The translations under genes and the position numbers were made by a program. Source: Flavobacterium croceum DSM 17960 (GTDB taxonomy: Bacteria > Bacteroidota > Bacteroidia > Flavobacteriales > Flavobacteriaceae). From it: a stretch of DNA of 64,000 nucleotides. The notes below the pieces were generated by a model. That model saw only the letters and a list, made by a program, of their open reading frames with translations. It ran no database searches and was not told the origin of the DNA. The stretch lies in the NCBI RefSeq assembly GCF_002917885.1, contig NZ_PQNY01000013.1, forward strand, positions 1-64,000. Direction: 5' to 3'. Positions 1 through 64,000 of the stretch are shown one piece after another (position 1 is the stretch's first letter; the number at the start of each line of letters is the position of its first letter).

Positions 1-244
1 ACTCTAACTTCTATTCAATTTTTTAATAAATTTGTATTTCAAAGAAACATTAACAACTTAAAAATAAATCTCGCTTAATAATGCACAACGGGTATATATA
101 ATTTAAAATATATGCTATTCTTTTTCTTTTTTGAGAATAGACAAATGTTAAAAATGGTATTTTTATGAAAATAATGTAATATTAGTTCTTAATTTTTTTA
201 TTTATTAAAAAATAATATTAAAAAAAATACGAAAATCATTTTTA

Positions 245-252
245 TATATTTG
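245..252 (+). promoter_or_regulatory. Bacteroidota -7 promoter box (TATATTTG)
   Basis: The octamer matches TAnnTTTG, the -7 consensus of the Bacteroidota primary sigma factor. It ends 33 bases before the ATG at 286, which leaves a leader of about 30 nt. I see no clear -33 TTG. Bases 1-244 hold no gene I can support, only an AT-rich tract with a 7-bp inverted repeat (CTATTCT at 115-121, AGAATAG at 134-140). Confidence 0.5.
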
Positions 253-285
253 CTAAATTGGTATATTTATGCAAAATTTATATAT

Positions 286-705
286 ATGGAAATTTTAGCA
301 TGTCCTAAATGTGCAACAGACAATATTGTAAAAAGCGGTGTAATAAAAGATAGACAGCGTTATTTATGCAAATCGTGTAATTACTATTTCACTGTAAATA
401 AATTAGGAAAAAAAATAGATGTATATTATGTTACTAAGGCTTTACAGTTGTATCTAGAAGGGTTAAGTTTTAGAGAGATAGAACGTATTATAGGTGTTTC
501 GCATGTAACTGTAAGTAATTGGGTAAAAGAGTATAAAATAAAGAAACCTACCCACACAGATTATCATCCTACCTACAAAATATTCAACCATTTAGAACTT
601 GTTGAATTTTTAAAAAATAAAGAACAACTTTCGGGCGCAGGTATGATAATTACAGAATTGGGCGATAAGTTTATGATGATAAAATGGGAACGTTTTAAGG
701 GATAA
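286..705 (+). CDS. IS1 InsA-like zinc-ribbon / helix-turn-helix protein
   Basis: This 139-residue protein begins with a C4 zinc ribbon (CPKC near the N-terminus, then CKSC), as in the InsA part of IS1 transposases. A helix-turn-helix of the 'GLSFREIERIIGVSHVTVSNW' kind follows. The C-terminal ~45 residues do not resemble a DDE catalytic domain. No InsB-like frame and no terminal inverted repeats flank it, so it is not an intact IS. ATG 286 is chosen over an upstream TTG because that TTG overlaps the -7 box. The next genes are a porin, a carboxylate transporter and acyl-CoA synthetases. I infer a domesticated DNA-binding regulator, but the role is unproven. Confidence 0.6.
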   Translation: MEILACPKCATDNIVKSGVIKDRQRYLCKSCNYYFTVNKLGKKIDVYYVTKALQLYLEGLSFREIERIIGVSHVTVSNWVKEYKIKKPTHTDYHPTYKIFNHLELVEFLKNKEQLSGAGMIITELGDKFMMIKWERFKG

Positions 706-796
706 ACTATAGAATTAACAAAAATATACACATATTTTTTTTTCATTCATAAAAATTTGGAATTTGGTCGCAGTTAACAACCAAAAACCAAAATTT

Positions 797-2110
797 ATGA
801 AAAAAATAATGATGTTATCGTTTGCAGCACTTTCTTTAGCAGGATATGCACAAACACCAACAACAACTCCAGCTGCTCCAGCTGCAAAAGACTGGGATGT
901 AAGTTTGTATGGATTTGTTCGTACAGATTATATTTGGGATACTAGAAAATCTGCTCAAGTGCGAGAATTAAATCTAAACTTGTATCCATTAGATGAATCT
1001 AAATTAGCCGATGGTTCTGATCAAAATGCAGTTGGGCAATCAAATTTCTTATCTGTAGTATCTCGTTTGGGCGTAAAAGTAAAAGGACCCGATGTATGGG
1101 GAGCAAAAGTTGCAGGAACATTAGAGGGTGATTTTTTTGGAAATACAGAGCCAGCATCAAATACTGTTACAAACTTAGATGGAACTAAAACCACTATCAA
1201 TCAAAGTTCTTCAATAGGTATGTTTAGACTACGTCATGCTTATGCTACTTTAGATTGGTCTAAAACTCAATTAACTTTTGGTCAAACATGGTATCCTACA
1301 TTTATACCAGAATGTTTTCCAGGGGTAGCCAACTTTAGTACAGGAATTCTTTTCAATCCTTTTGGTTGGGCTTCTCAGGTTAAATTAAAACAAAACTTTA
1401 CAAAAGAATTTTCATTTGCATTAACGGCTTACAAAGATAGAGAGTTTGCAGCCACTAACCCAGGCACTCAAAACTCTGCATCTATAAATTCAGCACTCCC
1501 AACGCTACATGGACAATTTCAATATAAAAATCAGCATTGGTTATTTGGTTTAGGAGCCGAATACCGTTCTTTAAAACCTCTAACAGTATCTAATGGCAAA
1601 ATGTCTGATGAGACACTAAATACTAGTTCTGTAGTAGGTTTCTTAAAGTATTCTAATGATAAGATTATCGTAAAAGCTTATGGAATTTCGGGTAAAGATA
1701 TGAGTAATTTAGTTATGGTAGGTGGATTTGCAGGATATACAGCAAATACAACAGAGCCAGAAAAGTATGAAGGATTAAAAACTACATCTGGTTGGATAGA
1801 TATTGCTAGTAATGGTAAAAAAGTAGCTCCAGGAATGTTCTTTGGTTATACTAAAAATGGTGGTACAGGCGTAGATGGAGCAACGGCATTTTATGCTAGA
1901 GGAGTTTCATCAACAAGATCTATTGATAATGTTTGGAGAGTATCAGGTAGAGTAGATTTTAAAAGCAATAAATTTAGAATTTCACCAGAATTAGAATATA
2001 CAGCAGCAACTTGGGGAGATAATACTACCGCAAAAAATGGAACTGCAGATAATAATCAAGTTAAGGTATCAAACTTTAGAACAATGGTATCTTGTGTTTA
2101 CGCATTTTAA
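797..2110 (+). CDS. outer-membrane porin, DcaP-like
   Basis: The 437-residue product has an N-terminal signal peptide (MKKIMMLSFAALSLAGYAQ) and then a Pro/Ala-rich linker. The body is built of alternating hydrophobic/polar stretches typical of beta strands ('SLYGFVRTDYIWDT', 'WRVSGRVDFKSNKFRISPELEY') and ends in aromatic 'VYAF', as outer-membrane beta-barrels do. It resembles DcaP-type trimeric porins, which admit organic acids. ATG 797 is preferred because it gives a clean signal peptide. An MHS symporter starts 34 bases downstream, so the pair probably moves a carboxylate across both membranes. The exact substrate cannot be read from the sequence. Confidence 0.75.
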   Translation: MKKIMMLSFAALSLAGYAQTPTTTPAAPAAKDWDVSLYGFVRTDYIWDTRKSAQVRELNLNLYPLDESKLADGSDQNAVGQSNFLSVVSRLGVKVKGPDVWGAKVAGTLEGDFFGNTEPASNTVTNLDGTKTTINQSSSIGMFRLRHAYATLDWSKTQLTFGQTWYPTFIPECFPGVANFSTGILFNPFGWASQVKLKQNFTKEFSFALTAYKDREFAATNPGTQNSASINSALPTLHGQFQYKNQHWLFGLGAEYRSLKPLTVSNGKMSDETLNTSSVVGFLKYSNDKIIVKAYGISGKDMSNLVMVGGFAGYTANTTEPEKYEGLKTTSGWIDIASNGKKVAPGMFFGYTKNGGTGVDGATAFYARGVSSTRSIDNVWRVSGRVDFKSNKFRISPELEYTAATWGDNTTAKNGTADNNQVKVSNFRTMVSCVYAF

Positions 2111-2144
2111 TAATAAAAAAACCAACTAATATATAAAAATAATT

Positions 2145-3683
2145 ATGGATCAAAACGAGAAAAAAGGAATCTGGAAAGTAATTTCAGCTTCTTCAATGGG
2201 TACCATGATCGAATGGTACGATTTTTACATCTTTGGTAGTTTGGCAGTAGTAATATCTACAAAATTTTTCCCTGCCGATAATCCAACAGCAGCATTTCTT
2301 TCAACCTTGGCTACTTTTGCTGCAGGATTTGTAGTAAGACCATTTGGGGCTTTATTCTTTGGTAGATTAGGAGACTTAATTGGTAGAAAATATACATTCA
2401 TGGTAACTTTATTACTTATGGGTGGGGCTACTTTTGTAATAGGTTGTATACCTAGTTATGAAACTATAGGCTTTATGGCGCCATTACTAGTACTCGTATT
2501 ACGTTTGTTGCAAGGTTTAGCTCTTGGTGGTGAGTATGGTGGAGCGGCTACTTATGTGGCAGAGCATTCTCCAAAAAACGAAAGAGGATATTGGACATCA
2601 TGGATACAAACTACAGCAACAGTTGGTTTGTTTGTTTCGTTAATGGTTATATTAATTACTAAATCGTTAATGACAAAAGAAGCTTTTGAAGATTGGGGTT
2701 GGAGAGTTCCATTTTGGGTTTCTATACTTATGGTTATTGTATCATACTATATTCGTAAAGGAATGCACGAATCTCCAGTTTTTGCAAAAGCAAAATCTGA
2801 AGGTAATATTTCAACAAACCCTTTAAAAGAAAGTTTTGGACATAAATACAATCTAAAATTTGTTTTACTTGCTTTGTTTGGAGCAACTATGGGGCAAGGA
2901 GTTGTTTGGTATACAGGTCAATTCTATGCTATGAATTTCTTAAAAACAGTGCAGTCTGTAGATTCATCTCAAGTAGATACTTTACTCGGTATAGCCTTAT
3001 TAATAGGTACACCTTTCTTTGTGGTATTTGGATGGTTAAGCGATAAAATTGGTAGAAAAACAATCATGATGTTGGGTATGTTTTTAGCAATAATAAGCTA
3101 TAGAGGTATCTATAAACAAATGTACAAAACTACCGATGTAACTTTAAAAACTGAAATTGTTGATCAAACAAAAACAGTTCCTTCTATAAAAGAATTAAAA
3201 GATGGAAAACTAGACTCACTTTACACTACTACAAAAGCCTACACAGATGGTACAACATTGGAAGAAGTGAAAACGATTCATTTTGAAAATGGAAAAGTAA
3301 TGGTAGATGATAAAGGAAAAGACAAAATAGAAACAAAAGTTACCAAAAAAATTAATAGTAGCGACCGATTTATGCTTATTTTGCTTGTATTAATTCAGGT
3401 AATATTTGTAACGATGGTATATGGTCCAATTGCGGCTTTCCTTGTTGAAATGTTCCCAGTAAAAATTAGATATACATCTATGTCATTACCATACCATGTT
3501 GGAAACGGTATCTTTGGAGGATTATTGCCAGCAATATCTACTTATTTAGTAACTACTTCTAAAGAAGCTGGAGATCCAGAGTTTTACTTAGAAGGATTAT
3601 GGTATCCAATTATAGTAGCCGCTGTTTGTTTGGTTATAGGAATGATTTATATAGACAAAAAAATTAATACACTTCACGAATAA
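2145..3683 (+). CDS. MFS transporter, metabolite:H+ symporter (MHS) family
   Basis: The 512-residue integral membrane protein has the MHS signature near the N-terminus ('GTMIEWYDFYIFGSLA') and two copies of the MFS loop 2-3 motif ('GRLGDLIGRKYT', 'GWLSDKIGRKT'). 'GLALGGEYGGAATYVAEHSP' is characteristic of ProP/ShiA/KgtP-type carboxylate or osmolyte symporters. An unusual hydrophilic insertion of about 85 residues (roughly 320-404, rich in Lys, Thr and Asp) lies between two membrane segments of the C-terminal half. It sits in a likely operon with the porin before it and the small DUF6814-type protein 13 bases after it. Proximity to prpE and acs suggests a short-chain carboxylate substrate; that is inference. 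Confidence 0.82.
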   Translation: MDQNEKKGIWKVISASSMGTMIEWYDFYIFGSLAVVISTKFFPADNPTAAFLSTLATFAAGFVVRPFGALFFGRLGDLIGRKYTFMVTLLLMGGATFVIGCIPSYETIGFMAPLLVLVLRLLQGLALGGEYGGAATYVAEHSPKNERGYWTSWIQTTATVGLFVSLMVILITKSLMTKEAFEDWGWRVPFWVSILMVIVSYYIRKGMHESPVFAKAKSEGNISTNPLKESFGHKYNLKFVLLALFGATMGQGVVWYTGQFYAMNFLKTVQSVDSSQVDTLLGIALLIGTPFFVVFGWLSDKIGRKTIMMLGMFLAIISYRGIYKQMYKTTDVTLKTEIVDQTKTVPSIKELKDGKLDSLYTTTKAYTDGTTLEEVKTIHFENGKVMVDDKGKDKIETKVTKKINSSDRFMLILLVLIQVIFVTMVYGPIAAFLVEMFPVKIRYTSMSLPYHVGNGIFGGLLPAISTYLVTTSKEAGDPEFYLEGLWYPIIVAAVCLVIGMIYIDKKINTLHE

Positions 3684-3696
3684 TAAATAAAGAAAT

Positions 3697-3918
3697 ATGA
3701 ATGCATTAAAAAAATATTTAGGAGCTGTATGGCTACTTTTGGCCGCAGTAGTTTCATACTATTGTATCTCTATATTTGGTGGTAAATTATCATCAGGTAA
3801 GCAAGAAGATTTAGTATTTGGTATTATTATATTCTTTATTTTATTACCTTTGGTAGTAACAGGTTTGGCTTTGTTTGGCTACTACTGTATTACGAATGAG
3901 TACGACGAAGAATATTAG
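3697..3918 (+). CDS. small two-helix membrane protein, DUF6814-like
   Basis: This 73-residue protein has two hydrophobic helices (about residues 8-28 and 40-64) joined by a short polar loop and ends in an acidic tail (NEYDEEY). From memory it fits DUF6814, a Bacteroidota family found beside MHS transporters. It follows the transporter after 13 bases and precedes a strong terminator, so it closes the porin-transporter unit. A role as an accessory subunit of the symporter is plausible but not shown. Confidence 0.65.
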   Translation: MNALKKYLGAVWLLLAAVVSYYCISIFGGKLSSGKQEDLVFGIIIFFILLPLVVTGLALFGYYCITNEYDEEY

Positions 3919-3934
3919 AATACAAAAAATTATC

Positions 3935-3977
3935 AAAACCTATAAAGCTCTTAGTTTCTAAGAGCTTTTAGGGTTTT
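3935..3977 (+). terminator. rho-independent terminator after porin-transporter operon
   Basis: An 11-bp perfect stem (AAAGCTCTTAG / CTAAGAGCTTT) with a TTT loop is flanked by AAAACC and GGGTTTT, which extend it after a short bulge. It separates the transport genes from the sensor genes. Confidence 0.8.
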
Positions 3978-4015
3978 ATTAGAAATGCTTTTTGGCATAA
4001 TTTTATTTGTTTATA

Positions 4016-4210
4016 ATGAAAAAAAGACATCAACAAAAGTTAGTAGTATTATCTATTGTATTATTGGTACTTTTTAACCTACCAATAGTACTTCTTTTTG
4101 ATATATCTTCTGGAATAGTAGGTATTCCAATAGTATATGTATACTTGTTTTCTGTTTGGTTGGTGTCGATTTTGTTGTCTTTTTATATTGTAAAAAAATA
4201 CCATGAGTAG
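4016..4210 (+). CDS. small membrane protein coupled to the symporter-kinase
   Basis: This 64-residue protein has a basic N-terminus (MKKRHQQK) and two hydrophobic helices (about 10-30 and 37-57), then ends 'KKYHE'. ATG 4016 is preferred over TTG 4007. Its stop overlaps the start of the symporter-kinase by 8 bases, so the two are translationally coupled and probably act together. The layout resembles YjcH (DUF485), the small partner encoded before the acetate symporter ActP, but I cannot show homology. No enzymatic motif is visible. Confidence 0.55.
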   Translation: MKKRHQQKLVVLSIVLLVLFNLPIVLLFDISSGIVGIPIVYVYLFSVWLVSILLSFYIVKKYHE

Positions 4211-6893
4211 TGTAGGTTTATTAATAATACTTGTAATGTATTTGGCGCTTCTTTTTTTTATTGCACATTGGGCAGAAAAAAAAAGAAATTCCAAATGGAC
4301 AAATAATAAATATATTTACTCACTTTCTTTAGCTGTATATTGTACCGCATGGACCTATTATGGTAGTATAGGCGTGGCTGCAGACTCGGGCTTGTCTTAT
4401 CTATCGGTTTATATAGGTCCTATCATTATAATACCTGCTTGGATATTAATTTTAAAAAAAATAATTAGAATATCTCGGGTTAATAAAGTTTCTAGTATTG
4501 CCGATTTTATTTCGCTTCGTTATGGTAATTCAAGATTTTTAGGAGCTGTGGTTACGATTATTTGCCTTTCGGGTATTTTACCCTACATAGCCTTACAACT
4601 CAAAGCCATTTCAGAATCATTTCATTTAGTAACACAAACCGTTTCCAATAAGTTTATTTTTGACGATTCTACTACTTATGTAGCCATTGCATTGGCACTA
4701 TTTTCTTCGTACTATGGTACTCGGTATGTAGATGCTTCCGAAAAAAGAAGAGGCATTGTTACAGCCGTAGCCTTAGAAAGTATACTAAAATTGGTATTTT
4801 TTCTCATGGTTGGAATTTACGTAACCTACTTTGTTTTTGATGGATTTGAAGATATCTATCAAAAAGCATCATTACTTGAAAATTTCCATAAAAAAAATAC
4901 AATAGGAGGATTGCCTCAAGCAATCAATTGGTTTTTTTTGTGCATCTTATCTATTTTTGCTATATTTTTATTACCAAGACAATTTCATGTATCTGTTATC
5001 GAAAATAATAGAGAAAACCATATCAATACAGCCATTTGGCTTTTCCCATTATACTTGTTATTGTTTAACATATTTGTTTATCCTATTGCTTGGGGCGGAA
5101 ATGTACTGTTTGATGGCAAAAGTGTAAATTCTGATACGTATTCGCTTTTAATACCGCAATTTTTTGGTAATAAAGTACTTACTGTTTTGGTATTTCTTGG
5201 AGGATTTTCGGCAGCTATTTCTATGATTGTTGTTTCTTCTATAGGACTTTCAACTATGGTAAGTAACAATTTAATTATACCGTATGGCTTTTTAGGTCAA
5301 TTGCAAAATGAAAACCAAGATACAATTAATAAAAAAATTGTAAATACCAGAAAAGTAGGTATTTTTTCGCTCATAATTATTTCGTATTTTATTTATAGAT
5401 TTTTTGCACTCGATTATAATCTATTCTCCATAGGTTTAGTAGCTTTTGTAATTATTGCTCAATTAGCTCCTGCATTTTTTGGAGCTCTATTTTGGCGAAG
5501 AGGCTCAAGGCTAGGCGCAGTATGGGGTATTATTGTAGGGTTTGTACTCTGTTTATATACTTTACTAATTCCGTATGCAATTGGAATTTCTTCTGCTCAA
5601 ACCACCTTTATTTCCAAAGGATTATTTGGCTTAGAATTATTAAAACCTTTCCAACTTTTTGGTTTAGATTATCTCAATCCTGTACCGCATGCTTTGTATT
5701 GGAGTTTACTTTTCAATTTTATTACGTATGTTGCTGTTTCTGTTAGTTTTAAAGGAAATTATAGAGAGCGTAACTATGCCGAAATGTTTTTGGATATAAA
5801 CAAATATATTACCAATCATGAAAACGCCTTTGTATGGAAAGGTACTGCCTATAGAACCGATATAGAAAAAGTATTAATACGATTTTTAGGAGAAGAGCGT
5901 ACAAAAAGAGCGATGAATATTTTTAATTTAAAATACAATGTAGATAAAAATGAAGAACTTGCAGATGCCCGTTTAATTAAGTTTTCCGAAAATTTGCTTA
6001 CAGGTCATATTGGTACAGCATCTGCCAAGATATTGATTTCTAGCGTAGTAAAAGAAGAAAAAATTACACTACCAGAAGTATTAAAAATATTAGAAGAATC
6101 AAAAGAAAATATTATCATTAATAAAAAACTCATCGAAACTTCAAACGAACTTCAAGAAATATCTGCAAAATTGCAAGAAGCCAATGAATCTTTAATAAGA
6201 AAAGACAAACAAAAAGACGAATTTCTAGATACGGTAACACACGAGTTGCGAACACCTATTACGGCTATTCGGGCATCAAGTGAAATATTGCACGACGATG
6301 ATGACATTCCAGATGATTTAAAAAAGCAATTTCTTCAAAATATTATTTCAGAGTCTGATAGACTTAATAGATTGATAGATAAAATATTAGATTTAGAAAA
6401 ATTTGAAACCGGAAAACAAAAAGTCAATCTATCCAACAATAAAATTGTAGAAACTATAGAAAAATCGGTAGAGCCACTCATACAGCTTATTAATAATAAA
6501 AATATTTCATTTTATATAGAGGGCAGTCATGTGCTTGAGGCTTATTATGACGAAGATCGAATTTTTCAAGTAATGACAAATCTACTGTCAAATGCAATCA
6601 AATTTTGCCCCGATAGCAACGGACTTATAACTATTTCTGTAAACGATAGAATAGATCATATTTTAGTTCAAGTGAGCGACAATGGAAAAGGAATAAGTAA
6701 AAATGATTTTGAAAATATATTTGACAAATTTTACCAATCTACCAATCAAAATTTCAAAAAACCAATAGGTAGTGGGCTAGGGCTTGCTATTTGCAAGCAA
6801 ATTATTGAACATCATAAAGGTAAAATTTGGGCTTCGAATAATGTTACAGGAGGAGCTTGTTTAAGTTTTACACTTTTAAAAAATAAAAATTAG
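4203..6893 (+). CDS. sodium:solute symporter-histidine kinase fusion (CrbS/CbrA type)
   Basis: In this 896-residue protein the first ~530 residues form about 13 membrane helices of the SSS symporter family. A linker and a short coiled coil (around 635-665) lead to a histidine kinase: H-box 'THELRTPITAIRASSE' with H680, N-box 'NLLSNAIKFC', G1 'VSDNGKGIS', G2 'GSGLGLAICKQ'. In Vibrio and Pseudomonas, kinases of this build (CrbS, MxtR, CbrA) control acs and carbon use, and acs lies close by here, so acetate or propionate sensing is likely. Unlike some relatives it has no C-terminal receiver. The cognate regulator is probably the receiver protein 50 bases downstream. Confidence 0.85.
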   Translation: MSSVGLLIILVMYLALLFFIAHWAEKKRNSKWTNNKYIYSLSLAVYCTAWTYYGSIGVAADSGLSYLSVYIGPIIIIPAWILILKKIIRISRVNKVSSIADFISLRYGNSRFLGAVVTIICLSGILPYIALQLKAISESFHLVTQTVSNKFIFDDSTTYVAIALALFSSYYGTRYVDASEKRRGIVTAVALESILKLVFFLMVGIYVTYFVFDGFEDIYQKASLLENFHKKNTIGGLPQAINWFFLCILSIFAIFLLPRQFHVSVIENNRENHINTAIWLFPLYLLLFNIFVYPIAWGGNVLFDGKSVNSDTYSLLIPQFFGNKVLTVLVFLGGFSAAISMIVVSSIGLSTMVSNNLIIPYGFLGQLQNENQDTINKKIVNTRKVGIFSLIIISYFIYRFFALDYNLFSIGLVAFVIIAQLAPAFFGALFWRRGSRLGAVWGIIVGFVLCLYTLLIPYAIGISSAQTTFISKGLFGLELLKPFQLFGLDYLNPVPHALYWSLLFNFITYVAVSVSFKGNYRERNYAEMFLDINKYITNHENAFVWKGTAYRTDIEKVLIRFLGEERTKRAMNIFNLKYNVDKNEELADARLIKFSENLLTGHIGTASAKILISSVVKEEKITLPEVLKILEESKENIIINKKLIETSNELQEISAKLQEANESLIRKDKQKDEFLDTVTHELRTPITAIRASSEILHDDDDIPDDLKKQFLQNIISESDRLNRLIDKILDLEKFETGKQKVNLSNNKIVETIEKSVEPLIQLINNKNISFYIEGSHVLEAYYDEDRIFQVMTNLLSNAIKFCPDSNGLITISVNDRIDHILVQVSDNGKGISKNDFENIFDKFYQSTNQNFKKPIGSGLGLAICKQIIEHHKGKIWASNNVTGGACLSFTLLKNKN

Positions 6894-6943
6894 ATTTTTA
6901 AGTTATAGAGAGATACGTTATATTGCCAAACAAAATTGCAACT

Positions 6944-7306
6944 ATGAAAAAGATATTAATAGTAGACGACGAACCCAATATCGTAATGTCTTTGGAATAC
7001 ACATTCAAAAAAAATTCATTTGAAGTCTTCATTGCTAGAGACGGACAAGAAGCATTAGATATTTTACAATCAAATCTTCCCGATGTTATTATTCTAGATG
7101 TAATGATGCCTTATGTTGATGGTTTCGAAACCATTGAGCGCATAAAGCAAAATCCAAAGTTAAACCATTGCAAGATTATATTTTTATCAGCAAAAAATAA
7201 AGATTCTGATATTGAAAAAGGACTGTCACTCGGTGCAGATGCTTATTTAACCAAACCTTTTTCTATCAAGAAAGTAGTAGACCAAGTTTTTGAATTATTG
7301 CATTGA
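6944..7306 (+). CDS. single-domain response regulator (CheY-like)
   Basis: The 120-residue protein is only a receiver domain: acidic pair D8/D9, phosphoacceptor D52 ('VIILDVMMP'), S82 and K104 ('LTKPFS'). No DNA-binding domain follows. ATG 6944 is chosen over an upstream TTG because the receiver fold starts there. It lies 50 bases after the symporter-kinase and is its likely target. In the known CrbS-CrbR systems the regulator carries a LuxR-type HTH, so here the output must come from another protein or by protein contact. Confidence 0.85.
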   Translation: MKKILIVDDEPNIVMSLEYTFKKNSFEVFIARDGQEALDILQSNLPDVIILDVMMPYVDGFETIERIKQNPKLNHCKIIFLSAKNKDSDIEKGLSLGADAYLTKPFSIKKVVDQVFELLH

Positions 7307-7321
7307 AAAGTCATTAAACTT

Positions 7322-7338
7322 TATTCTAAATTAGAATA
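7322..7338. promoter_or_regulatory. palindrome TATTCTAAATTAGAATA upstream of prpE
   Basis: Eight-base arms (TATTCTAA / TTAGAATA) surround a single central A, giving a perfect 17-base dyad. It lies 15 bases after the receiver gene and has no U-run, and its one-base centre makes it a poor RNA hairpin. A protein-binding site is more likely than a terminator. Confidence 0.45.
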
Positions 7339-7362
7339 GAAATTTCGGTATTTGATATGGTT

Positions 7363-7380
7363 TACGAAATCGATTTCGTA
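7363..7380. promoter_or_regulatory. perfect 18-bp palindrome before prpE
   Basis: TACGAAATCGATTTCGTA is fully self-complementary. A related half site, AATTTCGGTA, lies at 7341-7350. The palindrome is about 46 bases before a near-consensus -7 box (TATATTTA, 7427-7434) of prpE. This position suits an activator or repressor of acyl-CoA synthetase expression. Confidence 0.5.
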
Positions 7381-7473
7381 TATACCTAATTAGCAACAAA
7401 ATTTAGATTTTAATAGATATATTGGTTATATTTACTTCACTATTACATAATCAAAATATCTATAAGAATACTA

Positions 7474-9372
7474 ATGAAATATCAAGAATTTTACCAAAAA
7501 AGTATTGAAAATCCAGAACAATTTTGGGCTAATCAAGCTGAAGCAATTAATTGGTTTAAAGCTCCAGAAACTATTTTGTCTTACGACCATAACAATTACC
7601 CGGTTTGGTATAAAGATGCCGAGCTGAATGCGTGTTACTTAGCTGTAGATAAACATATTGAAGATGGTTTTGGAGAGCAAACAGCGATAATATATGATTC
7701 TCCAGTAACTCAAACTGTAAAAAAATACACGTACAACCAAATAAAATCTGAAATTGCAAAACTTGCAGGTGGTTTGCAATCATTAGGTTTAGAAAAAGGC
7801 GATACAGTAGTAATTTATATGCCTATGATACCACAGGCTGTTTTTGCTATGTTGGCTTGTGCAAGAATAGGTGTTACACATTCTGTTGTATTTGGAGGTT
7901 TTGCTCCACACGAATTAGCCATTCGAATAGACGATTGCAAGCCCAAAGCCATTATTACTGCATCATCGGGTATAGAAATTGAACGCCTTATTGCTTACAA
8001 ACCTTTGGTAGACGAAGCTATAGAATTGGCAGAACATAAGCCTCAAAATGTAGTTATATTAAACAGAAAATTAGGAGCAAGAATTCCTTTCAAAAAATAT
8101 GATATAGACTATGATGCTTTGGTGTACGGATCGGAAGAGGCTTCGTGTGTGCCTGTAAATGGGCAACATCCTTTATATGTTTTATACACATCGGGTACTA
8201 CAGGAAAACCAAAAGGAATTGTACGTGATACAGCAGGCTATGTTACTGCGTTAAAGTTTTCAATGAAATATATCTATGGTGTAAATGAAGGAGAAGTTTT
8301 TTGGGCAGCTTCTGATGTAGGTTGGGTAGTAGGGCATAGTTATATTGCATATGGTCCGCTTTTAAATAGAAATACTACGGTGGTTTTTGAAGGAAAGCCT
8401 ATTCGAACTCCAGATGCAAGTACATTTTGGAGGGTAATTTCAGAACACAGAGTTTCGGTAATGTTTACTGCACCAACAGCTATTAGAGCTATTAAAAAAG
8501 AAGATCCGAACGGAGAGTTTATTAAACAATATGATTTATCTTGTTTGCGCACACAATTTTTAGCAGGAGAACGATGTGATATTTCAACTTTAGAATGGTA
8601 TAGAAGCCATATTCCAGTTCCAGCTATAGATCATTGGTGGCAAACAGAATCTGGTTGGCCTATGATATGCAACATGATGGGAGTGGAATATTTACCAATA
8701 AAACCAGGCTCTGCGGGCAAATCAGTTTCGGGATATAATATTCAAATTTTAGGAGAAAACGGACAAGAATTAGGTCCTAATGAAGAGGGGTATGTTGTTA
8801 TTAAATTGCCATTACCACCAGGAACTTTAACGGGTTTATGGAATGATGAAATGCGTTTCAAAATGGGGTATTTAAACAAATTTGAAGGCTACTATTTTTC
8901 TGGAGACGGAGGCTTTAAAGACGAAGATGGATACATTTATATAACAGGTAGAGTAGATGATGTAATAAATGTTGCTGGACACAGACTTTCTACAGCCGAA
9001 ATGGAAGAAATAGTTTCGTCTCATCACTCTGTTGCCGAGTGTGCTGTAATAGGTATAAACGATGAGTTAAAAGGACAAATACCACTTGCTTTGGTAGTAA
9101 CCAAATCTGGGGAAGATATAGAACATTTTCAATTACAACACGAAATAGTTCAGCTTGTACGCGAACAGATAGGTGCAGTAGCTTCGTTAAAAGATGTAGT
9201 TATAGTACAAAGATTACCCAAAACACGTTCGGGTAAAATACTTAGAAAATTATTGCGTAGCATAGCCGATGGCGAAAACTTTCAAATACCTTCTACCATA
9301 GATGATGAAGCTATTATTGATGAAGTAACAGAAGTATTAAAACACGATAAAATAGGATGTTTCAAATCTTAA
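7474..9372 (+). CDS. prpE: propionyl-CoA synthetase-like (PrpE-type) acyl-CoA ligase
   Basis: This 632-residue AMP-forming synthetase converts a short carboxylic acid, ATP and CoA to acyl-CoA. It has the ACS N-terminal segment, the P-loop 'YTSGTTGKPKG', 'WWQTESGWP', and the C-terminal 'PKTRSGKILRKLL', whose K588 is the lysine acetylated in this family. Two features are closer to PrpE/ACSS3 than to acetyl-CoA synthetase: 'VRDTAGY' where Acs has HTTAGY, and 'WAASDVGWVVGHSY' with 'EGKPIRTPDASTFW'. It has its own promoter region and terminator, separate from acs. Propionate is the likely substrate; other short acids are possible. Confidence 0.82.
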   Translation: MKYQEFYQKSIENPEQFWANQAEAINWFKAPETILSYDHNNYPVWYKDAELNACYLAVDKHIEDGFGEQTAIIYDSPVTQTVKKYTYNQIKSEIAKLAGGLQSLGLEKGDTVVIYMPMIPQAVFAMLACARIGVTHSVVFGGFAPHELAIRIDDCKPKAIITASSGIEIERLIAYKPLVDEAIELAEHKPQNVVILNRKLGARIPFKKYDIDYDALVYGSEEASCVPVNGQHPLYVLYTSGTTGKPKGIVRDTAGYVTALKFSMKYIYGVNEGEVFWAASDVGWVVGHSYIAYGPLLNRNTTVVFEGKPIRTPDASTFWRVISEHRVSVMFTAPTAIRAIKKEDPNGEFIKQYDLSCLRTQFLAGERCDISTLEWYRSHIPVPAIDHWWQTESGWPMICNMMGVEYLPIKPGSAGKSVSGYNIQILGENGQELGPNEEGYVVIKLPLPPGTLTGLWNDEMRFKMGYLNKFEGYYFSGDGGFKDEDGYIYITGRVDDVINVAGHRLSTAEMEEIVSSHHSVAECAVIGINDELKGQIPLALVVTKSGEDIEHFQLQHEIVQLVREQIGAVASLKDVVIVQRLPKTRSGKILRKLLRSIADGENFQIPSTIDDEAIIDEVTEVLKHDKIGCFKS

Positions 9373-9374
9373 AC

Positions 9375-9404
9375 AAAAAACCTGAGTATAGACTCAGGTT
9401 TTTT
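9375..9404 (+). terminator. rho-independent terminator after prpE
   Basis: A perfect 13-bp stem (AAAAAACCTGAGT / ACTCAGGTTTTTT) with a 4-base loop starts 3 bases after the prpE stop. The T-run makes it a strong terminator. Confidence 0.9.
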
Positions 9405-9464
9405 GTTTTAGCGTAAACTATATTAATTTAGCAATAATTTTCTTTTTTTCATCATCAGAATATC

Positions 9465-9505
9465 TAAATTTACATTACTAAATAATAAAAGTTAAATTTA
9501 CATTA
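9465..9505 (+). promoter_or_regulatory. direct repeat TAAATTTACATTA x2 before acs
   Basis: A perfect 13-base repeat occurs at 9465-9477 and 9493-9505, 28 bases apart, just before acs. Each copy holds TAAATTTA, one base from the TAnnTTTG -7 box, so they may be tandem promoters or paired operator sites. Confidence 0.4.
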
Positions 9506-9530
9506 ATTAAACAGAAAAAAGTCGAATATA

Positions 9531-11438
9531 ATGAGTTATTATAAAATTTCGAATCTTGAAAATTATTTCAAGATGTATAAAAAATCGGTAAGAGAGCCTA
9601 GAAAATTTTGGGATAGGATAGCCGATGAAAATTTTACTTGGTATCAAAAATGGGACAAAGTTTTCGAATTTGATATGCAAGAAGCCAAATTTAAATGGTT
9701 TGTAGATGCAAAAGTTAATATTACTAAAAATTGTATCGATCGTCATTTAGCAAAAAGAGGAGAAAAAACCGCTATCATTTTTGAACCAAACGATCCAAAC
9801 GAACAGGCTCAACATATTTCATACAATGAATTGTACGCTCGAGTTTCTAAAATGGCAAATGTACTTCGCGATTTAGGTATTCAAAAAGGCGATAGAGTAT
9901 GTATTTATTTACCCATGATTCCAGATTTGGCCGTAGCTGTATTGGCTTGTGCTAGAATAGGAGCCATACATTCGGTAGTATTTGCTGGCTTTTCAGCCTC
10001 GGCATTAACTTCTCGTATTAATGATTGTGAATGTAAAATGGTCATTACTTCAGATGGTAGTTATAGAGGTAATAAAGCGATAGATTTAAAAGGTATTGTT
10101 GATGAAGCCTTAGAAAAATCACCTTGTGTTGAAAAAGTATTAGTAGTAAAAAGAACCAATACTGAAGTGCAAATGAAAGAAGGTCGTGATATGTGGTTAC
10201 AACCTCTTTTAGATAATGCTTTGGCAAATTCGGTAGCAGAAATTATGGATGCCGAAGATCCATTGTTTATTTTATATACTTCAGGTTCTACAGGTAAACC
10301 AAAAGGTATGTTACATACTACAGCAGGTTATATGGTGTATACTGCATATACTTTTAAAAATATATTTAATTATGAAGAAGACGATGTATATTGGTGTACT
10401 GCCGATATAGGTTGGATAACAGGTCATTCATACATACTTTACGGCCCTTTGTTAAATGGTGCAACTACAGTTATTTTTGAAGGAGTACCATCGTATCCAG
10501 ATTTTAGTCGTTTTTGGGAAGTAATTGAAAAACACAAAGTAAATCAATTTTATACAGCACCTACAGCTATACGCTCTTTAGCGAAAGAAAGTTTAGAATA
10601 TGTTCAAAAATTTCCGTTAAGTTCTTTAAAAGTTATTGGTTCTGTAGGAGAACCTATTAATGAAGAGGCTTGGCACTGGTATAATGACCATGTAGGCGGA
10701 AAGCGTTGTCCGCTTGTAGATACTTGGTGGCAAACCGAAACAGGTGGTATTATGATTTCTCCAGTACCTTTTGTAACACCTACAAAACCTACCTATGCTT
10801 CATTGCCATTACCAGGAATTCAACCTGTATTGATGGACGAACTTAGAAATGAAATAGAAGGAAATCAAGTAACAGGTAGTTTGTGTATTAAATTTCCATG
10901 GCCTTCTATGGCACGAACTATTTGGGGAGATCATCAACGATACAAAGAAACTTATTTTACAGCTTTTCCAGGTAAATATTTCACAGGTGATGGTGCACTA
11001 CGAGACGAAGTAGGTTACTATAGAATTACAGGTAGAGTAGATGATGTTATAATAGTTTCTGGTCATAATTTGGGTACAGCACCAATAGAAGATGCAATAA
11101 ATGAACATCCAGCTGTAGCAGAAAGTGCTATTGTAGGTTTCCCTCACGATATAAAAGGAAATGCACTCTATGGTTATGTTGTATTGAAAGATGTAGGGGA
11201 AAGTCGTGATAGATCAAATTTATCAAAAGAGATAAACCAATTAATTTCTGATCAAATTGGACCTATTGCCAAACTAGATAAAATACAGTTTGTGAATGGA
11301 TTGCCAAAAACACGTTCAGGAAAAATTATGCGTAGAATATTAAGAAAAATTGCCGAAGGAGATTTCTCTAATTTTGGAGATATTTCTACTTTATTAAATC
11401 CAGAAGTTGTGGATGAAATAAAAGAAGGTAAGGTCTAG
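9531..11438 (+). CDS. acs: acetyl-CoA synthetase (AMP-forming)
   Basis: The 635-residue enzyme makes acetyl-CoA from acetate, ATP and CoA through acetyl-AMP in the cytoplasm. It shows the family motifs in order: the ACS N-terminal domain, 'LYTSGSTGKPKGML', 'HTTAGY', 'WCTADIGWITGHSYILYGPL', 'FEGVPSYPDFSRFWEV', 'WWQTETGG', and the C-terminal 'PKTRSGKIMRRILRKI', in which K598 is the likely acetylation target. Length and motifs are standard. It is transcribed separately from prpE, after that gene's terminator, and ends before a convergent terminator. Nearby sensor and uptake genes suggest control by acetate. Confidence 0.93.
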   Translation: MSYYKISNLENYFKMYKKSVREPRKFWDRIADENFTWYQKWDKVFEFDMQEAKFKWFVDAKVNITKNCIDRHLAKRGEKTAIIFEPNDPNEQAQHISYNELYARVSKMANVLRDLGIQKGDRVCIYLPMIPDLAVAVLACARIGAIHSVVFAGFSASALTSRINDCECKMVITSDGSYRGNKAIDLKGIVDEALEKSPCVEKVLVVKRTNTEVQMKEGRDMWLQPLLDNALANSVAEIMDAEDPLFILYTSGSTGKPKGMLHTTAGYMVYTAYTFKNIFNYEEDDVYWCTADIGWITGHSYILYGPLLNGATTVIFEGVPSYPDFSRFWEVIEKHKVNQFYTAPTAIRSLAKESLEYVQKFPLSSLKVIGSVGEPINEEAWHWYNDHVGGKRCPLVDTWWQTETGGIMISPVPFVTPTKPTYASLPLPGIQPVLMDELRNEIEGNQVTGSLCIKFPWPSMARTIWGDHQRYKETYFTAFPGKYFTGDGALRDEVGYYRITGRVDDVIIVSGHNLGTAPIEDAINEHPAVAESAIVGFPHDIKGNALYGYVVLKDVGESRDRSNLSKEINQLISDQIGPIAKLDKIQFVNGLPKTRSGKIMRRILRKIAEGDFSNFGDISTLLNPEVVDEIKEGKV

Positions 11439-11463
11439 TTATTTTTGTTTATTTAATTTTATG

Positions 11464-11498
11464 AAAGCTATATTTAAAATTTAAGTATAGCTTTTTTT
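11464..11498. terminator. convergent terminator between acs and the LTA-synthase-like gene
   Basis: A 9-bp stem (AAAGCTATA / TATAGCTTT) with a 13-base loop and a T-run serves the plus-strand acs. The left arm supplies A residues, so the hairpin can also work on the minus strand. Confidence 0.7.
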
Positions 11499-13587
11499 AT
11501 TTATTTAACTTTTTGTTTTTAAGTAAATAAGACGCCGTTTGGTAAAACGAAATTGTACTTTTTTCTAAACTAGCATCTATTTTTTCTAAAGGCTTTTCTT
11601 CATAATACAGTTGAAAATCAGCACCTAACTTATTGTTTGTTTGTTTTATCAACTCAAATTGTTTTACTTTCTTTACAGGAGAAATAATAGTGAGTTTATT
11701 ATTTTTAATCAATCCTAAATCTTGGTAAGTAGCAATAAAAGCTCTTGGGCTGTAAGTAGGTTTGAAAATATCCTGTCCATAAAATTTAGATTGATAACTA
11801 AAATTAAGCAGTCCAAATACGGTAGGCATCAAATCTATTTGCGATACTAAAGTATTTACTTTTTGAGGTTTTATAAAGTTTGGAGCATATACAAATGCAG
11901 GTATTCTATATTTATCCAATGGCAATTCAGTTTTACCAGAGCTAGAAGCGCAATGGTCGGCTACAATAACAAAAACTGTATTAGCAAACCAAGGTTGTTT
12001 TTGTGCATTTTCAAAAAATTTGCGCAAAGCATAATCTGTATATTTTACACCACCTTCTCTCGATTTTGAATGCGAGTCGATATCTATTTTCCCTTCTGGA
12101 TAAGTAAAAGGACGATGATTGCTTACAGTCATCCAATGATTAAAAAAGGGTTTGCCTTGTTTTGTTTCTTCATTCATAACCTTGATTGCTTTGTTTGCCA
12201 TATCTTCATCGCAAACACCCCAAATATTTGAAAAAGTAATTTCGTTCGGTAGTAACGATTTTTTATCTACAATATCATAACCATTTCCAGAAAAGAAATC
12301 TTCCATATTATCAAAATATGCATCTCCTCCATATAAATATTTTACTTGATATCCTTTTTGCTTTAATACAAATCCTGTAGAAAATTTATTTTTATTATCG
12401 ACTCTTTTTACAACACTTTCTCCAGCAGTAGGAGGTAGGCAAAGAGTAACAGCTTCGAGTCCACGTACAGTTCTGTTTCCAACGGCATATAAATTGGTGA
12501 AAAATAAACTTTGCTCTGCTAATTCATCTAAAAAAGGTGTAATATTTTGTTCATTACCGTAATGTTTCATAAAATCTGCGCTAAAACTTTCTATGGTGAT
12601 CAGTACAATGTTCTTTTTGTTCTCAATAGAATCAGATTTAATAAATCGTTCACTCGTTAAATTAGTATTTCCTATTTGTTGTTGTAACAAAGCAAAGGCT
12701 TCATTGTTTGGCATAGTTTTGTAAAACTTATCATACTCTAATTCACTGTTTTTAAAAGCTAAGAAAAATTTGTAAAGACCATTTGCTTGCAATTCGTTTG
12801 CAAATATATTATTTGAATTTTCTAATTTGGAAAGTTTAGGTATAATAAATAGAGAAAATAAAAACGCAAGAGCATATAAAGTTAAATCTGATAATTTTTG
12901 TTTTAATGTAGGTAGATTTTTAAGAAAAGCATTCGATTTTTTTACAATAAAATAAGTTACCAAAGCCGAAATAATTCCTACAGCCGAAAATAATGGAACA
13001 ACAGGATAAGATTCCATAATATTTCCAATAACAGTATTAGTATATACTAAATAATCTACTGCAATAAAATTATAACGAACACCAAATTCATTCCAGAAAA
13101 AAAATTCACTAATACTATTTTGAACAATAACTAATACAAAAATGAATATAGCGATACTAAATAATATTTTTCGTAGTAAAAATCGTTGTTTCGGAAAAAA
13201 TAAAAGTAGCCCAAATAAAACAGTTTTTATTCCTATAAATGTAATACCTATTTCGGGTAATGAACCTCCATATTCATTCAAAATAGTATTTCCAAAATAT
13301 ACATAGGCGAGTAAACTTAAAAGTAGTAAAAATATTATATGACCCCAAGGTTTATAATACTTTGAATTGGATAAAAACAACAAGTATAACCATAAAAATG
13401 CCGAAGCAATTATAAATACAAAAAAATCTGAAATAAAACCTAATCCAAAAATTTTTAAGCTTTCAAAAAAAGAAAATTTACTTTGTGTGATAGGGTGAAA
13501 CAGTAATACAATACGCAAAATAAAACTGCATAATAAATAAAATATTGTAATAAAATATAGAGGAGATTTTTTAGAAATAAAGCTCAT
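11497..13587 (-). CDS. LTA synthase-like membrane sulfatase / phosphoglycerol transferase
   Basis: The 696-residue protein starts with five membrane helices (within about residues 1-240) and carries a large extracytoplasmic alkaline-phosphatase-superfamily domain. The first metal motif is 'LITIESFSADFMKHYG'. The nucleophile appears to be T373 in 'GNRTVRGLEA', matching the catalytic Thr of LtaS. Later motifs include 'HWMTVSNHRPF' and 'VFVIVADHCASS'. Gram-negative homologues transfer phosphoglycerol or phosphoethanolamine onto periplasmic glycans or lipid A, but the substrate cannot be told here. It is monocistronic and convergent to acs. A minus-strand -7 box (TATTTTTG, 13603-13610) lies just upstream. 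Confidence 0.82.
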   Translation of the reverse strand: MSFISKKSPLYFITIFYLLCSFILRIVLLFHPITQSKFSFFESLKIFGLGFISDFFVFIIASAFLWLYLLFLSNSKYYKPWGHIIFLLLLSLLAYVYFGNTILNEYGGSLPEIGITFIGIKTVLFGLLLFFPKQRFLLRKILFSIAIFIFVLVIVQNSISEFFFWNEFGVRYNFIAVDYLVYTNTVIGNIMESYPVVPLFSAVGIISALVTYFIVKKSNAFLKNLPTLKQKLSDLTLYALAFLFSLFIIPKLSKLENSNNIFANELQANGLYKFFLAFKNSELEYDKFYKTMPNNEAFALLQQQIGNTNLTSERFIKSDSIENKKNIVLITIESFSADFMKHYGNEQNITPFLDELAEQSLFFTNLYAVGNRTVRGLEAVTLCLPPTAGESVVKRVDNKNKFSTGFVLKQKGYQVKYLYGGDAYFDNMEDFFSGNGYDIVDKKSLLPNEITFSNIWGVCDEDMANKAIKVMNEETKQGKPFFNHWMTVSNHRPFTYPEGKIDIDSHSKSREGGVKYTDYALRKFFENAQKQPWFANTVFVIVADHCASSSGKTELPLDKYRIPAFVYAPNFIKPQKVNTLVSQIDLMPTVFGLLNFSYQSKFYGQDIFKPTYSPRAFIATYQDLGLIKNNKLTIISPVKKVKQFELIKQTNNKLGADFQLYYEEKPLEKIDASLEKSTISFYQTASYLLKNKKLNK

Positions 13588-13602
13588 GGGTAAAAATTTC
13601 TA

Positions 13603-13610
13603 CAAAAATA
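13603..13610 (-). promoter_or_regulatory. minus-strand -7 box of the LTA-synthase-like gene
   Basis: On the minus strand these bases read TATTTTTG, a full TAnnTTTG match. They end 15 bases before the ATG at 13587. Confidence 0.5.
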
Positions 13611-13640
13611 GATTTTTTTTGGGCTAATTAAATAAATATT

Positions 13641-13668
13641 CTTTTAATAATCTTAAATTTAGCTTAAT
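13641..13668 (+). promoter_or_regulatory. 11-bp-period CTTAAN repeats upstream of the response regulator
   Basis: CTTTTA (13641), CTTAAA (13652) and CTTAAT (13663) start exactly 11 bp apart. OmpR/PhoB-family regulators bind direct repeats with this period. The last copy ends 38 bases before the -7 box at 13706. The sites probably serve autoregulation of the downstream two-component operon. Confidence 0.5.
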
Positions 13669-13705
13669 ATAAAATGTATATGTATTCAGTTTGTTTGTAA
13701 GCATT

Positions 13706-13713
13706 TATATTTG
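13706..13713 (+). promoter_or_regulatory. -7 box (TATATTTG) of the two-component operon
   Basis: A full TAnnTTTG match that ends 27 bases before the ATG at 13741. No good -33 element is present, which is consistent with activator dependence. Confidence 0.5.
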
Positions 13714-13740
13714 ACAAAATAATATGTAAAGAGTTTTAAA

Positions 13741-14412
13741 ATGAAAATTCTAATTGTAGAAGACGAAATAGGAATTTCCAATTTTTTAAGTCAAGGACTT
13801 CAAGAAGAAGGTTTTACTGTAGATGTTGCCAATCAAGGCGATTTAGGTTTACAAAAAGCCTTGACAGAAAAATACGATTTAATATTGCTCGATTGGATGC
13901 TTCCAAAGTTATCAGGATTAGAAATTTGTCTTAAAATAAGAGAACAAAATAAAGTAGTACCAATACTTTTTTTAACAGCAAAAGACACAGTACAAGAAAC
14001 TATAGAAGCCTTACAATCGGGAGCAAATGATTATATAAAAAAACCTTTTAGTTTTGAAGAATTACTCGAACGTATTAAAGTACATTTTAGAACCGCAACT
14101 CATTCTGAAGTTCTTAGCTTGGGCACAATAAAAATAGATTTAGGTAAAAGAAAAGTTTTTCAAAATGATAGCGAAGTTATTTTTACACAAAAAGAATTTG
14201 ATTTGCTTGCTTATTTGGTAAAAAATAAAGGAACTATTTGTAGTCGAAATAAAATTATTGAAGATGTGTGGGATATACATTTTGAATATGACAGTGGTGT
14301 GATTGATGTTTTTATGAATGCCATTAGAAAAAAATTAAACTTAACACCCGATGTGCCTCTTATTAAAACCATACGAGGTGTAGGGTATATAGCAGAAGAT
14401 AATCATGAATAG
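13741..14412 (+). CDS. OmpR-family response regulator
   Basis: The 223-residue protein has a receiver domain (acidic E8/D9, phosphoacceptor D51 in 'LILLDWMLP', 'FLTAKD', 'KKPFSFEEL') followed by a winged-helix DNA-binding domain with 'FTQKEFDLLAYLVKNKG' and the C-terminal 'IKTIRGVGY'. It overlaps the histidine kinase start by 8 bases, so the pair is co-translated. The next gene is a metal-type RND pump. By analogy with CusR/CopR/CzcR it probably activates that pump in response to periplasmic metal. CTTAAN repeats stand before both transcription units. Confidence 0.9.
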   Translation: MKILIVEDEIGISNFLSQGLQEEGFTVDVANQGDLGLQKALTEKYDLILLDWMLPKLSGLEICLKIREQNKVVPILFLTAKDTVQETIEALQSGANDYIKKPFSFEELLERIKVHFRTATHSEVLSLGTIKIDLGKRKVFQNDSEVIFTQKEFDLLAYLVKNKGTICSRNKIIEDVWDIHFEYDSGVIDVFMNAIRKKLNLTPDVPLIKTIRGVGYIAEDNHE

Positions 14413-15787
14413 TTTTTCTTTTAAAAACCGTATAGCATTTTACTATATCATTTCGACAGCTATGTTGGTTTTAATTGTATTTATAACCATACATGTTGTG
14501 GCAAAAAAATCGGTTTATGTACATTTGGATGCTGATATTCATACTGAAATAAATAAACTTTTTGGGTATATAAATGTTCAAGATAATGCTATTGTGCTTA
14601 CCAATGCTCAAGAGTGGAAAGAGGAAGAACATAGTACAGAAGAAGTAAATCCAATATTTGTAGAACTTTTGGATTTGCAAGGAAATTTGTTTGATAAATC
14701 TCCCAACTTAAAAAAAAGTCGATTACATTTTAGTAACCACGATAATGAAAAAGAAATTTTTAATGCAAAACTCAACGGAAAATCAGTTCGCCAAATAAAA
14801 GTCCCCATTTTTGATAAAGATAAAAAAGTAGGATTTATACAAGTAGCTATTTTACTTGAAAGCTCAAGTTATGTACTCCAACTACTTAATACAATATTAG
14901 TTGTAAGTTTTCCTATAATTTTACTTTTGTTGTTTTTAATTGCTCGTTTTTTTGCAGGCAGAAGTATTTCTCCTATTTACAATGTAATTGAAACATCAAA
15001 TTTAATTTCTACAGATAATTTATCTTCTCGCATCGCTTTACCAAATACCAAAGATGAAATTTATGTTTTATCGCAAACAATCAATAATTTATTAGATAGA
15101 ATAGAACGTGCAGTAGAGCGCGAAAAGCAATTTACATCAGATGCCTCACACGAACTTAGAACACCTCTTGCAGTAATTCAAGGTACGCTAGAAGTGTTGA
15201 TAAGAAAACCAAGAACAGAGCAAGAATACAATCAAAAAATTGCCTATTGCATATCCGAAGTAAATAGAATTAATACTATAGTAGATCAATTATTACTTTT
15301 GGCTCGATTGGAAAATCAAAAACAATCAATTAGTAATGCCGAAGTTTCAATAACCAACATAATTCATGAAACAATAAACCGATATTCTGCAGAAATAGCA
15401 AATAAAAATATAAAAGTACTCACTACTTTTACTGAAAATTTTTGGGTTCATTCAGATGCTTATTTCCTTTCTATTATTATTAATAATTTATTTTCAAATG
15501 CTGTAAAGTATTGCTATGATGCTGCAACGATTAACTTGTTTGTTTTAAAAGAAAATGAACAAATTAAGTTTGTCATTCAAGATGAAGGAATAGGTATATC
15601 GCAACCAGAAATTGAAAAAATATTCAATCCATTTTTTAGAGCAAAAAATACATTAGATAATTCTAAAGAAAAAGGAATAGGTTTAGGGTTATCTATAGTA
15701 AAACGTTTGTGCGACATTTTGTCTATTCAAGTAGAAGTAGAAAGTAAAGATAATGTAGGTACAAAATTCACACTTTATTTTCCTTAA
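14405..15787 (+). CDS. sensor histidine kinase (CusS/QseC-like)
   Basis: The 460-residue kinase has an N-terminal membrane helix (about 9-31), a periplasmic sensor of about 130 residues, a second helix (about 160-180) and a HAMP linker. The H-box is 'SDASHELRTPLAVIQGT' with H249, followed by the N-box 'NNLFSNAVKYC', G1 'IQDEGIGIS' and G2 'GIGLGLSIVKRL'. It is encoded with the upstream regulator and precedes the efflux pump. The periplasmic part contains scattered acidic and His residues (for example 'EEEHSTEE') that could bind metal ions, but this is only suggestive. Confidence 0.9.
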   Translation: MNSFSFKNRIAFYYIISTAMLVLIVFITIHVVAKKSVYVHLDADIHTEINKLFGYINVQDNAIVLTNAQEWKEEEHSTEEVNPIFVELLDLQGNLFDKSPNLKKSRLHFSNHDNEKEIFNAKLNGKSVRQIKVPIFDKDKKVGFIQVAILLESSSYVLQLLNTILVVSFPIILLLLFLIARFFAGRSISPIYNVIETSNLISTDNLSSRIALPNTKDEIYVLSQTINNLLDRIERAVEREKQFTSDASHELRTPLAVIQGTLEVLIRKPRTEQEYNQKIAYCISEVNRINTIVDQLLLLARLENQKQSISNAEVSITNIIHETINRYSAEIANKNIKVLTTFTENFWVHSDAYFLSIIINNLFSNAVKYCYDAATINLFVLKENEQIKFVIQDEGIGISQPEIEKIFNPFFRAKNTLDNSKEKGIGLGLSIVKRLCDILSIQVEVESKDNVGTKFTLYFP

Positions 15788-15790
15788 CAT

Positions 15791-15807
15791 CTTAAGTTGT
15801 TCTTAAG
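15791..15807 (+). promoter_or_regulatory. CTTAAG-N5-CTTAAG candidate operator before the RND pump
   Basis: CTTAAG at 15791 and 15802 are identical and 11 bp apart. A related CTTAAC sits at 15783, overlapping the kinase stop codon. The pair ends 22 bases before the -7 box at 15829, where a response regulator could contact RNA polymerase. Confidence 0.55.
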
Positions 15808-15828
15808 TAATTATAATTTTCTGTATCG

Positions 15829-15836
15829 TACCTTTG
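15829..15836 (+). promoter_or_regulatory. -7 box (TACCTTTG) of the RND efflux operon
   Basis: A full TAnnTTTG match that ends 26 bases before the GTG start at 15862. It shows that the pump has its own promoter inside the two-component/pump cluster. Confidence 0.55.
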
Positions 15837-15861
15837 CTACAGTAAATTAATAATAAAAATT

Positions 15862-18800
15862 GTGTTAGAAAAAATCATTGCATTTAGTTTAAAAAATAAA
15901 CTTATAGTATTACTCTTTACGGCAATAGTATTGGGTTTTGGTTTATTTTCTGTATTTCAAATATCGATTGGGGCAGTACCAGATGTTACCAACAACCAAG
16001 TTCAAGTTATTACAACATCTAGAAACCTTTCTACACAAGATATTGAGCAGTTTATTACTTACCCGGTAGAAATAGAAATGGCCAATTTACCTGATGTAAA
16101 AGAAATTCGTTCCATTTCAAAATTCGGATTATCTGTAGTAACAATTGTTTTTGAAGACAAAATGGGGGCTTATTTGCCTAGACAGCTTATTGCCGAAAAA
16201 ATAAAATCGGCTTCCGAAAAAATTCCGCAAGGATTTGGTACCCCAGAAATGGGACCAATTACTACAGGTTTGGGAGAAATATACCAATATATTCTTGATG
16301 TAAAACCAGAATACAAAAGCCAATATACAGTTACCGACTTACGAACGATACAAGATTGGGTTGTAAAAAGACAATTATCGGGTATAAAAGGAGTTGTAGA
16401 AATTAATACTTGGGGTGGTTTTTTAAAACAATATGAAATAGCCATAAATTCTTCCAAACTTAAAGGAATGAATATTTCAATAAACGATGTGTATTCTGCA
16501 TTGGAAAAAAACAATAGTATTGCGGGTGGTGCTTATATAGAAAAAGTAAATCAAAGTTATTTTATAAGAGGAGAAGGAAAAGTAAATAGTATAGACGATA
16601 TTAAAAATATTGTAGTAAAAAATAGTTTAGGTACACCAGTATTTGTAAGAGATATTGCCACTGTTCAATACGGAAGTGCCAATAGATTTGGAGCTATTAC
16701 AGGTAATGGAGAAGGAGAAAAAGTATTAGGACAAGTTATGATGCTTAAAGGAGCAAACTCCAAACAAGTTATTCACGATGTAAAACAACGAGTAGCCGAA
16801 ATTCAAAAAACATTACCAAAAGGAGTTTACATCAATCCTTTTTTAGAACGAAGCGAATTAGTAGGGAAAACTACTTTTACAGTAGCCGAAAACTTAATAT
16901 TAGGATGCTTAATCGTAATTTTTGTAGTAGTCTTATTGCTTGGTAATTGGCGTTCAGGTTTGGTTGTGGCTTCAGTAATACCATTGTGTTTATTGTTTGC
17001 TATTTCATTTATGAATATTTTAGGTATTGATGCCAATTTAATGAGTCTTGGTGCAATCGACTTTGGTATTATTATCGATGGAGCCGTAATTATTGTAGAA
17101 TTTATCGCATTTCAAATTACACACAAATCAGCACACTTAAATAGGCTTTCTGATCAAGAAAAACAAATTGAAATTGATGAAATAACCTACAAAAGCGCTT
17201 CCAAAATGATGAATTCTGCCGTGTTTGGGCAACTCATTATACTTATAGTATTTATACCAATCTTATCTTTATCTGGTGTTGAAGGTAAAATGTTTAAACC
17301 AATGGCAATGACGTTTAGTTTTGCGCTTTTGGGAGCGATGTTGTTCTGTTTTAGCTATGTGCCTGTGGTTTCTTCTATTTTTTTAAAACCAAAAGAAGAA
17401 AATCCGAACTCTATTTCGAATAAGCTAATTACCAAATTAAATAATTTATACCTTCCGGTAATTACTTGGGCATTAACTAATACCAAAAAGGTAATTTATG
17501 GAGCTGCCACTTTATTGGTCTTAGCCATTACGTTATTCTCAACAATGGGGGGCGAATTTATACCTACATTAGACGAAGGCGATTTTGTAATTCAGCCCGT
17601 ATTAAAAACAGGAACTTCATTATCAAAAACCATACAAACTACCACGATTATAGAAAAAACCATATTAAAAAACTTTCCAGAAGTACAACAAGTAGTGAGT
17701 AGAATAGGAGCTGCAGAGGTGCCTACCGACCCTATGAGTATGGAAGAAAGCGATATTATTGTAAAACTTAAACCCAAATCAGAATGGGTGTCTGCAAGTA
17801 GTAAAGATGAGTTGGCAGATAAAATAAAATCTGCCGTTGAAAGCCAAATTCCAAATATGGAAATTGAGTTTACACAGCCTATAGAAATGCGTTTTAACGA
17901 ACTTATTTCGGGAACAAGAAGTGATGTTGCTATTAAAATTTTTGGAGAAGATTTGAACGTATTAGCCAAAAGAGCCCAACAAATTAAGTTTGCTATTGCT
18001 GGTGTTGAAGGAGCATCAGATATTATTATCGAAAAAACAGAAGGTCTTCCTCAAATGAGCGTACAATACGACCGAACCAAAATAGCCAAATATGGGTTAA
18101 ACATTTCCGATTTAAATGATATGATTGCACTAGGTTTTGCAGGTAAAACAGTTGGAACTGTATTTGAAGGAGAAAAACGTTTTGATATGGTTATTAGGCT
18201 TGATAAAGAAAATAGACAAAGTCTTGAAGACCTAAAAAACTTATATGTTTCTACACCATCTGGTATGCAAATACCACTGCAAGAATTGGCAAATATTACC
18301 TATACCGAAGGGCCAGCAAAAATATCTAGAGATAATACACGCCGAAGAATTGTAGTAGGAATAAATGTAAGAAACCGCGATATGCAAAGTGTAGTAGATG
18401 ATGTACAAAAAATAATTAGTGAAAAAATAAAACTTCCCGAAGGCTATTACATTACCTATGGCGGACAATTTGAAAATTTACAAAGTGCCAAAGCCAGACT
18501 TATGATAGCTGTACCCATTGCTTTGTTTTTAATTTTTGTATTGTTGTATTTTGCATTCAATTCTGTAAAAGAAGCACTTATGGTATATTCTGCCATACCG
18601 CTTTCGGCAGTTGGAGGTATTTTATTTTTATGGATGCGAGGTTTGCCGTTTAGTATTTCGGCAGGAGTTGGTTTTATAGCCTTGTTTGGTATAGCGGTTT
18701 TAAATGGAATTGTACTTATAGAACATTTTAAAGAATTAAAACACCACAGCGGTATAAAAGATATGAATGAACTTATTATTAAAGGAACTACCGATAGACT

Positions 18801-20208
18801 ACGTCCTGTATTACTTACAGCTATGGCAGCAGCTTTAGGCTTTCTACCTATGGCAATATCATCTTCGGCAGGAGCAGAGGTGCAACGTCCTTTGGCTACA
18901 GTTGTAATAGGTGGTTTATTTACAGCAACGATATTAACAATGGTAGTTTTACCTTTGTTGTATAAAATTTTCGATGAAAAAGAGATGAAAAAACCAAAAT
19001 TTAAAAAACATCAAGCAAGTGGAACCTACATAATTATAGGTTTGCTTATCTCATCGTTGTCATTTGCTCAAAATAGAAATCAACCAGAATTGGATACTTT
19101 AATTGCAAAAGCTTTACGAAACAATAAAGAAATTCAAGCAGCCAATACAATCGTTTTAAAATCTAAGCAGGCTATAAAAACATATTTTTCTGTAGAAAAA
19201 ACAAACATTTACTACAATTATGACCAGAATAATTTAGCGCTCAATAATGTACCGCTAAAAGTATTGGGAGTACAGCAAAAGTTTCTTTTTCCTACCGTGT
19301 ATTCGGCTCAAAAAAGTGCTTATACAGCAGAATATGAAAAAGATAAAGCTCATTTTGAACTTAAAAAAAATAAAGTTTCACACCAAGTAGCTTTTGTATA
19401 TAATGAAATTGTGTATTACCAAAATCAAGAAAAATTATATAAATATTTAGACAGTTTGTATCAAAATTTTTCTAAAGCTAGCAATAGAAAATTTGAATTA
19501 GGAGAAAGTAATTATCTCGAAAAAATAACCGCCGAAAGCAAATACAGACAAATAAAAACAAAATTAAGCCAAATAGATAAGTCTAAAAAAACGGCTTTAG
19601 AGATGTTGAAGTCTATAGTACAAACCGATGAAGCTCTTGCTGTAACTCAAAATAAAATGCAACCAATTTTGTTTACAACTTTTACTCCAAATAAAGAACT
19701 TTATAATTCATATTTTGATAGAGTTACAAATACTTATAGTTCATATATGGCCTTACAAAAAAAGCAACTTTTACCCGATGTAAGTTTAGAATATTTTCAA
19801 GGTAGAAATAATGGGTTATCACAGTCATTATACGGCTTTCAAGTAGGTGTTTCTGTACCTATATTCTCTTCTAGTTATCATGCAAAAAATAAAGTAGTTG
19901 CCTTAGAAAAACAAGCTTGGGAACAACAAATGGAGAATGAAAAATTGAAAATAGATTATTTTGTAAAGCAAAAGCAAGAGGAGCTTCAAAAATTTCAAGA
20001 AGCGATAGATTATTATAACCAATACGGCGATAAGTTATCAAAAGAAATTATGAAAGTAGCCGATATGAGTTACAAGCATGGCGAAATAGATTTTTTTCAA
20101 TATATATTAAGTTTAGAAAACGCAACCACGATTAAGCAAGAATATTTAGAAAATGTATTTCAATACAACAAAGTAGTTTACGATTTAGAATACCTTAATT
20201 ACAATTAA
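15862..20208 (+). CDS. CusA/CzcA-family RND efflux pump fused to a TolC-like outer-membrane domain
   Basis: The 1448-residue protein has two parts. Residues 1 to about 1046 are a heavy-metal RND pump with the proton-relay segment 'DFGIIIDGAVIIVE' (D400, D406, E413), matching CzcA/CusA. Residues from about 1070 on are a TolC-type outer-membrane factor rich in coiled-coil Lys/Gln/Glu. A hydrophobic, signal-like stretch ending 'SSLSFAQ' (about 1056-1070) joins them and could be cleaved. The start is GTG, with no nearby ATG that keeps the first membrane helix. The adaptor gene follows after 1 base. Copper, silver, zinc or cobalt could be the substrate; the sequence does not decide. Confidence 0.87.
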   Translation: MLEKIIAFSLKNKLIVLLFTAIVLGFGLFSVFQISIGAVPDVTNNQVQVITTSRNLSTQDIEQFITYPVEIEMANLPDVKEIRSISKFGLSVVTIVFEDKMGAYLPRQLIAEKIKSASEKIPQGFGTPEMGPITTGLGEIYQYILDVKPEYKSQYTVTDLRTIQDWVVKRQLSGIKGVVEINTWGGFLKQYEIAINSSKLKGMNISINDVYSALEKNNSIAGGAYIEKVNQSYFIRGEGKVNSIDDIKNIVVKNSLGTPVFVRDIATVQYGSANRFGAITGNGEGEKVLGQVMMLKGANSKQVIHDVKQRVAEIQKTLPKGVYINPFLERSELVGKTTFTVAENLILGCLIVIFVVVLLLGNWRSGLVVASVIPLCLLFAISFMNILGIDANLMSLGAIDFGIIIDGAVIIVEFIAFQITHKSAHLNRLSDQEKQIEIDEITYKSASKMMNSAVFGQLIILIVFIPILSLSGVEGKMFKPMAMTFSFALLGAMLFCFSYVPVVSSIFLKPKEENPNSISNKLITKLNNLYLPVITWALTNTKKVIYGAATLLVLAITLFSTMGGEFIPTLDEGDFVIQPVLKTGTSLSKTIQTTTIIEKTILKNFPEVQQVVSRIGAAEVPTDPMSMEESDIIVKLKPKSEWVSASSKDELADKIKSAVESQIPNMEIEFTQPIEMRFNELISGTRSDVAIKIFGEDLNVLAKRAQQIKFAIAGVEGASDIIIEKTEGLPQMSVQYDRTKIAKYGLNISDLNDMIALGFAGKTVGTVFEGEKRFDMVIRLDKENRQSLEDLKNLYVSTPSGMQIPLQELANITYTEGPAKISRDNTRRRIVVGINVRNRDMQSVVDDVQKIISEKIKLPEGYYITYGGQFENLQSAKARLMIAVPIALFLIFVLLYFAFNSVKEALMVYSAIPLSAVGGILFLWMRGLPFSISAGVGFIALFGIAVLNGIVLIEHFKELKHHSGIKDMNELIIKGTTDRLRPVLLTAMAAALGFLPMAISSSAGAEVQRPLATVVIGGLFTATILTMVVLPLLYKIFDEKEMKKPKFKKHQASGTYIIIGLLISSLSFAQNRNQPELDTLIAKALRNNKEIQAANTIVLKSKQAIKTYFSVEKTNIYYNYDQNNLALNNVPLKVLGVQQKFLFPTVYSAQKSAYTAEYEKDKAHFELKKNKVSHQVAFVYNEIVYYQNQEKLYKYLDSLYQNFSKASNRKFELGESNYLEKITAESKYRQIKTKLSQIDKSKKTALEMLKSIVQTDEALAVTQNKMQPILFTTFTPNKELYNSYFDRVTNTYSSYMALQKKQLLPDVSLEYFQGRNNGLSQSLYGFQVGVSVPIFSSSYHAKNKVVALEKQAWEQQMENEKLKIDYFVKQKQEELQKFQEAIDYYNQYGDKLSKEIMKVADMSYKHGEIDFFQYILSLENATTIKQEYLENVFQYNKVVYDLEYLNYN

Positions 20209-20209
20209 A

Positions 20210-21343
20210 ATGACACAAAAAATGATGATAAAAAAGAATATCATAGCACTAGCTGTAATAGTATTTTTTTACAGTTGTAAAGAAACCCAAAAACAAGAAG
20301 CTCCTCAAAATCAAAGCTATATTACAGTTTCTGACACTCAATTTAATACCATGAAAATGGAATTAAGTTCGCCTGTTGAAAGAAATTTTGATGTTGCTGT
20401 TTCATGTTCTGGAAGAATTGATGTACCACCTCAAAACAAAGCAAAAGTTACAGCACTTGCCAATGGTTTTGTTAAAAACACCAAACTTTTAGTAGGAGAT
20501 AAAGTAACAAAAGGGCAAGCATTGCTTTCTATACAAAGTACCGAAATTGTAGATATTCAAAAAGAATACTTAGATGTGGCAGAGCAAATAAGTTTTCTTA
20601 AATCGGAATACGATAGACAAAAAACACTTTATAACGAAAAAATTACGTCGCAAAAAAATTATTTAAAGGCAGAGAGCGAATACCGTAGTGCTATGGGTAG
20701 ATACCAATCATTACAACAAAAATTATATATTTTTAACATAAGCCCTAGCAATGTTCAAAAAGGGAAAATAGTATCTGCTATAACCATTTTTGCACCTATA
20801 TCTGGTGTAGTATCTGTTATGAATGCGGTAAACGGAATGGCTGTTTCGCCTACAGATGTATTGCTAGAAATTGTAAATAATAATGATTTACATATAGAAA
20901 TGAGTGTATTTGAAAAAGATATATTAAAAATAAAAGAAGAACAAACTATTAAATTTACAGTTCCAGAAGCAAGCAAAGATGTTTTTACAGGCTATGTGCA
21001 TTTAATTGGTAAATCTGTAGAGGGAGAAGATAGAAGTATTAATGTTCATGGGCACCTAGATGATGCTACAAAACAAAAACTACTTAGCGGCATGTTTGTG
21101 CAAGCCAATATTTTAGTAGATTCGCAAAAAGGATTTTCGGTTCCAAAAGATGCTGTATTTTTAGAAAATGGTAAAAATTATGTTTTAGTCTTAAAATCAC
21201 ATCAAAAAGGTGTTTATTCTTTTGACAAAGCATTTGTTGAAAAAGGTTCTAGCAATGAAGATTTTATTGAAATAAAACTAAATGATATTGTTACAAATAA
21301 AACGTCTATATTAACCAAAGGAGTTTTTGATATTATTAATTAA
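20210..21343 (+). CDS. RND periplasmic adaptor lipoprotein (CusB/CzcB-like)
   Basis: The 377-residue protein begins with a lipoprotein signal (IIALAVIVFFYSC), so it is anchored by a lipidated Cys (residue 23 from the first ATG). The body has the membrane-fusion order: a biotinyl-lipoyl half motif ('ANGFVKNTKLLVGDKVTKGQ'), a coiled-coil hairpin (about 110-180), the second lipoyl half ('IFAPISGVVSVMNAVNGMAV') and beta-barrel regions. It bridges the inner-membrane pump to its outer-membrane channel. ATGs at 20222 and 20225 are alternative starts with a shorter signal. It is encoded 1 base after the pump. No CusB-like Met-rich N-terminus is evident. Confidence 0.87.
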   Translation: MTQKMMIKKNIIALAVIVFFYSCKETQKQEAPQNQSYITVSDTQFNTMKMELSSPVERNFDVAVSCSGRIDVPPQNKAKVTALANGFVKNTKLLVGDKVTKGQALLSIQSTEIVDIQKEYLDVAEQISFLKSEYDRQKTLYNEKITSQKNYLKAESEYRSAMGRYQSLQQKLYIFNISPSNVQKGKIVSAITIFAPISGVVSVMNAVNGMAVSPTDVLLEIVNNNDLHIEMSVFEKDILKIKEEQTIKFTVPEASKDVFTGYVHLIGKSVEGEDRSINVHGHLDDATKQKLLSGMFVQANILVDSQKGFSVPKDAVFLENGKNYVLVLKSHQKGVYSFDKAFVEKGSSNEDFIEIKLNDIVTNKTSILTKGVFDIIN

Positions 21344-21360
21344 CACAAACTTTATATATT

Positions 21361-21864
21361 ATGAATGAAGCGCATTTACACATGGTAGTTAATCATTTTC
21401 CAATTATAGGAATGATTTTAGGATTAATAATTCTTTTAGGAGGATTATTCTTAAAAAATAATACAGTTAAAAATGTTTCTTATTTTTTAATTATTATAGC
21501 AGCAGTATTTTCGGCAATAAGTATGGCTACTGGTGAAGGAGCAGAAGAACTTGTAGAAAATATGCCCGAAGTTGGTAAAAAAATTATTCATATACACGAA
21601 GAAGCTACAGAAAAATTTGCTATAGTAGCCTATTTGTCTGGAATTGCATCGTTAATAGGTCTTTATATGAATATAAAACAAAAAGCAAAGGCAAACTTAG
21701 TTTCGTATGTAGTTGTAGTCTTAGCAGTAGTAGCAGCTTTTTTATCGAAGTCAGTTGGCACAACAGGTGGTGAAGTTCGTCATACAGAGATAAGAGAAAA
21801 TGGTACTTCAAATCAACAAATGAATACTTCGAGTGAACACGAAGATAATGAACATGAAGAGTAA
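21361..21864 (+). CDS. four-helix membrane protein with His/acidic tail in the efflux operon
   Basis: The 167-residue protein has four predicted membrane helices and begins 'MNEAHLHMVVNHFPIIGMI', with His residues in and before the first helix. More His residues follow helix 2 ('IIHIHEEATEKFAIVAY'). The tail is hydrophilic and rich in His, Glu and Asp ('SSEHEDNEHEE'). It resembles DUF2231-type membrane proteins but I am not certain. It follows the adaptor by 17 bases and ends the operon before a terminator. A role in metal or heme handling is a guess from context. Confidence 0.6.
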   Translation: MNEAHLHMVVNHFPIIGMILGLIILLGGLFLKNNTVKNVSYFLIIIAAVFSAISMATGEGAEELVENMPEVGKKIIHIHEEATEKFAIVAYLSGIASLIGLYMNIKQKAKANLVSYVVVVLAVVAAFLSKSVGTTGGEVRHTEIRENGTSNQQMNTSSEHEDNEHEE

Positions 21865-21909
21865 ATAAATTATACATATCACCGTATTATATTAGGATTA
21901 ATTTTATAC

Positions 21910-21947
21910 AAAAATCTAGCAGATTTTCTATAATCTGTTAGATTTTT
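21910..21947 (+). terminator. terminator of the RND efflux operon
   Basis: A 16-bp stem (AAAAATCTAGCAGATT / AATCTGTTAGATTTTT, with one G-U pair) has a 6-base loop and ends in a T-run. Confidence 0.85.
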
Positions 21948-21986
21948 AATTTTAATATTTTTAATCATTTACGATGCAGATTTATA

Positions 21987-21994
21987 TAAATTTG
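21987..21994 (+). promoter_or_regulatory. -7 box (TAAATTTG) of the dioxygenase gene
   Basis: A full TAnnTTTG match ending 23 bases before the ATG at 22017. Confidence 0.5.
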
Positions 21995-22016
21995 TTTTAC
22001 TTAATTTTATAAGCAA

Positions 22017-22898
22017 ATGCACCGAAAACGATTTATTCAATTAACTTTAGGAGGAATTATTATGTCTGGTTTAGAACCATTATTTAGTTTATCAAAATCT
22101 TTAAAAGAAGAAGATTATACTTTGCCAGCCTACTTTATTGGTCACGGTTCTCCTATGAATGGTATAGAAAATAATGTGTTTTCTCAATCGTGGGCACAAA
22201 TAGGTAAAGAATATCCCACACCCAATGCCGTATTGGTCGTTTCGGCACATTGGCTTACTAGGGGAACTTATATTACGGCTATGGAACACCCAAAAACAAT
22301 ACACGATTTTGGTGGATTTCCCCAGAAACTGTTTGATGTACAATATCCAGCACCGGGCAATCCAAGTTTAGCTCTCGACACTACCAAATTGGTTACTTCT
22401 ACCAAAGTAGAACTAGATCATGAATGGGGTTTGGATCATGGAGTGTGGACTGTAGTAAGACATATGTATCCAGATGCTAACATTCCTGTATTACAACTTA
22501 GTATAGATTATGGAAAACCAGCTCAATTTCATTATGATTTGGGTAAAGAATTGCTAGCATTAAGAAAAAAAGGAGTATTGGTAATAGGTAGCGGTAATAT
22601 GGTACACAATCTTGGAGCCGTAGCTTGGGATAAACTCAATGAACCCGAATATGGTTATGATTGGGCAATAGAAATGAATACTGTTTTTAAAGATAAAATA
22701 AGTAAAGGCGATGTAAAGTCGTTAATAGAGTATACAAAATTGCACAAAGCTTCATCATTGGCTATTCCTACACCAGATCATTACTTCCCATTATTATACA
22801 CTTTAGGATTGCAAGCCCAAAAAGACACGATAACATTCTTTAACGACAAAGCTGTAGGAGGTTCGCTAACAATGACTTCAGTAAAAATAGGGTTGTAA
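22017..22898 (+). CDS. 4,5-DOPA extradiol dioxygenase family protein (YgiD-like)
   Basis: The 293-residue protein belongs to the LigB-like class III extradiol dioxygenases. It has the metal-binding 'IGHGSPMN' (H43) and 'VVSAHW' (H78), then 'HDFGGFP' and 'LDHGVWTVVRHMYP', all typical of YgiD/DODA. Homologues open DOPA-type catechol rings, but the physiological substrate in bacteria is usually unknown. The first ~25 residues are basic then hydrophobic and resemble a signal sequence, so it may be exported. It is monocistronic, between the efflux terminator and a long gene-free gap. Confidence 0.85.
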   Translation: MHRKRFIQLTLGGIIMSGLEPLFSLSKSLKEEDYTLPAYFIGHGSPMNGIENNVFSQSWAQIGKEYPTPNAVLVVSAHWLTRGTYITAMEHPKTIHDFGGFPQKLFDVQYPAPGNPSLALDTTKLVTSTKVELDHEWGLDHGVWTVVRHMYPDANIPVLQLSIDYGKPAQFHYDLGKELLALRKKGVLVIGSGNMVHNLGAVAWDKLNEPEYGYDWAIEMNTVFKDKISKGDVKSLIEYTKLHKASSLAIPTPDHYFPLLYTLGLQAQKDTITFFNDKAVGGSLTMTSVKIGL

Positions 22899-23261
22899 TA
22901 GTTTGAAGAATTTTTGGATTAATATTAAAAAATTATCTCAAAAAAAAAATTCACCGTGAATAGATTACTAATTTAGTTTTTATGTTTTTCCTTAATTTGG
23001 TAACTAAATGAATTACATTACTCGATTTTTTAACATTAATTTTTAAACTACTTTCTTTTTTTAAAATTAGAAACGGATTCATCATATAGTCAACTACAAC
23101 TTTTGCATTATAACGTTGCTTATAGTGTAAAATTCACTACTTAATTGTTTAAAGAATTTTACAAGTGTATATAACTTTTTTTGAGTTTTTATTGATAAGA
23201 TTATTTTATTGAAATCGAGTAAAATAAATTTATCTTAAAGATTTAAAATATTTTATCAATA
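22899..23261. other. 363-bp gene-free gap between convergent genes
   Basis: I see no gene here on either strand. Two inverted repeats are present: a perfect 10-bp pair (TGTAAAATTC at 23126-23135, GAATTTTACA at 23154-23163), and an imperfect one pairing about 23191-23206 with 23245-23260. Neither has the clear T-run of a terminator, although the second could act as one for the minus-strand gene. Confidence 0.5.
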
Positions 23262-24317
23262 CTAGTTTTTATCGGTTGTTAGTTTATCAACTTTTAGTTT
23301 TTCTGGTCTATTGGCAATTTCCCATACAATAGCCAAAGCAAATTTTGTTCTTTTTTCTAAGGCGTCAAATTCTATCTTATCAACATCGTCTGTTGGTTTG
23401 TGGTAATCTTCGTGCGTACCATTAAATAAAAATACAGAGGGAATATTATGTTTAGCAAAATTGTAATGATCAGAACGATAATAAAATTTATTAGGATCTT
23501 TTTTATCATTATACTTATAGTCTATTGTAGTATTGATGTATTTTTTATTCATATCTTCACATACTTGATATAATTCTGACGATAGATAATCAGAACCTAT
23601 TAAATAGATATAATTATTAGAATTTTGATGAAAGTTATCTCTTCTTCCTATCATATCAATATTTACATCGGCAACAGTATTTGATAATTCATAAACCGGA
23701 TTTTCAGAATAGTAGCGAGAACCATGTAAGCCATGTTCTTCGCCTGTTACATGTAAAATAAGTACTGAACGTTTAGGGCCACGTCCTTCTTTTTTTGCTT
23801 TTTGTAAAGCTTGTGCAATTTCAATAAGCGCTACAGTACCTGAACCGTCATCGTCTGCACCATTGTATACTTCACCATTTTTTACACCAACATGGTCATA
23901 GTGCGCAGATAAGACTACAATTTCGTTTGGTTTTTCGGTACCTTCTATAAAAGCCATTATATTTTCAGAATCGGGCAAACCTTCATTCTTTTTTGCATTG
24001 AGAAATGCAGCAGGAACAGTTTGGTAGTAACTTCCTAATTTTGTAGGCGCTGGTATTCCAAACTTTTTATATTGTTCTACTAAATAGTTTCCAGCTTTTT
24101 TTTGTCCTTGACTTCCAGTTTCTCTTCCTTGCATATCATCTGAGGCGATAATTGTAAGATGTTCTTTAAGCTCGGTGGCAGTAATAGTATTGAGATATTC
24201 ACGAAGGTTTACAGCCGTATTTTTATTTTTGTCTGAGCTTATTCCTTGAGAAGATTTACAAGAAATAATAGAGACTACTACTCCTAAAACAATTATGTAT
24301 TTACTTAGTTTAAGCAT
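23262..24317 (-). CDS. M28-family zinc peptidase, lipoprotein
   Basis: The 351-residue product has a lipoprotein signal ending 'VVSIISC', followed by an M28 aminopeptidase domain. The zinc ligand motifs appear in order: 'SAHYDHVG', 'NGADDDGSG', 'TGEEHGLHG', 'VNIDMIG' and the late 'HEDYHKPTDD'. All five canonical positions seem present, so it should be active. It probably trims peptides outside the inner membrane, at the periplasmic or outer-membrane face. It begins 2 bases after the DUF3667 gene ends, so they likely form an operon. The specificity cannot be inferred. Confidence 0.88.
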   Translation of the reverse strand: MLKLSKYIIVLGVVVSIISCKSSQGISSDKNKNTAVNLREYLNTITATELKEHLTIIASDDMQGRETGSQGQKKAGNYLVEQYKKFGIPAPTKLGSYYQTVPAAFLNAKKNEGLPDSENIMAFIEGTEKPNEIVVLSAHYDHVGVKNGEVYNGADDDGSGTVALIEIAQALQKAKKEGRGPKRSVLILHVTGEEHGLHGSRYYSENPVYELSNTVADVNIDMIGRRDNFHQNSNNYIYLIGSDYLSSELYQVCEDMNKKYINTTIDYKYNDKKDPNKFYYRSDHYNFAKHNIPSVFLFNGTHEDYHKPTDDVDKIEFDALEKRTKFALAIVWEIANRPEKLKVDKLTTDKN

Positions 24318-24319
24318 AA

Positions 24320-25375
24320 TTAGTGGATATTAATGAACGAATAAATAACGAGAGCAATCACTATAAATAGTATTAAAAAGAAATTAATAAATAACAACGC
24401 CAGCGATTTAAAAAATGAAACAGTTCTTGATTCTCCATAAAAACGATGGTGCGCAGGAAAGAAATAATAGAAAGTCCAAATAAATAAACCGAAGTTAATT
24501 ATCACTACTAAACTAGTAAAAAACCAATTATCAAAATATGAAAATATATAACCTATTAATACACTTAGTAATATCATTAATAATAAAAATGAAAAATAAT
24601 GAAGCGTAAATATACCATGATCAAAATAGTACCATTTCTTTTTACCATGAAATAACCATAATGCAAAGGCAAATAAAGGCATGTATAGAAATAAGCTTTT
24701 TGGAATATTATGTGTTAAACTTTCAAAGAATTTATCTTTTATTTCTTTATTGGTATACTTTTGATGAATTGGAATAGATTTTTTCAAAAACCAATATTCA
24801 AGAGCATTGAATTTTTCAGGATGTAAATTTCTATCCTTTTCTAACTCTTCAATCGTTTTATAATCGGTATTAAAAAAATGACCATCGCCATATTTTTCTT
24901 TTTTTAACTCTTTAGCCGTTTTTAGTTCGAGTAGTAACGAGTCGGCTTCTTTTTTTCCAATTTCGCCACTTTTTTGTAATTCAATAATTTGTTTTTCAAC
25001 AGATGATAGCGTTTCTTTTTCTGGTTTTGATTTTTCTAATTCATGTTCTTCGGTAGTGCTATCTAGTATATTTATGGTTAAAAAAGTAACAAAACTTATA
25101 AAAATATACAGTCGAATAGGAGCCAAATACGACATTCTTTTTCCAGAGAGATATTCTTTGGTAAGAGATGCAGGTTTTGTAATAAGATTTTTTATGGTTT
25201 TCCAAAAAGCATTTTCATAATGCGTTAAATCTTCAAAAAAATGAATAAAAAGTTCATAAAAGCTTTTTCTAGAATCTATATTTTCTTGTCCGCAATTGCT
25301 ACAATATCTTTTTTCTACTACATGATTGCAATTTAAACAAGTTTTATCGGTTCTAAGTTTATTTTTTCCAGACAT
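24320..25375 (-). CDS. DUF3667-type zinc-ribbon membrane protein
   Basis: The 351-residue protein has an N-terminal zinc ribbon (CLNCNH then CSNCGQEN), followed by an amphipathic segment and a first membrane helix (about 88-105). After a charged Glu/Lys-rich middle region (about 110-190) come about four more helices to the C-terminus. From memory this matches the Bacteroidota family DUF3667, whose function is unknown. It leads the small operon with the M28 peptidase and starts 75 bases from the divergent DUF1801 gene. Confidence 0.75.
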   Translation of the reverse strand: MSGKNKLRTDKTCLNCNHVVEKRYCSNCGQENIDSRKSFYELFIHFFEDLTHYENAFWKTIKNLITKPASLTKEYLSGKRMSYLAPIRLYIFISFVTFLTINILDSTTEEHELEKSKPEKETLSSVEKQIIELQKSGEIGKKEADSLLLELKTAKELKKEKYGDGHFFNTDYKTIEELEKDRNLHPEKFNALEYWFLKKSIPIHQKYTNKEIKDKFFESLTHNIPKSLFLYMPLFAFALWLFHGKKKWYYFDHGIFTLHYFSFLLLMILLSVLIGYIFSYFDNWFFTSLVVIINFGLFIWTFYYFFPAHHRFYGESRTVSFFKSLALLFINFFLILFIVIALVIYSFINIH

Positions 25376-25423
25376 ATATTAATGTGTTTTTTGAAGTTGC
25401 TAAACTATTAAAAAAAATAATAG

Positions 25424-25431
25424 TATTTTTG
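25424..25431 (+). promoter_or_regulatory. -7 box (TATTTTTG) before the DUF1801 gene
   Basis: A full TAnnTTTG match that ends 19 bases before the ATG at 25451, inside a short divergent intergenic region. Confidence 0.5.
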
Positions 25432-25450
25432 TTTTACAAAGAAGACCTAT

Positions 25451-25915
25451 ATGAAACAAAATAATGTAGAAGAAATTACCCAGTATATTCAGGCATTAGA
25501 ACCCGATAGAAAACAAGCTTTTGAAAAGCTTAGAAATCTATGTGTAGAGAATTTACCACAAGGGTTTGAAGAAGGCTTTACCTACAATATGTTAGCCTAT
25601 TTTGTTCCAAAATCTATGTACCCAGCAGGTTATCATTGCGATAGTTCTTTGCCATTACCTTTTATTAATATAGCTTCACAAAAAAACTTTATAGCGCTTT
25701 ATCATATGGGGTTGTACGCTAATGAAGATATTAAAAATTGGTTTGAAACAGAATATCCAAAACATTCCAAATATAAATTGGATATGGGTAAAAGTTGTAT
25801 TCGTTTTAAAAAAATGGACGATATTCCATATACTTTGATAGCCGAATTACTTACAAAATTCACCGTTGAAAGTTGGATAACTACTTATGAATCAAATTTT
25901 CGAAATACAAAATAA
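25451..25915 (+). CDS. DUF1801 / YdhG-like protein
   Basis: This 154-residue soluble protein resembles DUF1801 proteins, an alpha/beta fold of unknown function ('EITQYIQALEPDRKQAFEKL', 'GFEEGFTYNMLAYFVP', 'ALYHMGLY', 'GKSCIRFKKMDDIP'). No catalytic residues are evident. It is followed after 2 bases by the Crp/Fnr-type regulator, so the two are probably cotranscribed. A link to the sulfur module is possible but otherwise unsupported. Confidence 0.7.
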   Translation: MKQNNVEEITQYIQALEPDRKQAFEKLRNLCVENLPQGFEEGFTYNMLAYFVPKSMYPAGYHCDSSLPLPFINIASQKNFIALYHMGLYANEDIKNWFETEYPKHSKYKLDMGKSCIRFKKMDDIPYTLIAELLTKFTVESWITTYESNFRNTK

Positions 25916-25917
25916 GT

Positions 25918-26559
25918 ATGAATATTAAAGAAATTTTACAAGAAAGTTACGGTCATATTTTTGAAGAAAAATTAATTGATGAAATAGCTCATGTATCATT
26001 ATTAAGAGATTTTGAAGAAGGAGATGTGCTTATCGATTTTGGCGATTACATAAAAAAAATGCCAATTTTGGTTCATGGTGCTATTAAAATATTACGAGAA
26101 GATTTTGATGAAGGTGAATTACTTTTATATTTTATAGAAAAAGGGGATACTTGTGCTATGTCTATGGCTTGCTGTATGGGTGATAAGCGCAGCGAAATTC
26201 GTGCGGTTGCAGAGACCAGTGGTCAAGTAGTAATGATACCCGTGAGCAATATAGAAGAGTGGATGGGTAAATACAAAAGTTGGCGCAATTATGTATTTAA
26301 TAGCTATAATAATAGGTTAAAAGAAATGCTTTCTGCTATAGATAGTCTTGCATTTTTGAATATGGACGATAGATTACTTAATTATTTGTATGATAAAGCA
26401 AAAATAAATAAGAGTAATCAAATTCAAAGTACGCATCAAGAAATTGCTTACGACTTGCACACCTCTAGAGTTGTTGTTTCTAGATTACTCAAGGCATTGG
26501 AAAACGACGGTAAAATTAGACTCCACAGAGCATCAATCGAATTGCTAAACCGTAAGTAA
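25918..26559 (+). CDS. Crp/Fnr-family regulator with a Cys cluster
   Basis: The 213-residue protein has a cyclic-nucleotide-binding-type beta-roll (about 1-115), a dimerisation helix and a C-terminal winged helix ('STHQEIAYDLHTSRVVVSRLLKALE'). The beta-roll contains 'GDTCAMSMACCMGDK' with Cys79, Cys85 and Cys86. No FNR-type N-terminal Fe-S cysteines are present, and the cAMP-contact residues of CRP are not obvious. It stands directly before a sulfite/sulfonate exporter and CstB-like enzymes. I infer that it controls them and may sense reactive sulfur through these Cys residues, taking the place of CstR or BigR in other bacteria. Confidence 0.82.
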   Translation: MNIKEILQESYGHIFEEKLIDEIAHVSLLRDFEEGDVLIDFGDYIKKMPILVHGAIKILREDFDEGELLLYFIEKGDTCAMSMACCMGDKRSEIRAVAETSGQVVMIPVSNIEEWMGKYKSWRNYVFNSYNNRLKEMLSAIDSLAFLNMDDRLLNYLYDKAKINKSNQIQSTHQEIAYDLHTSRVVVSRLLKALENDGKIRLHRASIELLNRK

Positions 26560-26615
26560 CAAATATTACAAATATTATTGCTCAGTACGGTTATTTTTAC
26601 CTCAAATATAGGTGT

Positions 26616-27413
26616 ATGTATACAACGCAAATAATAGGCTATTTACTAGCAGTATTTATAGGTATAAGTCTTGGGCTTTTAGGAAGTGGAGGTTCTATAT
26701 TATCGGTGCCTATTTTTGTATATGTGTTTAAAATAGAACCAGTTTTGGCTACAACATATTCATTGTTTGTAGTTGGAATTACCGCTTTGTTTGCTGGCAT
26801 TCAAAAAGCCTTGCAAAAATTGGTAGATTTTAACAAAGTAGTTTTATTTGGTATTCCAACAATAGCAAGTGTATTGTTTACTCGAAAAATTATCGTAGCA
26901 CATATTCCTAAATATATTACGATATACCCAGAATATAGTGTATCAAAATCAATGCTAATTATGCTTGTATTTGCTGTAGTTATGTTTTTTGCAGCATTGC
27001 AAATGATACGTCCTTTACAAATCACAAAAGAAAAAGAAACTCAATCATCATACGTACTCATAATTTTTTATGGTTTATTAATTGGTGCGATAGCTGGCTT
27101 TGTAGGAGCTGGTGGCGGGTTTCTTATTATTCCGGCGTTGTTATTACTTGCCAAAACACCCATGAAAATAGCTGTAGGCACATCGCTATTTATTGTTGCT
27201 CTACAATCACTTATGGGTTTTTTAGGAGATGTTTCGTCTTCGAATATCGATTGGAAATTATTACTTCAGTTTACCTCTTTTGCTTTTTTTGGGGTGTTTA
27301 TTGGGAATAAATTATCTTACAAAATCCCTGCAAATACCTTAAAAGTTTACTTTGGTTATTTTATTATAGTAATGGCTATATTTATAGTTTTTAAAGAGGT
27401 TGTTCTTGCTTAA
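26616..27413 (+). CDS. TSUP/TauE-SafE family anion exporter
   Basis: The 265-residue membrane protein has about eight helices in two halves and the family motifs 'GISLGLLGSGGSILSVPIFVYV' (shortened: GSGGSILSVP) and 'GFVGAGGGFLIIPALL' with 'GTSLFIVALQS'. TSUP proteins move sulfite, sulfoacetate, thiosulfate or similar anions. In staphylococcal cst operons a TauE protein accompanies CstB, and the same pairing is seen here. It starts 56 bases after the Crp/Fnr gene and 89 bases before the first CstB-like gene. Sulfite or thiosulfate export is the likely job. Confidence 0.87.
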   Translation: MYTTQIIGYLLAVFIGISLGLLGSGGSILSVPIFVYVFKIEPVLATTYSLFVVGITALFAGIQKALQKLVDFNKVVLFGIPTIASVLFTRKIIVAHIPKYITIYPEYSVSKSMLIMLVFAVVMFFAALQMIRPLQITKEKETQSSYVLIIFYGLLIGAIAGFVGAGGGFLIIPALLLLAKTPMKIAVGTSLFIVALQSLMGFLGDVSSSNIDWKLLLQFTSFAFFGVFIGNKLSYKIPANTLKVYFGYFIIVMAIFIVFKEVVLA

Positions 27414-27502
27414 ATAATTGATTTTTAGTAGTTTTTAAAACTTGATATTTGTCATGTTAATAGAACTTTCAAGATGTTAATTTTGAAAAAAATACGATCA
27501 TT

Positions 27503-28927
27503 ATGAAAATAGAACAAATATACACAGGATGTATTGCTGAAGCAGCTTATTATATAGTTTCTGAAGGAGAAGCAACCATTGTAGATCCGTTACGAGAAAC
27601 CCAACCTTATATAGAAAGATTACAACGAGATAATGTAAAGCTCAAATACATCTTTGAAACTCATTTTCATGCCGATTTTGTTTCAGGTCATGTCGATTTA
27701 GCCAAACAAACAGGCGCAACTATAGTATATGGGCCTACAACCATGAAAACAGGTTTTGAAATGTATGTTGGCACAGATGAAGAAATTTTTGAATTAGGTT
27801 CATCAAAAATAAAATTAATACACACACCAGGGCACACGTTGGAAAGTTCTTGTTTTTTATTAATTAATGAAAAAGGTATAGAAGAAGGTATCATTACAGG
27901 AGATACTTTATTTATAGGTGATGTTGGCCGACCCGATTTAGCCCAACATGTAATCGCAGATTTAACGCAAGATAAGTTGGCAAGATTACTCTATCATTCT
28001 TTGAGAAATAAATTAATGCCACTTTCAGATGATTTAATTGTATATCCTAATCATGGAGCAGGTAGTGCTTGTGGTAAAAACATGAGTAAAGAAACTACCG
28101 ATACACTTGGCAATCAAAAGAAAACCAATTACGCCTTAAATCCAAATTTGAGCGAAGATGATTTTGTACTAGCCTTGCTTACAGGTTTAACAATGCCACC
28201 ACAATATTTTCCTAAAAATGTTTTAATGAATATCAATGGTTACGAAAGTTTAGATACCATAATGCACCGTGCACACAAACCTTACGATGCTAAATCTTTT
28301 GAAATTGTTGCCAATGAAACTAGAGCATTAATTTTAGACACCCGAAGAGCAGAAGAATTTGCCAAAGGTTTTATACCTAATAGTATTAATATTGGGTTAG
28401 AAGGAAATTTTGCCTCTTGGGTAGGCGAACTTATTTTTGATCTTAATCAAAAAATTCTCATTGTTGCCGAAGATAATAGTAAAGTAGACGAGGCTATTAT
28501 CCGTCTTTCTAGAGTAGGCTACGACCACGCTATTGGGTATTTAGACGGTGGATTCAAATCTTGGAAAAATAGTGATCGCGAAATAGATAGAGTACAAAGA
28601 ATTACTGCTCAAGAACTCGAAAGAAAATATAAAACAGAGCCTAATTTAAAATTAATCGATGTTCGAAAATCTAGCGAGTACGAATCTGAGCATATAGAAG
28701 GATCGCTTAATATTCCACTAAATGTACTTTCAAGTCGCTTATCAGAATTATCAAAAACAGAGCCTTTTATAGTATATTGTTTAGGAGGCTATCGTAGCAT
28801 GATAGCAGCATCTATATTAAAACAAAAAGGATTTGATAATTTTGTAGATGTAGAAGGCGGTTTCAATGAAATAAAAAAAACAGCTCTACCAAAATCAGAT
28901 TATGTTTGCCCTACAACATTGTTATAA
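27503..28927 (+). CDS. CstB-like persulfide dioxygenase / rhodanese fusion (copy 1)
   Basis: The 474-residue protein has three domains, as in Staphylococcus aureus CstB. First is a metallo-beta-lactamase-fold persulfide dioxygenase with 'THFHADFVSGH' (H54, H56, D58), 'HTPGHT' and 'GDTLFIGDVGRPDL', and C190 in 'GSACGKN'. Next is a pseudo-rhodanese (about 255-355) with no Cys at the active loop. Last is an active rhodanese with C426 in 'YCLGGYRS'. Such enzymes oxidise low-molecular-weight persulfides to thiosulfate or sulfite using non-heme Fe. It follows the TSUP exporter, and a second copy lies 123 bases downstream. Confidence 0.88.
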   Translation: MKIEQIYTGCIAEAAYYIVSEGEATIVDPLRETQPYIERLQRDNVKLKYIFETHFHADFVSGHVDLAKQTGATIVYGPTTMKTGFEMYVGTDEEIFELGSSKIKLIHTPGHTLESSCFLLINEKGIEEGIITGDTLFIGDVGRPDLAQHVIADLTQDKLARLLYHSLRNKLMPLSDDLIVYPNHGAGSACGKNMSKETTDTLGNQKKTNYALNPNLSEDDFVLALLTGLTMPPQYFPKNVLMNINGYESLDTIMHRAHKPYDAKSFEIVANETRALILDTRRAEEFAKGFIPNSINIGLEGNFASWVGELIFDLNQKILIVAEDNSKVDEAIIRLSRVGYDHAIGYLDGGFKSWKNSDREIDRVQRITAQELERKYKTEPNLKLIDVRKSSEYESEHIEGSLNIPLNVLSSRLSELSKTEPFIVYCLGGYRSMIAASILKQKGFDNFVDVEGGFNEIKKTALPKSDYVCPTTLL

Positions 28928-28953
28928 TTAGGTAATCCGTTTTATAAAATTCT

Positions 28954-28976
28954 TAAAGCATCTTTCGAGATGCTTT
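28954..28976 (+). terminator. terminator-like hairpin after CstB copy 1
   Basis: A 9-bp stem (AAAGCATCT / AGATGCTTT) closes on a TTCG tetraloop and runs into a short T-tract broken by C. It likely attenuates readthrough into the second copy. Confidence 0.7.
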
Positions 28977-28980
28977 TCTA

Positions 28981-28999
28981 TTTGTTAAAATGTAACAAA
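28981..28999. promoter_or_regulatory. dyad TTTGTTA-N5-TAACAAA before CstB copy 2
   Basis: Perfect 7-base arms flank a 5-base spacer. The core TGTTA-N5-TAACA is the same spacing as the inner dyad upstream of the RND operon at 40366. It is a candidate dimer-binding site, possibly for the Crp/Fnr protein at 25918. Confidence 0.45.
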
Positions 29000-29050
29000 C
29001 GTTGCTTACTATATTGTAAAAACTGACTACTTTTACTTAAAATTTTAAAC

Positions 29051-30457
29051 ATGGTTATAGAACAAATATATACAGGTTGTTTAGCTCAGGGTGCTTATTA
29101 TATAGAATCGAATGGAGAAGTTGCAATAATAGATCCGTTGCGAGAGGTACAACCTTATTTAGATAAAGTAAAACAAAATAATGCTACAATAAAATATATT
29201 TTTGAAACTCATTTTCATGCCGATTTTGTTAGCGGACATGTTTCTTTGGCGCATAAAACAGGAGCTAAAATTATATATGGGCCTACGGCTAAACCGAGCT
29301 TTGAATCGTACATAGCCAAAGATAACGAGGTTTTTACCTTAGGAGATATTACAATAACCTGCCTACATACTCCCGGACATACTATGGAGAGTTCTTGTTA
29401 TTTATTAAAAGACAAAACAGGTAAAAATTACGCTTTATTTAGTGGAGACACCTTATTTTTAGGCGATGTTGGTCGCCCAGATTTGGCTCAAAAAGCGGCA
29501 AATATGACTCAAGAAGAATTAGCAGGTCTTTTATACGATAGTCTTCGTAATAAAATTATGCCATTAGAAGACGATGTTATTGTTTATCCAGCACATGGAG
29601 CAGGTAGCGCATGTGGTAAAAATTTAAGCAAAGAGACCGTTGGTACTTTGGGAGAACAAAAAAATACCAACTATGCTCTAAGAACCGATATGACTAAAGA
29701 TGAGTTTATAAAAGAAGTAACCGATGGTTTATTACCACCACCCGCTTATTTCCCTATGAATGTGCAACTCAATAAGCAAGGTTATGATGATGTGTATACT
29801 ATTGTAGAAAAAGCATCAGCATTCAACTCAGATGATTTTGAGAATATAGCCAACGAAACAAATGCGCTTATTTTGGACGTTAGACACCAAGATGAATTTG
29901 AAGAAGGACATATTCCAAACTCAATTTTTATTGGTCTTTCTGGCGGATTTGCTCCTTGGGTGGGTGCGCTTATTTTAGATTATAAACAACCAATACTATT
30001 AGTTACACCAAAAGGTAAAGAAGAAGAAACCATTATTCGTTTGTCGCGAGTAGGTTATGATAACACAATAGGTTACCTTGATGGAGGTTTTGAAACTTGG
30101 AAAAAATCGGGTAAAGAATATGATACCATAACTTCTGTAACCGCTACTCAATTGGCTCAAAAATGGCATGAAAACCCGTTAGTATTTGATGTGAGAAAAC
30201 CAGGTGAGTATCAATCGGAGCACATTGAAAATGTTTCTTCTACACCTTTGGATTTTATAAACGATTTTGTTGCAGAATTTCCAAAAGAAAAACCATTTTA
30301 TTTGCATTGTGCAGGAGGTTATCGCTCTATGATAGCGGCATCAATATTAAAATCTAGAGGATATCACAATGTTATAAATGTACTAGGAGGTTTCTCGGCA
30401 TTAAAACAAACCGAAATACCTGTTACAAATTATGTATGTCCATCTACTTTAAAATAA
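29051..30457 (+). CDS. CstB-like persulfide dioxygenase / rhodanese fusion (copy 2)
   Basis: This 468-residue paralogue of the preceding gene has the same order of domains: 'THFHADFVSGH', 'HTPGHTMESS', 'GDTLFLGDVGRPDL' and C188 in 'GSACGKN', then a Cys-less pseudo-rhodanese ('LILDVRHQDEF' to 'GGFETWKK'), then an active rhodanese with C420 in 'HCAGGYRS'. The two copies align along their whole length with many identical blocks, which suggests an old tandem duplication. Downstream are DUF2892-like, thioredoxin and DUF6132-like genes in tight order. The copies may differ in substrate or expression. Confidence 0.88.
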   Translation: MVIEQIYTGCLAQGAYYIESNGEVAIIDPLREVQPYLDKVKQNNATIKYIFETHFHADFVSGHVSLAHKTGAKIIYGPTAKPSFESYIAKDNEVFTLGDITITCLHTPGHTMESSCYLLKDKTGKNYALFSGDTLFLGDVGRPDLAQKAANMTQEELAGLLYDSLRNKIMPLEDDVIVYPAHGAGSACGKNLSKETVGTLGEQKNTNYALRTDMTKDEFIKEVTDGLLPPPAYFPMNVQLNKQGYDDVYTIVEKASAFNSDDFENIANETNALILDVRHQDEFEEGHIPNSIFIGLSGGFAPWVGALILDYKQPILLVTPKGKEEETIIRLSRVGYDNTIGYLDGGFETWKKSGKEYDTITSVTATQLAQKWHENPLVFDVRKPGEYQSEHIENVSSTPLDFINDFVAEFPKEKPFYLHCAGGYRSMIAASILKSRGYHNVINVLGGFSALKQTEIPVTNYVCPSTLK

Positions 30458-30467
30458 TCTAATTATT

Positions 30468-30674
30468 ATGAAAACAATTTTATTTTCCAATTGGCATATC
30501 ATGCGTATCATTCGCTTAGCCTTTGCCATTTTTTTGTTTTTTCAGGCTTATACTACCCACGAATGGTTTTTTATTGTGTTTGGTTTGTTTTTCTTGTTTC
30601 AAGCATTATTTAATGTAGGATGTAGTACAAATTCATGTGGTGTAAATTATAAACAAAAAGAAAATGAAAAGTAG
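30468..30674 (+). CDS. small membrane protein, DUF2892/YgaP-tail-like, with GC-x4-C motif
   Basis: This 68-residue protein has two hydrophobic helices (about 12-26 and 31-47). It resembles the DUF2892 membrane part of YgaP, a membrane rhodanese. After the second helix comes 'GCSTNSCGVNY', a Cys pair spaced by four residues, and a Lys-rich tail. It starts 10 bases after CstB copy 2 and overlaps the thioredoxin gene by 11 bases. The Cys pair facing thioredoxin suggests a thiol or sulfane-sulfur relay, which is inference. Confidence 0.65.
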   Translation: MKTILFSNWHIMRIIRLAFAIFLFFQAYTTHEWFFIVFGLFFLFQALFNVGCSTNSCGVNYKQKENEK

Positions 30675-30966
30675 TTTTGGCGATTTAATAAATTCAGAAA
30701 AACCTGTATTGATTGATTTTTTTGCAACTTGGTGTGGCCCTTGTCAAATGTTAGGACCTATACTTAAACAAGTAAAAGATAGTTTAGGCGATAGAATAAC
30801 AATACTTAAAATTGATGTAGATCAAAACCAAGAGATAGCTTCGAGTTACCAAGTACGCGGTGTGCCTACTATGATGCTCTTTCAAAATGGTCAAATGTTG
30901 TGTAGACAATCGGGTGTTTTATCAAAAGAAGATATTATTCAAGTAATAGTAGACAAATCAATATAA
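30664..30966 (+). CDS. thioredoxin-family protein
   Basis: This 100-residue, single-domain cytoplasmic thioredoxin has the classic active site 'FATWCGPC' (C24, C27) and the cis-Pro loop 'RGVPTMMLF'. No signal peptide is present. It overlaps the previous small gene by 11 bases, and the next small gene begins right after its stop. Its place in the sulfur module suggests that it releases sulfide from persulfidated proteins or reduces the partner Cys pairs rather than acting as the general thioredoxin. Confidence 0.88.
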   Translation: MKSSFGDLINSEKPVLIDFFATWCGPCQMLGPILKQVKDSLGDRITILKIDVDQNQEIASSYQVRGVPTMMLFQNGQMLCRQSGVLSKEDIIQVIVDKSI

Positions 30967-31170
30967 ATGAAATACATTTCAAAAAATATTATTTTAGCTT
31001 TTGTAGGAATATTTGTAGGTGCTTTATGCGGTTACTTGTATTATAAATATGTTGGATGCGCCTCGGGTACATGTGCTATTACTTCAAAACCAGTAAATAG
31101 TACACTTTATGGTGCATTAATGGGTGGATTGTTATTTAGTTTGTTTTCTGATAATAAAAATAAAAAATAG
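30967..31170 (+). CDS. small membrane protein, DUF6132-like, with GC-x4-C motif
   Basis: This 67-residue protein has two glycine-rich helices (about 9-27 and 46-60) with a loop between them that contains 'GCASGTCAITSKP', another GC-x4-C pair. From memory it fits DUF6132, a Bacteroidota family. The start codon follows the thioredoxin stop directly. It is the last gene of the sulfur module; the next gene has its own promoter. Function unknown; a partner of thioredoxin is plausible. Confidence 0.65.
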   Translation: MKYISKNIILAFVGIFVGALCGYLYYKYVGCASGTCAITSKPVNSTLYGALMGGLLFSLFSDNKNKK

Positions 31171-31187
31171 AGTAATCTATTTTTTTG

Positions 31188-31195
31188 TATATTTG
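31188..31195 (+). promoter_or_regulatory. -7 box (TATATTTG) of the TetR/ABC export operon
   Basis: A full TAnnTTTG match ending 29 bases before the ATG at 31225. The TetR-type operator begins two bases downstream, over the expected transcription start. Confidence 0.6.
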
Positions 31196-31196
31196 C

Positions 31197-31210
31197 TAAC
31201 CAAATGGTTA
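31197..31210. promoter_or_regulatory. TetR-type operator TAACCAAATGGTTA
   Basis: Perfect 6-base arms (TAACCA / TGGTTA) surround AA. The site covers the probable transcription start, directly after the -7 box and before the tetR-like gene, which fits autorepression. Confidence 0.65.
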
Positions 31211-31224
31211 AACTAAAAAGTTAA

Positions 31225-31821
31225 ATGACAACCGAAGAAAAAATTTTTCAAGCCGCTCAAAAAATATTTGAAAAAAAAGGATACGCAGGTGCTAGAATGC
31301 AAGAAATTGCCAATGAAGCGGGAATAAATAAAGCAATGTTACATTATTTTTTTAGAAGTAAAGAACAGTTATTTGAAGCCGTTTTTTTGAACGCATTCTA
31401 TAAAATAGCTCCAAAAATGAATATAATATTCATGTCTGAAATGTCTCTTTTTGATAAAATTCGAAGTTTTACAGATGAATACATATCGTTTATAGTTCAC
31501 AATCAATATTTGCCGGCTTTTATTATACAAGAAATGAATAACAACCCCGATTTTGTTCAAAAAGTACTTCAAAATGAAAATGCTCCTAAGCCTACAGTAT
31601 TATTTAAACAAATAGAAACCGAAATTGCTCAAGGAATTATTAAGCCTATAAATCCGAAACAATTACTATTAAATATTTTTTCAATGACTGTTTTTCCGTT
31701 TGCAGCCCCTATGTTGGTTAAGGGCTTGTTACAAATTTCTCAAGAAGAATTTAATACGCTTATGCACGAACGAAAAACACTTATTGCCGAACAAATTATA
31801 AATGCAATTAAAAATGAATAA
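31225..31821 (+). CDS. TetR/AcrR-family regulator
   Basis: The 198-residue protein has the TetR N-terminal HTH ('IFEKKGYAGARMQEIANEAG', then 'NKAMLHYFFRSKEQLFEAVF') and a variable helical ligand-binding part. It heads an operon with a TolC protein, an adaptor, two ABC ATPases and two ABC-2 permeases, overlapping the TolC gene by 8 bases. The arrangement parallels cecR (ybiH)-ybhGFSR of E. coli. It probably represses its own operon through the dyad at 31197 and is released by an exported compound. Confidence 0.88.
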   Translation: MTTEEKIFQAAQKIFEKKGYAGARMQEIANEAGINKAMLHYFFRSKEQLFEAVFLNAFYKIAPKMNIIFMSEMSLFDKIRSFTDEYISFIVHNQYLPAFIIQEMNNNPDFVQKVLQNENAPKPTVLFKQIETEIAQGIIKPINPKQLLLNIFSMTVFPFAAPMLVKGLLQISQEEFNTLMHERKTLIAEQIINAIKNE

Positions 31822-33046
31822 AATAGTAGCTTTACTTCTGTTTTTTACTTCAGTAGTATATTCACAAAATATTTCTTTGCTCGAATGTTATCAATTGGCA
31901 GAAAAAAATTATCCATTGGCACAACAAATTTCGTTATTAGACCAAAAAAATAATTTTGATACAAAAGCATTGTCAAAAAATAAGTTACCAAAAATAGATG
32001 TAAATGCTCAAGTTACATATCAGTCGGAAGTAACAATGATGCCTATTTCATTGCCAAATGTATCTATCAGTCCGCTTAATAAAGATCAATATAGAACTAC
32101 GCTAGATGTAACACAATTAATTTACAACGGAGGACTTACAGATGCTAGCATCAAATCAAAAGCAGCACAAACAGCATCACAAAAACAATCTGTGCTTGTA
32201 AACTTGTATCAATTAAAGCCAAAAATAAATCAGTATTATTTTACAGTTTTACTTTATCAAGAAAAAATAGAATTACTCAAAGCAAAACAACAGTTGTTAC
32301 TTTCAAAAATAAAAGAGATAAAAGTAGCCGTAAAAAATGGAGCTGTTTTACCCGCATCTGAACAAGTTTTGGAAGTAGAAAATATAAAAATAGATCAGCA
32401 AATTACAGACTTTCAAACAGAAAAATTAAAGAATATTTCAAATTTATCACAAGTATTGGGTGCAAAAATTGCTGACGATGCAAAGTTTCAATACGAATTT
32501 TCAGAAATAACAAGTACAAGACCTGAATATGAGTATTTTAATTTGAAAAATAAAGAAATTGAGTTGTCCAAACAAGTTTTAGACAAATCTAGATTGCCAA
32601 AAATAAATGCTTTTGCACAATTGGGTTATGGAAATCCAGCTTTAAATATGCTTAAAAATTCATTTGAGAGTTTCTATTATACAGGAATAAAATTAAACTG
32701 GAACCTATTTGATTGGAATAAAATCAAAATTGAAAAACAAAGTCTTCTTATTAATTCTCAAATCATAGAAACTGAAAAAGAAGTCTTTGATTTAAATAAA
32801 AATGCACAACGTAAAGAGACCGAACTCGAAATACAAAAATTAAAGTCTTTTCTTCAACAAGATCAAGATATTATTGCTCTTCGAGAAAAGATACTTAAAA
32901 GCGCCGATGCTCAAATGCGTAATGGAGTAATTACTTCTGCCGATTATTTGGTAGAAGCAACGAATCTTTTTGAAGCAAAAACAAACGAAAAATTACATAA
33001 AGTACAACTTTATTTAGCTCAAGCTAATTATCAAATAATAAAATAA
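31814..33046 (+). CDS. TolC-family outer-membrane efflux protein (ABC operon)
   Basis: The 410-residue protein has a signal peptide (MNKIVALLLFFTSVVYSQ), then the repeated coiled-coil helices and short strands of outer-membrane factors ('SLLECYQLAEKNYPLAQQ', 'YRTTLDVTQLIYNGG', 'KLNWNLFDWNK'). ATG 31814 is preferred over 31802 because it gives the clean signal peptide and the usual overlap with the TetR stop. It would provide the exit duct for the ABC exporter encoded downstream. Confidence 0.85.
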   Translation: MNKIVALLLFFTSVVYSQNISLLECYQLAEKNYPLAQQISLLDQKNNFDTKALSKNKLPKIDVNAQVTYQSEVTMMPISLPNVSISPLNKDQYRTTLDVTQLIYNGGLTDASIKSKAAQTASQKQSVLVNLYQLKPKINQYYFTVLLYQEKIELLKAKQQLLLSKIKEIKVAVKNGAVLPASEQVLEVENIKIDQQITDFQTEKLKNISNLSQVLGAKIADDAKFQYEFSEITSTRPEYEYFNLKNKEIELSKQVLDKSRLPKINAFAQLGYGNPALNMLKNSFESFYYTGIKLNWNLFDWNKIKIEKQSLLINSQIIETEKEVFDLNKNAQRKETELEIQKLKSFLQQDQDIIALREKILKSADAQMRNGVITSADYLVEATNLFEAKTNEKLHKVQLYLAQANYQIIK

Positions 33047-33054
33047 ATACATAT

Positions 33055-33124
33055 CTATGAAATCGCCATTATCAACAAGTTTGTGTAAGCAAACACCTAT
33101 GATTAAAAAGGCGATACCATAGGT
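33055..33124 (+). ncRNA. structured intergenic RNA element inside the ABC export operon
   Basis: Bases 33055-33067 pair with 33110-33122 in 11 of 13 positions. Inside this, GTTTGT (33079-33084) pairs with GCAAAC (33089-33094) across GTAA, a GNRA-type tetraloop. An alternative hairpin, ACCTATG (33095) with CATAGGT (33118), competes for the 3' arm. The layout suggests a cis-acting RNA that tunes expression of the adaptor and ABC genes. A 21-codon frame (33058-33123) lies within it. Confidence 0.4.
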
Positions 33125-33151
33125 TACCATTAAAAAATAAAATTTAAACAT

Positions 33152-34042
33152 ATGAAAAAGCTTACAAAAAATATAATTTATTTAACCTTATTTCTAGCTA
33201 TTTTTTCTTGTTCTAAAAAAAATGAAAAGGCAGATGGTTATGGAAACTTTGAGGCTACAGAAATTACAATTTCTTCAGAATCTAGCGGAAAAATAACAAA
33301 AATAATTCCAGCAGAAGGCGACTTTGTTAAAAAAAACCAACTATTGGCAGTAATAGATACTACACAATTGTATTACATAAAACAACAATTGCTGGCAACA
33401 AAAAATACTGTATCTTCAAAAACGGAGTATGTAGCGACACAAGTTGAGGTTTTAAAACAGCAGTTAAAAACGGCTCAAATAGAACAAAGTAGAGTTGTAG
33501 CTATGTATCGTGAAAATGCTGCAACCAAAAGACAAGTAGATGAAATTGATGGAAAAGTAAAAGTCATTTTAGAGCAAATTAAAAACGCAAAAACCCAAAA
33601 CACACCCATTGCGACCGAAGTTAAATCGGTAGACGTGCAAATAGAAAAAATAAACGATCAGATAAAAAAAAGTAGCATTTATAGTCCAATTTCGGCAACG
33701 GTATTAACCAAATATGTAGAGCAAGGAGAAGTTACGGCTTTTGGTAAACCTCTTTTTAAACTAGCAGATATATCAAAATTGGAACTTCGAGTTTATGTAA
33801 GCGAAAAACAATTGTCGAATATTAGAATAGGACAAAAAGTTACTGTAAAAGTCGATACAGAAAATAGTATGAAACCGTATCAAGGAACAATATCTTGGAT
33901 TTCTTCTCAAGCGGAATTTACCCCAAAAGTAATTCAAACCAAAGAAGAGCGTGTAAATTTAGTCTATGCTGTAAAAGTAACCGTAAAAAACGATGGCTAT
34001 TTAAAAATAGGAATGCCCGCAGAAATGTGGCTTAAACAATAA
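33152..34042 (+). CDS. HlyD/YbhG-like adaptor lipoprotein
   Basis: The 296-residue protein has a lipoprotein signal ending 'FLAIFSC', then the lipoyl half motif ('SSGKITKIIPAEGDFVKKNQ'), a coiled-coil hairpin (about 75-165), the second lipoyl half ('IYSPISATVLTKYVEQGEV') and a beta-barrel part. It joins the ABC exporter to the TolC protein, as YbhG does. The start codon lies 28 bases after a structured RNA element, and the first ATPase gene follows 5 bases after the stop. Confidence 0.87.
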   Translation: MKKLTKNIIYLTLFLAIFSCSKKNEKADGYGNFEATEITISSESSGKITKIIPAEGDFVKKNQLLAVIDTTQLYYIKQQLLATKNTVSSKTEYVATQVEVLKQQLKTAQIEQSRVVAMYRENAATKRQVDEIDGKVKVILEQIKNAKTQNTPIATEVKSVDVQIEKINDQIKKSSIYSPISATVLTKYVEQGEVTAFGKPLFKLADISKLELRVYVSEKQLSNIRIGQKVTVKVDTENSMKPYQGTISWISSQAEFTPKVIQTKEERVNLVYAVKVTVKNDGYLKIGMPAEMWLKQ

Positions 34043-34047
34043 ATAAT

Positions 34048-34947
34048 ATGGGTATTCTAGTAGAAAATATTTCTAAAAAATATCAAAATACTACAGCCAT
34101 TCAAGATATTTCTTTTGAAGTAAACAAAGGAGAACTTTTTGGTCTTATTGGTCCAGATGGTGCTGGTAAAACTACTATTTTTAGAATCGTTACTACTTTG
34201 CTTATTCCAAATAGTGGTAAGGTTACTGTTGCAGGTTTAGATGTTGTACAGCAATACAAACAAATACGAAATATAGTTGGCTATATGCCTGGTAAATTTT
34301 CGTTGTACCAAGATTTAACAGTCGAAGAAAATTTGCAGTTTTTTGCCACAATTTTTGGAACAACTATTTCTGAAAATTACCATTTAATAAAAGATATTTA
34401 CACGCAAATAGAACCCTACAAAGCCCGTAGGGCAGGGGCATTATCTGGCGGTATGAAACAAAAATTAGCATTATGCTGTGCACTAATTCATAAACCTAAA
34501 GTATTATTTTTAGACGAGCCTACAACAGGCGTAGACCCTGTATCTAGAAAAGAATTTTGGGAAATGCTCAAAAGACTAAAGCAATTTGGAATTACAATTT
34601 TGGTTTCTACACCATATATGGACGAAGCTTCTTTGTGCGATAGAATTGCACTTATTCAAAAAGGTAAAATTCTTAAAATAGATACACCACAAAGATTAAT
34701 ACAAAATTTTTCAAAGATAATTTGGAATATTAAATCGTCAAACAAATATCTATTGCTTGAAGATTTAAAAGCATTTGAACACAAACATAGTGTATTCGCA
34801 TTTGGAGATTCGATGCACTTTATAGCAAAAACAGATTTGGTATCGAAAAAGGAGATAGAAAATTATTTGAAAACTAAAAATCATTCTGATATAGAAGTAA
34901 ATAAAATAGAACCAACTATAGAAGATATTTTTATGGATTTAAGTTAG
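34048..34947 (+). CDS. ABC transporter ATPase 1 (YbhF N-half-like)
   Basis: The 299-residue ATPase has Walker A 'GPDGAGKTT', signature 'LSGGMKQKLAL', Walker B 'VLFLDEPTTGVDP', and a C-terminal extension of about 80 residues. In E. coli YbhF two ATPase domains are fused; here they are two genes separated by 2 bases. Together with the next ATPase it drives the two ABC-2 permeases. Family members export drugs, cations or lipids; the substrate is unknown. Confidence 0.88.
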   Translation: MGILVENISKKYQNTTAIQDISFEVNKGELFGLIGPDGAGKTTIFRIVTTLLIPNSGKVTVAGLDVVQQYKQIRNIVGYMPGKFSLYQDLTVEENLQFFATIFGTTISENYHLIKDIYTQIEPYKARRAGALSGGMKQKLALCCALIHKPKVLFLDEPTTGVDPVSRKEFWEMLKRLKQFGITILVSTPYMDEASLCDRIALIQKGKILKIDTPQRLIQNFSKIIWNIKSSNKYLLLEDLKAFEHKHSVFAFGDSMHFIAKTDLVSKKEIENYLKTKNHSDIEVNKIEPTIEDIFMDLS

Positions 34948-34949
34948 TT

Positions 34950-35684
34950 ATGCCACAAAATACAATGATAAAAGTAGAAAACCTAACCAAAACTTTTGGC
35001 AATTTTACAGCCGTAAAAGGTATAAGTTTTGATGTTAAAAAAGGTGAAATTTTTGGGTTTTTAGGAGCAAATGGCGCAGGAAAAACCACTGCAATAAAAA
35101 TGCTAATAGGAATTTCAAAGCCTACAAGAGGCACTGCTGTTGTTGCAGGTTTTGATGTACAAACAGATAGCGAAAAAGTGAAAAGAAATATTGGTTATAT
35201 GAGCCAAAAATTTTCAATGTATGACGATTTAACAATTCGTGAAAATATTGTTTTTTTTGGAGGAATTTATGGATTATCAAGACAAGAAATTAAACAAAAA
35301 ACCGAACAATTAGTACAAGAACTTGAATTGGAAAACTACATAGATCAATTGGTAATTTCTTTACCCTTGGGTTGGAAACAAAAATTGGCGTTTTCGGTGG
35401 CTATGCTACACGAGCCTCAAATTGTTTTTTTAGATGAGCCAACGGGTGGTGTAGATCCAATAACAAGAAGACAATTTTGGGAAATGATTTACGCCAAAGC
35501 ACATACAGGTACTACCATATTTGTAACAACACATTACATGGATGAAGCCGAATATTGTGATAGAGTATCGATTATGGTTGATGGAAGTATAGAAGCACTA
35601 GATAGCCCCAAAGGATTGAAAGAAATCTATGGAGTAAACTCTATGAATGATGTATTTTTAAAATTGGCACGTAATATAGAATAG
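34950..35684 (+). CDS. ABC transporter ATPase 2 (YbhF C-half-like)
   Basis: The 244-residue ATPase has Walker A 'GANGAGKTT' and Walker B 'IVFLDEPTGGVDP'. The usual LSGGQ signature is replaced by 'SLPLGWKQKLAF', a variant I recall from the second ATPase of this family, so the two nucleotide sites may be unequal. A second ATG at 34965 is a possible start. It lies 2 bases after ATPase 1 and 1 base before the first permease. Confidence 0.87.
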   Translation: MPQNTMIKVENLTKTFGNFTAVKGISFDVKKGEIFGFLGANGAGKTTAIKMLIGISKPTRGTAVVAGFDVQTDSEKVKRNIGYMSQKFSMYDDLTIRENIVFFGGIYGLSRQEIKQKTEQLVQELELENYIDQLVISLPLGWKQKLAFSVAMLHEPQIVFLDEPTGGVDPITRRQFWEMIYAKAHTGTTIFVTTHYMDEAEYCDRVSIMVDGSIEALDSPKGLKEIYGVNSMNDVFLKLARNIE

Positions 35685-35685
35685 C

Positions 35686-36798
35686 ATGAACAGAAAAGTT
35701 TTTATTGGGTTTGTAAAAAAAGAGTTTTTTCATATTTTTAGAGATAGACGCTCTATGATTATTCTTTTTGGAATGCCATTGGTACAAATTTTACTTTTTG
35801 GTTTTGCCATTACAAATGAAATTAATAATGTTTCTATTGCCGTATTGGATAAATCTAAAGATGTTGAAACCCAAAAAATCATTCACAAAATTGCTGCTTC
35901 ACCTTATTTTGAAATAGAAAAAGTACTTCATGCAGAAAGCGAGATAGAACCTATTTTTAAATCAGGAAAAGTAAAAGCAGTACTCATTTTTGAATCTAAT
36001 TTTAATAAAAAAATTCAAACAACATCACTAGCCAAAGTTCAAGTAATAACAGATGCTACTGAGCCCAATACCGCCAATACCATTACTGCTTATGTAAATG
36101 CCATACTTCAAAATTATTCTAAAGAAATAAATCACAATGCACATTCAAAATACGATATAGCCATAGAATCACAATGGCGATATAATCCAGAACTCAAGAG
36201 TGTATATACTTTTGTACCTGGTGTAATGACTGTAATTTTAATGCTTGTTTCTGCCATGATGACTTCTATTTCTATTGCACGCGAAAAAGAATTAGGCACT
36301 ATGGAAATACTTTTGGTTTCTCCCTTAAAACCAATTTTGGTAATACTAGGCAAGGTTTTTCCTTATATATTTTTATCGATTATCAATGCCATTATCATTG
36401 TTGGATTGGGCTTTTTTGTATTTAAAATGCCTATAAACGGAAGTTTATTTTTACTAACTTTAGAAAGCATTTTATTTATAATAACCGCTTTAGCCTTAGG
36501 AATTTTAATTTCTACAATTTCCAATTCACAACAAACTGCCATGATGATTTCGCTAATGGGGCTTATGCTACCCGTTATCATACTTTCTGGGTTTATTTTT
36601 CCTATATCGAGTATGCCTTTGCCTATGCAAATTATCAGTAATATTATTCCAGCAAAATGGTTTATTAGTATTGTAAAAGCCATTATGCTTAAAGGTGTTG
36701 GAATTCAATTTATATGGAAAGAAACCCTTATTTTACTCTTTATGACAATGATTTTTATGCTATTGAGTATGAAAAAATACAAAATAAGATTGGAGTAA
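35686..36798 (+). CDS. ABC-2 type permease 1 (YbhS-like)
   Basis: The 370-residue membrane protein has one N-terminal helix after 'FVKKEFFHIFRDRRSM', a large extracytoplasmic domain (about 45-170), and five C-terminal helices containing 'SIAREKELGTMEILLVSPL', typical of ABC-2 exporters such as YbhS/YbhR. It follows ATPase 2 by 1 base and is paired with a second, diverged permease. The two probably form a heterodimer. Confidence 0.87.
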   Translation: MNRKVFIGFVKKEFFHIFRDRRSMIILFGMPLVQILLFGFAITNEINNVSIAVLDKSKDVETQKIIHKIAASPYFEIEKVLHAESEIEPIFKSGKVKAVLIFESNFNKKIQTTSLAKVQVITDATEPNTANTITAYVNAILQNYSKEINHNAHSKYDIAIESQWRYNPELKSVYTFVPGVMTVILMLVSAMMTSISIAREKELGTMEILLVSPLKPILVILGKVFPYIFLSIINAIIIVGLGFFVFKMPINGSLFLLTLESILFIITALALGILISTISNSQQTAMMISLMGLMLPVIILSGFIFPISSMPLPMQIISNIIPAKWFISIVKAIMLKGVGIQFIWKETLILLFMTMIFMLLSMKKYKIRLE

Positions 36799-36820
36799 GT
36801 CTTAATAAAACGTGTATTAC

Positions 36821-37948
36821 ATGAAAATTATTTTATTTATAATTCAAAAAGAATTCAAACAAATTTTTAGAAATAAAGCGATGTTGCCTTTGTTGTTTGT
36901 AATGCCTTTTATGCAATTACTTATTTTATCAAATGCGGCTTCATTTGAAATAAAAAACATTAAAATTGGTTTTGTAAATCATGATAATTCTCAAACATCG
37001 TACAAACTTATTAGTAAATTTCAATCGGTATCTATTTTTAGTCTATCTGAAAATTTTTCTACGATAAAAGATGCCGAAGCGAGTATGGAGCAAGGTAAAG
37101 TTGATGTTATTGTAGAAATTCCAAATCATTTAGAAAAAAAACTTCTTAACGATAACCAAACTTCTCTATCTGTAATTATCAATGCTATAGATGGCGCTGC
37201 AGCGGGAATAGAAAATGTGTATGTTACTCAGGTTATTAAAGATTTTAACCAAAGCATAAAATCAGAATTGGTCATGACTTCTTTTGATTCTGAAAACAAA
37301 CCTTATTTTAATGTAATTGCGATACCTTCTTTTTGGTACAATAACACACTAAATTACAAAACCTATATGGTACCAGGTATTTTAGTTTTATTGGTAACGA
37401 TGCTAACTCTTTTTTTATCGGGAATGAATATTGTACGTGAAAAAGAAATAGGAACTCTAGAGCAAATTAATGTTACGCCTATAAAAAAACATCAATTTAT
37501 TGTAGGAAAATTATTTCCATTTTGGGTTATCGGGTTGTTGGTTCTTACCATTGGTTTACTCATTGCCAAAATAGTTTTTTCTATTCCAATTTTGGGAAAT
37601 GTGTTTATTATTTATGGTTTTGCAGCTTTATACCTTATGGTTATTTTGGGCATTGGATTATTTATTTCCAATTTTACCGAAACTCAGCAACAATCTATGT
37701 TTATATCTTGGTTTTTTATGGTAGTATTTATTTTAATGAGCGGACTTTTTACTCCTATAGAAAGTATGCCCGTTTGGGCTCAGAGGATAACGTATATCAA
37801 TCCGATACGATATTTTGTAGAATTTACACGAATGGTTATGCTTAAAGGATCTGATTTTTATGAGGTTCGTATACATTTTATGATTATACTAGCGTATGCA
37901 ATACTGGTAAATTTTTTAGCCATTTGGAGTTATAAAAAAGTTAATTAA
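36821..37948 (+). CDS. ABC-2 type permease 2 (YbhR-like)
   Basis: The 375-residue permease has the same plan as its neighbour: 'FIIQKEFKQIFRNKAML' before the first helix, an extracytoplasmic domain, and C-terminal helices with 'NIVREKEIGTLEQINVTPI' and 'SGLFTPIESMPVWAQ'. ATG 36821 is preferred over GTG 36812. It is the last gene of the TetR-ABC operon. I see no strong terminator after it. Confidence 0.86.
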   Translation: MKIILFIIQKEFKQIFRNKAMLPLLFVMPFMQLLILSNAASFEIKNIKIGFVNHDNSQTSYKLISKFQSVSIFSLSENFSTIKDAEASMEQGKVDVIVEIPNHLEKKLLNDNQTSLSVIINAIDGAAAGIENVYVTQVIKDFNQSIKSELVMTSFDSENKPYFNVIAIPSFWYNNTLNYKTYMVPGILVLLVTMLTLFLSGMNIVREKEIGTLEQINVTPIKKHQFIVGKLFPFWVIGLLVLTIGLLIAKIVFSIPILGNVFIIYGFAALYLMVILGIGLFISNFTETQQQSMFISWFFMVVFILMSGLFTPIESMPVWAQRITYINPIRYFVEFTRMVMLKGSDFYEVRIHFMIILAYAILVNFLAIWSYKKVN

Positions 37949-38015
37949 CTTTATTACTTTAAAAACATATTATATATTTACATCAAATTAGTATCAATTT
38001 TAAAAATAAAAAAAG

Positions 38016-38222
38016 ATGAAAAAATTAGCATCAATATTGGCTGTATCGGCTTTATTATTTTCAATGAACGTATCTGCTCAAGAGCAAGAGCCAAAGCAAA
38101 AAAAGAAAAAAGCAAAAACAGAAAAATCTTGTTCTGCTGACGAGAAGAAATCTTGCGAAAAAGGAGAGAAAAAAGGAGGATGTTGCTCTCACAAAAAAGC
38201 AGAAGAGAAAAAAGCAGAATAA
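38016..38222 (+). CDS. secreted Lys/Cys-rich small protein
   Basis: This 68-residue protein has a signal peptide (MKKLASILAVSALLFSMNVSAQ). The mature part of about 45 residues is dominated by Lys and Glu with four Cys (C39, C47, C56, C57) and one His, for example 'KSCSADEKKSCEKGEKKGG' then 'CCSHKK'. I do not recognise a family. The composition would allow metal or thiol chemistry in the periplasm, and two efflux operons flank it. It is monocistronic, with a strong terminator after it. Confidence 0.6.
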   Translation: MKKLASILAVSALLFSMNVSAQEQEPKQKKKKAKTEKSCSADEKKSCEKGEKKGGCCSHKKAEEKKAE

Positions 38223-38248
38223 TTTTTATTTTGTATCATAAAATTGCT

Positions 38249-38277
38249 AAGCGTTTCTTTATTGAAACGCTTTTTTT
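38249..38277 (+). terminator. terminator after the Lys/Cys-rich protein gene
   Basis: A 9-bp stem (AAGCGTTTC / GAAACGCTT) with a 6-base loop and a run of T. Confidence 0.88.
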
Positions 38278-38313
38278 GTAACTATTGTTACCTAGATAAC
38301 TCTTTGATTTATT

Positions 38314-38321
38314 TACATTTG
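38314..38321 (+). promoter_or_regulatory. -7 box (TACATTTG) directly before a start codon
   Basis: A full TAnnTTTG match whose last base is only 5 bases before the ATG at 38326. The expected start of transcription is therefore at or next to the start codon, pointing to a leaderless mRNA. GTAAC-N4-GTTAC at 38278-38291 lies upstream. Confidence 0.45.
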
Positions 38322-38325
38322 TTTT

Positions 38326-38649
38326 ATGCGTTTCATATCTATATTTATTTGTATATTTTTTGGTTTGATAACCTTTTTACCAAGTGTAAAGGCTATAAAA
38401 GAACAAATAAAGCCATCTATTTGTAACGAAAAATCTATTCTAGACAATACATCAAAAGCGGGAAGTTGTCAAAATGAAAAGTGTTTGTTAAACTTCTCAT
38501 CTTCTATTTCTGTATTTATTGTTTTTGAAACTAATGAGCCAGTATTTAGTAATACTTTTTCGTATGTTATTAAAAATAATATACATATAAGCAATTTTAT
38601 AAAGTCAAAATTTAATAATACGCCTTGGCAACCTCCAGAATTACTGTAA
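38326..38649 (+). CDS. small exported protein, possibly HYC_CC_PP-like
   Basis: This 107-residue protein has an N-terminal signal-like helix ('FISIFICIFFGLITFLPSVKA'), a middle region with Cys residues ('SCQNEKCLL') and the C-terminus 'PWQPPELL'. The plan recalls the small Bacteroidota family HYC_CC_PP, often found near metal-related genes, but the match is from memory and weak. It has its own -7 box immediately before the ATG and precedes the kelch-like T9SS gene by 48 bases. No function can be assigned. Confidence 0.45.
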   Translation: MRFISIFICIFFGLITFLPSVKAIKEQIKPSICNEKSILDNTSKAGSCQNEKCLLNFSSSISVFIVFETNEPVFSNTFSYVIKNNIHISNFIKSKFNNTPWQPPELL

Positions 38650-38697
38650 TATTTATTAAAACATATTTAATTTAAAGTTTAATCAATTATTACATTA

Positions 38698-40302
38698 ATG
38701 AAAAATACTATCATTTTTGTATTGTTGATGAGTGTATGTATAGCGTATACTCAAAACAATACATCGTTTAATTATCAAATTCAGCTTACTCCAGTTTCAA
38801 TACCCAATTTTCCAGGTATACACTCTTTTGCTTTTGGGCAGCACAACGGCAAATGGCTTATTGTAGGAGGCAGGCTAGACGGCATACATGCTAGACAACC
38901 TTTTAATGCTTTTCCTGCATCTAGTAATAATACCAATTTATATGTAGTAGATGTTGCTACTTCTCAATTTTGGACAAAGTCTATTGCAAATTTGCCTATA
39001 CCTTTAAAAGAGCAGTTGCAGGCAACAAATTTTAATTTTTATCAAGATAATACAACGCTTTATTTAATAGGAGGTTATGCATTTTCAGAAACAGCTCAAG
39101 ACCATATTACTTTTAATAAGCTCACAGCAATAGATGTACCTAATTTAATAGATGCTATTATAAATAATGGCAATATAGATACTTATTTTAAACAAATTTC
39201 AGACGAAAATTTGGCTATAAATGGAGGTCAATTAGGTAAAATTGCTAATACATTTTATTTGGTGGGTGGGCATCGATTTGATGGCAGATATAACCCTATG
39301 AATAACCCAACATTTACACAAACGTATTCAAATCAAATTAAAAAATTTACGATTAACAATACGGCAAATGGCTTAAGTATTTCCAATTATGAAACCATTA
39401 CAGATGCAATTCATTTGCATAGAAGAGATTACAATTTAATGCCTCAAATTTTTCCAAATGGAGAACAAGGATATACTATTTCTTCGGGTGTATTTCAAAT
39501 AAATGTTGATTTACCTTTTTTATATCCTGTAGATATAAAAGCTAGTGGGTATTTTCCTCAAACAAATTTCAACCAATATTTGAGTAATTATCATAGTGCA
39601 AAAGTTTCTTTATATACTGCCGAAAACAACCAAATGCACAACTTGTTTTTTGGCGGAATGAGTCAGTATTATTACAATGGTACAACGTTAATACAAGATA
39701 CTAATGTTCCTTTTGTAAACACAATAAGTAGAGTAACACGATTTGCCGATGGTACTTTGCAAGAATTTCAACAACCAGAAGTAATGCCCGCATTAAAAGG
39801 AGCTAGTGCAGAGTTTATTACAAATAAAGCGCTTCCTCATTATGAAAATGAAGTTGTAAAATTAGACGAAATAACTTCAAACGAAATTGTACTTGGGCAT
39901 ATAGTAGGTGGTTTATACAGTCCGTCTCAAAACCCTTTTACAGCCAATCAAACGAGTACAACACAAGCAAATAGTACAATATATGAAGTAAAATTAATTA
40001 AAAATCAAGATTTAAATAATTATAGTGTTCCAGGTAAAAACCCTTATGATATTGTTGTTTCTCCAAATCCTAGTTATACAAACAAAGTGAAATTACAGTA
40101 TTATGTAGATAAAATAGTAACATTAGATTATTTTATAAGCAGTTTAGACGGTAAGATTATAGATGATGGAGAAATTCAAGGTTCGCATATTGGAAATAAT
40201 ACTCTTGATTTTGAAATAGATGCTCCTAACAACTCCACAGTGATGCTTACATTTATTTTTGATGATAAATATTATGTAACCAAAAAAGTAGTATTAAATT
40301 AA
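38698..40302 (+). CDS. secreted kelch-like protein with type IX secretion tail
   Basis: The 534-residue protein has a signal peptide (about 1-18). Its body has recurring 'IVGGRLDG', 'LIGGYAF', 'LVGGHRFDG', 'FFGGMSQYY' and 'HIVGGLYSP' elements, which look like kelch-type beta-propeller blades with G-G turns. The last ~75 residues ('YDIVVSPNPSYTNKVKLQYY' through 'KKVVLN') form a type A T9SS C-terminal domain that directs export across the outer membrane, where it is cleaved. Ligand or substrate unknown. It is followed by a strong terminator and is not part of the efflux operon. Confidence 0.75.
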   Translation: MKNTIIFVLLMSVCIAYTQNNTSFNYQIQLTPVSIPNFPGIHSFAFGQHNGKWLIVGGRLDGIHARQPFNAFPASSNNTNLYVVDVATSQFWTKSIANLPIPLKEQLQATNFNFYQDNTTLYLIGGYAFSETAQDHITFNKLTAIDVPNLIDAIINNGNIDTYFKQISDENLAINGGQLGKIANTFYLVGGHRFDGRYNPMNNPTFTQTYSNQIKKFTINNTANGLSISNYETITDAIHLHRRDYNLMPQIFPNGEQGYTISSGVFQINVDLPFLYPVDIKASGYFPQTNFNQYLSNYHSAKVSLYTAENNQMHNLFFGGMSQYYYNGTTLIQDTNVPFVNTISRVTRFADGTLQEFQQPEVMPALKGASAEFITNKALPHYENEVVKLDEITSNEIVLGHIVGGLYSPSQNPFTANQTSTTQANSTIYEVKLIKNQDLNNYSVPGKNPYDIVVSPNPSYTNKVKLQYYVDKIVTLDYFISSLDGKIIDDGEIQGSHIGNNTLDFEIDAPNNSTVMLTFIFDDKYYVTKKVVLN

Positions 40303-40323
40303 GACTTTTTCTATTTCATAAAT

Positions 40324-40357
40324 AAACACATTGTTTACTTAAGCAATGTGTTTTTTT
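40324..40357 (+). terminator. terminator after the kelch-like gene
   Basis: A 10-bp stem (AAACACATTG / CAATGTGTTT) extended inward by a few weak pairs, followed by a T-run. It ends where the four-part dyad at 40357 begins. Confidence 0.85.
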
Positions 40358-40389
40358 GTTACTAATGTTACACAGTAACAATTGTAACT
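40357..40389. promoter_or_regulatory. four-half-site dyad TGTTAC x2 / GTAACA-GTAACT before the RND operon
   Basis: Half sites lie at 40357 (TGTTAC), 40366 (TGTTAC), 40375 (GTAACA) and 40384 (GTAACT), each 9 bases apart and symmetric about 40373. The inner pair is TGTTACACAGTAACA. The array ends 21 bases before the -7 box. It is a candidate operator for one or two dimers of an unidentified regulator. Confidence 0.6.
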
Positions 40390-40410
40390 GTACAGCCATT
40401 TTAAGCAAAT

Positions 40411-40418
40411 TATTTTTG
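40411..40418 (+). promoter_or_regulatory. -7 box (TATTTTTG) of the AcrB-like RND operon
   Basis: A full TAnnTTTG match that ends 24 bases before the ATG at 40443. Confidence 0.55.
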
Positions 40419-40442
40419 TTTCGTAATAATTATAAAATCATT

Positions 40443-41753
40443 ATGAATAAAAAAATAATAGGATTAGGAATTTTAATATTGTTTTCAGGTACTTTTTTGT
40501 ATGCTCAAGATACGATACCTGTTTCCAAAAGTCAAGTCTTGCAAAAAGTCATCGAGGGTAATTTGCAAATTAAAATCGCCGAAAAAAATGCGCAAGTAGC
40601 AAAGGCCGACTATAAGCAAGCGCAATCACTTTTTTTGCCCAATATAAACACATCATACAGCGGAATATCTACTACCAATCCGCTTATGGCTTTTGGTTCA
40701 AAGTTGAATCAAGAAATACTAACCATGGCAGATTTCAATCCAGACTTATTGAACAATCCTGCAAAGACTCAAAATTTTTCTACTGTAATAGAAATTCAGC
40801 AACCACTTATTAATATTGATGGATATTATGGAAGAAAGGCAGCAAAAGCCAAGTATGAAGCATACCAACTACAAACAGAGCGTATCAAAGAATATTTGCA
40901 GTTGGAAGTAACAAAAGCTTATATGCAACTTCAGTTGGCTTACAATGCTGTAACTGTTTTACAAAAAGCCGAGAATACAGCCAAAACCAATTTAAAATTA
41001 ATTGAAAACTATTTTAAAAATGGAATGGTTCAAAAAACAGACGTGCTCAATGTACAAGTAAGGGTAAATGATGTTACCAACCAATTGCAATATGCTAAAA
41101 GCAATGTAAAAAATGCTTCCGATTATTTAATGTTTTTGTTGAATGAAGATATGAATGGTAAAATTTATAAGCCAGCAGAGCTTTTTGATACTACTTTTAG
41201 TAACCATACTTTTTTGGAGTTTTCAAAAAGTAGAAAAGATTTTTTATCCTTAGAAAAATCAAACGAAGCCTATCAAAATATGATACAATCCAACAAGTTT
41301 AGTTTGTTACCACGTTTAAATGCTTTTGGAAATTACCAATTATTTGACAGTAAATTTTTAGGAACAGCAGCAAAAGGTTATTTGGTGGGTGCGCAATTAT
41401 CTTGGAATTTATTTGATGGTCTAAAAACGTATGGCAAAATAGACAAAGCAAAAGCCGAATCGCAAAAAGCAGTTTTAGAAGCAGAACAATACAAAAAGCA
41501 GAGTGAGTTAGAATTTAACAAAACCAACAGGCAACTTTTAGATGCTCAAAATAAAGTATCTCTAGCACAGTTGGCGTTGCAACAATCTCAAGAAGCTTAT
41601 AGAATTCGACAAAATAGATTTTCTCAAGGTTTAGAAAAAACGACCGATTTATTACAGTCTGAAACACTACAATATCAAAAAGAATTAGAATACCAACAAG
41701 CTCTATTTGAATACAATTTTTTATCACAATACTTACAGTTTTTGTCTAATTAA
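40443..41753 (+). CDS. TolC-family outer-membrane efflux protein (RND operon)
   Basis: The 436-residue protein has a signal peptide (MNKKIIGLGILILFSGTFLYAQ) and the coiled-coil body of outer-membrane factors ('YLQLEVTKAYMQLQLAYNAV', 'NFSTVIEIQQPLINIDG', 'QLSWNLFDGLKTYGK'). ATG 40443 is preferred over an upstream TTG because it follows the promoter and starts the signal peptide. It is the first gene of a tripartite export operon: channel, adaptor, pump. The adaptor starts 19 bases downstream. Confidence 0.87.
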   Translation: MNKKIIGLGILILFSGTFLYAQDTIPVSKSQVLQKVIEGNLQIKIAEKNAQVAKADYKQAQSLFLPNINTSYSGISTTNPLMAFGSKLNQEILTMADFNPDLLNNPAKTQNFSTVIEIQQPLINIDGYYGRKAAKAKYEAYQLQTERIKEYLQLEVTKAYMQLQLAYNAVTVLQKAENTAKTNLKLIENYFKNGMVQKTDVLNVQVRVNDVTNQLQYAKSNVKNASDYLMFLLNEDMNGKIYKPAELFDTTFSNHTFLEFSKSRKDFLSLEKSNEAYQNMIQSNKFSLLPRLNAFGNYQLFDSKFLGTAAKGYLVGAQLSWNLFDGLKTYGKIDKAKAESQKAVLEAEQYKKQSELEFNKTNRQLLDAQNKVSLAQLALQQSQEAYRIRQNRFSQGLEKTTDLLQSETLQYQKELEYQQALFEYNFLSQYLQFLSN

Positions 41754-41772
41754 TCCTTAAAATTATTTAAAA

Positions 41773-42873
41773 ATGAAATATTTATATTCACTACTTATAG
41801 TTACTTTTTTCAGTTTTCTACTACAATCATGTAAAAATGATGAAGCAAAAGTTGCAGATGATAGCATTGCAATAAAAGTTACTTTAAACAAAAATAATAA
41901 TACACAAAATATGCCTTATGTAACAGCTAGCGGAAAAATAGAAGCCGAAAATAGCGCAAATGTAAGCACACGAATGATGGGCTATGTTACTAAAGTACAT
42001 GTAAAAGTTGGGCAAAAAGTAACAGCAGGACAACTTTTGATAAGTATAAACAATACCGATTTGTTGGCAAAAAAAGCACAAGTAGACGCTTCGATTATTC
42101 AAGCCACAGCAGCCTACAATAATGCTAAAAAAGACTACGATCGCTTTGTAAATTTATTTCAACAACAAAGTGCTTCTCAAAAAGAATTAGACGACATGAC
42201 TTCTCGTTACGAAATGGCAAAAGCTGGGCTTGAAGCCGCAAAACAAATGCGAAATGAAGTGATGGCACAATTTAATTATTCTAATTTAAAAGCTCCATTT
42301 TCTGGAGAAGTAACCAACACATTTGTAAAAGAAGGCGATATGGCAAATCCAGGTATGCCTTTGTTAAGTGTAGAAGGAGCTTCTAGAATGCAAGTAACTG
42401 CTATGGTATCTGAATCGGATATAGCAAAAATTCATAACGGTATGAGTGTGAAAGTTTTGGTAAAATCGTTAAATAAAGAAGTTTCAGGAACAGTGAGTGA
42501 GGTAAGTATGTCTGCAAAAAACACGGGTGGGCAATATTTGGTTAAAATCAATCTTTTGGGCACCAATACATCGGTACTATCGGGTATGTTTGTCAATGTT
42601 CAATTTCCGATAAAAAATAGTACTATAAATGCAGCAGAATCAAGCAAATCAGATAAAATTTTAGTGCCTCAAGATGCTTTAATAAAACAAGGACAACTTA
42701 CAGGAATTTACACCGTAAGCTCAAGTAATACAGCTATTTTACGTTGGTTAAGAACAGGAAAACAATTTGGCAATCAAGTAGAAGTGCTATCGGGATTATC
42801 GGCAAATGAATCATACATCGTTTCAGCTGAAGGAAAATTGTATAACGGAGCTAAAGTTCAATTAGCCAATTAA
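41773..42873 (+). CDS. RND periplasmic adaptor lipoprotein (AcrA-like)
   Basis: The 366-residue protein has a lipoprotein signal ending 'SFLLQSC', then the lipoyl half motif ('MMGYVTKVHVKVGQKVTAGQ'), a coiled-coil hairpin (about 95-170), the second lipoyl half ('NLKAPFSGEVTNTFVKEGD'), a beta-barrel and a membrane-proximal part. It links the pump encoded 40 bases downstream to the TolC protein encoded upstream. Confidence 0.88.
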   Translation: MKYLYSLLIVTFFSFLLQSCKNDEAKVADDSIAIKVTLNKNNNTQNMPYVTASGKIEAENSANVSTRMMGYVTKVHVKVGQKVTAGQLLISINNTDLLAKKAQVDASIIQATAAYNNAKKDYDRFVNLFQQQSASQKELDDMTSRYEMAKAGLEAAKQMRNEVMAQFNYSNLKAPFSGEVTNTFVKEGDMANPGMPLLSVEGASRMQVTAMVSESDIAKIHNGMSVKVLVKSLNKEVSGTVSEVSMSAKNTGGQYLVKINLLGTNTSVLSGMFVNVQFPIKNSTINAAESSKSDKILVPQDALIKQGQLTGIYTVSSSNTAILRWLRTGKQFGNQVEVLSGLSANESYIVSAEGKLYNGAKVQLAN

Positions 42874-42913
42874 TTGGTTTATCGATACAGTATCTCATTA
42901 ACAAATTAAAATT

Positions 42914-45900
42914 ATGCAAGAAGGTATTTCAGGAAAAATAGCCCATTTTTTTATCAACTCAAAACTAACTATTTTATTAATGGTTGCTTTGATGATAATA
43001 GGCACATATAGTTCTTTTTTAATTCCTCGCGAAGAAGAGCCTCAAATTAATGTCCCTATGGCCGATGTTATGGTAGGATACCCTGGGGCTAGTCCAGCAG
43101 AAATTGAAAGTAGAGTAATAAAACCTTTAGAAAAAATTATAGGAAACATAAAAGGAGTAGAGCATATACATAGTATGGCAATGAACGGTCAGGCTATGAT
43201 TATTGTTCAGTTTTATGTAGGGCAAGATATAGAACGTTCGTATGTAAAACTTTACGATGAATTGATGAAACATGAAAATATGTTCCCTCAAGGTGTTTAT
43301 AAACCTATGGTAAAAACACGCTCTATAGATGATGTACCTATGTTGGGTATTACACTTTGGAGCGAAAAATACGACGATTTTGAACTTAAACAAATAGCCG
43401 AAGAAGTAACCACCGAGATAGAAAAAGTAAAAGATGTTGCTATTACCAAAGAAATAGGCGGTAGAAATAGAGAAGTAAAAGTTATCTTGGATAAAGATAA
43501 AATGGCCGAAAATGGAGTAGATGCTTTAGGCATTATGCAAATGATTCAAGCTAATAATGGTAGCTCTCAATCGGGTAGTTTTGTAAATACAGACAAAGAA
43601 TATTTACTTACAACAGGACAATTTTTATCAACTGCCGAAGATGTTGAAAATTTGGTGGTAGGTGTAAACAAAAATATGCCTGTTTATTTAAAACAAGTAG
43701 CGCAAATACAAGACGGAGCATCAACACCAAGAAGTTATGTTTCTTTTGGTTACGGAAAAGCCAATGCAGCTTTCAGCAAAAACAAATCGGAATATCCAGC
43801 TGTAACTATCTCTGTAGCCAAAGTGAAAGGAGCTGATGCTATGCAAATTGCAGAAAAAATAGAAACTCATTTAGAAACATTAAAAAAATCGTTACTACCC
43901 AATGATGTTCATGTAGAAGTTACACGTAACTATGGCGAAACAGCCTCACACAAGGTTGGAGAACTATTAATGCACTTAGGTATTGCTATTCTAGCTGTTA
44001 CAGTACTGGTAATGTTGGCAATGGGTTGGCGAGGCGGTTTGGTTGTATTCTTTTCTGTACCCCTAACATTTGCTTTAACCTTGTTTAGTTATTACTTGCT
44101 AGGATATACATTAAACAGAATTACACTTTTTGCTTTGGTTTTTGTAGTTGGTATTGTAGTAGATGATAGTATTATTATTGCCGAAAATATGCATAGGCAT
44201 TTTAAAATGAAACGATTACCTTTTAAACAAGCGGCTATTTATGCCATAAATGAAGTAGGAAACCCTACAATTTTAGCCACCTTTACGGTAATAGCAGCCA
44301 TTTTGCCTATGGCATTTGTATCTGGAATGATGGGGCCTTATATGAGCCCAATGCCTATAGGAGCTTCTATTGCTATGATATTATCATTGTTTGTAGCCTT
44401 AACCATAACTCCGTATTTGGGTTACCATTTTTTACAAGAAAAAGATGAACAAAAGCACAAAGAAGAACAAGGTTTAGAAACATCTTGGATATATAAAATG
44501 TACAACAAGCTTGAAAGACCATTTTTAGACAATCCAAAAAGAAGAAATGTAATGCTTTTAATTACTGTATTGATGCTTTTGGGGTCTATAATGATGTTTT
44601 TTACAAAAAGTGTAGCTGTAAAAATGCTTCCTTTTGATAATAAAAATGAGTTTCAAGTGGTAATAGATATGCCCGAAGGTACTACACTAGAAAGAACTAC
44701 AGTAGTAACCAAAGAAATCGCACAATATTTAACAACAATACCAGAAGTTGTTAATTACCAAAACTATATAGGCACTTCTGCTCCAATTACTTTTAATGGA
44801 TTAGTACGTCATTATGATATGCGTGGTGGTAGTAACATGGCAGACATTCAGGTAAATTTATTGCATAAAGAAGATAGAAGTAATCAAAGTCATGATATTG
44901 CTAAAATTGTAAGACCCGAAATACAAAAAATTGCCAAAAAATATGGTGCCAATGTAAAAATTATTGAAGTACCACCTGGACCGCCCGTTTTATCTACACT
45001 TGTGGCAGAAATTTATGGACCAGATTATAATGAACAAATAAAAGTAGCCAAAGAAGTAAAAAATATACTTCAAAATACTTCAGATATTGTAGATATAGAT
45101 TGGATGGTTGAAGATAACCAAACAGAATATAAACTAGAAGTTGATAAAGAAAAAGCTATGCTAAATGGTATAGCGCCACAACAAATTGTTGGAAATTTAA
45201 CCTATTTGCTTCGCGAAATGCCTGTTTCCAATTTGTATGATGAGCGTTCAAATAATCCCGTAGGAATAACACTTGCTCTAGATGATAAAGACAAAACATC
45301 ATTACAAGACATTCAAAACATTAAAATAAAAGGAAGTCAAGGTAATGTAATTCCAATAGCTGATTTAGTTAAAATAAAACAAGATACGCTACAAAAAACC
45401 ATTTACAGAAAAGACCAAAAAAGAGTAGTGTATGTTACTGCAGATATGGCAGGAGTTTTAGAAAGCCCCGTGTATGCTATATTGGGAATGAACGAAAAAT
45501 TACAAAAAATAAAATTACCACAAGGCTATAAAATAAATGAGTTATATACCGCTCAACCTGATGATGAGTCTGATTTTACAGTAAAATGGGACGGTGAATG
45601 GCAAATTACACTCGAAGTTTTTCGCGATTTGGGTGCAGCATTTTTAGTGGTAATCATTGTAATTTATATGCTTATTGTAGGTTGGTTTCAAAACTTTAAA
45701 ACACCAATGGTAATGATGCTTGCTATACCATTATCATTAGTAGGAATTGTATTAGGACATTGGCTACTTGGTGCATTTTTTACGGCAACATCGTTTATTG
45801 GAATGATTGCTTTAGCCGGAGTTATGGTTAGAAATTCTGTTCTATTAATAGATTTTATCGAAATTAGATTAAACGAGGGCATACCTTTAAAACAAGCAAT

Positions 45901-46120
45901 TATTGATGCTGGAGCTGTACGAACAACACCAATATTGCTCACTACAGGAGCTGTTGTTATTGGAGCCTCGATAATATTGTTTGATCCTATTTTCCAAGGA
46001 CTTGCAATATCACTGGTAGCTGGAGCAATTGTATCTACATTGCTTACGTTGATTGTTGTACCAATAATCTACTATATTACCGAACGAAAAAAATGGGAAA
46101 AACTTGCTGAAAAAGAGTAA
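42914..46120 (+). CDS. AcrB/MdtC-like RND efflux pump
   Basis: The 1068-residue inner-membrane pump has the RND plan: N-terminal helix, periplasmic porter domain, helices 2-6, a second porter domain and helices 8-12. Helix 4 carries 'VVGIVVDDSIIIAEN' with the proton-relay pair D417-D418, as in AcrB, so it is not of the metal CzcA type. 'GASPAEIESRVIKPLEKII' is typical of the porter domain. It probably exports organic compounds, but the substrate is unknown. Two small genes follow after a hairpin. Confidence 0.88.
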   Translation: MQEGISGKIAHFFINSKLTILLMVALMIIGTYSSFLIPREEEPQINVPMADVMVGYPGASPAEIESRVIKPLEKIIGNIKGVEHIHSMAMNGQAMIIVQFYVGQDIERSYVKLYDELMKHENMFPQGVYKPMVKTRSIDDVPMLGITLWSEKYDDFELKQIAEEVTTEIEKVKDVAITKEIGGRNREVKVILDKDKMAENGVDALGIMQMIQANNGSSQSGSFVNTDKEYLLTTGQFLSTAEDVENLVVGVNKNMPVYLKQVAQIQDGASTPRSYVSFGYGKANAAFSKNKSEYPAVTISVAKVKGADAMQIAEKIETHLETLKKSLLPNDVHVEVTRNYGETASHKVGELLMHLGIAILAVTVLVMLAMGWRGGLVVFFSVPLTFALTLFSYYLLGYTLNRITLFALVFVVGIVVDDSIIIAENMHRHFKMKRLPFKQAAIYAINEVGNPTILATFTVIAAILPMAFVSGMMGPYMSPMPIGASIAMILSLFVALTITPYLGYHFLQEKDEQKHKEEQGLETSWIYKMYNKLERPFLDNPKRRNVMLLITVLMLLGSIMMFFTKSVAVKMLPFDNKNEFQVVIDMPEGTTLERTTVVTKEIAQYLTTIPEVVNYQNYIGTSAPITFNGLVRHYDMRGGSNMADIQVNLLHKEDRSNQSHDIAKIVRPEIQKIAKKYGANVKIIEVPPGPPVLSTLVAEIYGPDYNEQIKVAKEVKNILQNTSDIVDIDWMVEDNQTEYKLEVDKEKAMLNGIAPQQIVGNLTYLLREMPVSNLYDERSNNPVGITLALDDKDKTSLQDIQNIKIKGSQGNVIPIADLVKIKQDTLQKTIYRKDQKRVVYVTADMAGVLESPVYAILGMNEKLQKIKLPQGYKINELYTAQPDDESDFTVKWDGEWQITLEVFRDLGAAFLVVIIVIYMLIVGWFQNFKTPMVMMLAIPLSLVGIVLGHWLLGAFFTATSFIGMIALAGVMVRNSVLLIDFIEIRLNEGIPLKQAIIDAGAVRTTPILLTTGAVVIGASIILFDPIFQGLAISLVAGAIVSTLLTLIVVPIIYYITERKKWEKLAEKE

Positions 46121-46124
46121 AACA

Positions 46125-46168
46125 AAAAACTTATTCTGTGAGCATTATTGTTTTCAGAATAAGTTTTT
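46125..46168 (+). terminator. hairpin with T-run after the RND pump gene
   Basis: AAAAACTTATTCTG (46125-46138) pairs with CAGAATAAGTTTTT (46155-46168) around a 16-base loop. It would reduce transcription of the two small downstream genes relative to the pump. Confidence 0.7.
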
Positions 46169-46184
46169 TAAAAACAACATCGAC

Positions 46185-46490
46185 ATGAAATTATTATTAA
46201 TTACCGCAGTATCCGATTTTGAAAAAGAAATCAAACAGTTGTTAAAAAAAGTAAATGTAAAAAGTTACTCATACAACAACGTAAAAGGCGTGAGTAATAC
46301 CACCACCGAAGAGTTAAATTCAAACTGGTTTGGTGCAGAGCATATAGAAAACGATTCGGTTGTATTCTATGTATTTGTAGACAAAGAAAAAGTAGATCAT
46401 TTTTTTGAACAAGTACATCTATTTAATTCAAAATTAGATTCAGTTTCAAAAATTCATCTAGCATCATTTAATATTGAAAAACACAATTAA
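46185..46490 (+). CDS. PII-like / DUF3240-like small protein of the RND operon
   Basis: This 101-residue soluble protein begins 'MKLLLITAVSDFEKEIKQLL' and looks like a ferredoxin-like alpha-beta fold of the PII/CutA kind ('NDSVVFYVFVDKEKVDHFFEQV'). I recall similar small proteins (DUF3240) beside RND pumps in Proteobacteria, but homology is not certain. ATG 46185 is chosen because the upstream extension would run through the terminator hairpin. It lies 11 bases before the DUF2892-like gene. A regulatory or sensor role for the pump is speculative. Confidence 0.55.
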   Translation: MKLLLITAVSDFEKEIKQLLKKVNVKSYSYNNVKGVSNTTTEELNSNWFGAEHIENDSVVFYVFVDKEKVDHFFEQVHLFNSKLDSVSKIHLASFNIEKHN

Positions 46491-46501
46491 AATTTATAAA
46501 A

Positions 46502-46687
46502 ATGAAAAATAGAATAATAAGAGGCATTGCAGGAACATTTATTTTAATGAGCTTGCTATTGGGTATTTATGTAAATGAAAATTGGTTTTGGTTTACAGGT
46601 TTTGTAGGGCTTAATCTTTTGCAATCATCTATTACAAAATGGTGTTTAATGGAAGATATTCTTGCAAAACTTGGCGTTAAAGAGTAA
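46502..46687 (+). CDS. small DUF2892-type membrane protein
   Basis: This 61-residue protein has two hydrophobic helices (about 6-25 and 29-46) with 'IRGIAGTFILMSLLLGI' and 'FVGLNLLQSSITKWC'. It fits the DUF2892/YgaP membrane module, including a Cys just after helix 2. A related module (30468-30674) occurs in the sulfur cluster. It is the last gene of the RND operon. Function unknown. Confidence 0.7.
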   Translation: MKNRIIRGIAGTFILMSLLLGIYVNENWFWFTGFVGLNLLQSSITKWCLMEDILAKLGVKE

Positions 46688-46702
46688 GGTTTTTAATGTG
46701 AT

Positions 46703-46741
46703 GAAACCCATCGAGATAATTATTCTAAATCGATGGGTTTC
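46703..46741. terminator. bidirectional terminator between RND operon and symporter gene
   Basis: A 12-bp perfect stem (GAAACCCATCGA / TCGATGGGTTTC) with a 15-base loop. It overlaps the last codons of the minus-strand symporter gene and serves both converging units. Confidence 0.85.
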
Positions 46742-48444
46742 TTTTTAGTTAAAATCAATTCTAAAAATATTGAAATACTCATCGTTAATACAGCACCAAT
46801 AAAATTGAGCCATAAATAACCTAATTTTTCTTGCCCGCTTGGATAAATATGAATGGCAAAATAATAAATACAAAAAATACTAACTTGAGATATACAAGCC
46901 GCTATAAAAATAGATTTTGCCTTTACAAATTTTACTAAAAAACCCACTAAAAATATACCAAGCACAGTACCATAAAATATAGAACCTAATAAATTTACCA
47001 ATTGTATTAAGTTCTCAAAAAGTGAGCAAAAACAAGCAAATAGAATAGCAATAATACCCCATAATAAGGTAAACAACTGCGTAATTTTTAAATAATGAGT
47101 TTCGCTATGCGTTACTTTTTGATTTCTTTTATAAATATCTAATGCCGTTGTAGAGGCTAACGCTGTAAGCTCTGAAGCAGATGATGCCATAGCCGCCGAA
47201 AGTATTACAGCCAGCAGCAAACCTATAAGCCCTGTAGGTAAATAGTGTAGTATAAAATGTAAAAACACGTAATCTTTATCATTGGTTTCTGCTTTTTTAT
47301 CTACTTTTTCAATCAATTCTTTGGCTTGATCACGCAAATCATTTTCTTTTCCAGACAAAGAAATTAATTTCTTACGCAAAATTGGATTGTCATAATTTTG
47401 ATTTAAGTGATCTATATACAATAAGTTGAATTCTTTTTTTTCTTCGGAAAGAGCTTCAAGTTGTAGTTCAATTTTTTTATAATCATTTTTGTAGATAGAG
47501 TTTTCTACCAGTTTATTATTATTAGGATTAAAATTAATAGGTACTGGATTAAATTGAAAAAATACAAAAACCATTACACCAGTTAGTAGAATAAAAAACT
47601 GCAAAGGCACTTTTAAAAAACCATTGAGTAAAAGTCCCATTTGACTTTCTTTATCAGATTTTCCTGTAATGTATCTACCTACTTGCGTTTGATCTGTGCC
47701 AAAATACGCCATAGCAAGAAAAAATCCACCTGCAATACCACTCCACACAGTATATCGTGTTTCGGTATTAAACGAAAAGTCTAAAATATTCATTTTATTG
47801 TTTGCTCCAGCAATATGCAAAGCATTAGAAATAGTCATTTCGTTGGGTAGTTTTCGTAGTATGATAAAAAAAGTAATAAACAAACCCGTAATAACAATAA
47901 AAAACTGTTGCTTTTGTGTGATATTTAAAGCTTTCGTTCCTCCAGAATAGGTGTATATAATAACAAGAATACCTATAATGATATTTAAGATATTCATATT
48001 CCAACCTAACAATGTAGATAGTATTATAGAAGGCGCATAAATTGTAATTCCTGCAGCTAAACCACGTTGTATTAAAAATAGTATGGCAGCTAGAGAACGT
48101 GTTTTTACGTCAAATCTTTTTTCTAAATATTCGTAGGCCGTAAATATTTTATACCGATGATAAATGGGTATAAAAACCAAGCTAATTACAACCATAGCAA
48201 TAGGCAATCCAAAATAAAACTGAACAAAACCCATACCATCATGATAGGCTTGTCCTGGAGTAGATAAAAATGTAATAGCACTAGCTTGTGTTGCCATTAC
48301 AGATATGCCTACAATCCACCAAGGTGTTTTTTTTTCATTAAGCAAGTACTCTTCTACGCTTTTACTGCCACGTGTTTTATAAACTCCATAAAAAACAATA
48401 AATAACAGAGTAAGGGTAAGTACAATCCAATCTAGTTTGTGCAT
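46720..48444 (-). CDS. sodium:solute symporter (SSS family)
   Basis: The 574-residue membrane protein has about 13-14 helices of the SSS family ('VMATQASAITFLSTPGQAY', 'IFIPIYHRYKIFTAYEYLEKRF', 'YTYSGGTKALNITQKQQF', 'FGTDQTQVGRYI'). A charged loop of about 75 residues (roughly 308-382, Lys/Glu/Asn-rich) interrupts the helices between about TM8 and TM9. Substrates of this branch include sugars, sialic acid and iodide-like anions; none can be chosen. A 34-codon gene sits 3 bases upstream. The C-terminus overlaps the bidirectional terminator. Confidence 0.86.
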   Translation of the reverse strand: MHKLDWIVLTLTLLFIVFYGVYKTRGSKSVEEYLLNEKKTPWWIVGISVMATQASAITFLSTPGQAYHDGMGFVQFYFGLPIAMVVISLVFIPIYHRYKIFTAYEYLEKRFDVKTRSLAAILFLIQRGLAAGITIYAPSIILSTLLGWNMNILNIIIGILVIIYTYSGGTKALNITQKQQFFIVITGLFITFFIILRKLPNEMTISNALHIAGANNKMNILDFSFNTETRYTVWSGIAGGFFLAMAYFGTDQTQVGRYITGKSDKESQMGLLLNGFLKVPLQFFILLTGVMVFVFFQFNPVPINFNPNNNKLVENSIYKNDYKKIELQLEALSEEKKEFNLLYIDHLNQNYDNPILRKKLISLSGKENDLRDQAKELIEKVDKKAETNDKDYVFLHFILHYLPTGLIGLLLAVILSAAMASSASELTALASTTALDIYKRNQKVTHSETHYLKITQLFTLLWGIIAILFACFCSLFENLIQLVNLLGSIFYGTVLGIFLVGFLVKFVKAKSIFIAACISQVSIFCIYYFAIHIYPSGQEKLGYLWLNFIGAVLTMSISIFLELILTKKKPIDLE

Positions 48445-48447
48445 AGC

Positions 48448-48552
48448 TTATGAAAATATTTGCATTAAAATATAAAACACAACAATAAAAATGGCATTGG
48501 TAATTAATACCCATGTATAACTAATCTTCCAATGTTGTTTTTTTGGTTTCAT
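48448..48552 (-). CDS. 34-residue single-helix membrane protein upstream of the symporter
   Basis: This short frame on the minus strand runs from ATG (48552-48550) to TAA (48450-48448) and ends 3 bases before the symporter start. The product begins 'MKPKKQHWKISYTW' and then has one membrane helix (about residues 13-33) made of Ile, Val, Phe and Leu, ending 'QIFS'. The tight spacing and positive-inside N-terminus argue for a real gene, probably a small symporter partner. I do not recognise a family. Confidence 0.5.
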   Translation of the reverse strand: MKPKKQHWKISYTWVLITNAIFIVVFYILMQIFS

Positions 48553-48626
48553 ATCTACAATTTTATTGTTTTCTTAAAAGGTCAATCGCATTGTTTATCT
48601 TTCATACAGTTTTAAATAGTTTCTAT

Positions 48627-49160
48627 TTAATCTGTAAATTCTTTATGTTCAAAGTTATCATTAATTATAGAAATTCCTTTTTGTAAAAGTAAATTATTGG
48701 GATAGGTCATTTCTTCATATTCATCAGATTTTAATGTAATATGAAAAGCACTTATGTTTGTTATTTCTCCAGTAACAGGAAAATCTTTATCATGAATTTT
48801 TATTTTATTACCTATTTTAAATGGAAAAAAGAAAAATAATATTACGCCAGAAGTTATATTACTCAATATAGACCACTGAGCAAACATAGCAACTCCAATT
48901 ACTGTAGTAATAGACGAAAGTGTGAGTAAAATATCTTTTTGATCAACACCCCATATTACGATAAAAGCAACTACAGATATACTATTAATTAATATATGAA
49001 TGTATTTTATAACCAAATTGGCACGTTGTTCTAGATTATGATTTTTTTTAGCAAAGTTCATCACAACTTTTCTAGCTATATACCTTAGCACTACAGCCAA
49101 GGCAATCACAATAATAGATTCTATTAGTTCAGTATAAAATACTTTTAAGGCTTCGTTCAT
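48627..49160 (-). CDS. MscS-type mechanosensitive channel, small
   Basis: The 177-residue protein has about three membrane helices and then the MscS beta domain ('FAQWSILSNITSGVILFFFFPF', 'IGNKIKIHDKDFPVTGEI', 'YPNNLLLQKGI'). The pore-lining helix motif is present. It is shorter than E. coli MscS (286 residues) and lacks the C-terminal alpha/beta cage. It overlaps maf by 4 bases and ends the five-gene operon. It likely relieves osmotic pressure, though a compact variant could have another role. Confidence 0.8.
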   Translation of the reverse strand: MNEALKVFYTELIESIIVIALAVVLRYIARKVVMNFAKKNHNLEQRANLVIKYIHILINSISVVAFIVIWGVDQKDILLTLSSITTVIGVAMFAQWSILSNITSGVILFFFFPFKIGNKIKIHDKDFPVTGEITNISAFHITLKSDEYEEMTYPNNLLLQKGISIINDNFEHKEFTD

Positions 49161-49726
49161 AATTTATCTTTTAAGTATGCAAATACTTTTTCGGTTGGTA
49201 ATCCAACTACATTGGTATAAGAACCTTCAATTTTTGCAATTCCTACCAAACCTATCCAATCTTGAATACCATAACTGCCCGCTTTGTCAAATGGCTTGTA
49301 TTCATTTAGATAATATTCTATATCATCGTTGGAAAGTGCAGAAAAAGTTACTTTGGTTATATCAGAAATAACTTCGGTAGAAGTTTTTGTTTTAAAACAT
49401 ACAGAAGTAATTACTTCGTGTGTTTTATTAGAAAGTTTTTGAAGCATTAAAAAAGCATCGTTATAATCTTTAGGTTTTCCTAAGGCTTCATTGTTTAGCC
49501 AAACCAAAGTATCGCTTGTAATAATAATTTCATTATCTGTTATTGCATTATCAAAAGCAGATGCCTTTAGTTTTGCCAAATATTCGGTAATTTCTAAATG
49601 CTTTAAATGATTGGGATACACTTCATCAATTTCTTTCAATTTTATTTGAAATGGGAAATTCATTTCTTTAAAAAATTGTTGCCTTCTTGGAGAACCCGAA
49701 GCTAAAGTAAGAATCATTTTAGCCAT
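49157..49726 (-). CDS. maf: Maf-family nucleotide pyrophosphatase
   Basis: The 189-residue enzyme of the Maf/HAM1-like fold hydrolyses non-canonical or modified nucleoside triphosphates (dTTP/UTP or methylated nucleotides). Motifs are 'LASGSPRRQQFF' at the N-terminus, 'SDTLVW' with the catalytic Asp, 'GKPKDYNDA', and 'FDKAGSYGIQD' toward the C-terminus. Length is standard. It overlaps both neighbours (8 bases with the UbiA-type gene, 4 with mscS). Co-occurrence with kdsC and ubiA is seen in other flavobacteria as far as I recall. Confidence 0.9.
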   Translation of the reverse strand: MAKMILTLASGSPRRQQFFKEMNFPFQIKLKEIDEVYPNHLKHLEITEYLAKLKASAFDNAITDNEIIITSDTLVWLNNEALGKPKDYNDAFLMLQKLSNKTHEVITSVCFKTKTSTEVISDITKVTFSALSNDDIEYYLNEYKPFDKAGSYGIQDWIGLVGIAKIEGSYTNVVGLPTEKVFAYLKDKL

Positions 49727-50648
49727 TATTTTTTATATTAAAAGTAACAATTAGTAAAGATAGTATACCAAAAAACATAATGATTTTGTATAAAAAGCTT
49801 ATCGAAGCAAACGTTTTAGTATCATTGGCAGAAAAGAATTTTATACTATTTAAAATAAGCGGACTTAATACAAACACCAGCATATACAAAGTTGCATAAT
49901 ACAAATTATTATTCATAAAATAAGTATAAGTGTAATACCCTAAATAAAGGGTTAGTAGTATTGAGAGAGCAAATGCAATATATTTTGTATTTTGAACTCC
50001 GAGTGTTACTGCTGTTGTTTTTAAACCAGTTTCAAAGTCGCCTTTGTAATCTTGAATGTCTTTTACAATTTCACGTATTAAGGTGATAACAAAAGCAAAT
50101 TTTGCGTAATCTGTAAGTATTTCCATTAATACGGTCATTTGAGCTTTATTACCTTCATACAAAGTGGTATAAATATCAAAAACTCCTATAATAAGTATAG
50201 TTATCGCTGCCAAAAAAGAGATGACTAAATTTCCTAAAAAAACGGTTTGTTTTAAGTATGTGGCATAAACGTAGAGTAGGGCAGCAATAAGTATAAAAAT
50301 AATAAAAAACTTAGGTTGTAATACCATACGCGATAAAACAAAACCTACGCCAACACCAATAATATTGAGTGCTACATAAATATTATAGGCACTACTTTCT
50401 GAAATGTATTTGCCTACAATGACTTTTGAGGGTTTATTTATTAGGTCTGTATCTTGGTCAAAAATGTCGTTGATTACATAACCTGCCGCAGCAATAAATA
50501 CAGTGGCTACAACCAACAAGCAGTACTGAAAATTAGACATCCCTGTAACAATATTGTTTAATTTAAAATATCCAAATCTAAAAATGAGTTGCACAAAAGC
50601 AATCATTACTAAATTTTTATAGCGTATAAGTTTAAAAAAATGTACCAT
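49719..50648 (-). CDS. UbiA-family prenyltransferase (GGGP geranylgeranyltransferase-like)
   Basis: The 309-residue membrane enzyme has about nine helices and both Asp-rich motifs of the UbiA family: 'NDIFDQDTDLINKPSK' (first) and 'VKDIQDYKGDFETGLKT' (second). It transfers a prenyl chain to an acceptor. Bacteroidota homologues are often annotated as geranylgeranylglycerol-phosphate geranylgeranyltransferases, the archaeal-lipid-type enzyme, but menaquinone or heme synthesis is also possible. It lies 2 bases after kdsC and overlaps maf by 8 bases. Confidence 0.82.
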   Translation of the reverse strand: MVHFFKLIRYKNLVMIAFVQLIFRFGYFKLNNIVTGMSNFQYCLLVVATVFIAAAGYVINDIFDQDTDLINKPSKVIVGKYISESSAYNIYVALNIIGVGVGFVLSRMVLQPKFFIIFILIAALLYVYATYLKQTVFLGNLVISFLAAITILIIGVFDIYTTLYEGNKAQMTVLMEILTDYAKFAFVITLIREIVKDIQDYKGDFETGLKTTAVTLGVQNTKYIAFALSILLTLYLGYYTYTYFMNNNLYYATLYMLVFVLSPLILNSIKFFSANDTKTFASISFLYKIIMFFGILSLLIVTFNIKNNG

Positions 50649-50650
50649 TA

Positions 50651-51181
50651 TTAATCAAATTTTCCGTTGTAGTAACTATGCCATTTTCCTTGTACTTTCA
50701 TTACTTGCTCAATTACATCTCTCACAGCACCTGTGCCGCCATTTTTATGCGATATGTATGTGGCAATATTCTTTATTTCTGGACTAGAATCTTGCGGACA
50801 AGTAGGTAAACCTACCAATTGCATAACGTGAAAATCAGGAATATCATCACCCATGTATAACACATTTTCAGGATTAATACTATAGATCTCACAATATTCT
50901 TTAAACGTTTCAACTTTATCTGGCGAACCTAAATAAATATCTGTTATGCCTAAATTTTTTAATCGAATGCGAACGCCTTCGTTACTTCCTCCCGAAATTA
51001 TACATACATTATAACCACTTTCTAGGGCAGCTTTCATGGCAAAACCATCTTTAATATTCATTTCTCTAAGCATTTCGCCTGTAGGCGTAATATGCACTGT
51101 TCCATTGGTTAGAACGCCATCTACATCAAATATAAATGTAGTAATTTGGTTCATTAATTCTTTATAACTTTTTGTTGGCAT
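50651..51181 (-). CDS. kdsC: 3-deoxy-D-manno-octulosonate 8-phosphate phosphatase (KdsC-type HAD)
   Basis: The 176-residue HAD phosphatase has 'FDVDGVLTNG' (D19, D21), 'IISGGSNEGVRIR', 'SPDKVETFKEY' and 'MGDDIPDFHVM'. This is the compact C0-type fold of KdsC, which makes Kdo for lipopolysaccharide. The first ATG overlaps the preceding gene by 20 bases; a Met nine codons later (base 51154) would remove the overlap and still keep the fold. It fits a Gram-negative outer membrane. Confidence 0.88.
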   Translation of the reverse strand: MPTKSYKELMNQITTFIFDVDGVLTNGTVHITPTGEMLREMNIKDGFAMKAALESGYNVCIISGGSNEGVRIRLKNLGITDIYLGSPDKVETFKEYCEIYSINPENVLYMGDDIPDFHVMQLVGLPTCPQDSSPEIKNIATYISHKNGGTGAVRDVIEQVMKVQGKWHSYYNGKFD

Positions 51182-51926
51182 CTTTTTGTATAGATTGAGT
51201 CAATAATGTGTAAATTTCTTTTTTTGTTATGTCGTTTAGCATCTCCAAATGCTTATTTATAGTGTTATTGTCGTTTCGTATAGCTGGGCCTGTTTGGGCT
51301 TCACTTGGTGTTAAATATTCTATTTTTGAAGCTGTTTCTTCAATTAAGGGCAATAATATTTCAAAAGGAATGTTGTTTTCTACACAAATATCATTGCCTA
51401 TTTTGTATAGATGATTTACAAAGTTGCAAACAAAAACAGCCGCTATATGTAACGATTTTCTTTGTTCTGAAGAAATAGAATATACTTTTTCCGATAATGA
51501 AAATGCGAGTTTTTCTAGTATTTTATAATCGCTTTCACTCTCTGTTTCTAAGCAAATTGGAACGGTTTTAAAATCGACTTCTTTATTTTTTGAGAAAGTT
51601 TGCAACGGATAAAACACACCTTTTCTATTTTTATCATTTATACACTGCATAGGCATAGTGCCCGAGGTATGCACAACAAATTGATTGGTAAAAGGTAAAT
51701 TTTCACTAACTTCTTGTATAGCACTATCACTCACAGCAATAATACAAACATCTGCTTGAGTCAAATGGGCAATATCAGTAATAATTTTTGATATGTGCAA
51801 ATTGCTAGGTAGCGCATTGCTATTTCGAGCATATACTTTTTTTAGAATTACTGTATCAGAATTCTCAAAATTTGTAATTAAATGCTGTGCAATATTGCCC
51901 GAACCAATAATATTTACTGTTATCAT
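51162..51926 (-). CDS. Rossmann-fold / DUF2520 protein
   Basis: The 254-residue protein has an N-terminal NAD(P)-binding motif ('IGSGNIAQHLITNF') of the F420-dependent oxidoreductase type, 'IIAVSDSAIQEV' and 'HTSGTMPM', and a helical C-terminal DUF2520 domain ('SLHIAAVFVCNFVNHLY'). Its substrate is unknown. It is the first gene of the operon DUF2520-kdsC-ubiA-maf-mscS. A minus-strand -7 box ends 4 bases before its ATG, which predicts a leaderless message. Confidence 0.85.
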   Translation of the reverse strand: MITVNIIGSGNIAQHLITNFENSDTVILKKVYARNSNALPSNLHISKIITDIAHLTQADVCIIAVSDSAIQEVSENLPFTNQFVVHTSGTMPMQCINDKNRKGVFYPLQTFSKNKEVDFKTVPICLETESESDYKILEKLAFSLSEKVYSISSEQRKSLHIAAVFVCNFVNHLYKIGNDICVENNIPFEILLPLIEETASKIEYLTPSEAQTGPAIRNDNNTINKHLEMLNDITKKEIYTLLTQSIQKDANKKL

Positions 51927-51930
51927 ACTG

Positions 51931-51938
51931 CAAAAATA
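51931..51938 (-). promoter_or_regulatory. minus-strand -7 box (TATTTTTG) directly before the DUF2520 start
   Basis: On the minus strand these bases read TATTTTTG. The final G (51931) is 5 bases before the A of the ATG (51926), so transcription would start at the start codon. Confidence 0.5.
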
Positions 51939-52000
51939 TCAATAAAAAAGTAAATTCTTTTTTTCAAATCTGTTTTCAACAATTTATATCTGTTAATTCT

Positions 52001-52017
52001 CTTAAAAAACTCTTAAA
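52001..52017 (+). promoter_or_regulatory. CTTAAA-N5-CTTAAA repeat upstream of ccsBA
   Basis: Two CTTAAA copies start 11 bases apart (52001 and 52012). The pair ends 38 bases before the -7 box at 52055, exactly the distance seen before the two-component operon at 13706. It is a candidate site for the same response regulator. Confidence 0.45.
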
Positions 52018-52054
52018 TAGGAATTGTTGAAGCAATCAATATTTAAAATTAGCT

Positions 52055-52062
52055 TACTTTTG
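52055..52062 (+). promoter_or_regulatory. -7 box (TACTTTTG) of ccsBA
   Basis: A full TAnnTTTG match that ends 24 bases before the ATG at 52087. Confidence 0.55.
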
Positions 52063-52086
52063 CATCGTTTATTTATATTTTTTCTT

Positions 52087-55000
52087 ATGCTAAAGAAACT
52101 ACTTTCTGTTCTGTTTTCCACCCGATTAATGGCTGTTTTATTTATAGTTTTTGCGGCAGCAATGGCAGCAGGAACTTTTATAGAAGATGCATACAATACA
52201 GATGCTGCTAGAGTTTGGATATACAATGCGTGGTGGTTTGAAGCGATTATGTTGGTGTTTGTAATCAATTTTTTTGGAAACATTAAAAAATACCAATTGT
52301 ATAAAAAAGAGAAATGGGCTACCTTGTTATTGCACTTATCTTTTATTTTTATTCTAGTTGGAGCATTTATTACAAGATATATTAGTTACGAAGGTATGAT
52401 GCCTATAAGAGAGCATAGTGTCTCGAGAGCTATATATTCAGATAAAAGTTTTTTAACACTCTATGTAGATGGTATGTACAAAGGCAAAATGATGCGTCGT
52501 AGTTTTGAAGAACCTCTAATCTTGTCTCCAGCTGTGTACCCACCATTTGCTAGTAATAATTTTTCTATTAGTACTAAATTTAATCAAACACCATTTTCGG
52601 TTTCTTATAAAGATTTTATTGCAGATGCCAAAGAAACTATCGTAGAAGATAAAAACGGAAAGTTATTTTTAAAGATGGTTGAATCGGGCGGAGGTTCTCG
52701 ACACGAGCATTATTTGGAAGAAGGACAAATAGCAAATATTCATAATATTTTATTTACATTAAACAAACCTGTTGCAGGAGCTGTAAATATTATTTCTAAG
52801 CTAGGTGTTACTACAATAAGCACACCATTTGACGGAAGCTATATGCGAATGTCAGATAAATTGCAAGGCAAAGTTACAAAAAACACTACAGATTTGTTAA
52901 TGTTTCGTTCACTCTACAATGTTGGCGAAGCACAATTTGTATTTCCAGAGCAGCCTATTAAAGGGAGTAAAAAATTAATTTCTGGAGGAGATTTAAAAGC
53001 CAAGCAAAATGAAAATGCACTTATTGTAACAGTTGAAACCGAAGGTAAAACAAAAGAAGTGGTGTTAAAAGGAACAAAGGGTAAACAAGGAGAAGGACAA
53101 ACATTTAAGCTCGGTAAACTAGAATTTACATTAGCTTATGGTTCTAAAATTTACGAAACACCTTTTGCTATCAAATTAAACGATTTTATTGCCGAAAAAT
53201 ATCCAGGAACAGAAAAATCATATTCTTCATTCAAAAGTAAAATTACTGTAATGGATACTTTATATGGCAATAACAAAAGGTTTGATACTGATGTATATAT
53301 GAATCATGTTTTAGACTATCAAGGATTTCGTTTTTTTCAATCGTCTTTCGATCCAGATGAACAAGGAACTATACTTTCTGTAAATCATGATTCTTGGGGA
53401 ACCAATATTACTTATTTGGGTTACTTTTTGCTATACTTTGGTTTAATGGCTATTCTATTTGTTAAAAACACACGTTTTGCCGATTTAAAAAGAAAATTAA
53501 ACGATATAAAAAAGAAAAAAGCATCGCTTTTATCAATTGCAGTATTGTTATTGTTTTCAAGTTATGCAATAGCCCAAAATCATAATCATAAAATAAATTT
53601 TCAAGATTCTATCCTTAAATACAAAGTTCCCGAAATTCAAGCCGAAAAATTTGGAAGACTAATCATTCAAGATGAAGGTGGTAGAATGAAGCCTATCAAT
53701 ACGTTTTCATCAGAACTTTTACGAAAAATAAGTAAACATGATAACTTTTTTGGTTTGAATTCTGATCAGGCTTTTCTATCGATGACACAATACCCAAATG
53801 CTTGGTTTGAATTGCCTGTACTTTACATTAAAAAAGGGAACGATAGTTTGCGTGGTATTATTGGTGTAAATAAAGATGAAAAATATGCTTCGTTAAGAAA
53901 CTTTTTTGATGAAAAAGGTAATTACAAGCTTTCTAGATATTTAGATGAAGCAAATAGAGCTTCAGTTCCCAATCAATTTCAAAAAGATTTTATCGATATA
54001 GACAAACGTGTCAATTTATATTACAGAGCCTTATATGGTGGTGCATTAAAAGTATTTCCAATTCCAAACGATAAAAACAATAAGTGGGTATCTTATTTAG
54101 AATTGAGTACACCTACAGGTACGGCATTAGACACCATAAAAAATGCCTTACCTATTTACTTAAACGCTTTGAGCAAAGGTATAGAAAGTAAAAATTTTAC
54201 TATGGCAAATACCATGCTCGATGGTATCGATAAATACCAACAAAAGTTTGGTAAAAGTGTTATTCCTACCAAAGAAAAGGTTGATGTAGAAATTTTGTAT
54301 AACAAATATGATGTTTTTAAAAATCTATTTGCAGTACTGATGGTTACCAGTGTAATTATGATAATACTGGTAGTTTCAAATATATTTTTTAATCCAAAAT
54401 GGTTAATATTAACTATTAATGCTACTCATATATTTATAGCTATATTATTTGTGGTTCATACACTTGGGCTTATAGCTCGTTGGTATGTGTCTGGGCACGC
54501 GCCTTGGAGTAATGCATACGAAAGTATGATTTATGTTTCTTGGGCAACATCGTTTTTTGCATTAGCATTTGATACAAAATCGAAGCTTACAGTTGCTGCA
54601 GGAGCTTTTGTTTCTTCTATGATATTAATGATTGCTCATTGGAATTGGATGGATCCAGATATAGGCAATTTACAACCTGTACTTAATTCGTATTGGCTAA
54701 TGATACATGTTGCAATAATTGTGGCAAGTTATGGTCCTTTTACACTAGGAATGGTGCTTGGTTTGGTTTCACTATTGCTAATTATTTTTACCAATAAAAA
54801 TAACAAACAAAAAATGGAACTTAACATCAAAGAGATTACTTACATTACAGAAATGGCTCTAACTATTGGTTTGGTTATGCTTACTATTGGTAATTTCTTG
54901 GGCGGACAATGGGCAAACGAATCCTGGGGGAGATACTGGGGTTGGGATCCAAAAGAAACGTGGGCTTTAATAAGTATAATGGTGTATGCATTTGTAATTC

Positions 55001-55233
55001 ATGCACGATTTGTACCTGCTTTGCGAGGCTTATTTGCCTTTAACTTTATGAGTGTTTTAGCATTTGCTTCTATTTTAATGACATATTTTGGTGTGAATTT
55101 TCATTTATCGGGTATGCACTCGTATGCTACAGGTGAAAGACAAAATGTACAAATTTATTTATACATACTCGTAGGTTATTTCATTTTATCAGCAATTGCT
55201 TATGTTAAGTATAGAAAATGGTATAAAAAATAG
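52087..55233 (+). CDS. ccsBA: CcsBA-type cytochrome c synthase (ResB-ResC fusion)
   Basis: The 1048-residue membrane protein fuses a ResB/CcsB half to a ResC/CcsA half. The first ~430 residues have three early helices ('LFSTRLMAVLFIVFAAAMAA'), a large periplasmic domain and one more helix. The C-terminal part has the heme-handling 'SGHAPWSNAYES' with a conserved His, the WWD-type 'WGRYWGWDPKETWALI', and 'NFHLSGMHSYATG'. It exports heme and attaches it to CxxCH of apocytochromes. ATG 52087 is chosen because the upstream TTG 52024 lies before the promoter. It is the sole gene between its promoter and a terminator. Confidence 0.92.
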   Translation: MLKKLLSVLFSTRLMAVLFIVFAAAMAAGTFIEDAYNTDAARVWIYNAWWFEAIMLVFVINFFGNIKKYQLYKKEKWATLLLHLSFIFILVGAFITRYISYEGMMPIREHSVSRAIYSDKSFLTLYVDGMYKGKMMRRSFEEPLILSPAVYPPFASNNFSISTKFNQTPFSVSYKDFIADAKETIVEDKNGKLFLKMVESGGGSRHEHYLEEGQIANIHNILFTLNKPVAGAVNIISKLGVTTISTPFDGSYMRMSDKLQGKVTKNTTDLLMFRSLYNVGEAQFVFPEQPIKGSKKLISGGDLKAKQNENALIVTVETEGKTKEVVLKGTKGKQGEGQTFKLGKLEFTLAYGSKIYETPFAIKLNDFIAEKYPGTEKSYSSFKSKITVMDTLYGNNKRFDTDVYMNHVLDYQGFRFFQSSFDPDEQGTILSVNHDSWGTNITYLGYFLLYFGLMAILFVKNTRFADLKRKLNDIKKKKASLLSIAVLLLFSSYAIAQNHNHKINFQDSILKYKVPEIQAEKFGRLIIQDEGGRMKPINTFSSELLRKISKHDNFFGLNSDQAFLSMTQYPNAWFELPVLYIKKGNDSLRGIIGVNKDEKYASLRNFFDEKGNYKLSRYLDEANRASVPNQFQKDFIDIDKRVNLYYRALYGGALKVFPIPNDKNNKWVSYLELSTPTGTALDTIKNALPIYLNALSKGIESKNFTMANTMLDGIDKYQQKFGKSVIPTKEKVDVEILYNKYDVFKNLFAVLMVTSVIMIILVVSNIFFNPKWLILTINATHIFIAILFVVHTLGLIARWYVSGHAPWSNAYESMIYVSWATSFFALAFDTKSKLTVAAGAFVSSMILMIAHWNWMDPDIGNLQPVLNSYWLMIHVAIIVASYGPFTLGMVLGLVSLLLIIFTNKNNKQKMELNIKEITYITEMALTIGLVMLTIGNFLGGQWANESWGRYWGWDPKETWALISIMVYAFVIHARFVPALRGLFAFNFMSVLAFASILMTYFGVNFHLSGMHSYATGERQNVQIYLYILVGYFILSAIAYVKYRKWYKK

Positions 55234-55257
55234 CAAATACTTTGTTGCTTAAAAATT

Positions 55258-55293
55258 AAAAGCTTGTTACATAAAACGTAACAAGCTTTTTTT
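55258..55293 (+). terminator. terminator after ccsBA
   Basis: A perfect 13-bp stem (AAAAGCTTGTTAC / GTAACAAGCTTTT) with a 7-base loop and a T-run. Confidence 0.92.
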
Positions 55294-55344
55294 GTACAGT
55301 ATAAATACGTATTTTTACACACCAAACAGCACACTTCTTTATTT

Positions 55345-55878
55345 ATGAGTCAAAAAGTATTACTCAGTTCCAAAGAAATGGCAATTATGCTACAACGTTT
55401 GGCTTGCCAATTGGTAGAAAAGCATGCCGATTTTTCAGAAACTGTATTGATAGGCATACAACCTAGAGGCACTTTTCTAGCCAATAGAATTCAGAAAATA
55501 TTGCTTGAAAAGTATGCTATTCAAAATCTAAAGTTAGGTTTTTTAGACATTACTTTTTTTCGAGATGATTTTAAACATTCTGTAAAACCTTTGGAAGCCA
55601 ATAAAACCCAAATTGATTTTTTGGTCGAAAATAAAAAAGTCGTTTTTATAGATGATGTTTTGTATACAGGCAGAAGTATAAATGCGGCACTTACGGCAAT
55701 ACAATCTTTTGGGCGACCAAAATCGGTAGAATTATTAACACTTATTGACAGAAGATTTAGTAGGCATTTACCCATACAACCCGATTATAAAGGCAAGCAA
55801 GTAGATGCTATTAATAATGAAAAAGTAAAAGTTTCTTGGCTAGAAACACAAGGCGAAGATGCTGTATTTATTATTTAA
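55345..55878 (+). CDS. pyrR: PyrR pyrimidine regulator / uracil phosphoribosyltransferase
   Basis: The 177-residue protein is a type I PRTase with 'IGIQPRGTFLANRI' and the PRPP loop 'VVFIDDVLYTGRSINAAL', and ends 'GEDAVFII'. PyrR either attenuates pyr transcription by binding RNA or acts as a uracil PRTase. The aspartate carbamoyltransferase gene starts 24 bases downstream. I found no PyrR-type anti-antiterminator in the ~50-base leader, so an enzymatic role is possible here. Confidence 0.9.
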   Translation: MSQKVLLSSKEMAIMLQRLACQLVEKHADFSETVLIGIQPRGTFLANRIQKILLEKYAIQNLKLGFLDITFFRDDFKHSVKPLEANKTQIDFLVENKKVVFIDDVLYTGRSINAALTAIQSFGRPKSVELLTLIDRRFSRHLPIQPDYKGKQVDAINNEKVKVSWLETQGEDAVFII

Positions 55879-55902
55879 AATAACACAACAAACTACCAAA
55901 CC

Positions 55903-56829
55903 ATGTCTGAATTATCGGTAAATCATCTTTTAGGAATTAAATATTTAAAGAAACAAGATTTAGATTTAATTTTTGATACAGCCGCACATTTTAAAGAAGT
56001 AATAAATAGACCAATAAAAAAAGTTCCATCTTTGCGCGATGTAACGATTGCTAATATTTTTTTTGAAAATAGCACCCGAACCAAACTTTCTTTTGAATTG
56101 GCACAAAAACGACTTTCGGCAGATGTAATTAGTTTTTCTGCGGCACAATCATCTGTAAAAAAAGGAGAAACACTTATAGATACTGTAAATAATATTCTTT
56201 CGATGAAAGTAGATATGGTGGTTATGCGACATTCACACGCTGGAGCAGCTCATTTTTTGGCAAAAAATGTAAATGCAACAATTATTAATGCGGGCGATGG
56301 AGCGCATGAGCATCCTACACAAGCATTACTAGATAGCTTTACAATTAAAGAAAAATTAGGAGAAGTTGCAGGAAAAAAAATTGTTATTGTTGGCGATATA
56401 CTGCATTCGAGAGTAGCGTTGTCAAATATTTTTGCTCTAAAAATGCAAGGAGCAGAAGTAAAAGTTTGTGGACCAAAAACACTTATTCCAAAGCATATAG
56501 AAAGTTTAGGTGTTACCGTAGAACCCAATTTAGCCAAAGCACTTCATTGGTGTGATGTAGCAAATGTATTAAGGGTTCAAAACGAAAGATTAGATGTAAA
56601 TTATTTTCCTTCTACAAGAGAGTATGCTCAACAATATGGTATTACCTCAGAATTGTTGGAAACTTTAAATAAAGAAATTGTAATTATGCACCCTGGGCCC
56701 ATCAATAGAGGAGTAGAACTTACATCAGAAGTTGCCGATTCATCTCACTCTGTTATATTAGAACAAGTAGAAAATGGAGTAGCGGTGCGCATGGCAGTTA
56801 TTTATCTTTTGGCGTCTAAACTAAAGTAG
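55903..56829 (+). CDS. pyrB: aspartate carbamoyltransferase catalytic subunit
   Basis: The 308-residue enzyme condenses carbamoyl phosphate with aspartate in pyrimidine synthesis. It has the carbamoyl-phosphate site 'FENSTRTKLSFELA', 'VMRHSHAGAAH', 'HEHPTQALLDSFTI', and the C-terminal 'IMHPGPINRGVEL'. Length is typical of the class without a regulatory subunit. It follows pyrR and is followed 35 bases later by a small protein gene. No pyrI is present nearby. Confidence 0.94.
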   Translation: MSELSVNHLLGIKYLKKQDLDLIFDTAAHFKEVINRPIKKVPSLRDVTIANIFFENSTRTKLSFELAQKRLSADVISFSAAQSSVKKGETLIDTVNNILSMKVDMVVMRHSHAGAAHFLAKNVNATIINAGDGAHEHPTQALLDSFTIKEKLGEVAGKKIVIVGDILHSRVALSNIFALKMQGAEVKVCGPKTLIPKHIESLGVTVEPNLAKALHWCDVANVLRVQNERLDVNYFPSTREYAQQYGITSELLETLNKEIVIMHPGPINRGVELTSEVADSSHSVILEQVENGVAVRMAVIYLLASKLK

Positions 56830-56864
56830 AATTTGTAAATTAGCATTTTAATATTATCTGTTAA

Positions 56865-57194
56865 ATGAAAGTAGAAAAAAAGCATCAATGTACTGTTTTA
56901 AAAGATACACAAGAACTTGTTTCTGTATTTTTAGAGAAAGTAACACATGAGTATCAAACATTTCATAATGACAATTTAGTACTCGATATTTCAAAAAAAG
57001 AGATTTCCCTCGATGACATTAAGGCATTTTTACCATTACAAAAAACACATAAAAAAAATAAAAAGTCATTGGTAATCGTAGCGTCAAACATCGATTTTAA
57101 TAAAACTCCTGCTCAACTTACTGTGGTTCCAACTTTGCAAGAAGCTTTTGATATTATTGAAATGGAAGAAATAGAGCGCGATTTAGGATTTTAA
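56865..57194 (+). CDS. small protein upstream of RNase Z, STAS-like
   Basis: This 109-residue protein looks like an alpha/beta domain with alternating strands and helices ('NLVLDISKKEISLDDIKAFL', 'KKSLVIVASNIDF', 'TVVPTLQEAFDIIEMEEIE'), reminiscent of STAS domains. It ends 'ERDLGF'. In related genomes a short gene like this precedes rnz and is sometimes named after it. It has no nuclease motif. It is likely cotranscribed with the membrane protein gene and rnz that follow. Confidence 0.6.
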   Translation: MKVEKKHQCTVLKDTQELVSVFLEKVTHEYQTFHNDNLVLDISKKEISLDDIKAFLPLQKTHKKNKKSLVIVASNIDFNKTPAQLTVVPTLQEAFDIIEMEEIERDLGF

Positions 57195-57206
57195 AATAAG
57201 TAATTT

Positions 57207-57404
57207 ATGAACCCAAAAATTATACTTTACGGCAACGCTATATTGTTGTTTTTTTTTACATTTTTACTAGCGTCACAACTTATAATAGGTATTAAATCGG
57301 GCAATTTTGATTGGTTTAAAATCGTTTTGTTTTTTACCGCATTACTATTCTCTCTATTTACGATTGTAAAGTACGCTAAAATTATCAATAAAGATAAATC
57401 TTGA
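57207..57404 (+). CDS. small two-helix membrane protein between the STAS-like gene and rnz
   Basis: This 65-residue protein has two hydrophobic segments (about 6-27 and 37-56) with a short loop and ends 'NKDKS'. I do not recognise a family. Its TGA stop overlaps the TTG start codon of rnz (TTGA), so the two are translationally coupled. It lies 12 bases after the STAS-like gene. Confidence 0.6.
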   Translation: MNPKIILYGNAILLFFFTFLLASQLIIGIKSGNFDWFKIVLFFTALLFSLFTIVKYAKIINKDKS

Positions 57405-58309
57405 AAATTACAATTCTTGGCTGTTATGCCGCTACTCCGCGTACCTTTTCCAACCCAACATCGCAAGTTTTGGAGATAAAAAATCATACTTTTTTAATAG
57501 ACTGTGCAGAAGGAACACAAGTGCAATTAAGAAAAAGTAAGGTAAAGTTTTCAAAAATCAATCATGTTTTTATTTCACATTTGCATGGCGATCATTTTTA
57601 TGGGCTTATTGGTTTGATTTCAACTTTTATGCTTCTTAATAGAGAAAACGATTTGCATGTTTATGGTCCAAAAGGCATTAAAGAAATCATACTTTTACAA
57701 CTTAGAGCATCGGGTTCTTATACAGGCTATAATTTGTATTTTCATGAATTGGTTTCAAAAGAATCAGAATTGTTGTTTGAAGATGAAAAAGTTATTGTAA
57801 AAACAATTCCGTTGCAACATAGAGTCTACACGAATGGTTTTTTATTTTTAGAAAAAAATACAGAACGCAGACTTAATTTTGAAGCATTAGCAAGTTATAA
57901 TATTGATAAACTATATTTTAACAAGTTTAAACAAGGAGGTGATATGGTTTTGGAAAACGGAGTAATTATTCCAAATGCTCAATTAACATTTAATCCCATT
58001 GCTCCAAAAAGTTATGCCTATTGTAGCGATACAATGTATACCGAATCTATATTACCAATTATAGAAAAAGCAACGGTATTATACCATGAAAGTACATTTT
58101 TGGAATCTGAGAGTCATTTGTCTGATAAAACAATGCATAGTACCGCAAAACAAGCAGCACTTATAGCCAAAAAAGCACAAGTGCAGCATCTTATACTGGG
58201 GCATTATTCTACACGATACAACAATATAGAAATGTTTAAAGAAGAAGCCAATACTATTTTTCATTCTGTACATTTGGCAGATGATGGTAAAGAGATGGAG
58301 TTTATTTAA
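57401..58309 (+). CDS. rnz: ribonuclease Z
   Basis: The 302-residue zinc endonuclease of the metallo-beta-lactamase fold processes tRNA 3' ends. It starts with TTG (57401), which overlaps the previous stop; the start is supported because 'MKITILGCYAATP' is the usual N-terminus. Motifs are 'DCAEGTQVQL', 'ISHLHGDHFYGL' (H-x-H-x-D-H), 'YCSDTMY', 'LYHESTF' and 'LGHYSTRY'. All metal ligands appear intact. It is followed by priA after 40 bases. Confidence 0.92.
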   Translation: MKITILGCYAATPRTFSNPTSQVLEIKNHTFLIDCAEGTQVQLRKSKVKFSKINHVFISHLHGDHFYGLIGLISTFMLLNRENDLHVYGPKGIKEIILLQLRASGSYTGYNLYFHELVSKESELLFEDEKVIVKTIPLQHRVYTNGFLFLEKNTERRLNFEALASYNIDKLYFNKFKQGGDMVLENGVIIPNAQLTFNPIAPKSYAYCSDTMYTESILPIIEKATVLYHESTFLESESHLSDKTMHSTAKQAALIAKKAQVQHLILGHYSTRYNNIEMFKEEANTIFHSVHLADDGKEMEFI

Positions 58310-58349
58310 ATTTGTCAATAATAGTATTTTTTAATAGCAAAAGCAAAGT

Positions 58350-60791
58350 ATGTTTTTTATAGAAGTTGTTTTACCTCTGGCTGTTGCTAAAACTTTTACA
58401 TATCAAGTTTCTCAAGCAGAGTATGCTTTTGTGCAACAAGGTATGCGGGTGGCTGTGCCTTTTGGAAAAACAAAAATATATACAGCACTTATTCTCAATA
58501 AGCACCAACAAGAACCTTTGCTCTATCAAGCCAAAGAAATACATCAAATATTAGATACTGCTCCTGTTGTTACATCTATACAAATACAGCATTGGCAATG
58601 GATTTCAGAATATTATATGTGCTCTTTAGGAAAAGTCTTTAAATGTGCTTTACCTTCGGCGTTACTATTGGAAAGTGAAACAATTATTTACTCCAATCAA
58701 AGTGCAGAAAATTCTCAAGACCAGCTCACAGATGATGAGTTTTTAATACTAGAAGCTTTATCTTTTCAAACACAATTAAAAATTGAAGATGTAGCTTCTA
58801 TCTTGCATAAAAAAAATGTTTTGCCTGTAGTACAAATTCTTATTCAGAAACAACTTATATCTGTAAAAGAAGAATTGCAAGAACTATTTAAACCTAAACT
58901 AATTAAATACATTAAACTTCATGATAATTATGCTACCGAAACAGCATTATCAGAGCTTTTAGACACTTTAAAAGGAGCAAAGCAAAAAGAAATTATTCTG
59001 TATTATTTTCAATTAAAATCTACACAAAAAAAGCCTATTGCAGCTAGCCAAATAACCCATGTTTTACCTGCATCTACTTTGAAAACTTTGGTAGAAAAAA
59101 ACATATTTGAAGAATACTATGTTCAAGAAGATAGAGTTTCTTTTACATCGAGCAACAATGTAAATAATTTGCTGTTAAGTACTGCTCAACAGAAAGCTTA
59201 TGAAGAAATAGGTAATAATTTTCAGAATAAAAATGCTGTATTATTACATGGAATTACAGCATCAGGTAAAACAGAAATTTACATAAAACTTATTAACGAT
59301 TGCTTACTGCAAAACAAACAAGTTTTATTTCTTGTTCCCGAAATCGCGCTTACCACACAACTTGTATCTCGATTAACGGCCTATTTTGGAAATTTGGTTT
59401 CGGTATTTCATTCAAAATATTCAAATAATGAAAGGGTAGAAGTTTGGAATAATTTGCTTGCCAATTCCGACAAAAGTAAAATAATCATAGGTGCGAGGTC
59501 GGCTCTATTTTTACCTTTTCAAGATTTAGGTTTAATTATAATAGATGAAGAACACGAACCCTCGTTTAAACAAACAGATCCAGCACCAAGATACCACACC
59601 CGTGATGCAGCAATGGTTTTGGCTTCTAGTTACAAATCGAAAGTTTTACTAGGCTCTGCAACACCTTCTATAGAAACGTATTACAATGCTCTTTCTGGCA
59701 AGTATGGATTGGTAACTTTATCTGAAAGGTATTCTAAAACCCCTTTACCCGAAATAGTGCTTGTAGATTTAAAAGATGCTTATTTTAGAAAAAAAATGAC
59801 AGGGCATTTTAGTTCTTTATTACTAGACGAAATAGCACAATCACTTGGTTTAGGAGAACAAGTAATTTTATTCCAAAATAGAAGAGGTTTTGCACCCGTT
59901 TTAGAATGTATTACTTGTGGCCATGTTCCTCAATGTCCTAATTGCGATGTGAGTTTAACCTACCATAAGTTTAAAAATCAATTGCGTTGTCATTATTGTG
60001 GATATGCTATAGCAAAACCTACAAATTGTCATGTTTGTGCTTCGGTAGATTTGTCTACAAAAGGTTTTGGTACAGAACAAATAGAATTAGAATTGGCAGA
60101 ATTGTTCCCAAATGCTAATATTAAGCGTATGGATCAAGATACAACTCGAGGTAAAAATAGTTTTGAAAACCTTATACATGCTTTTAAAAACCGTGAAATA
60201 GATGTTTTGGTTGGTACACAAATGTTGGCAAAAGGTTTAGATTTTGATAATGTATCGTTGGTTGGAATTATGAATGCAGACAATATGCTTTATTACCCCG
60301 ATTTTAGAGCCTTTGAGCGAAGTTATCAAATGATGACGCAAGTTTCGGGTAGGGCTGGTAGAGGAGAAAAACAGGGCAAAGTAGTTATTCAAACCTACAA
60401 TCCGTTACACAATATTATTCAGCAAGTAAGTAACCAAGATTATTTGGGTATGTATAAAGAGCAGTTATATGAACGTCAAATATTTAAGTATCCGCCTTAT
60501 TGTAGGTTGGTAAAATTTACCCTAAAAAATCGTGATTACGAAAAACTAAAAGAAGCATCTTTTTGGTTGTATAATGTATTAAAACAACATTTGGATATAC
60601 CTGTTTTAGGGCCAGAAGAACCCGCTGTTTCCAAAATAAGAAATGAATATATACGAACAATTTTAATAAAACTACCTTATTCAAACCAATTAATAGTTAC
60701 AAAAAAAACTATTCAGAAAATTCTAAATAGTTTTGAAACAATTTCTCAATATAAATCGGTTAAAATAGCAATAAATGTAGATTTTTATTAA
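58350..60791 (+). CDS. priA: primosomal protein N' (PriA helicase)
   Basis: The 813-residue helicase restarts stalled replication forks. It has an N-terminal DNA-binding domain and Walker A 'HGITASGKTEIYIKL' (K307), the DEEH box 'IIDEEHEPSFK', 'LLGSATPS', and helicase motifs in the C-terminal half ('VLVGTQMLAKGLDFDNV', 'VSGRAGRGEK'). It also has paired Cys zinc sites in order: 'CITCGHVPQCPNC', then 'CHYC' and 'CHVC'. Length and motifs are standard. The stop codon overlaps the convergent LytTR gene by 4 bases. Confidence 0.93.
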   Translation: MFFIEVVLPLAVAKTFTYQVSQAEYAFVQQGMRVAVPFGKTKIYTALILNKHQQEPLLYQAKEIHQILDTAPVVTSIQIQHWQWISEYYMCSLGKVFKCALPSALLLESETIIYSNQSAENSQDQLTDDEFLILEALSFQTQLKIEDVASILHKKNVLPVVQILIQKQLISVKEELQELFKPKLIKYIKLHDNYATETALSELLDTLKGAKQKEIILYYFQLKSTQKKPIAASQITHVLPASTLKTLVEKNIFEEYYVQEDRVSFTSSNNVNNLLLSTAQQKAYEEIGNNFQNKNAVLLHGITASGKTEIYIKLINDCLLQNKQVLFLVPEIALTTQLVSRLTAYFGNLVSVFHSKYSNNERVEVWNNLLANSDKSKIIIGARSALFLPFQDLGLIIIDEEHEPSFKQTDPAPRYHTRDAAMVLASSYKSKVLLGSATPSIETYYNALSGKYGLVTLSERYSKTPLPEIVLVDLKDAYFRKKMTGHFSSLLLDEIAQSLGLGEQVILFQNRRGFAPVLECITCGHVPQCPNCDVSLTYHKFKNQLRCHYCGYAIAKPTNCHVCASVDLSTKGFGTEQIELELAELFPNANIKRMDQDTTRGKNSFENLIHAFKNREIDVLVGTQMLAKGLDFDNVSLVGIMNADNMLYYPDFRAFERSYQMMTQVSGRAGRGEKQGKVVIQTYNPLHNIIQQVSNQDYLGMYKEQLYERQIFKYPPYCRLVKFTLKNRDYEKLKEASFWLYNVLKQHLDIPVLGPEEPAVSKIRNEYIRTILIKLPYSNQLIVTKKTIQKILNSFETISQYKSVKIAINVDFY

Positions 60792-61483
60792 GATAATGAT
60801 AGTGCCTTGAGTAACCCTTCTTTTTTATTTCTGCTTAATGGAATTTTTGCGTCTCCAATTTCGGCATATTTGCTGTTAAATTTTTGAACCTTGTTAATAT
60901 TGATGATAAATGACTTGTGTACACGTACAAACTTATCTTTGGGCAATTCACTTTCAAAAGATTTTAGTGTAGAAAGTACAAGGTTTGAATCTTCTTCGGT
61001 AACTACTTTTATATAGTCACCATAAGCTTCAATCCATTTTATTTTATTTACGTATATCTTTAAATTTTTAAGGTTACTTTTTATAAAAATAAAATCTCCA
61101 TCATCTTCATGAATGTCATTTTTAAGCGCATATAAATCCAATGCTCTTTTTACAGCAGCATTAAAACGTTCTAAAACAATAGGCTTTTGCAAATAATCAG
61201 TAGCTTCATAGTCAAACGCCTTTACGGCATACTCTGCCTTAGAAGTGATAAATATAATTTGAGGTTTTGTTTTTAAACCATCAATAAAATCAAATCCGCT
61301 AATAACGGGCATTTCGATATCCAAAAACACCACATCGACTTGATAAACAGTTAAACAATTTTTTGCTTCAATAGCATTAGAAAAATCACCAATTAAATTC
61401 AAATTAGGATGATTTGTAACCAATTTAGCTATTATCATTCTTTGTAAAGAACTGTCATCTACAACTACACAATTTAATTTCAT
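60788..61483 (-). CDS. LytTR-type response regulator
   Basis: The 231-residue protein has a receiver domain (D9/D10, phosphoacceptor D55 in 'VVFLDIEMP', 'FITSKAEYAVKAFDYEATDYLQKP') and a LytTR DNA-binding domain ('IFIKSNLKNLKIYVNKIKWIEAYGDYIKV', cited in part, then 'FVRVHKSFIINI'). No sensor kinase is encoded in this window. It converges on priA with a 4-base overlap, and its promoter region is shared, divergently, with rpsF. Confidence 0.88.
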   Translation of the reverse strand: MKLNCVVVDDSSLQRMIIAKLVTNHPNLNLIGDFSNAIEAKNCLTVYQVDVVFLDIEMPVISGFDFIDGLKTKPQIIFITSKAEYAVKAFDYEATDYLQKPIVLERFNAAVKRALDLYALKNDIHEDDGDFIFIKSNLKNLKIYVNKIKWIEAYGDYIKVVTEEDSNLVLSTLKSFESELPKDKFVRVHKSFIININKVQKFNSKYAEIGDAKIPLSRNKKEGLLKALSLS

Positions 61484-61611
61484 GGATTATAATTTGTATT
61501 AAAACACTGTAAAAATAAAAGATAAATTTGATATTAAGTAACTTTATCGATGTTTTTTGTCGTTTGACGAATTAATACTACAAACAATAGTGCTCGTTTA
61601 AAAAAAATGTT

Positions 61612-61619
61612 TACATTTG
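61612..61619 (+). promoter_or_regulatory. -7 box (TACATTTG) of the rpsF operon
   Basis: A full TAnnTTTG match, ending 29 bases before the ATG at 61649. The short leader leaves no room for an S6:S18-binding RNA element. Confidence 0.6.
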
Positions 61620-61648
61620 CACCCAATTTAATATAAATAAGATTTATT

Positions 61649-61987
61649 ATGAACAATTATGAAACTGTTTTCATCTTGAATCCCGTTTTATCTGAGCAAC
61701 AGGTAAAGGAAACAGTAAGCAAATTTGAGGATTTTCTTACTTCAAAAGGAGCCAAGATGGTAGCTAAAGAGGATTGGGGTCTTAAAAAAATGGCTTATGA
61801 AATCCAACACAAAAAAAGTGGCTTCTATCATTTATTTCAGTTTGAAGCAGCTGGAGATATTATTTCTTCATTTGAGACTGAATTTAGAAGAGACGAGAGA
61901 GTTATGCGTTTTTTAACAGTAACGTTAGATAAACACGCAGTATCTTGGGCAGAAAGAAGAAGAGAAAAACTAAAATCTAAAGCGTAA
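61649..61987 (+). CDS. rpsF: 30S ribosomal protein S6
   Basis: The 112-residue protein fits ribosomal protein S6 ('[19 protein letters not shown]', '[20 protein letters not shown]', '[11 protein letters not shown]'). S6 binds S18 on the 30S platform, and the two genes are adjacent, as usual. It starts an operon with rpsR (5 bases downstream) and rplI. Confidence 0.96.
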
Positions 61988-61992
61988 AAAGT

Positions 61993-62289
61993 ATGTCTAC
62001 AATTGAGCAATCAGCAAAAGGAAAAAAAGACGGAGATATTAGATATTTAACGCCTTTAAACATTGAAACAAACAAAGCAAAAAAATATTGTCGTTTCAAA
62101 AAATCTGGAATAAAATATGTAGATTACAAAGATCCTGATTTCTTATTGAAATTTGTAAACGAGCAAGGTAAAATACTTCCTCGTCGTTTAACAGGAACAT
62201 CTTTAAAATACCAAAGAAAAGTTTCAGTAGCAATTAAAAGAGCTCGTCATTTGGCTTTAATGCCTTATGTAGCCGATTTGCTAAAATAA
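61993..62289 (+). CDS. rpsR: 30S ribosomal protein S18
   Basis: The 98-residue protein matches S18, with '[20 protein letters not shown]' and '[20 protein letters not shown]', then '[10 protein letters not shown]'. The N-terminal extension before the conserved part is typical of Bacteroidota. It follows rpsF by 5 bases. The 73-base gap to rplI contains a bulged hairpin (about 62307-62335). Confidence 0.96.
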
Positions 62290-62362
62290 TTATTAAAGAA
62301 CAAGTTGTTGGTTTTCGTTTTTTTCGAAACCTAACTTCTCATATTAAAAAAGGACAACAACA

Positions 62363-62800
62363 ATGGAAATTATCTTAAAACAAGACGTTCAAAATTTAGG
62401 ATTTAAAGATGATGTAGTAACCGTAAAACCTGGTTATGGTCGTAACTTTTTAATCCCACAAGGTTTTGCAACATTAGCAACTCCATCTGCGAAAAAAGTA
62501 TTAGCAGAAAATTTAAAACAAAGAGCTTTCAAAGAGCAAAAAATTGTTAATGATGCTAAAGCTATTGCTGAAAGTTTGAAACAATTGGATATCAAAATTA
62601 CAGCAAAAGCAGGAGGTGAAAAATTATTTGGTTCTATTACAAATATAGATATCGTAGCGGCTTTAGAAAAAGCAGGTCATTCTATAGATAGAAAATTTAT
62701 TACAAGTGGTACTATTAAACGTTTAGGTAAATATAATGCTACAGTTAGACTTCATAGAGAAGTTATTGTAGATTTACCTTACGAAATTGTTGCAGAATAA
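62363..62800 (+). CDS. rplI: 50S ribosomal protein L9
   Basis: The 145-residue protein matches L9: 'MEIILKQDVQNLGFKDDVVT', 'VKPGYGRNFLIPQG', then a long connecting helix and a C-terminal domain ('AGGEKLFGSITNIDI', 'HREVIVDLPYEIV'). It is the last gene of the rpsF-rpsR-rplI unit; a strong terminator starts 21 bases after it. Confidence 0.96.
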   Translation: MEIILKQDVQNLGFKDDVVTVKPGYGRNFLIPQGFATLATPSAKKVLAENLKQRAFKEQKIVNDAKAIAESLKQLDIKITAKAGGEKLFGSITNIDIVAALEKAGHSIDRKFITSGTIKRLGKYNATVRLHREVIVDLPYEIVAE

Positions 62801-62820
62801 GTAATAACAAAGTATATAGC

Positions 62821-62850
62821 AAAAAACTCGTCTTTATGACGAGTTTTTTT
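62821..62850 (+). terminator. terminator after rplI
   Basis: A 12-bp stem (AAAAAACTCGTC / GACGAGTTTTTT) with a 5-base loop and a T-run. Confidence 0.92.
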
Positions 62851-62869
62851 GTTTACACAGAAAATATTT

Positions 62870-63337
62870 ATGAAATATTCAAGATTAACGAAAGAACAAT
62901 TTGAAGCTTTGCATCAAGAGTTTTCCAATTTTTTAGCTTCTCAAAAAATAGATAAAAAAGAATGGGATATCATAAAAGAAGAAAAACCAAATATTGCCGA
63001 ACAAGAATTGGATGTTTTTTCTGATTTGATTTGGGAAGGCGTATTACAAAATACTGCATTTTTGGAGCATTTTTCTAAACAGCATATATTTTTAATACAA
63101 TGCTTAGAAAACGAGATGGAATCTATCATATTAAAAACGAATGTAGATATCGATTTTACTACACAACAAGGTTTACTTTGGCTCGATTCACATTTAAGTT
63201 CCGATGATTTAGAAATTATTAAGGGCTCAAAAAAATATAGTAAAGAACGTAGTTTAGAAATTTTTGAGTTTATTAAACAAGGAGCCAATATTAGCAAAGG
63301 AGAAATTTATAATAAATTGAAGAGCACTTTAAAATAA
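62870..63337 (+). CDS. DUF6495-like soluble protein
   Basis: This 155-residue acidic protein begins 'MKYSRLTKEQFEALHQEF' and is mostly helical, with 'IDKKEWDIIKEEKPNIAEQE', 'DLIWEGVLQNTAFLEHFS' and a C-terminal helix rich in Lys. From memory it fits DUF6495, a Bacteroidota family of unknown function found next to rplI and ligA. ATG 62870 is preferred over an upstream start that would overlap the rplI terminator. No catalytic motif is evident. Confidence 0.7.
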   Translation: MKYSRLTKEQFEALHQEFSNFLASQKIDKKEWDIIKEEKPNIAEQELDVFSDLIWEGVLQNTAFLEHFSKQHIFLIQCLENEMESIILKTNVDIDFTTQQGLLWLDSHLSSDDLEIIKGSKKYSKERSLEIFEFIKQGANISKGEIYNKLKSTLK

Positions 63338-63345
63338 TATTTTTG
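63338..63345 (+). promoter_or_regulatory. ligA promoter: TTG-N18-TATTTTTG
   Basis: The -7 box is a full TAnnTTTG match. A TTG at 63317-63319 sits 18 bases before it, the best -33/-7 pair seen in the window. The ATG follows at 63372. Confidence 0.6.
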
Positions 63346-63371
63346 TAAATTTCGGTTATAAATTTTCGGAC

Positions 63372-64000
63372 ATGGACATTCAAAAAAAAATAGAGCATTT
63401 ACGCACAGAAATAGAGCAACATAATTACAATTATTATGTATTGGATATGCCGACTATTTCAGATTTTGAATTTGATGCAAAACTTAAAGAACTTATTGAA
63501 CTTGAAAATCAATATCCTGAATTTTTTGATGAAAATTCGCCCACACAGCGTGTAGGAGGTGTTGTTACTAAAAATTTTGAAACTGTAGTACATGAAAAAC
63601 GAATGTACTCATTAGACAATTCATATTCTAAAGATGATTTGTTTGATTGGGAAAATAAAATTCAAAAAATACTAGGAAATGTACCATTACAATACACCTG
63701 CGAACTTAAATATGATGGCGCTTCTATTAGTATTACTTATATAAATGGTAAATTGTACAGAGCAGTTACACGCGGTGATGGTTTTCAAGGTGATGATGTT
63801 ACAACGAATATAAAAACTATAAAATCAATTCCATTACAATTAAAAGGTAATTTTCCCGAAAAATTTGAGATACGTGGAGAAATTATTTTGCCTCTCAAAG
63901 GTTTTGAGAAAATGAACAAGGAACTTATCGATTTAGGTGAAATTCCGTATTCAAACCCAAGAAATACTGCATCAGGAAGTTTGAAATTGCAAGATAGTAA
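63372..64000 (+). CDS. ligA: NAD-dependent DNA ligase, N-terminal part (runs off the window)
   Basis: The first 209 codons of LigA are visible and the frame is open to the window edge. The N-terminal Ia domain has 'YNYYVLDMPTISDFEFDAKL'. The nucleotidyltransferase motif I is 'CELKYDGAS', with K113 as the adenylated lysine, followed by 'RAVTRGDGFQGDDVT', 'IRGEIILP' and 'NPRNTASGSLK'. It seals nicks during replication and repair using NAD+. The rest of the gene (expected total about 660-700 residues) lies outside the window. Confidence 0.95.
   Translation, partial: MDIQKKIEHLRTEIEQHNYNYYVLDMPTISDFEFDAKLKELIELENQYPEFFDENSPTQRVGGVVTKNFETVVHEKRMYSLDNSYSKDDLFDWENKIQKILGNVPLQYTCELKYDGASISITYINGKLYRAVTRGDGFQGDDVTTNIKTIKSIPLQLKGNFPEKFEIRGEIILPLKGFEKMNKELIDLGEIPYSNPRNTASGSLKLQDS

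Follow-up and report, generated by a model that had tools for sequence, protein, structure and literature searches.

Three copies of an 11-bp direct repeat, CTTAA-N6-CTTAA, precede a metal-type response regulator, its neighboring RND pump and the cytochrome c assembly gene ccsBA in the window, by which we mean the whole 64 kb stretch of DNA analyzed here. These three sites are not products of chance, and their conservation among related genomes is the decisive evidence. The first-pass annotation had proposed that they place cytochrome c heme attachment under the metal-responsive regulator. We instead favor, at a probability of roughly 0.6, an account with two systems, in which the metal-type regulator would read the boxes at 13652 and 15791 while a different OmpR-family regulator, with a PhoP/PhoB-like protein as the leading candidate, would read the box at 52001. 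This account builds on the conservation of the boxes, their spacing, the differences between their classes and the persistence of the ccsBA box in genomes that lack the metal regulator; from these observations we infer binding, the direction of control and the reader of the ccsBA box.

Table 1 Repeat sites, −7 boxes and surrounding genes in the window.
Feature	Position	Strand	Evidence
11-bp direct repeat CTTAAA-N5-CTTAAT upstream of the response regulator	13652..13668	+	exact pair in 23/63 regulator promoters read
Weak third half-site CTTTTA before the regulator	13641..13646	+	sequence
TATATTTG, Bacteroidota-type −7 box, regulator promoter	13706..13713	+	sequence
PmrA-type box CTTAAG-N5-CTTAAG before the pump	15791..15807	+	sixth bases G in 16/16 exact boxes after the kinase
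TACCTTTG, −7 box, 21 bases after the pump box	15829..15836	+	21 bases in 15/16 genomes with the box
11-bp direct repeat CTTAAA-N5-CTTAAA before ccsBA, class apart from the pump box	52001..52017	+	exact pair in 15/101 promoters
TACTTTTG, −7 box, ccsBA promoter	52055..52062	+	35–38 bases after the box in 15/15 exact-box promoters
OmpR-family response regulator, nearest CzcR/SilR/CopR heavy-metal regulators	13741..14412	+	TIGR01387, 206.4 bits
Sensor histidine kinase, partner of the regulator	14405..15787	+	TIGR01386, 206.3 bits
CusA/CzcA-type RND metal efflux pump, 1448 aa	15862..20208	+	TIGR00914, 1186.3 bits
RND periplasmic adaptor	20210..21343	+	TIGR01730, HlyD_D23
DUF2231 membrane protein, next in cluster	21361..21864	+	domain match
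ccsBA, cytochrome c assembly protein (ResB-like + Cytochrom_C_asm)	52087..55233	+	domain matches
Divergent DUF2520 gene, same intergenic region as ccsBA	51162..51926	−	domain match

The boxes and −7 elements lie where the first-pass annotation had placed them at all three loci (Table 1), and the weak third copy before the regulator is present as well. The −7 elements were called with TAnnTTTG, which we take to be the Bacteroidota consensus. The repeat-to-−7 distances of 38, 22 and 38 reported earlier are differences between start and end coordinates; counted as intervening bases, as throughout this work, they are 37 (regulator), 21 (pump) and 37 (ccsBA). The equality of the regulator and ccsBA distances was rejected as a signal: the regulator-side distance, 37 bases here, ranges from 22 to 69 bases in other genomes.

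The metal locus has the same gene order as Cus and Czc systems, namely regulator, kinase, CusA/CzcA pump and adaptor, and its best family matches are to models of those systems. The pump exceeds its curated cut-off (701.45 bits), whereas the regulator and kinase fall below theirs (279.2 and 292.55 bits, respectively), even though TIGR01387 is the best family match of the regulator. The E. coli CusR site is reportedly a palindrome rather than a direct repeat. Of the named relatives closest to the kinase, several are Flavobacterium, and on this basis the genus was taken to be Flavobacterium. Divergent from the regulator lies a gene for a sulfatase-domain protein with LtaS-like matches (window 11497–13587, minus strand), and because of this orientation the 13652 box could also serve that gene.

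Chance had been a declared concern for a motif this rich in A and T. Within the window, 8 strand matches with at most one mismatch were observed, below the shuffle expectation of 20.4, and genome-wide the exact pattern occupies 14 distinct places (16 strand matches) compared with 21 for the reversed pattern; three of the 14 fall in the 64 kb window, out of a genome of 2.95 Mb. Our first control, the reversed AATTC-N6-AATTC, is imperfect, as are the window shuffles, because both ignore the stop codon held in CTTAA, which also leads coding DNA to disfavor the motif; we therefore compared CTTAA pairs at other spacings as well. Across 100 of the 117 matches, among them all 16 at N6, that spacing gave 16 matches versus a mean of 6.0 over the other N2–N14 spacings (range 3–9; N1, 12), an excess with a Poisson P of 0.0025 after scaling of the mean. 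Outside open reading frames of at least 100 codons we found 11 of the 14 N6 places, compared with 2 of the 21 reversed-pattern places and 8 of 25 pairs at other spacings (the 25 that could be placed among 28 loci newly fetched). Pairing the pattern with a −7 box across 14 genomes yielded 36 matches versus 28 for the reversed control, and the combination thus finds no regulon by itself; 16 of the 36 are ccsBA promoters, some assigned by locus and the rest from their letters.

Conservation gave a far clearer answer. Among the 101 Flavobacterium genomes examined, the exact pair precedes 23 of 63 regulators, 12 of 22 adjacent pumps and 15 of 101 ccsBA genes, against maxima of 2, 1 and 1 promoters, respectively, in 100 shuffles. 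Other spacings occur in 0 or 1 promoters, apart from period 22, which is seen in 9 regulator promoters as a sign of triple repeats. Because the genomes share ancestry, these promoter counts are not independent, and the spacing profile serves as the cleaner control. The regulator promoters read come from 63 of the 72 genomes that have the regulator, and 23/63 may be a low estimate because several upstream stretches read like the end of another gene. A pump was detected after the kinase in 23 genomes, of which 22 were counted, one stretch being too short; over a wider stretch 14 of the 23 pump promoters carry the exact box and 9 do not.

The same controls bear on the ccsBA repeat alone, for which chance in an AT-rich promoter is a highly improbable explanation. 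The excess of near-matches expected in the window shuffles would fit chance, as would the result outside the genus, where a TTAA pair at period 11 occurs in 2 of the 29 ccsBA promoters read (of 59 matching genomes), no more than at other periods. Within the genus, however, pairs with at most one mismatch stand at period 11 in 31 of the 101 promoters, at period 16 in 20 and at the other periods from 7 to 19 in 0–9; the period 16 count fits a group of promoters in which the element CTTAATTTTGGATTAAATTAACAA has roughly the position of the box. The 15 exact boxes also hold their position, each starting 86–100 bases before the ATG and 35–38 bases before the −7 box. As the data stand, chance is disfavored by the spacing profile, and we rejected it for the repeats on the strength of the spacing and conservation controls.

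At the metal locus, the claim of a conserved OmpR-type direct repeat before the two-component system and pump is supported within the genus, and similar pairs lie beside the kinases of more distant relatives. At the pump, G occupies both sixth bases in all 16 exact boxes found after the kinase, 14 of which have a detected pump, and the box stands 21 bases before the −7 element in 14/14 with a detected pump and in 15 of the 16 after the kinase; in the sixteenth, a −7 box was not found within reach. At the regulator, the box here has no G at base 6, and G occurs at either sixth base in 14 of 23 promoters (one box counted per genome), so base 6 fails to separate every metal site. Beyond the genus, a YTTAA-N6-YTTAA pair lies beside the kinase in all 15 named relatives examined (those at ≥35% identity, from 80 fetched), 708–959 bases before the kinase start or 1367–1638 after it, with one more at 2155. 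These relatives include Dyadobacter, Hymenobacter, Algoriphagus and Crocinitomix, together with members of Melioribacteraceae and Chlorobiaceae, which represent two other phyla. A contig labeled as a Klebsiella pneumoniae MAG (CALPPA020000108.1) encodes a kinase 49% identical to the one here, with a CTTAAG box; it is probably a mislabeled bin.

The pump box closely resembles a known site. In Salmonella and Klebsiella, the passages of PMC3973317 that deal with the PmrA (BasR) box describe head-to-tail CTTAAG and XTTAAT half-sites, five base pairs apart and bound by an OmpR-family protein, with CCTAAG as the second half-site at pbgP. The layout is the same here and the letters are nearly so, the second half-site being NTTAAG rather than NTTAAT. 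Solved relatives of our regulator include BasR/PmrA, but by family model it is not PmrA (NF007928, 147.6 bits versus a cut-off of 330), and it sits with a metal pump.

We propose that the kinase would phosphorylate the metal-type regulator, which would then bind two hexamers head to tail as a dimer at the 13652 and 15791 boxes, acting on its own genes and switching on the CusA/CzcA pump from the latter. Lying 21 bases before the −7 element, the pump box would take the position of the −33 element, where direct contact with RNA polymerase is possible. Binding and direction of control at both boxes are thus read from position, and such metal autoregulation is ordinary in kind. The pump box provides a concrete, conserved candidate site for a Bacteroidota metal-type two-component system, in nearly the letters of the enterobacterial PmrA box.

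Binding of all three sites by the metal-responsive regulator, which would tie cytochrome c heme attachment to metal stress, is suggested by the shared 5-base core and period, by the 37 bases to −7 at both regulator and ccsBA in this genome, by the conservation of exact pairs before all three gene classes, and by the regulator's own box, which lacks G here as the ccsBA box does. The distribution over 101 genomes shows no such association. Regulator orthologues were found in 72 of the 101 (E value 1e-55), with 9 of the 29 remaining genomes assigned as regulator-less by elimination. The exact ccsBA box occurs in 10 of the 72 genomes with the regulator and 5 of the 29 without (one-sided Fisher P = 0.77), and the box with at most one mismatch in 21/72 and 10/29 (P = 0.78). 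The box is thus not found only or mainly alongside the metal regulator, contrary to what membership in its regulon would lead one to expect.

The five genomes that carry the exact box without the metal regulator are estimated to be 99% (G089) or 85–93% (the other four) complete, and a search for the OmpR-type DNA-binding domain recovered two or three such regulators in each, none more than 33% identical to the metal regulator. A tree of ccsBA N-termini from 50 of the 101 genomes (30 best matches and 20 chosen by hand) divided into halves with the box, at ≤1 mismatch, in 23/30 rows of one and 0/20 of the other; regulator-less lineages retain the exact box (G089, G043, G014, G035, G086) or a one-mismatch box (G095, G021, G100) in this tree. 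Eight independent pairs that differ in the regulator likewise gave no association, the box being the same in 5.6 on average, concordant with the regulator in 1.8 and opposite in 0.6, although too few are informative. Base 6 separates the pump and ccsBA classes too: the first sixth base of the ccsBA box is A or C and the second A or T, never the G of the pump box (0/15 genomes), and it is at ccsBA, not at the regulator, that the spacing to −7 is conserved. We therefore consider it distinctly unlikely that one metal regulator controls all three sites, and the proposed link from metals to cytochromes is unsupported. These comparisons suggest that different regulators read the metal and ccsBA boxes, with the latter a separate conserved site of predicted OmpR type, although the metal regulator, where present, might bind ccsBA too.

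At about the position that the CTTAAA box occupies in the window's clade, the ccsBA promoters of many other Flavobacterium genomes have another conserved element, TTTTGGATTAAATTAACAA or a variant such as TTTTTGGTTTTTATTAACAAA. Among 30 ccsBA loci with long flanks, 9 had the exact box, and DUF2520 lay upstream in 7 of these (one a short match) and was absent from that place in 2; the box may affect the divergent DUF2520 gene. Centered about 60 bases before the expected start, and with its conserved distance to −7, the ccsBA box would fit an activator bound upstream, and a repressor is possible as well.

In the two-system account, the likeliest reader of this box would be another response regulator, perhaps the PhoP/PhoB-like one present in all 101 genomes. 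That protein and an RprY-like regulator are both encoded in each of the five genomes that have the exact box but not the metal regulator. The PhoB-like protein accompanies the ccsBA box wherever it occurs, which is uninformative alone given that the regulator is universal. It directly precedes a kinase-like gene and scores 212.9 bits against the Bacteroidetes PhoB model NF053854, below the cut-off of 270. Its own promoters, located in 22 of 30 cases, contain TTAA-N7-TTAA, a repeat of the same period as the CTTAA pairs, in 18 of the 22 read, typically as ATTAAATTAC-GTTAAC.

Comparison with another member of the Flavobacteriaceae, where the authors place Riemerella anatipestifer (PMC9603813), strengthens this candidate. 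DAP-seq and EMSA in that study showed its PhoP to bind a motif most strongly conserved in the letters TTTAACA; PhoPR is autoregulated, and its direct targets include two cytochrome c genes, which are listed as repressed; the paper's two tables, covering 50 genes, contain none annotated for cytochrome c assembly. The universal Flavobacterium regulator resembles PhoP of the Riemerella pair in directly preceding a kinase-like gene, and we treat it as a presumed orthologue. The letter fit is imperfect, in that the Riemerella motif ends in CA and the ccsBA box of the window's clade, CTTAAA, has no CA; TTAACA is present in other ccsBA promoters (G009, G011, G080 and the TTTTGGATTAAATTAACAA group). 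Universality, repeats in its own promoter and the Riemerella motif with its cytochrome c targets together make the PhoP/PhoB-like regulator the leading candidate.

We consider it rather unlikely that the box is read by an RprY-type regulator or some other factor in place of the PhoP/PhoB-like protein. An RprY-type gene is indeed present in each of the five genomes with an exact box and no metal regulator, and the half-site CTTAAA matches neither the CTTAAG of the pump class nor the TTAAC of promoters of DUF47 genes. Against an RprY-type reader, the six loci read (one with only 113 bases upstream) had no TTAA repeat in common ahead of the RprY-type gene, a TTAA pair standing close to the start codon in two of the six. 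A link through HaeSR, a hemin two-component system of Porphyromonas, was also considered and set aside, no motif having been found in the part of its paper that was consulted (PMC3764172).

Promoters of DUF47 genes carry repeats in this same 11-bp frame. A TTAA pair at period 11, its units mostly TTAAC, was present in all 23 of the promoters used (7 of 30 rows were misplaced). The repeats take the form TTAAC-N6-TTAACA, the second being most often preceded by C and the first by G or C. In the genome studied here DUF47 adjoins a pit-like gene, and its repeat lies at C9:119915-119930. One 11-bp CTTAA direct-repeat frame would then serve several OmpR-family regulators. More tentatively, and with considerable doubt, we raise the idea that the sixth base tells these regulators apart, with G for metal efflux, C (mostly followed by A) for DUF47 phosphate transport and A for cytochrome c assembly, and that ccsBA is wired to the universal two-component system. 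In Bacillus subtilis, ResB and ResC correspond to CcsBA, and the OmpR-type phosphate regulator acts on the resABC locus. Control of cytochrome c assembly would, if this idea held, be a Bacteroidota counterpart of the control of resBC by PhoP and ResD in Bacillus, an analogy given the different phylum and gene order.

These results have consequences for how such repeats are read. ccsBA, which is needed for the cytochromes c of this pathway, has its own conserved, predicted regulator site in the genus. A shared OmpR-type repeat is a poor ground for postulating a single regulon, since several regulators per genome appear to share the frame. The remaining interest would lie in this common frame with its differing sixth base and in the predicted site at ccsBA. 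Among the matches listed in a literature search, with subscription journals mostly outside its scope, no paper described such a site in Flavobacterium.

Several further occurrences were observed. A further CTTAA-N6-CTTAA pair of this genome, at C3:11354-11369, lies between two genes that we take from their sequences to be rnhB-like and, in divergent orientation, a SusC-like receptor. Four relatives have such a pair before their rnhB-like gene; one of them is G089, a genome in which the metal regulator was not detected. In five relatives a gene of the endonuclease/exonuclease/phosphatase family (checked in one) follows the repeat and a −7 box. Finally, the sequence CTTAAAAATAAATCTCGCTTAA at window positions 57–78 has identical copies at C1:315552 and C11:56; because two of the three copies are near contig starts, this may be a repeat lying at breaks in the assembly.
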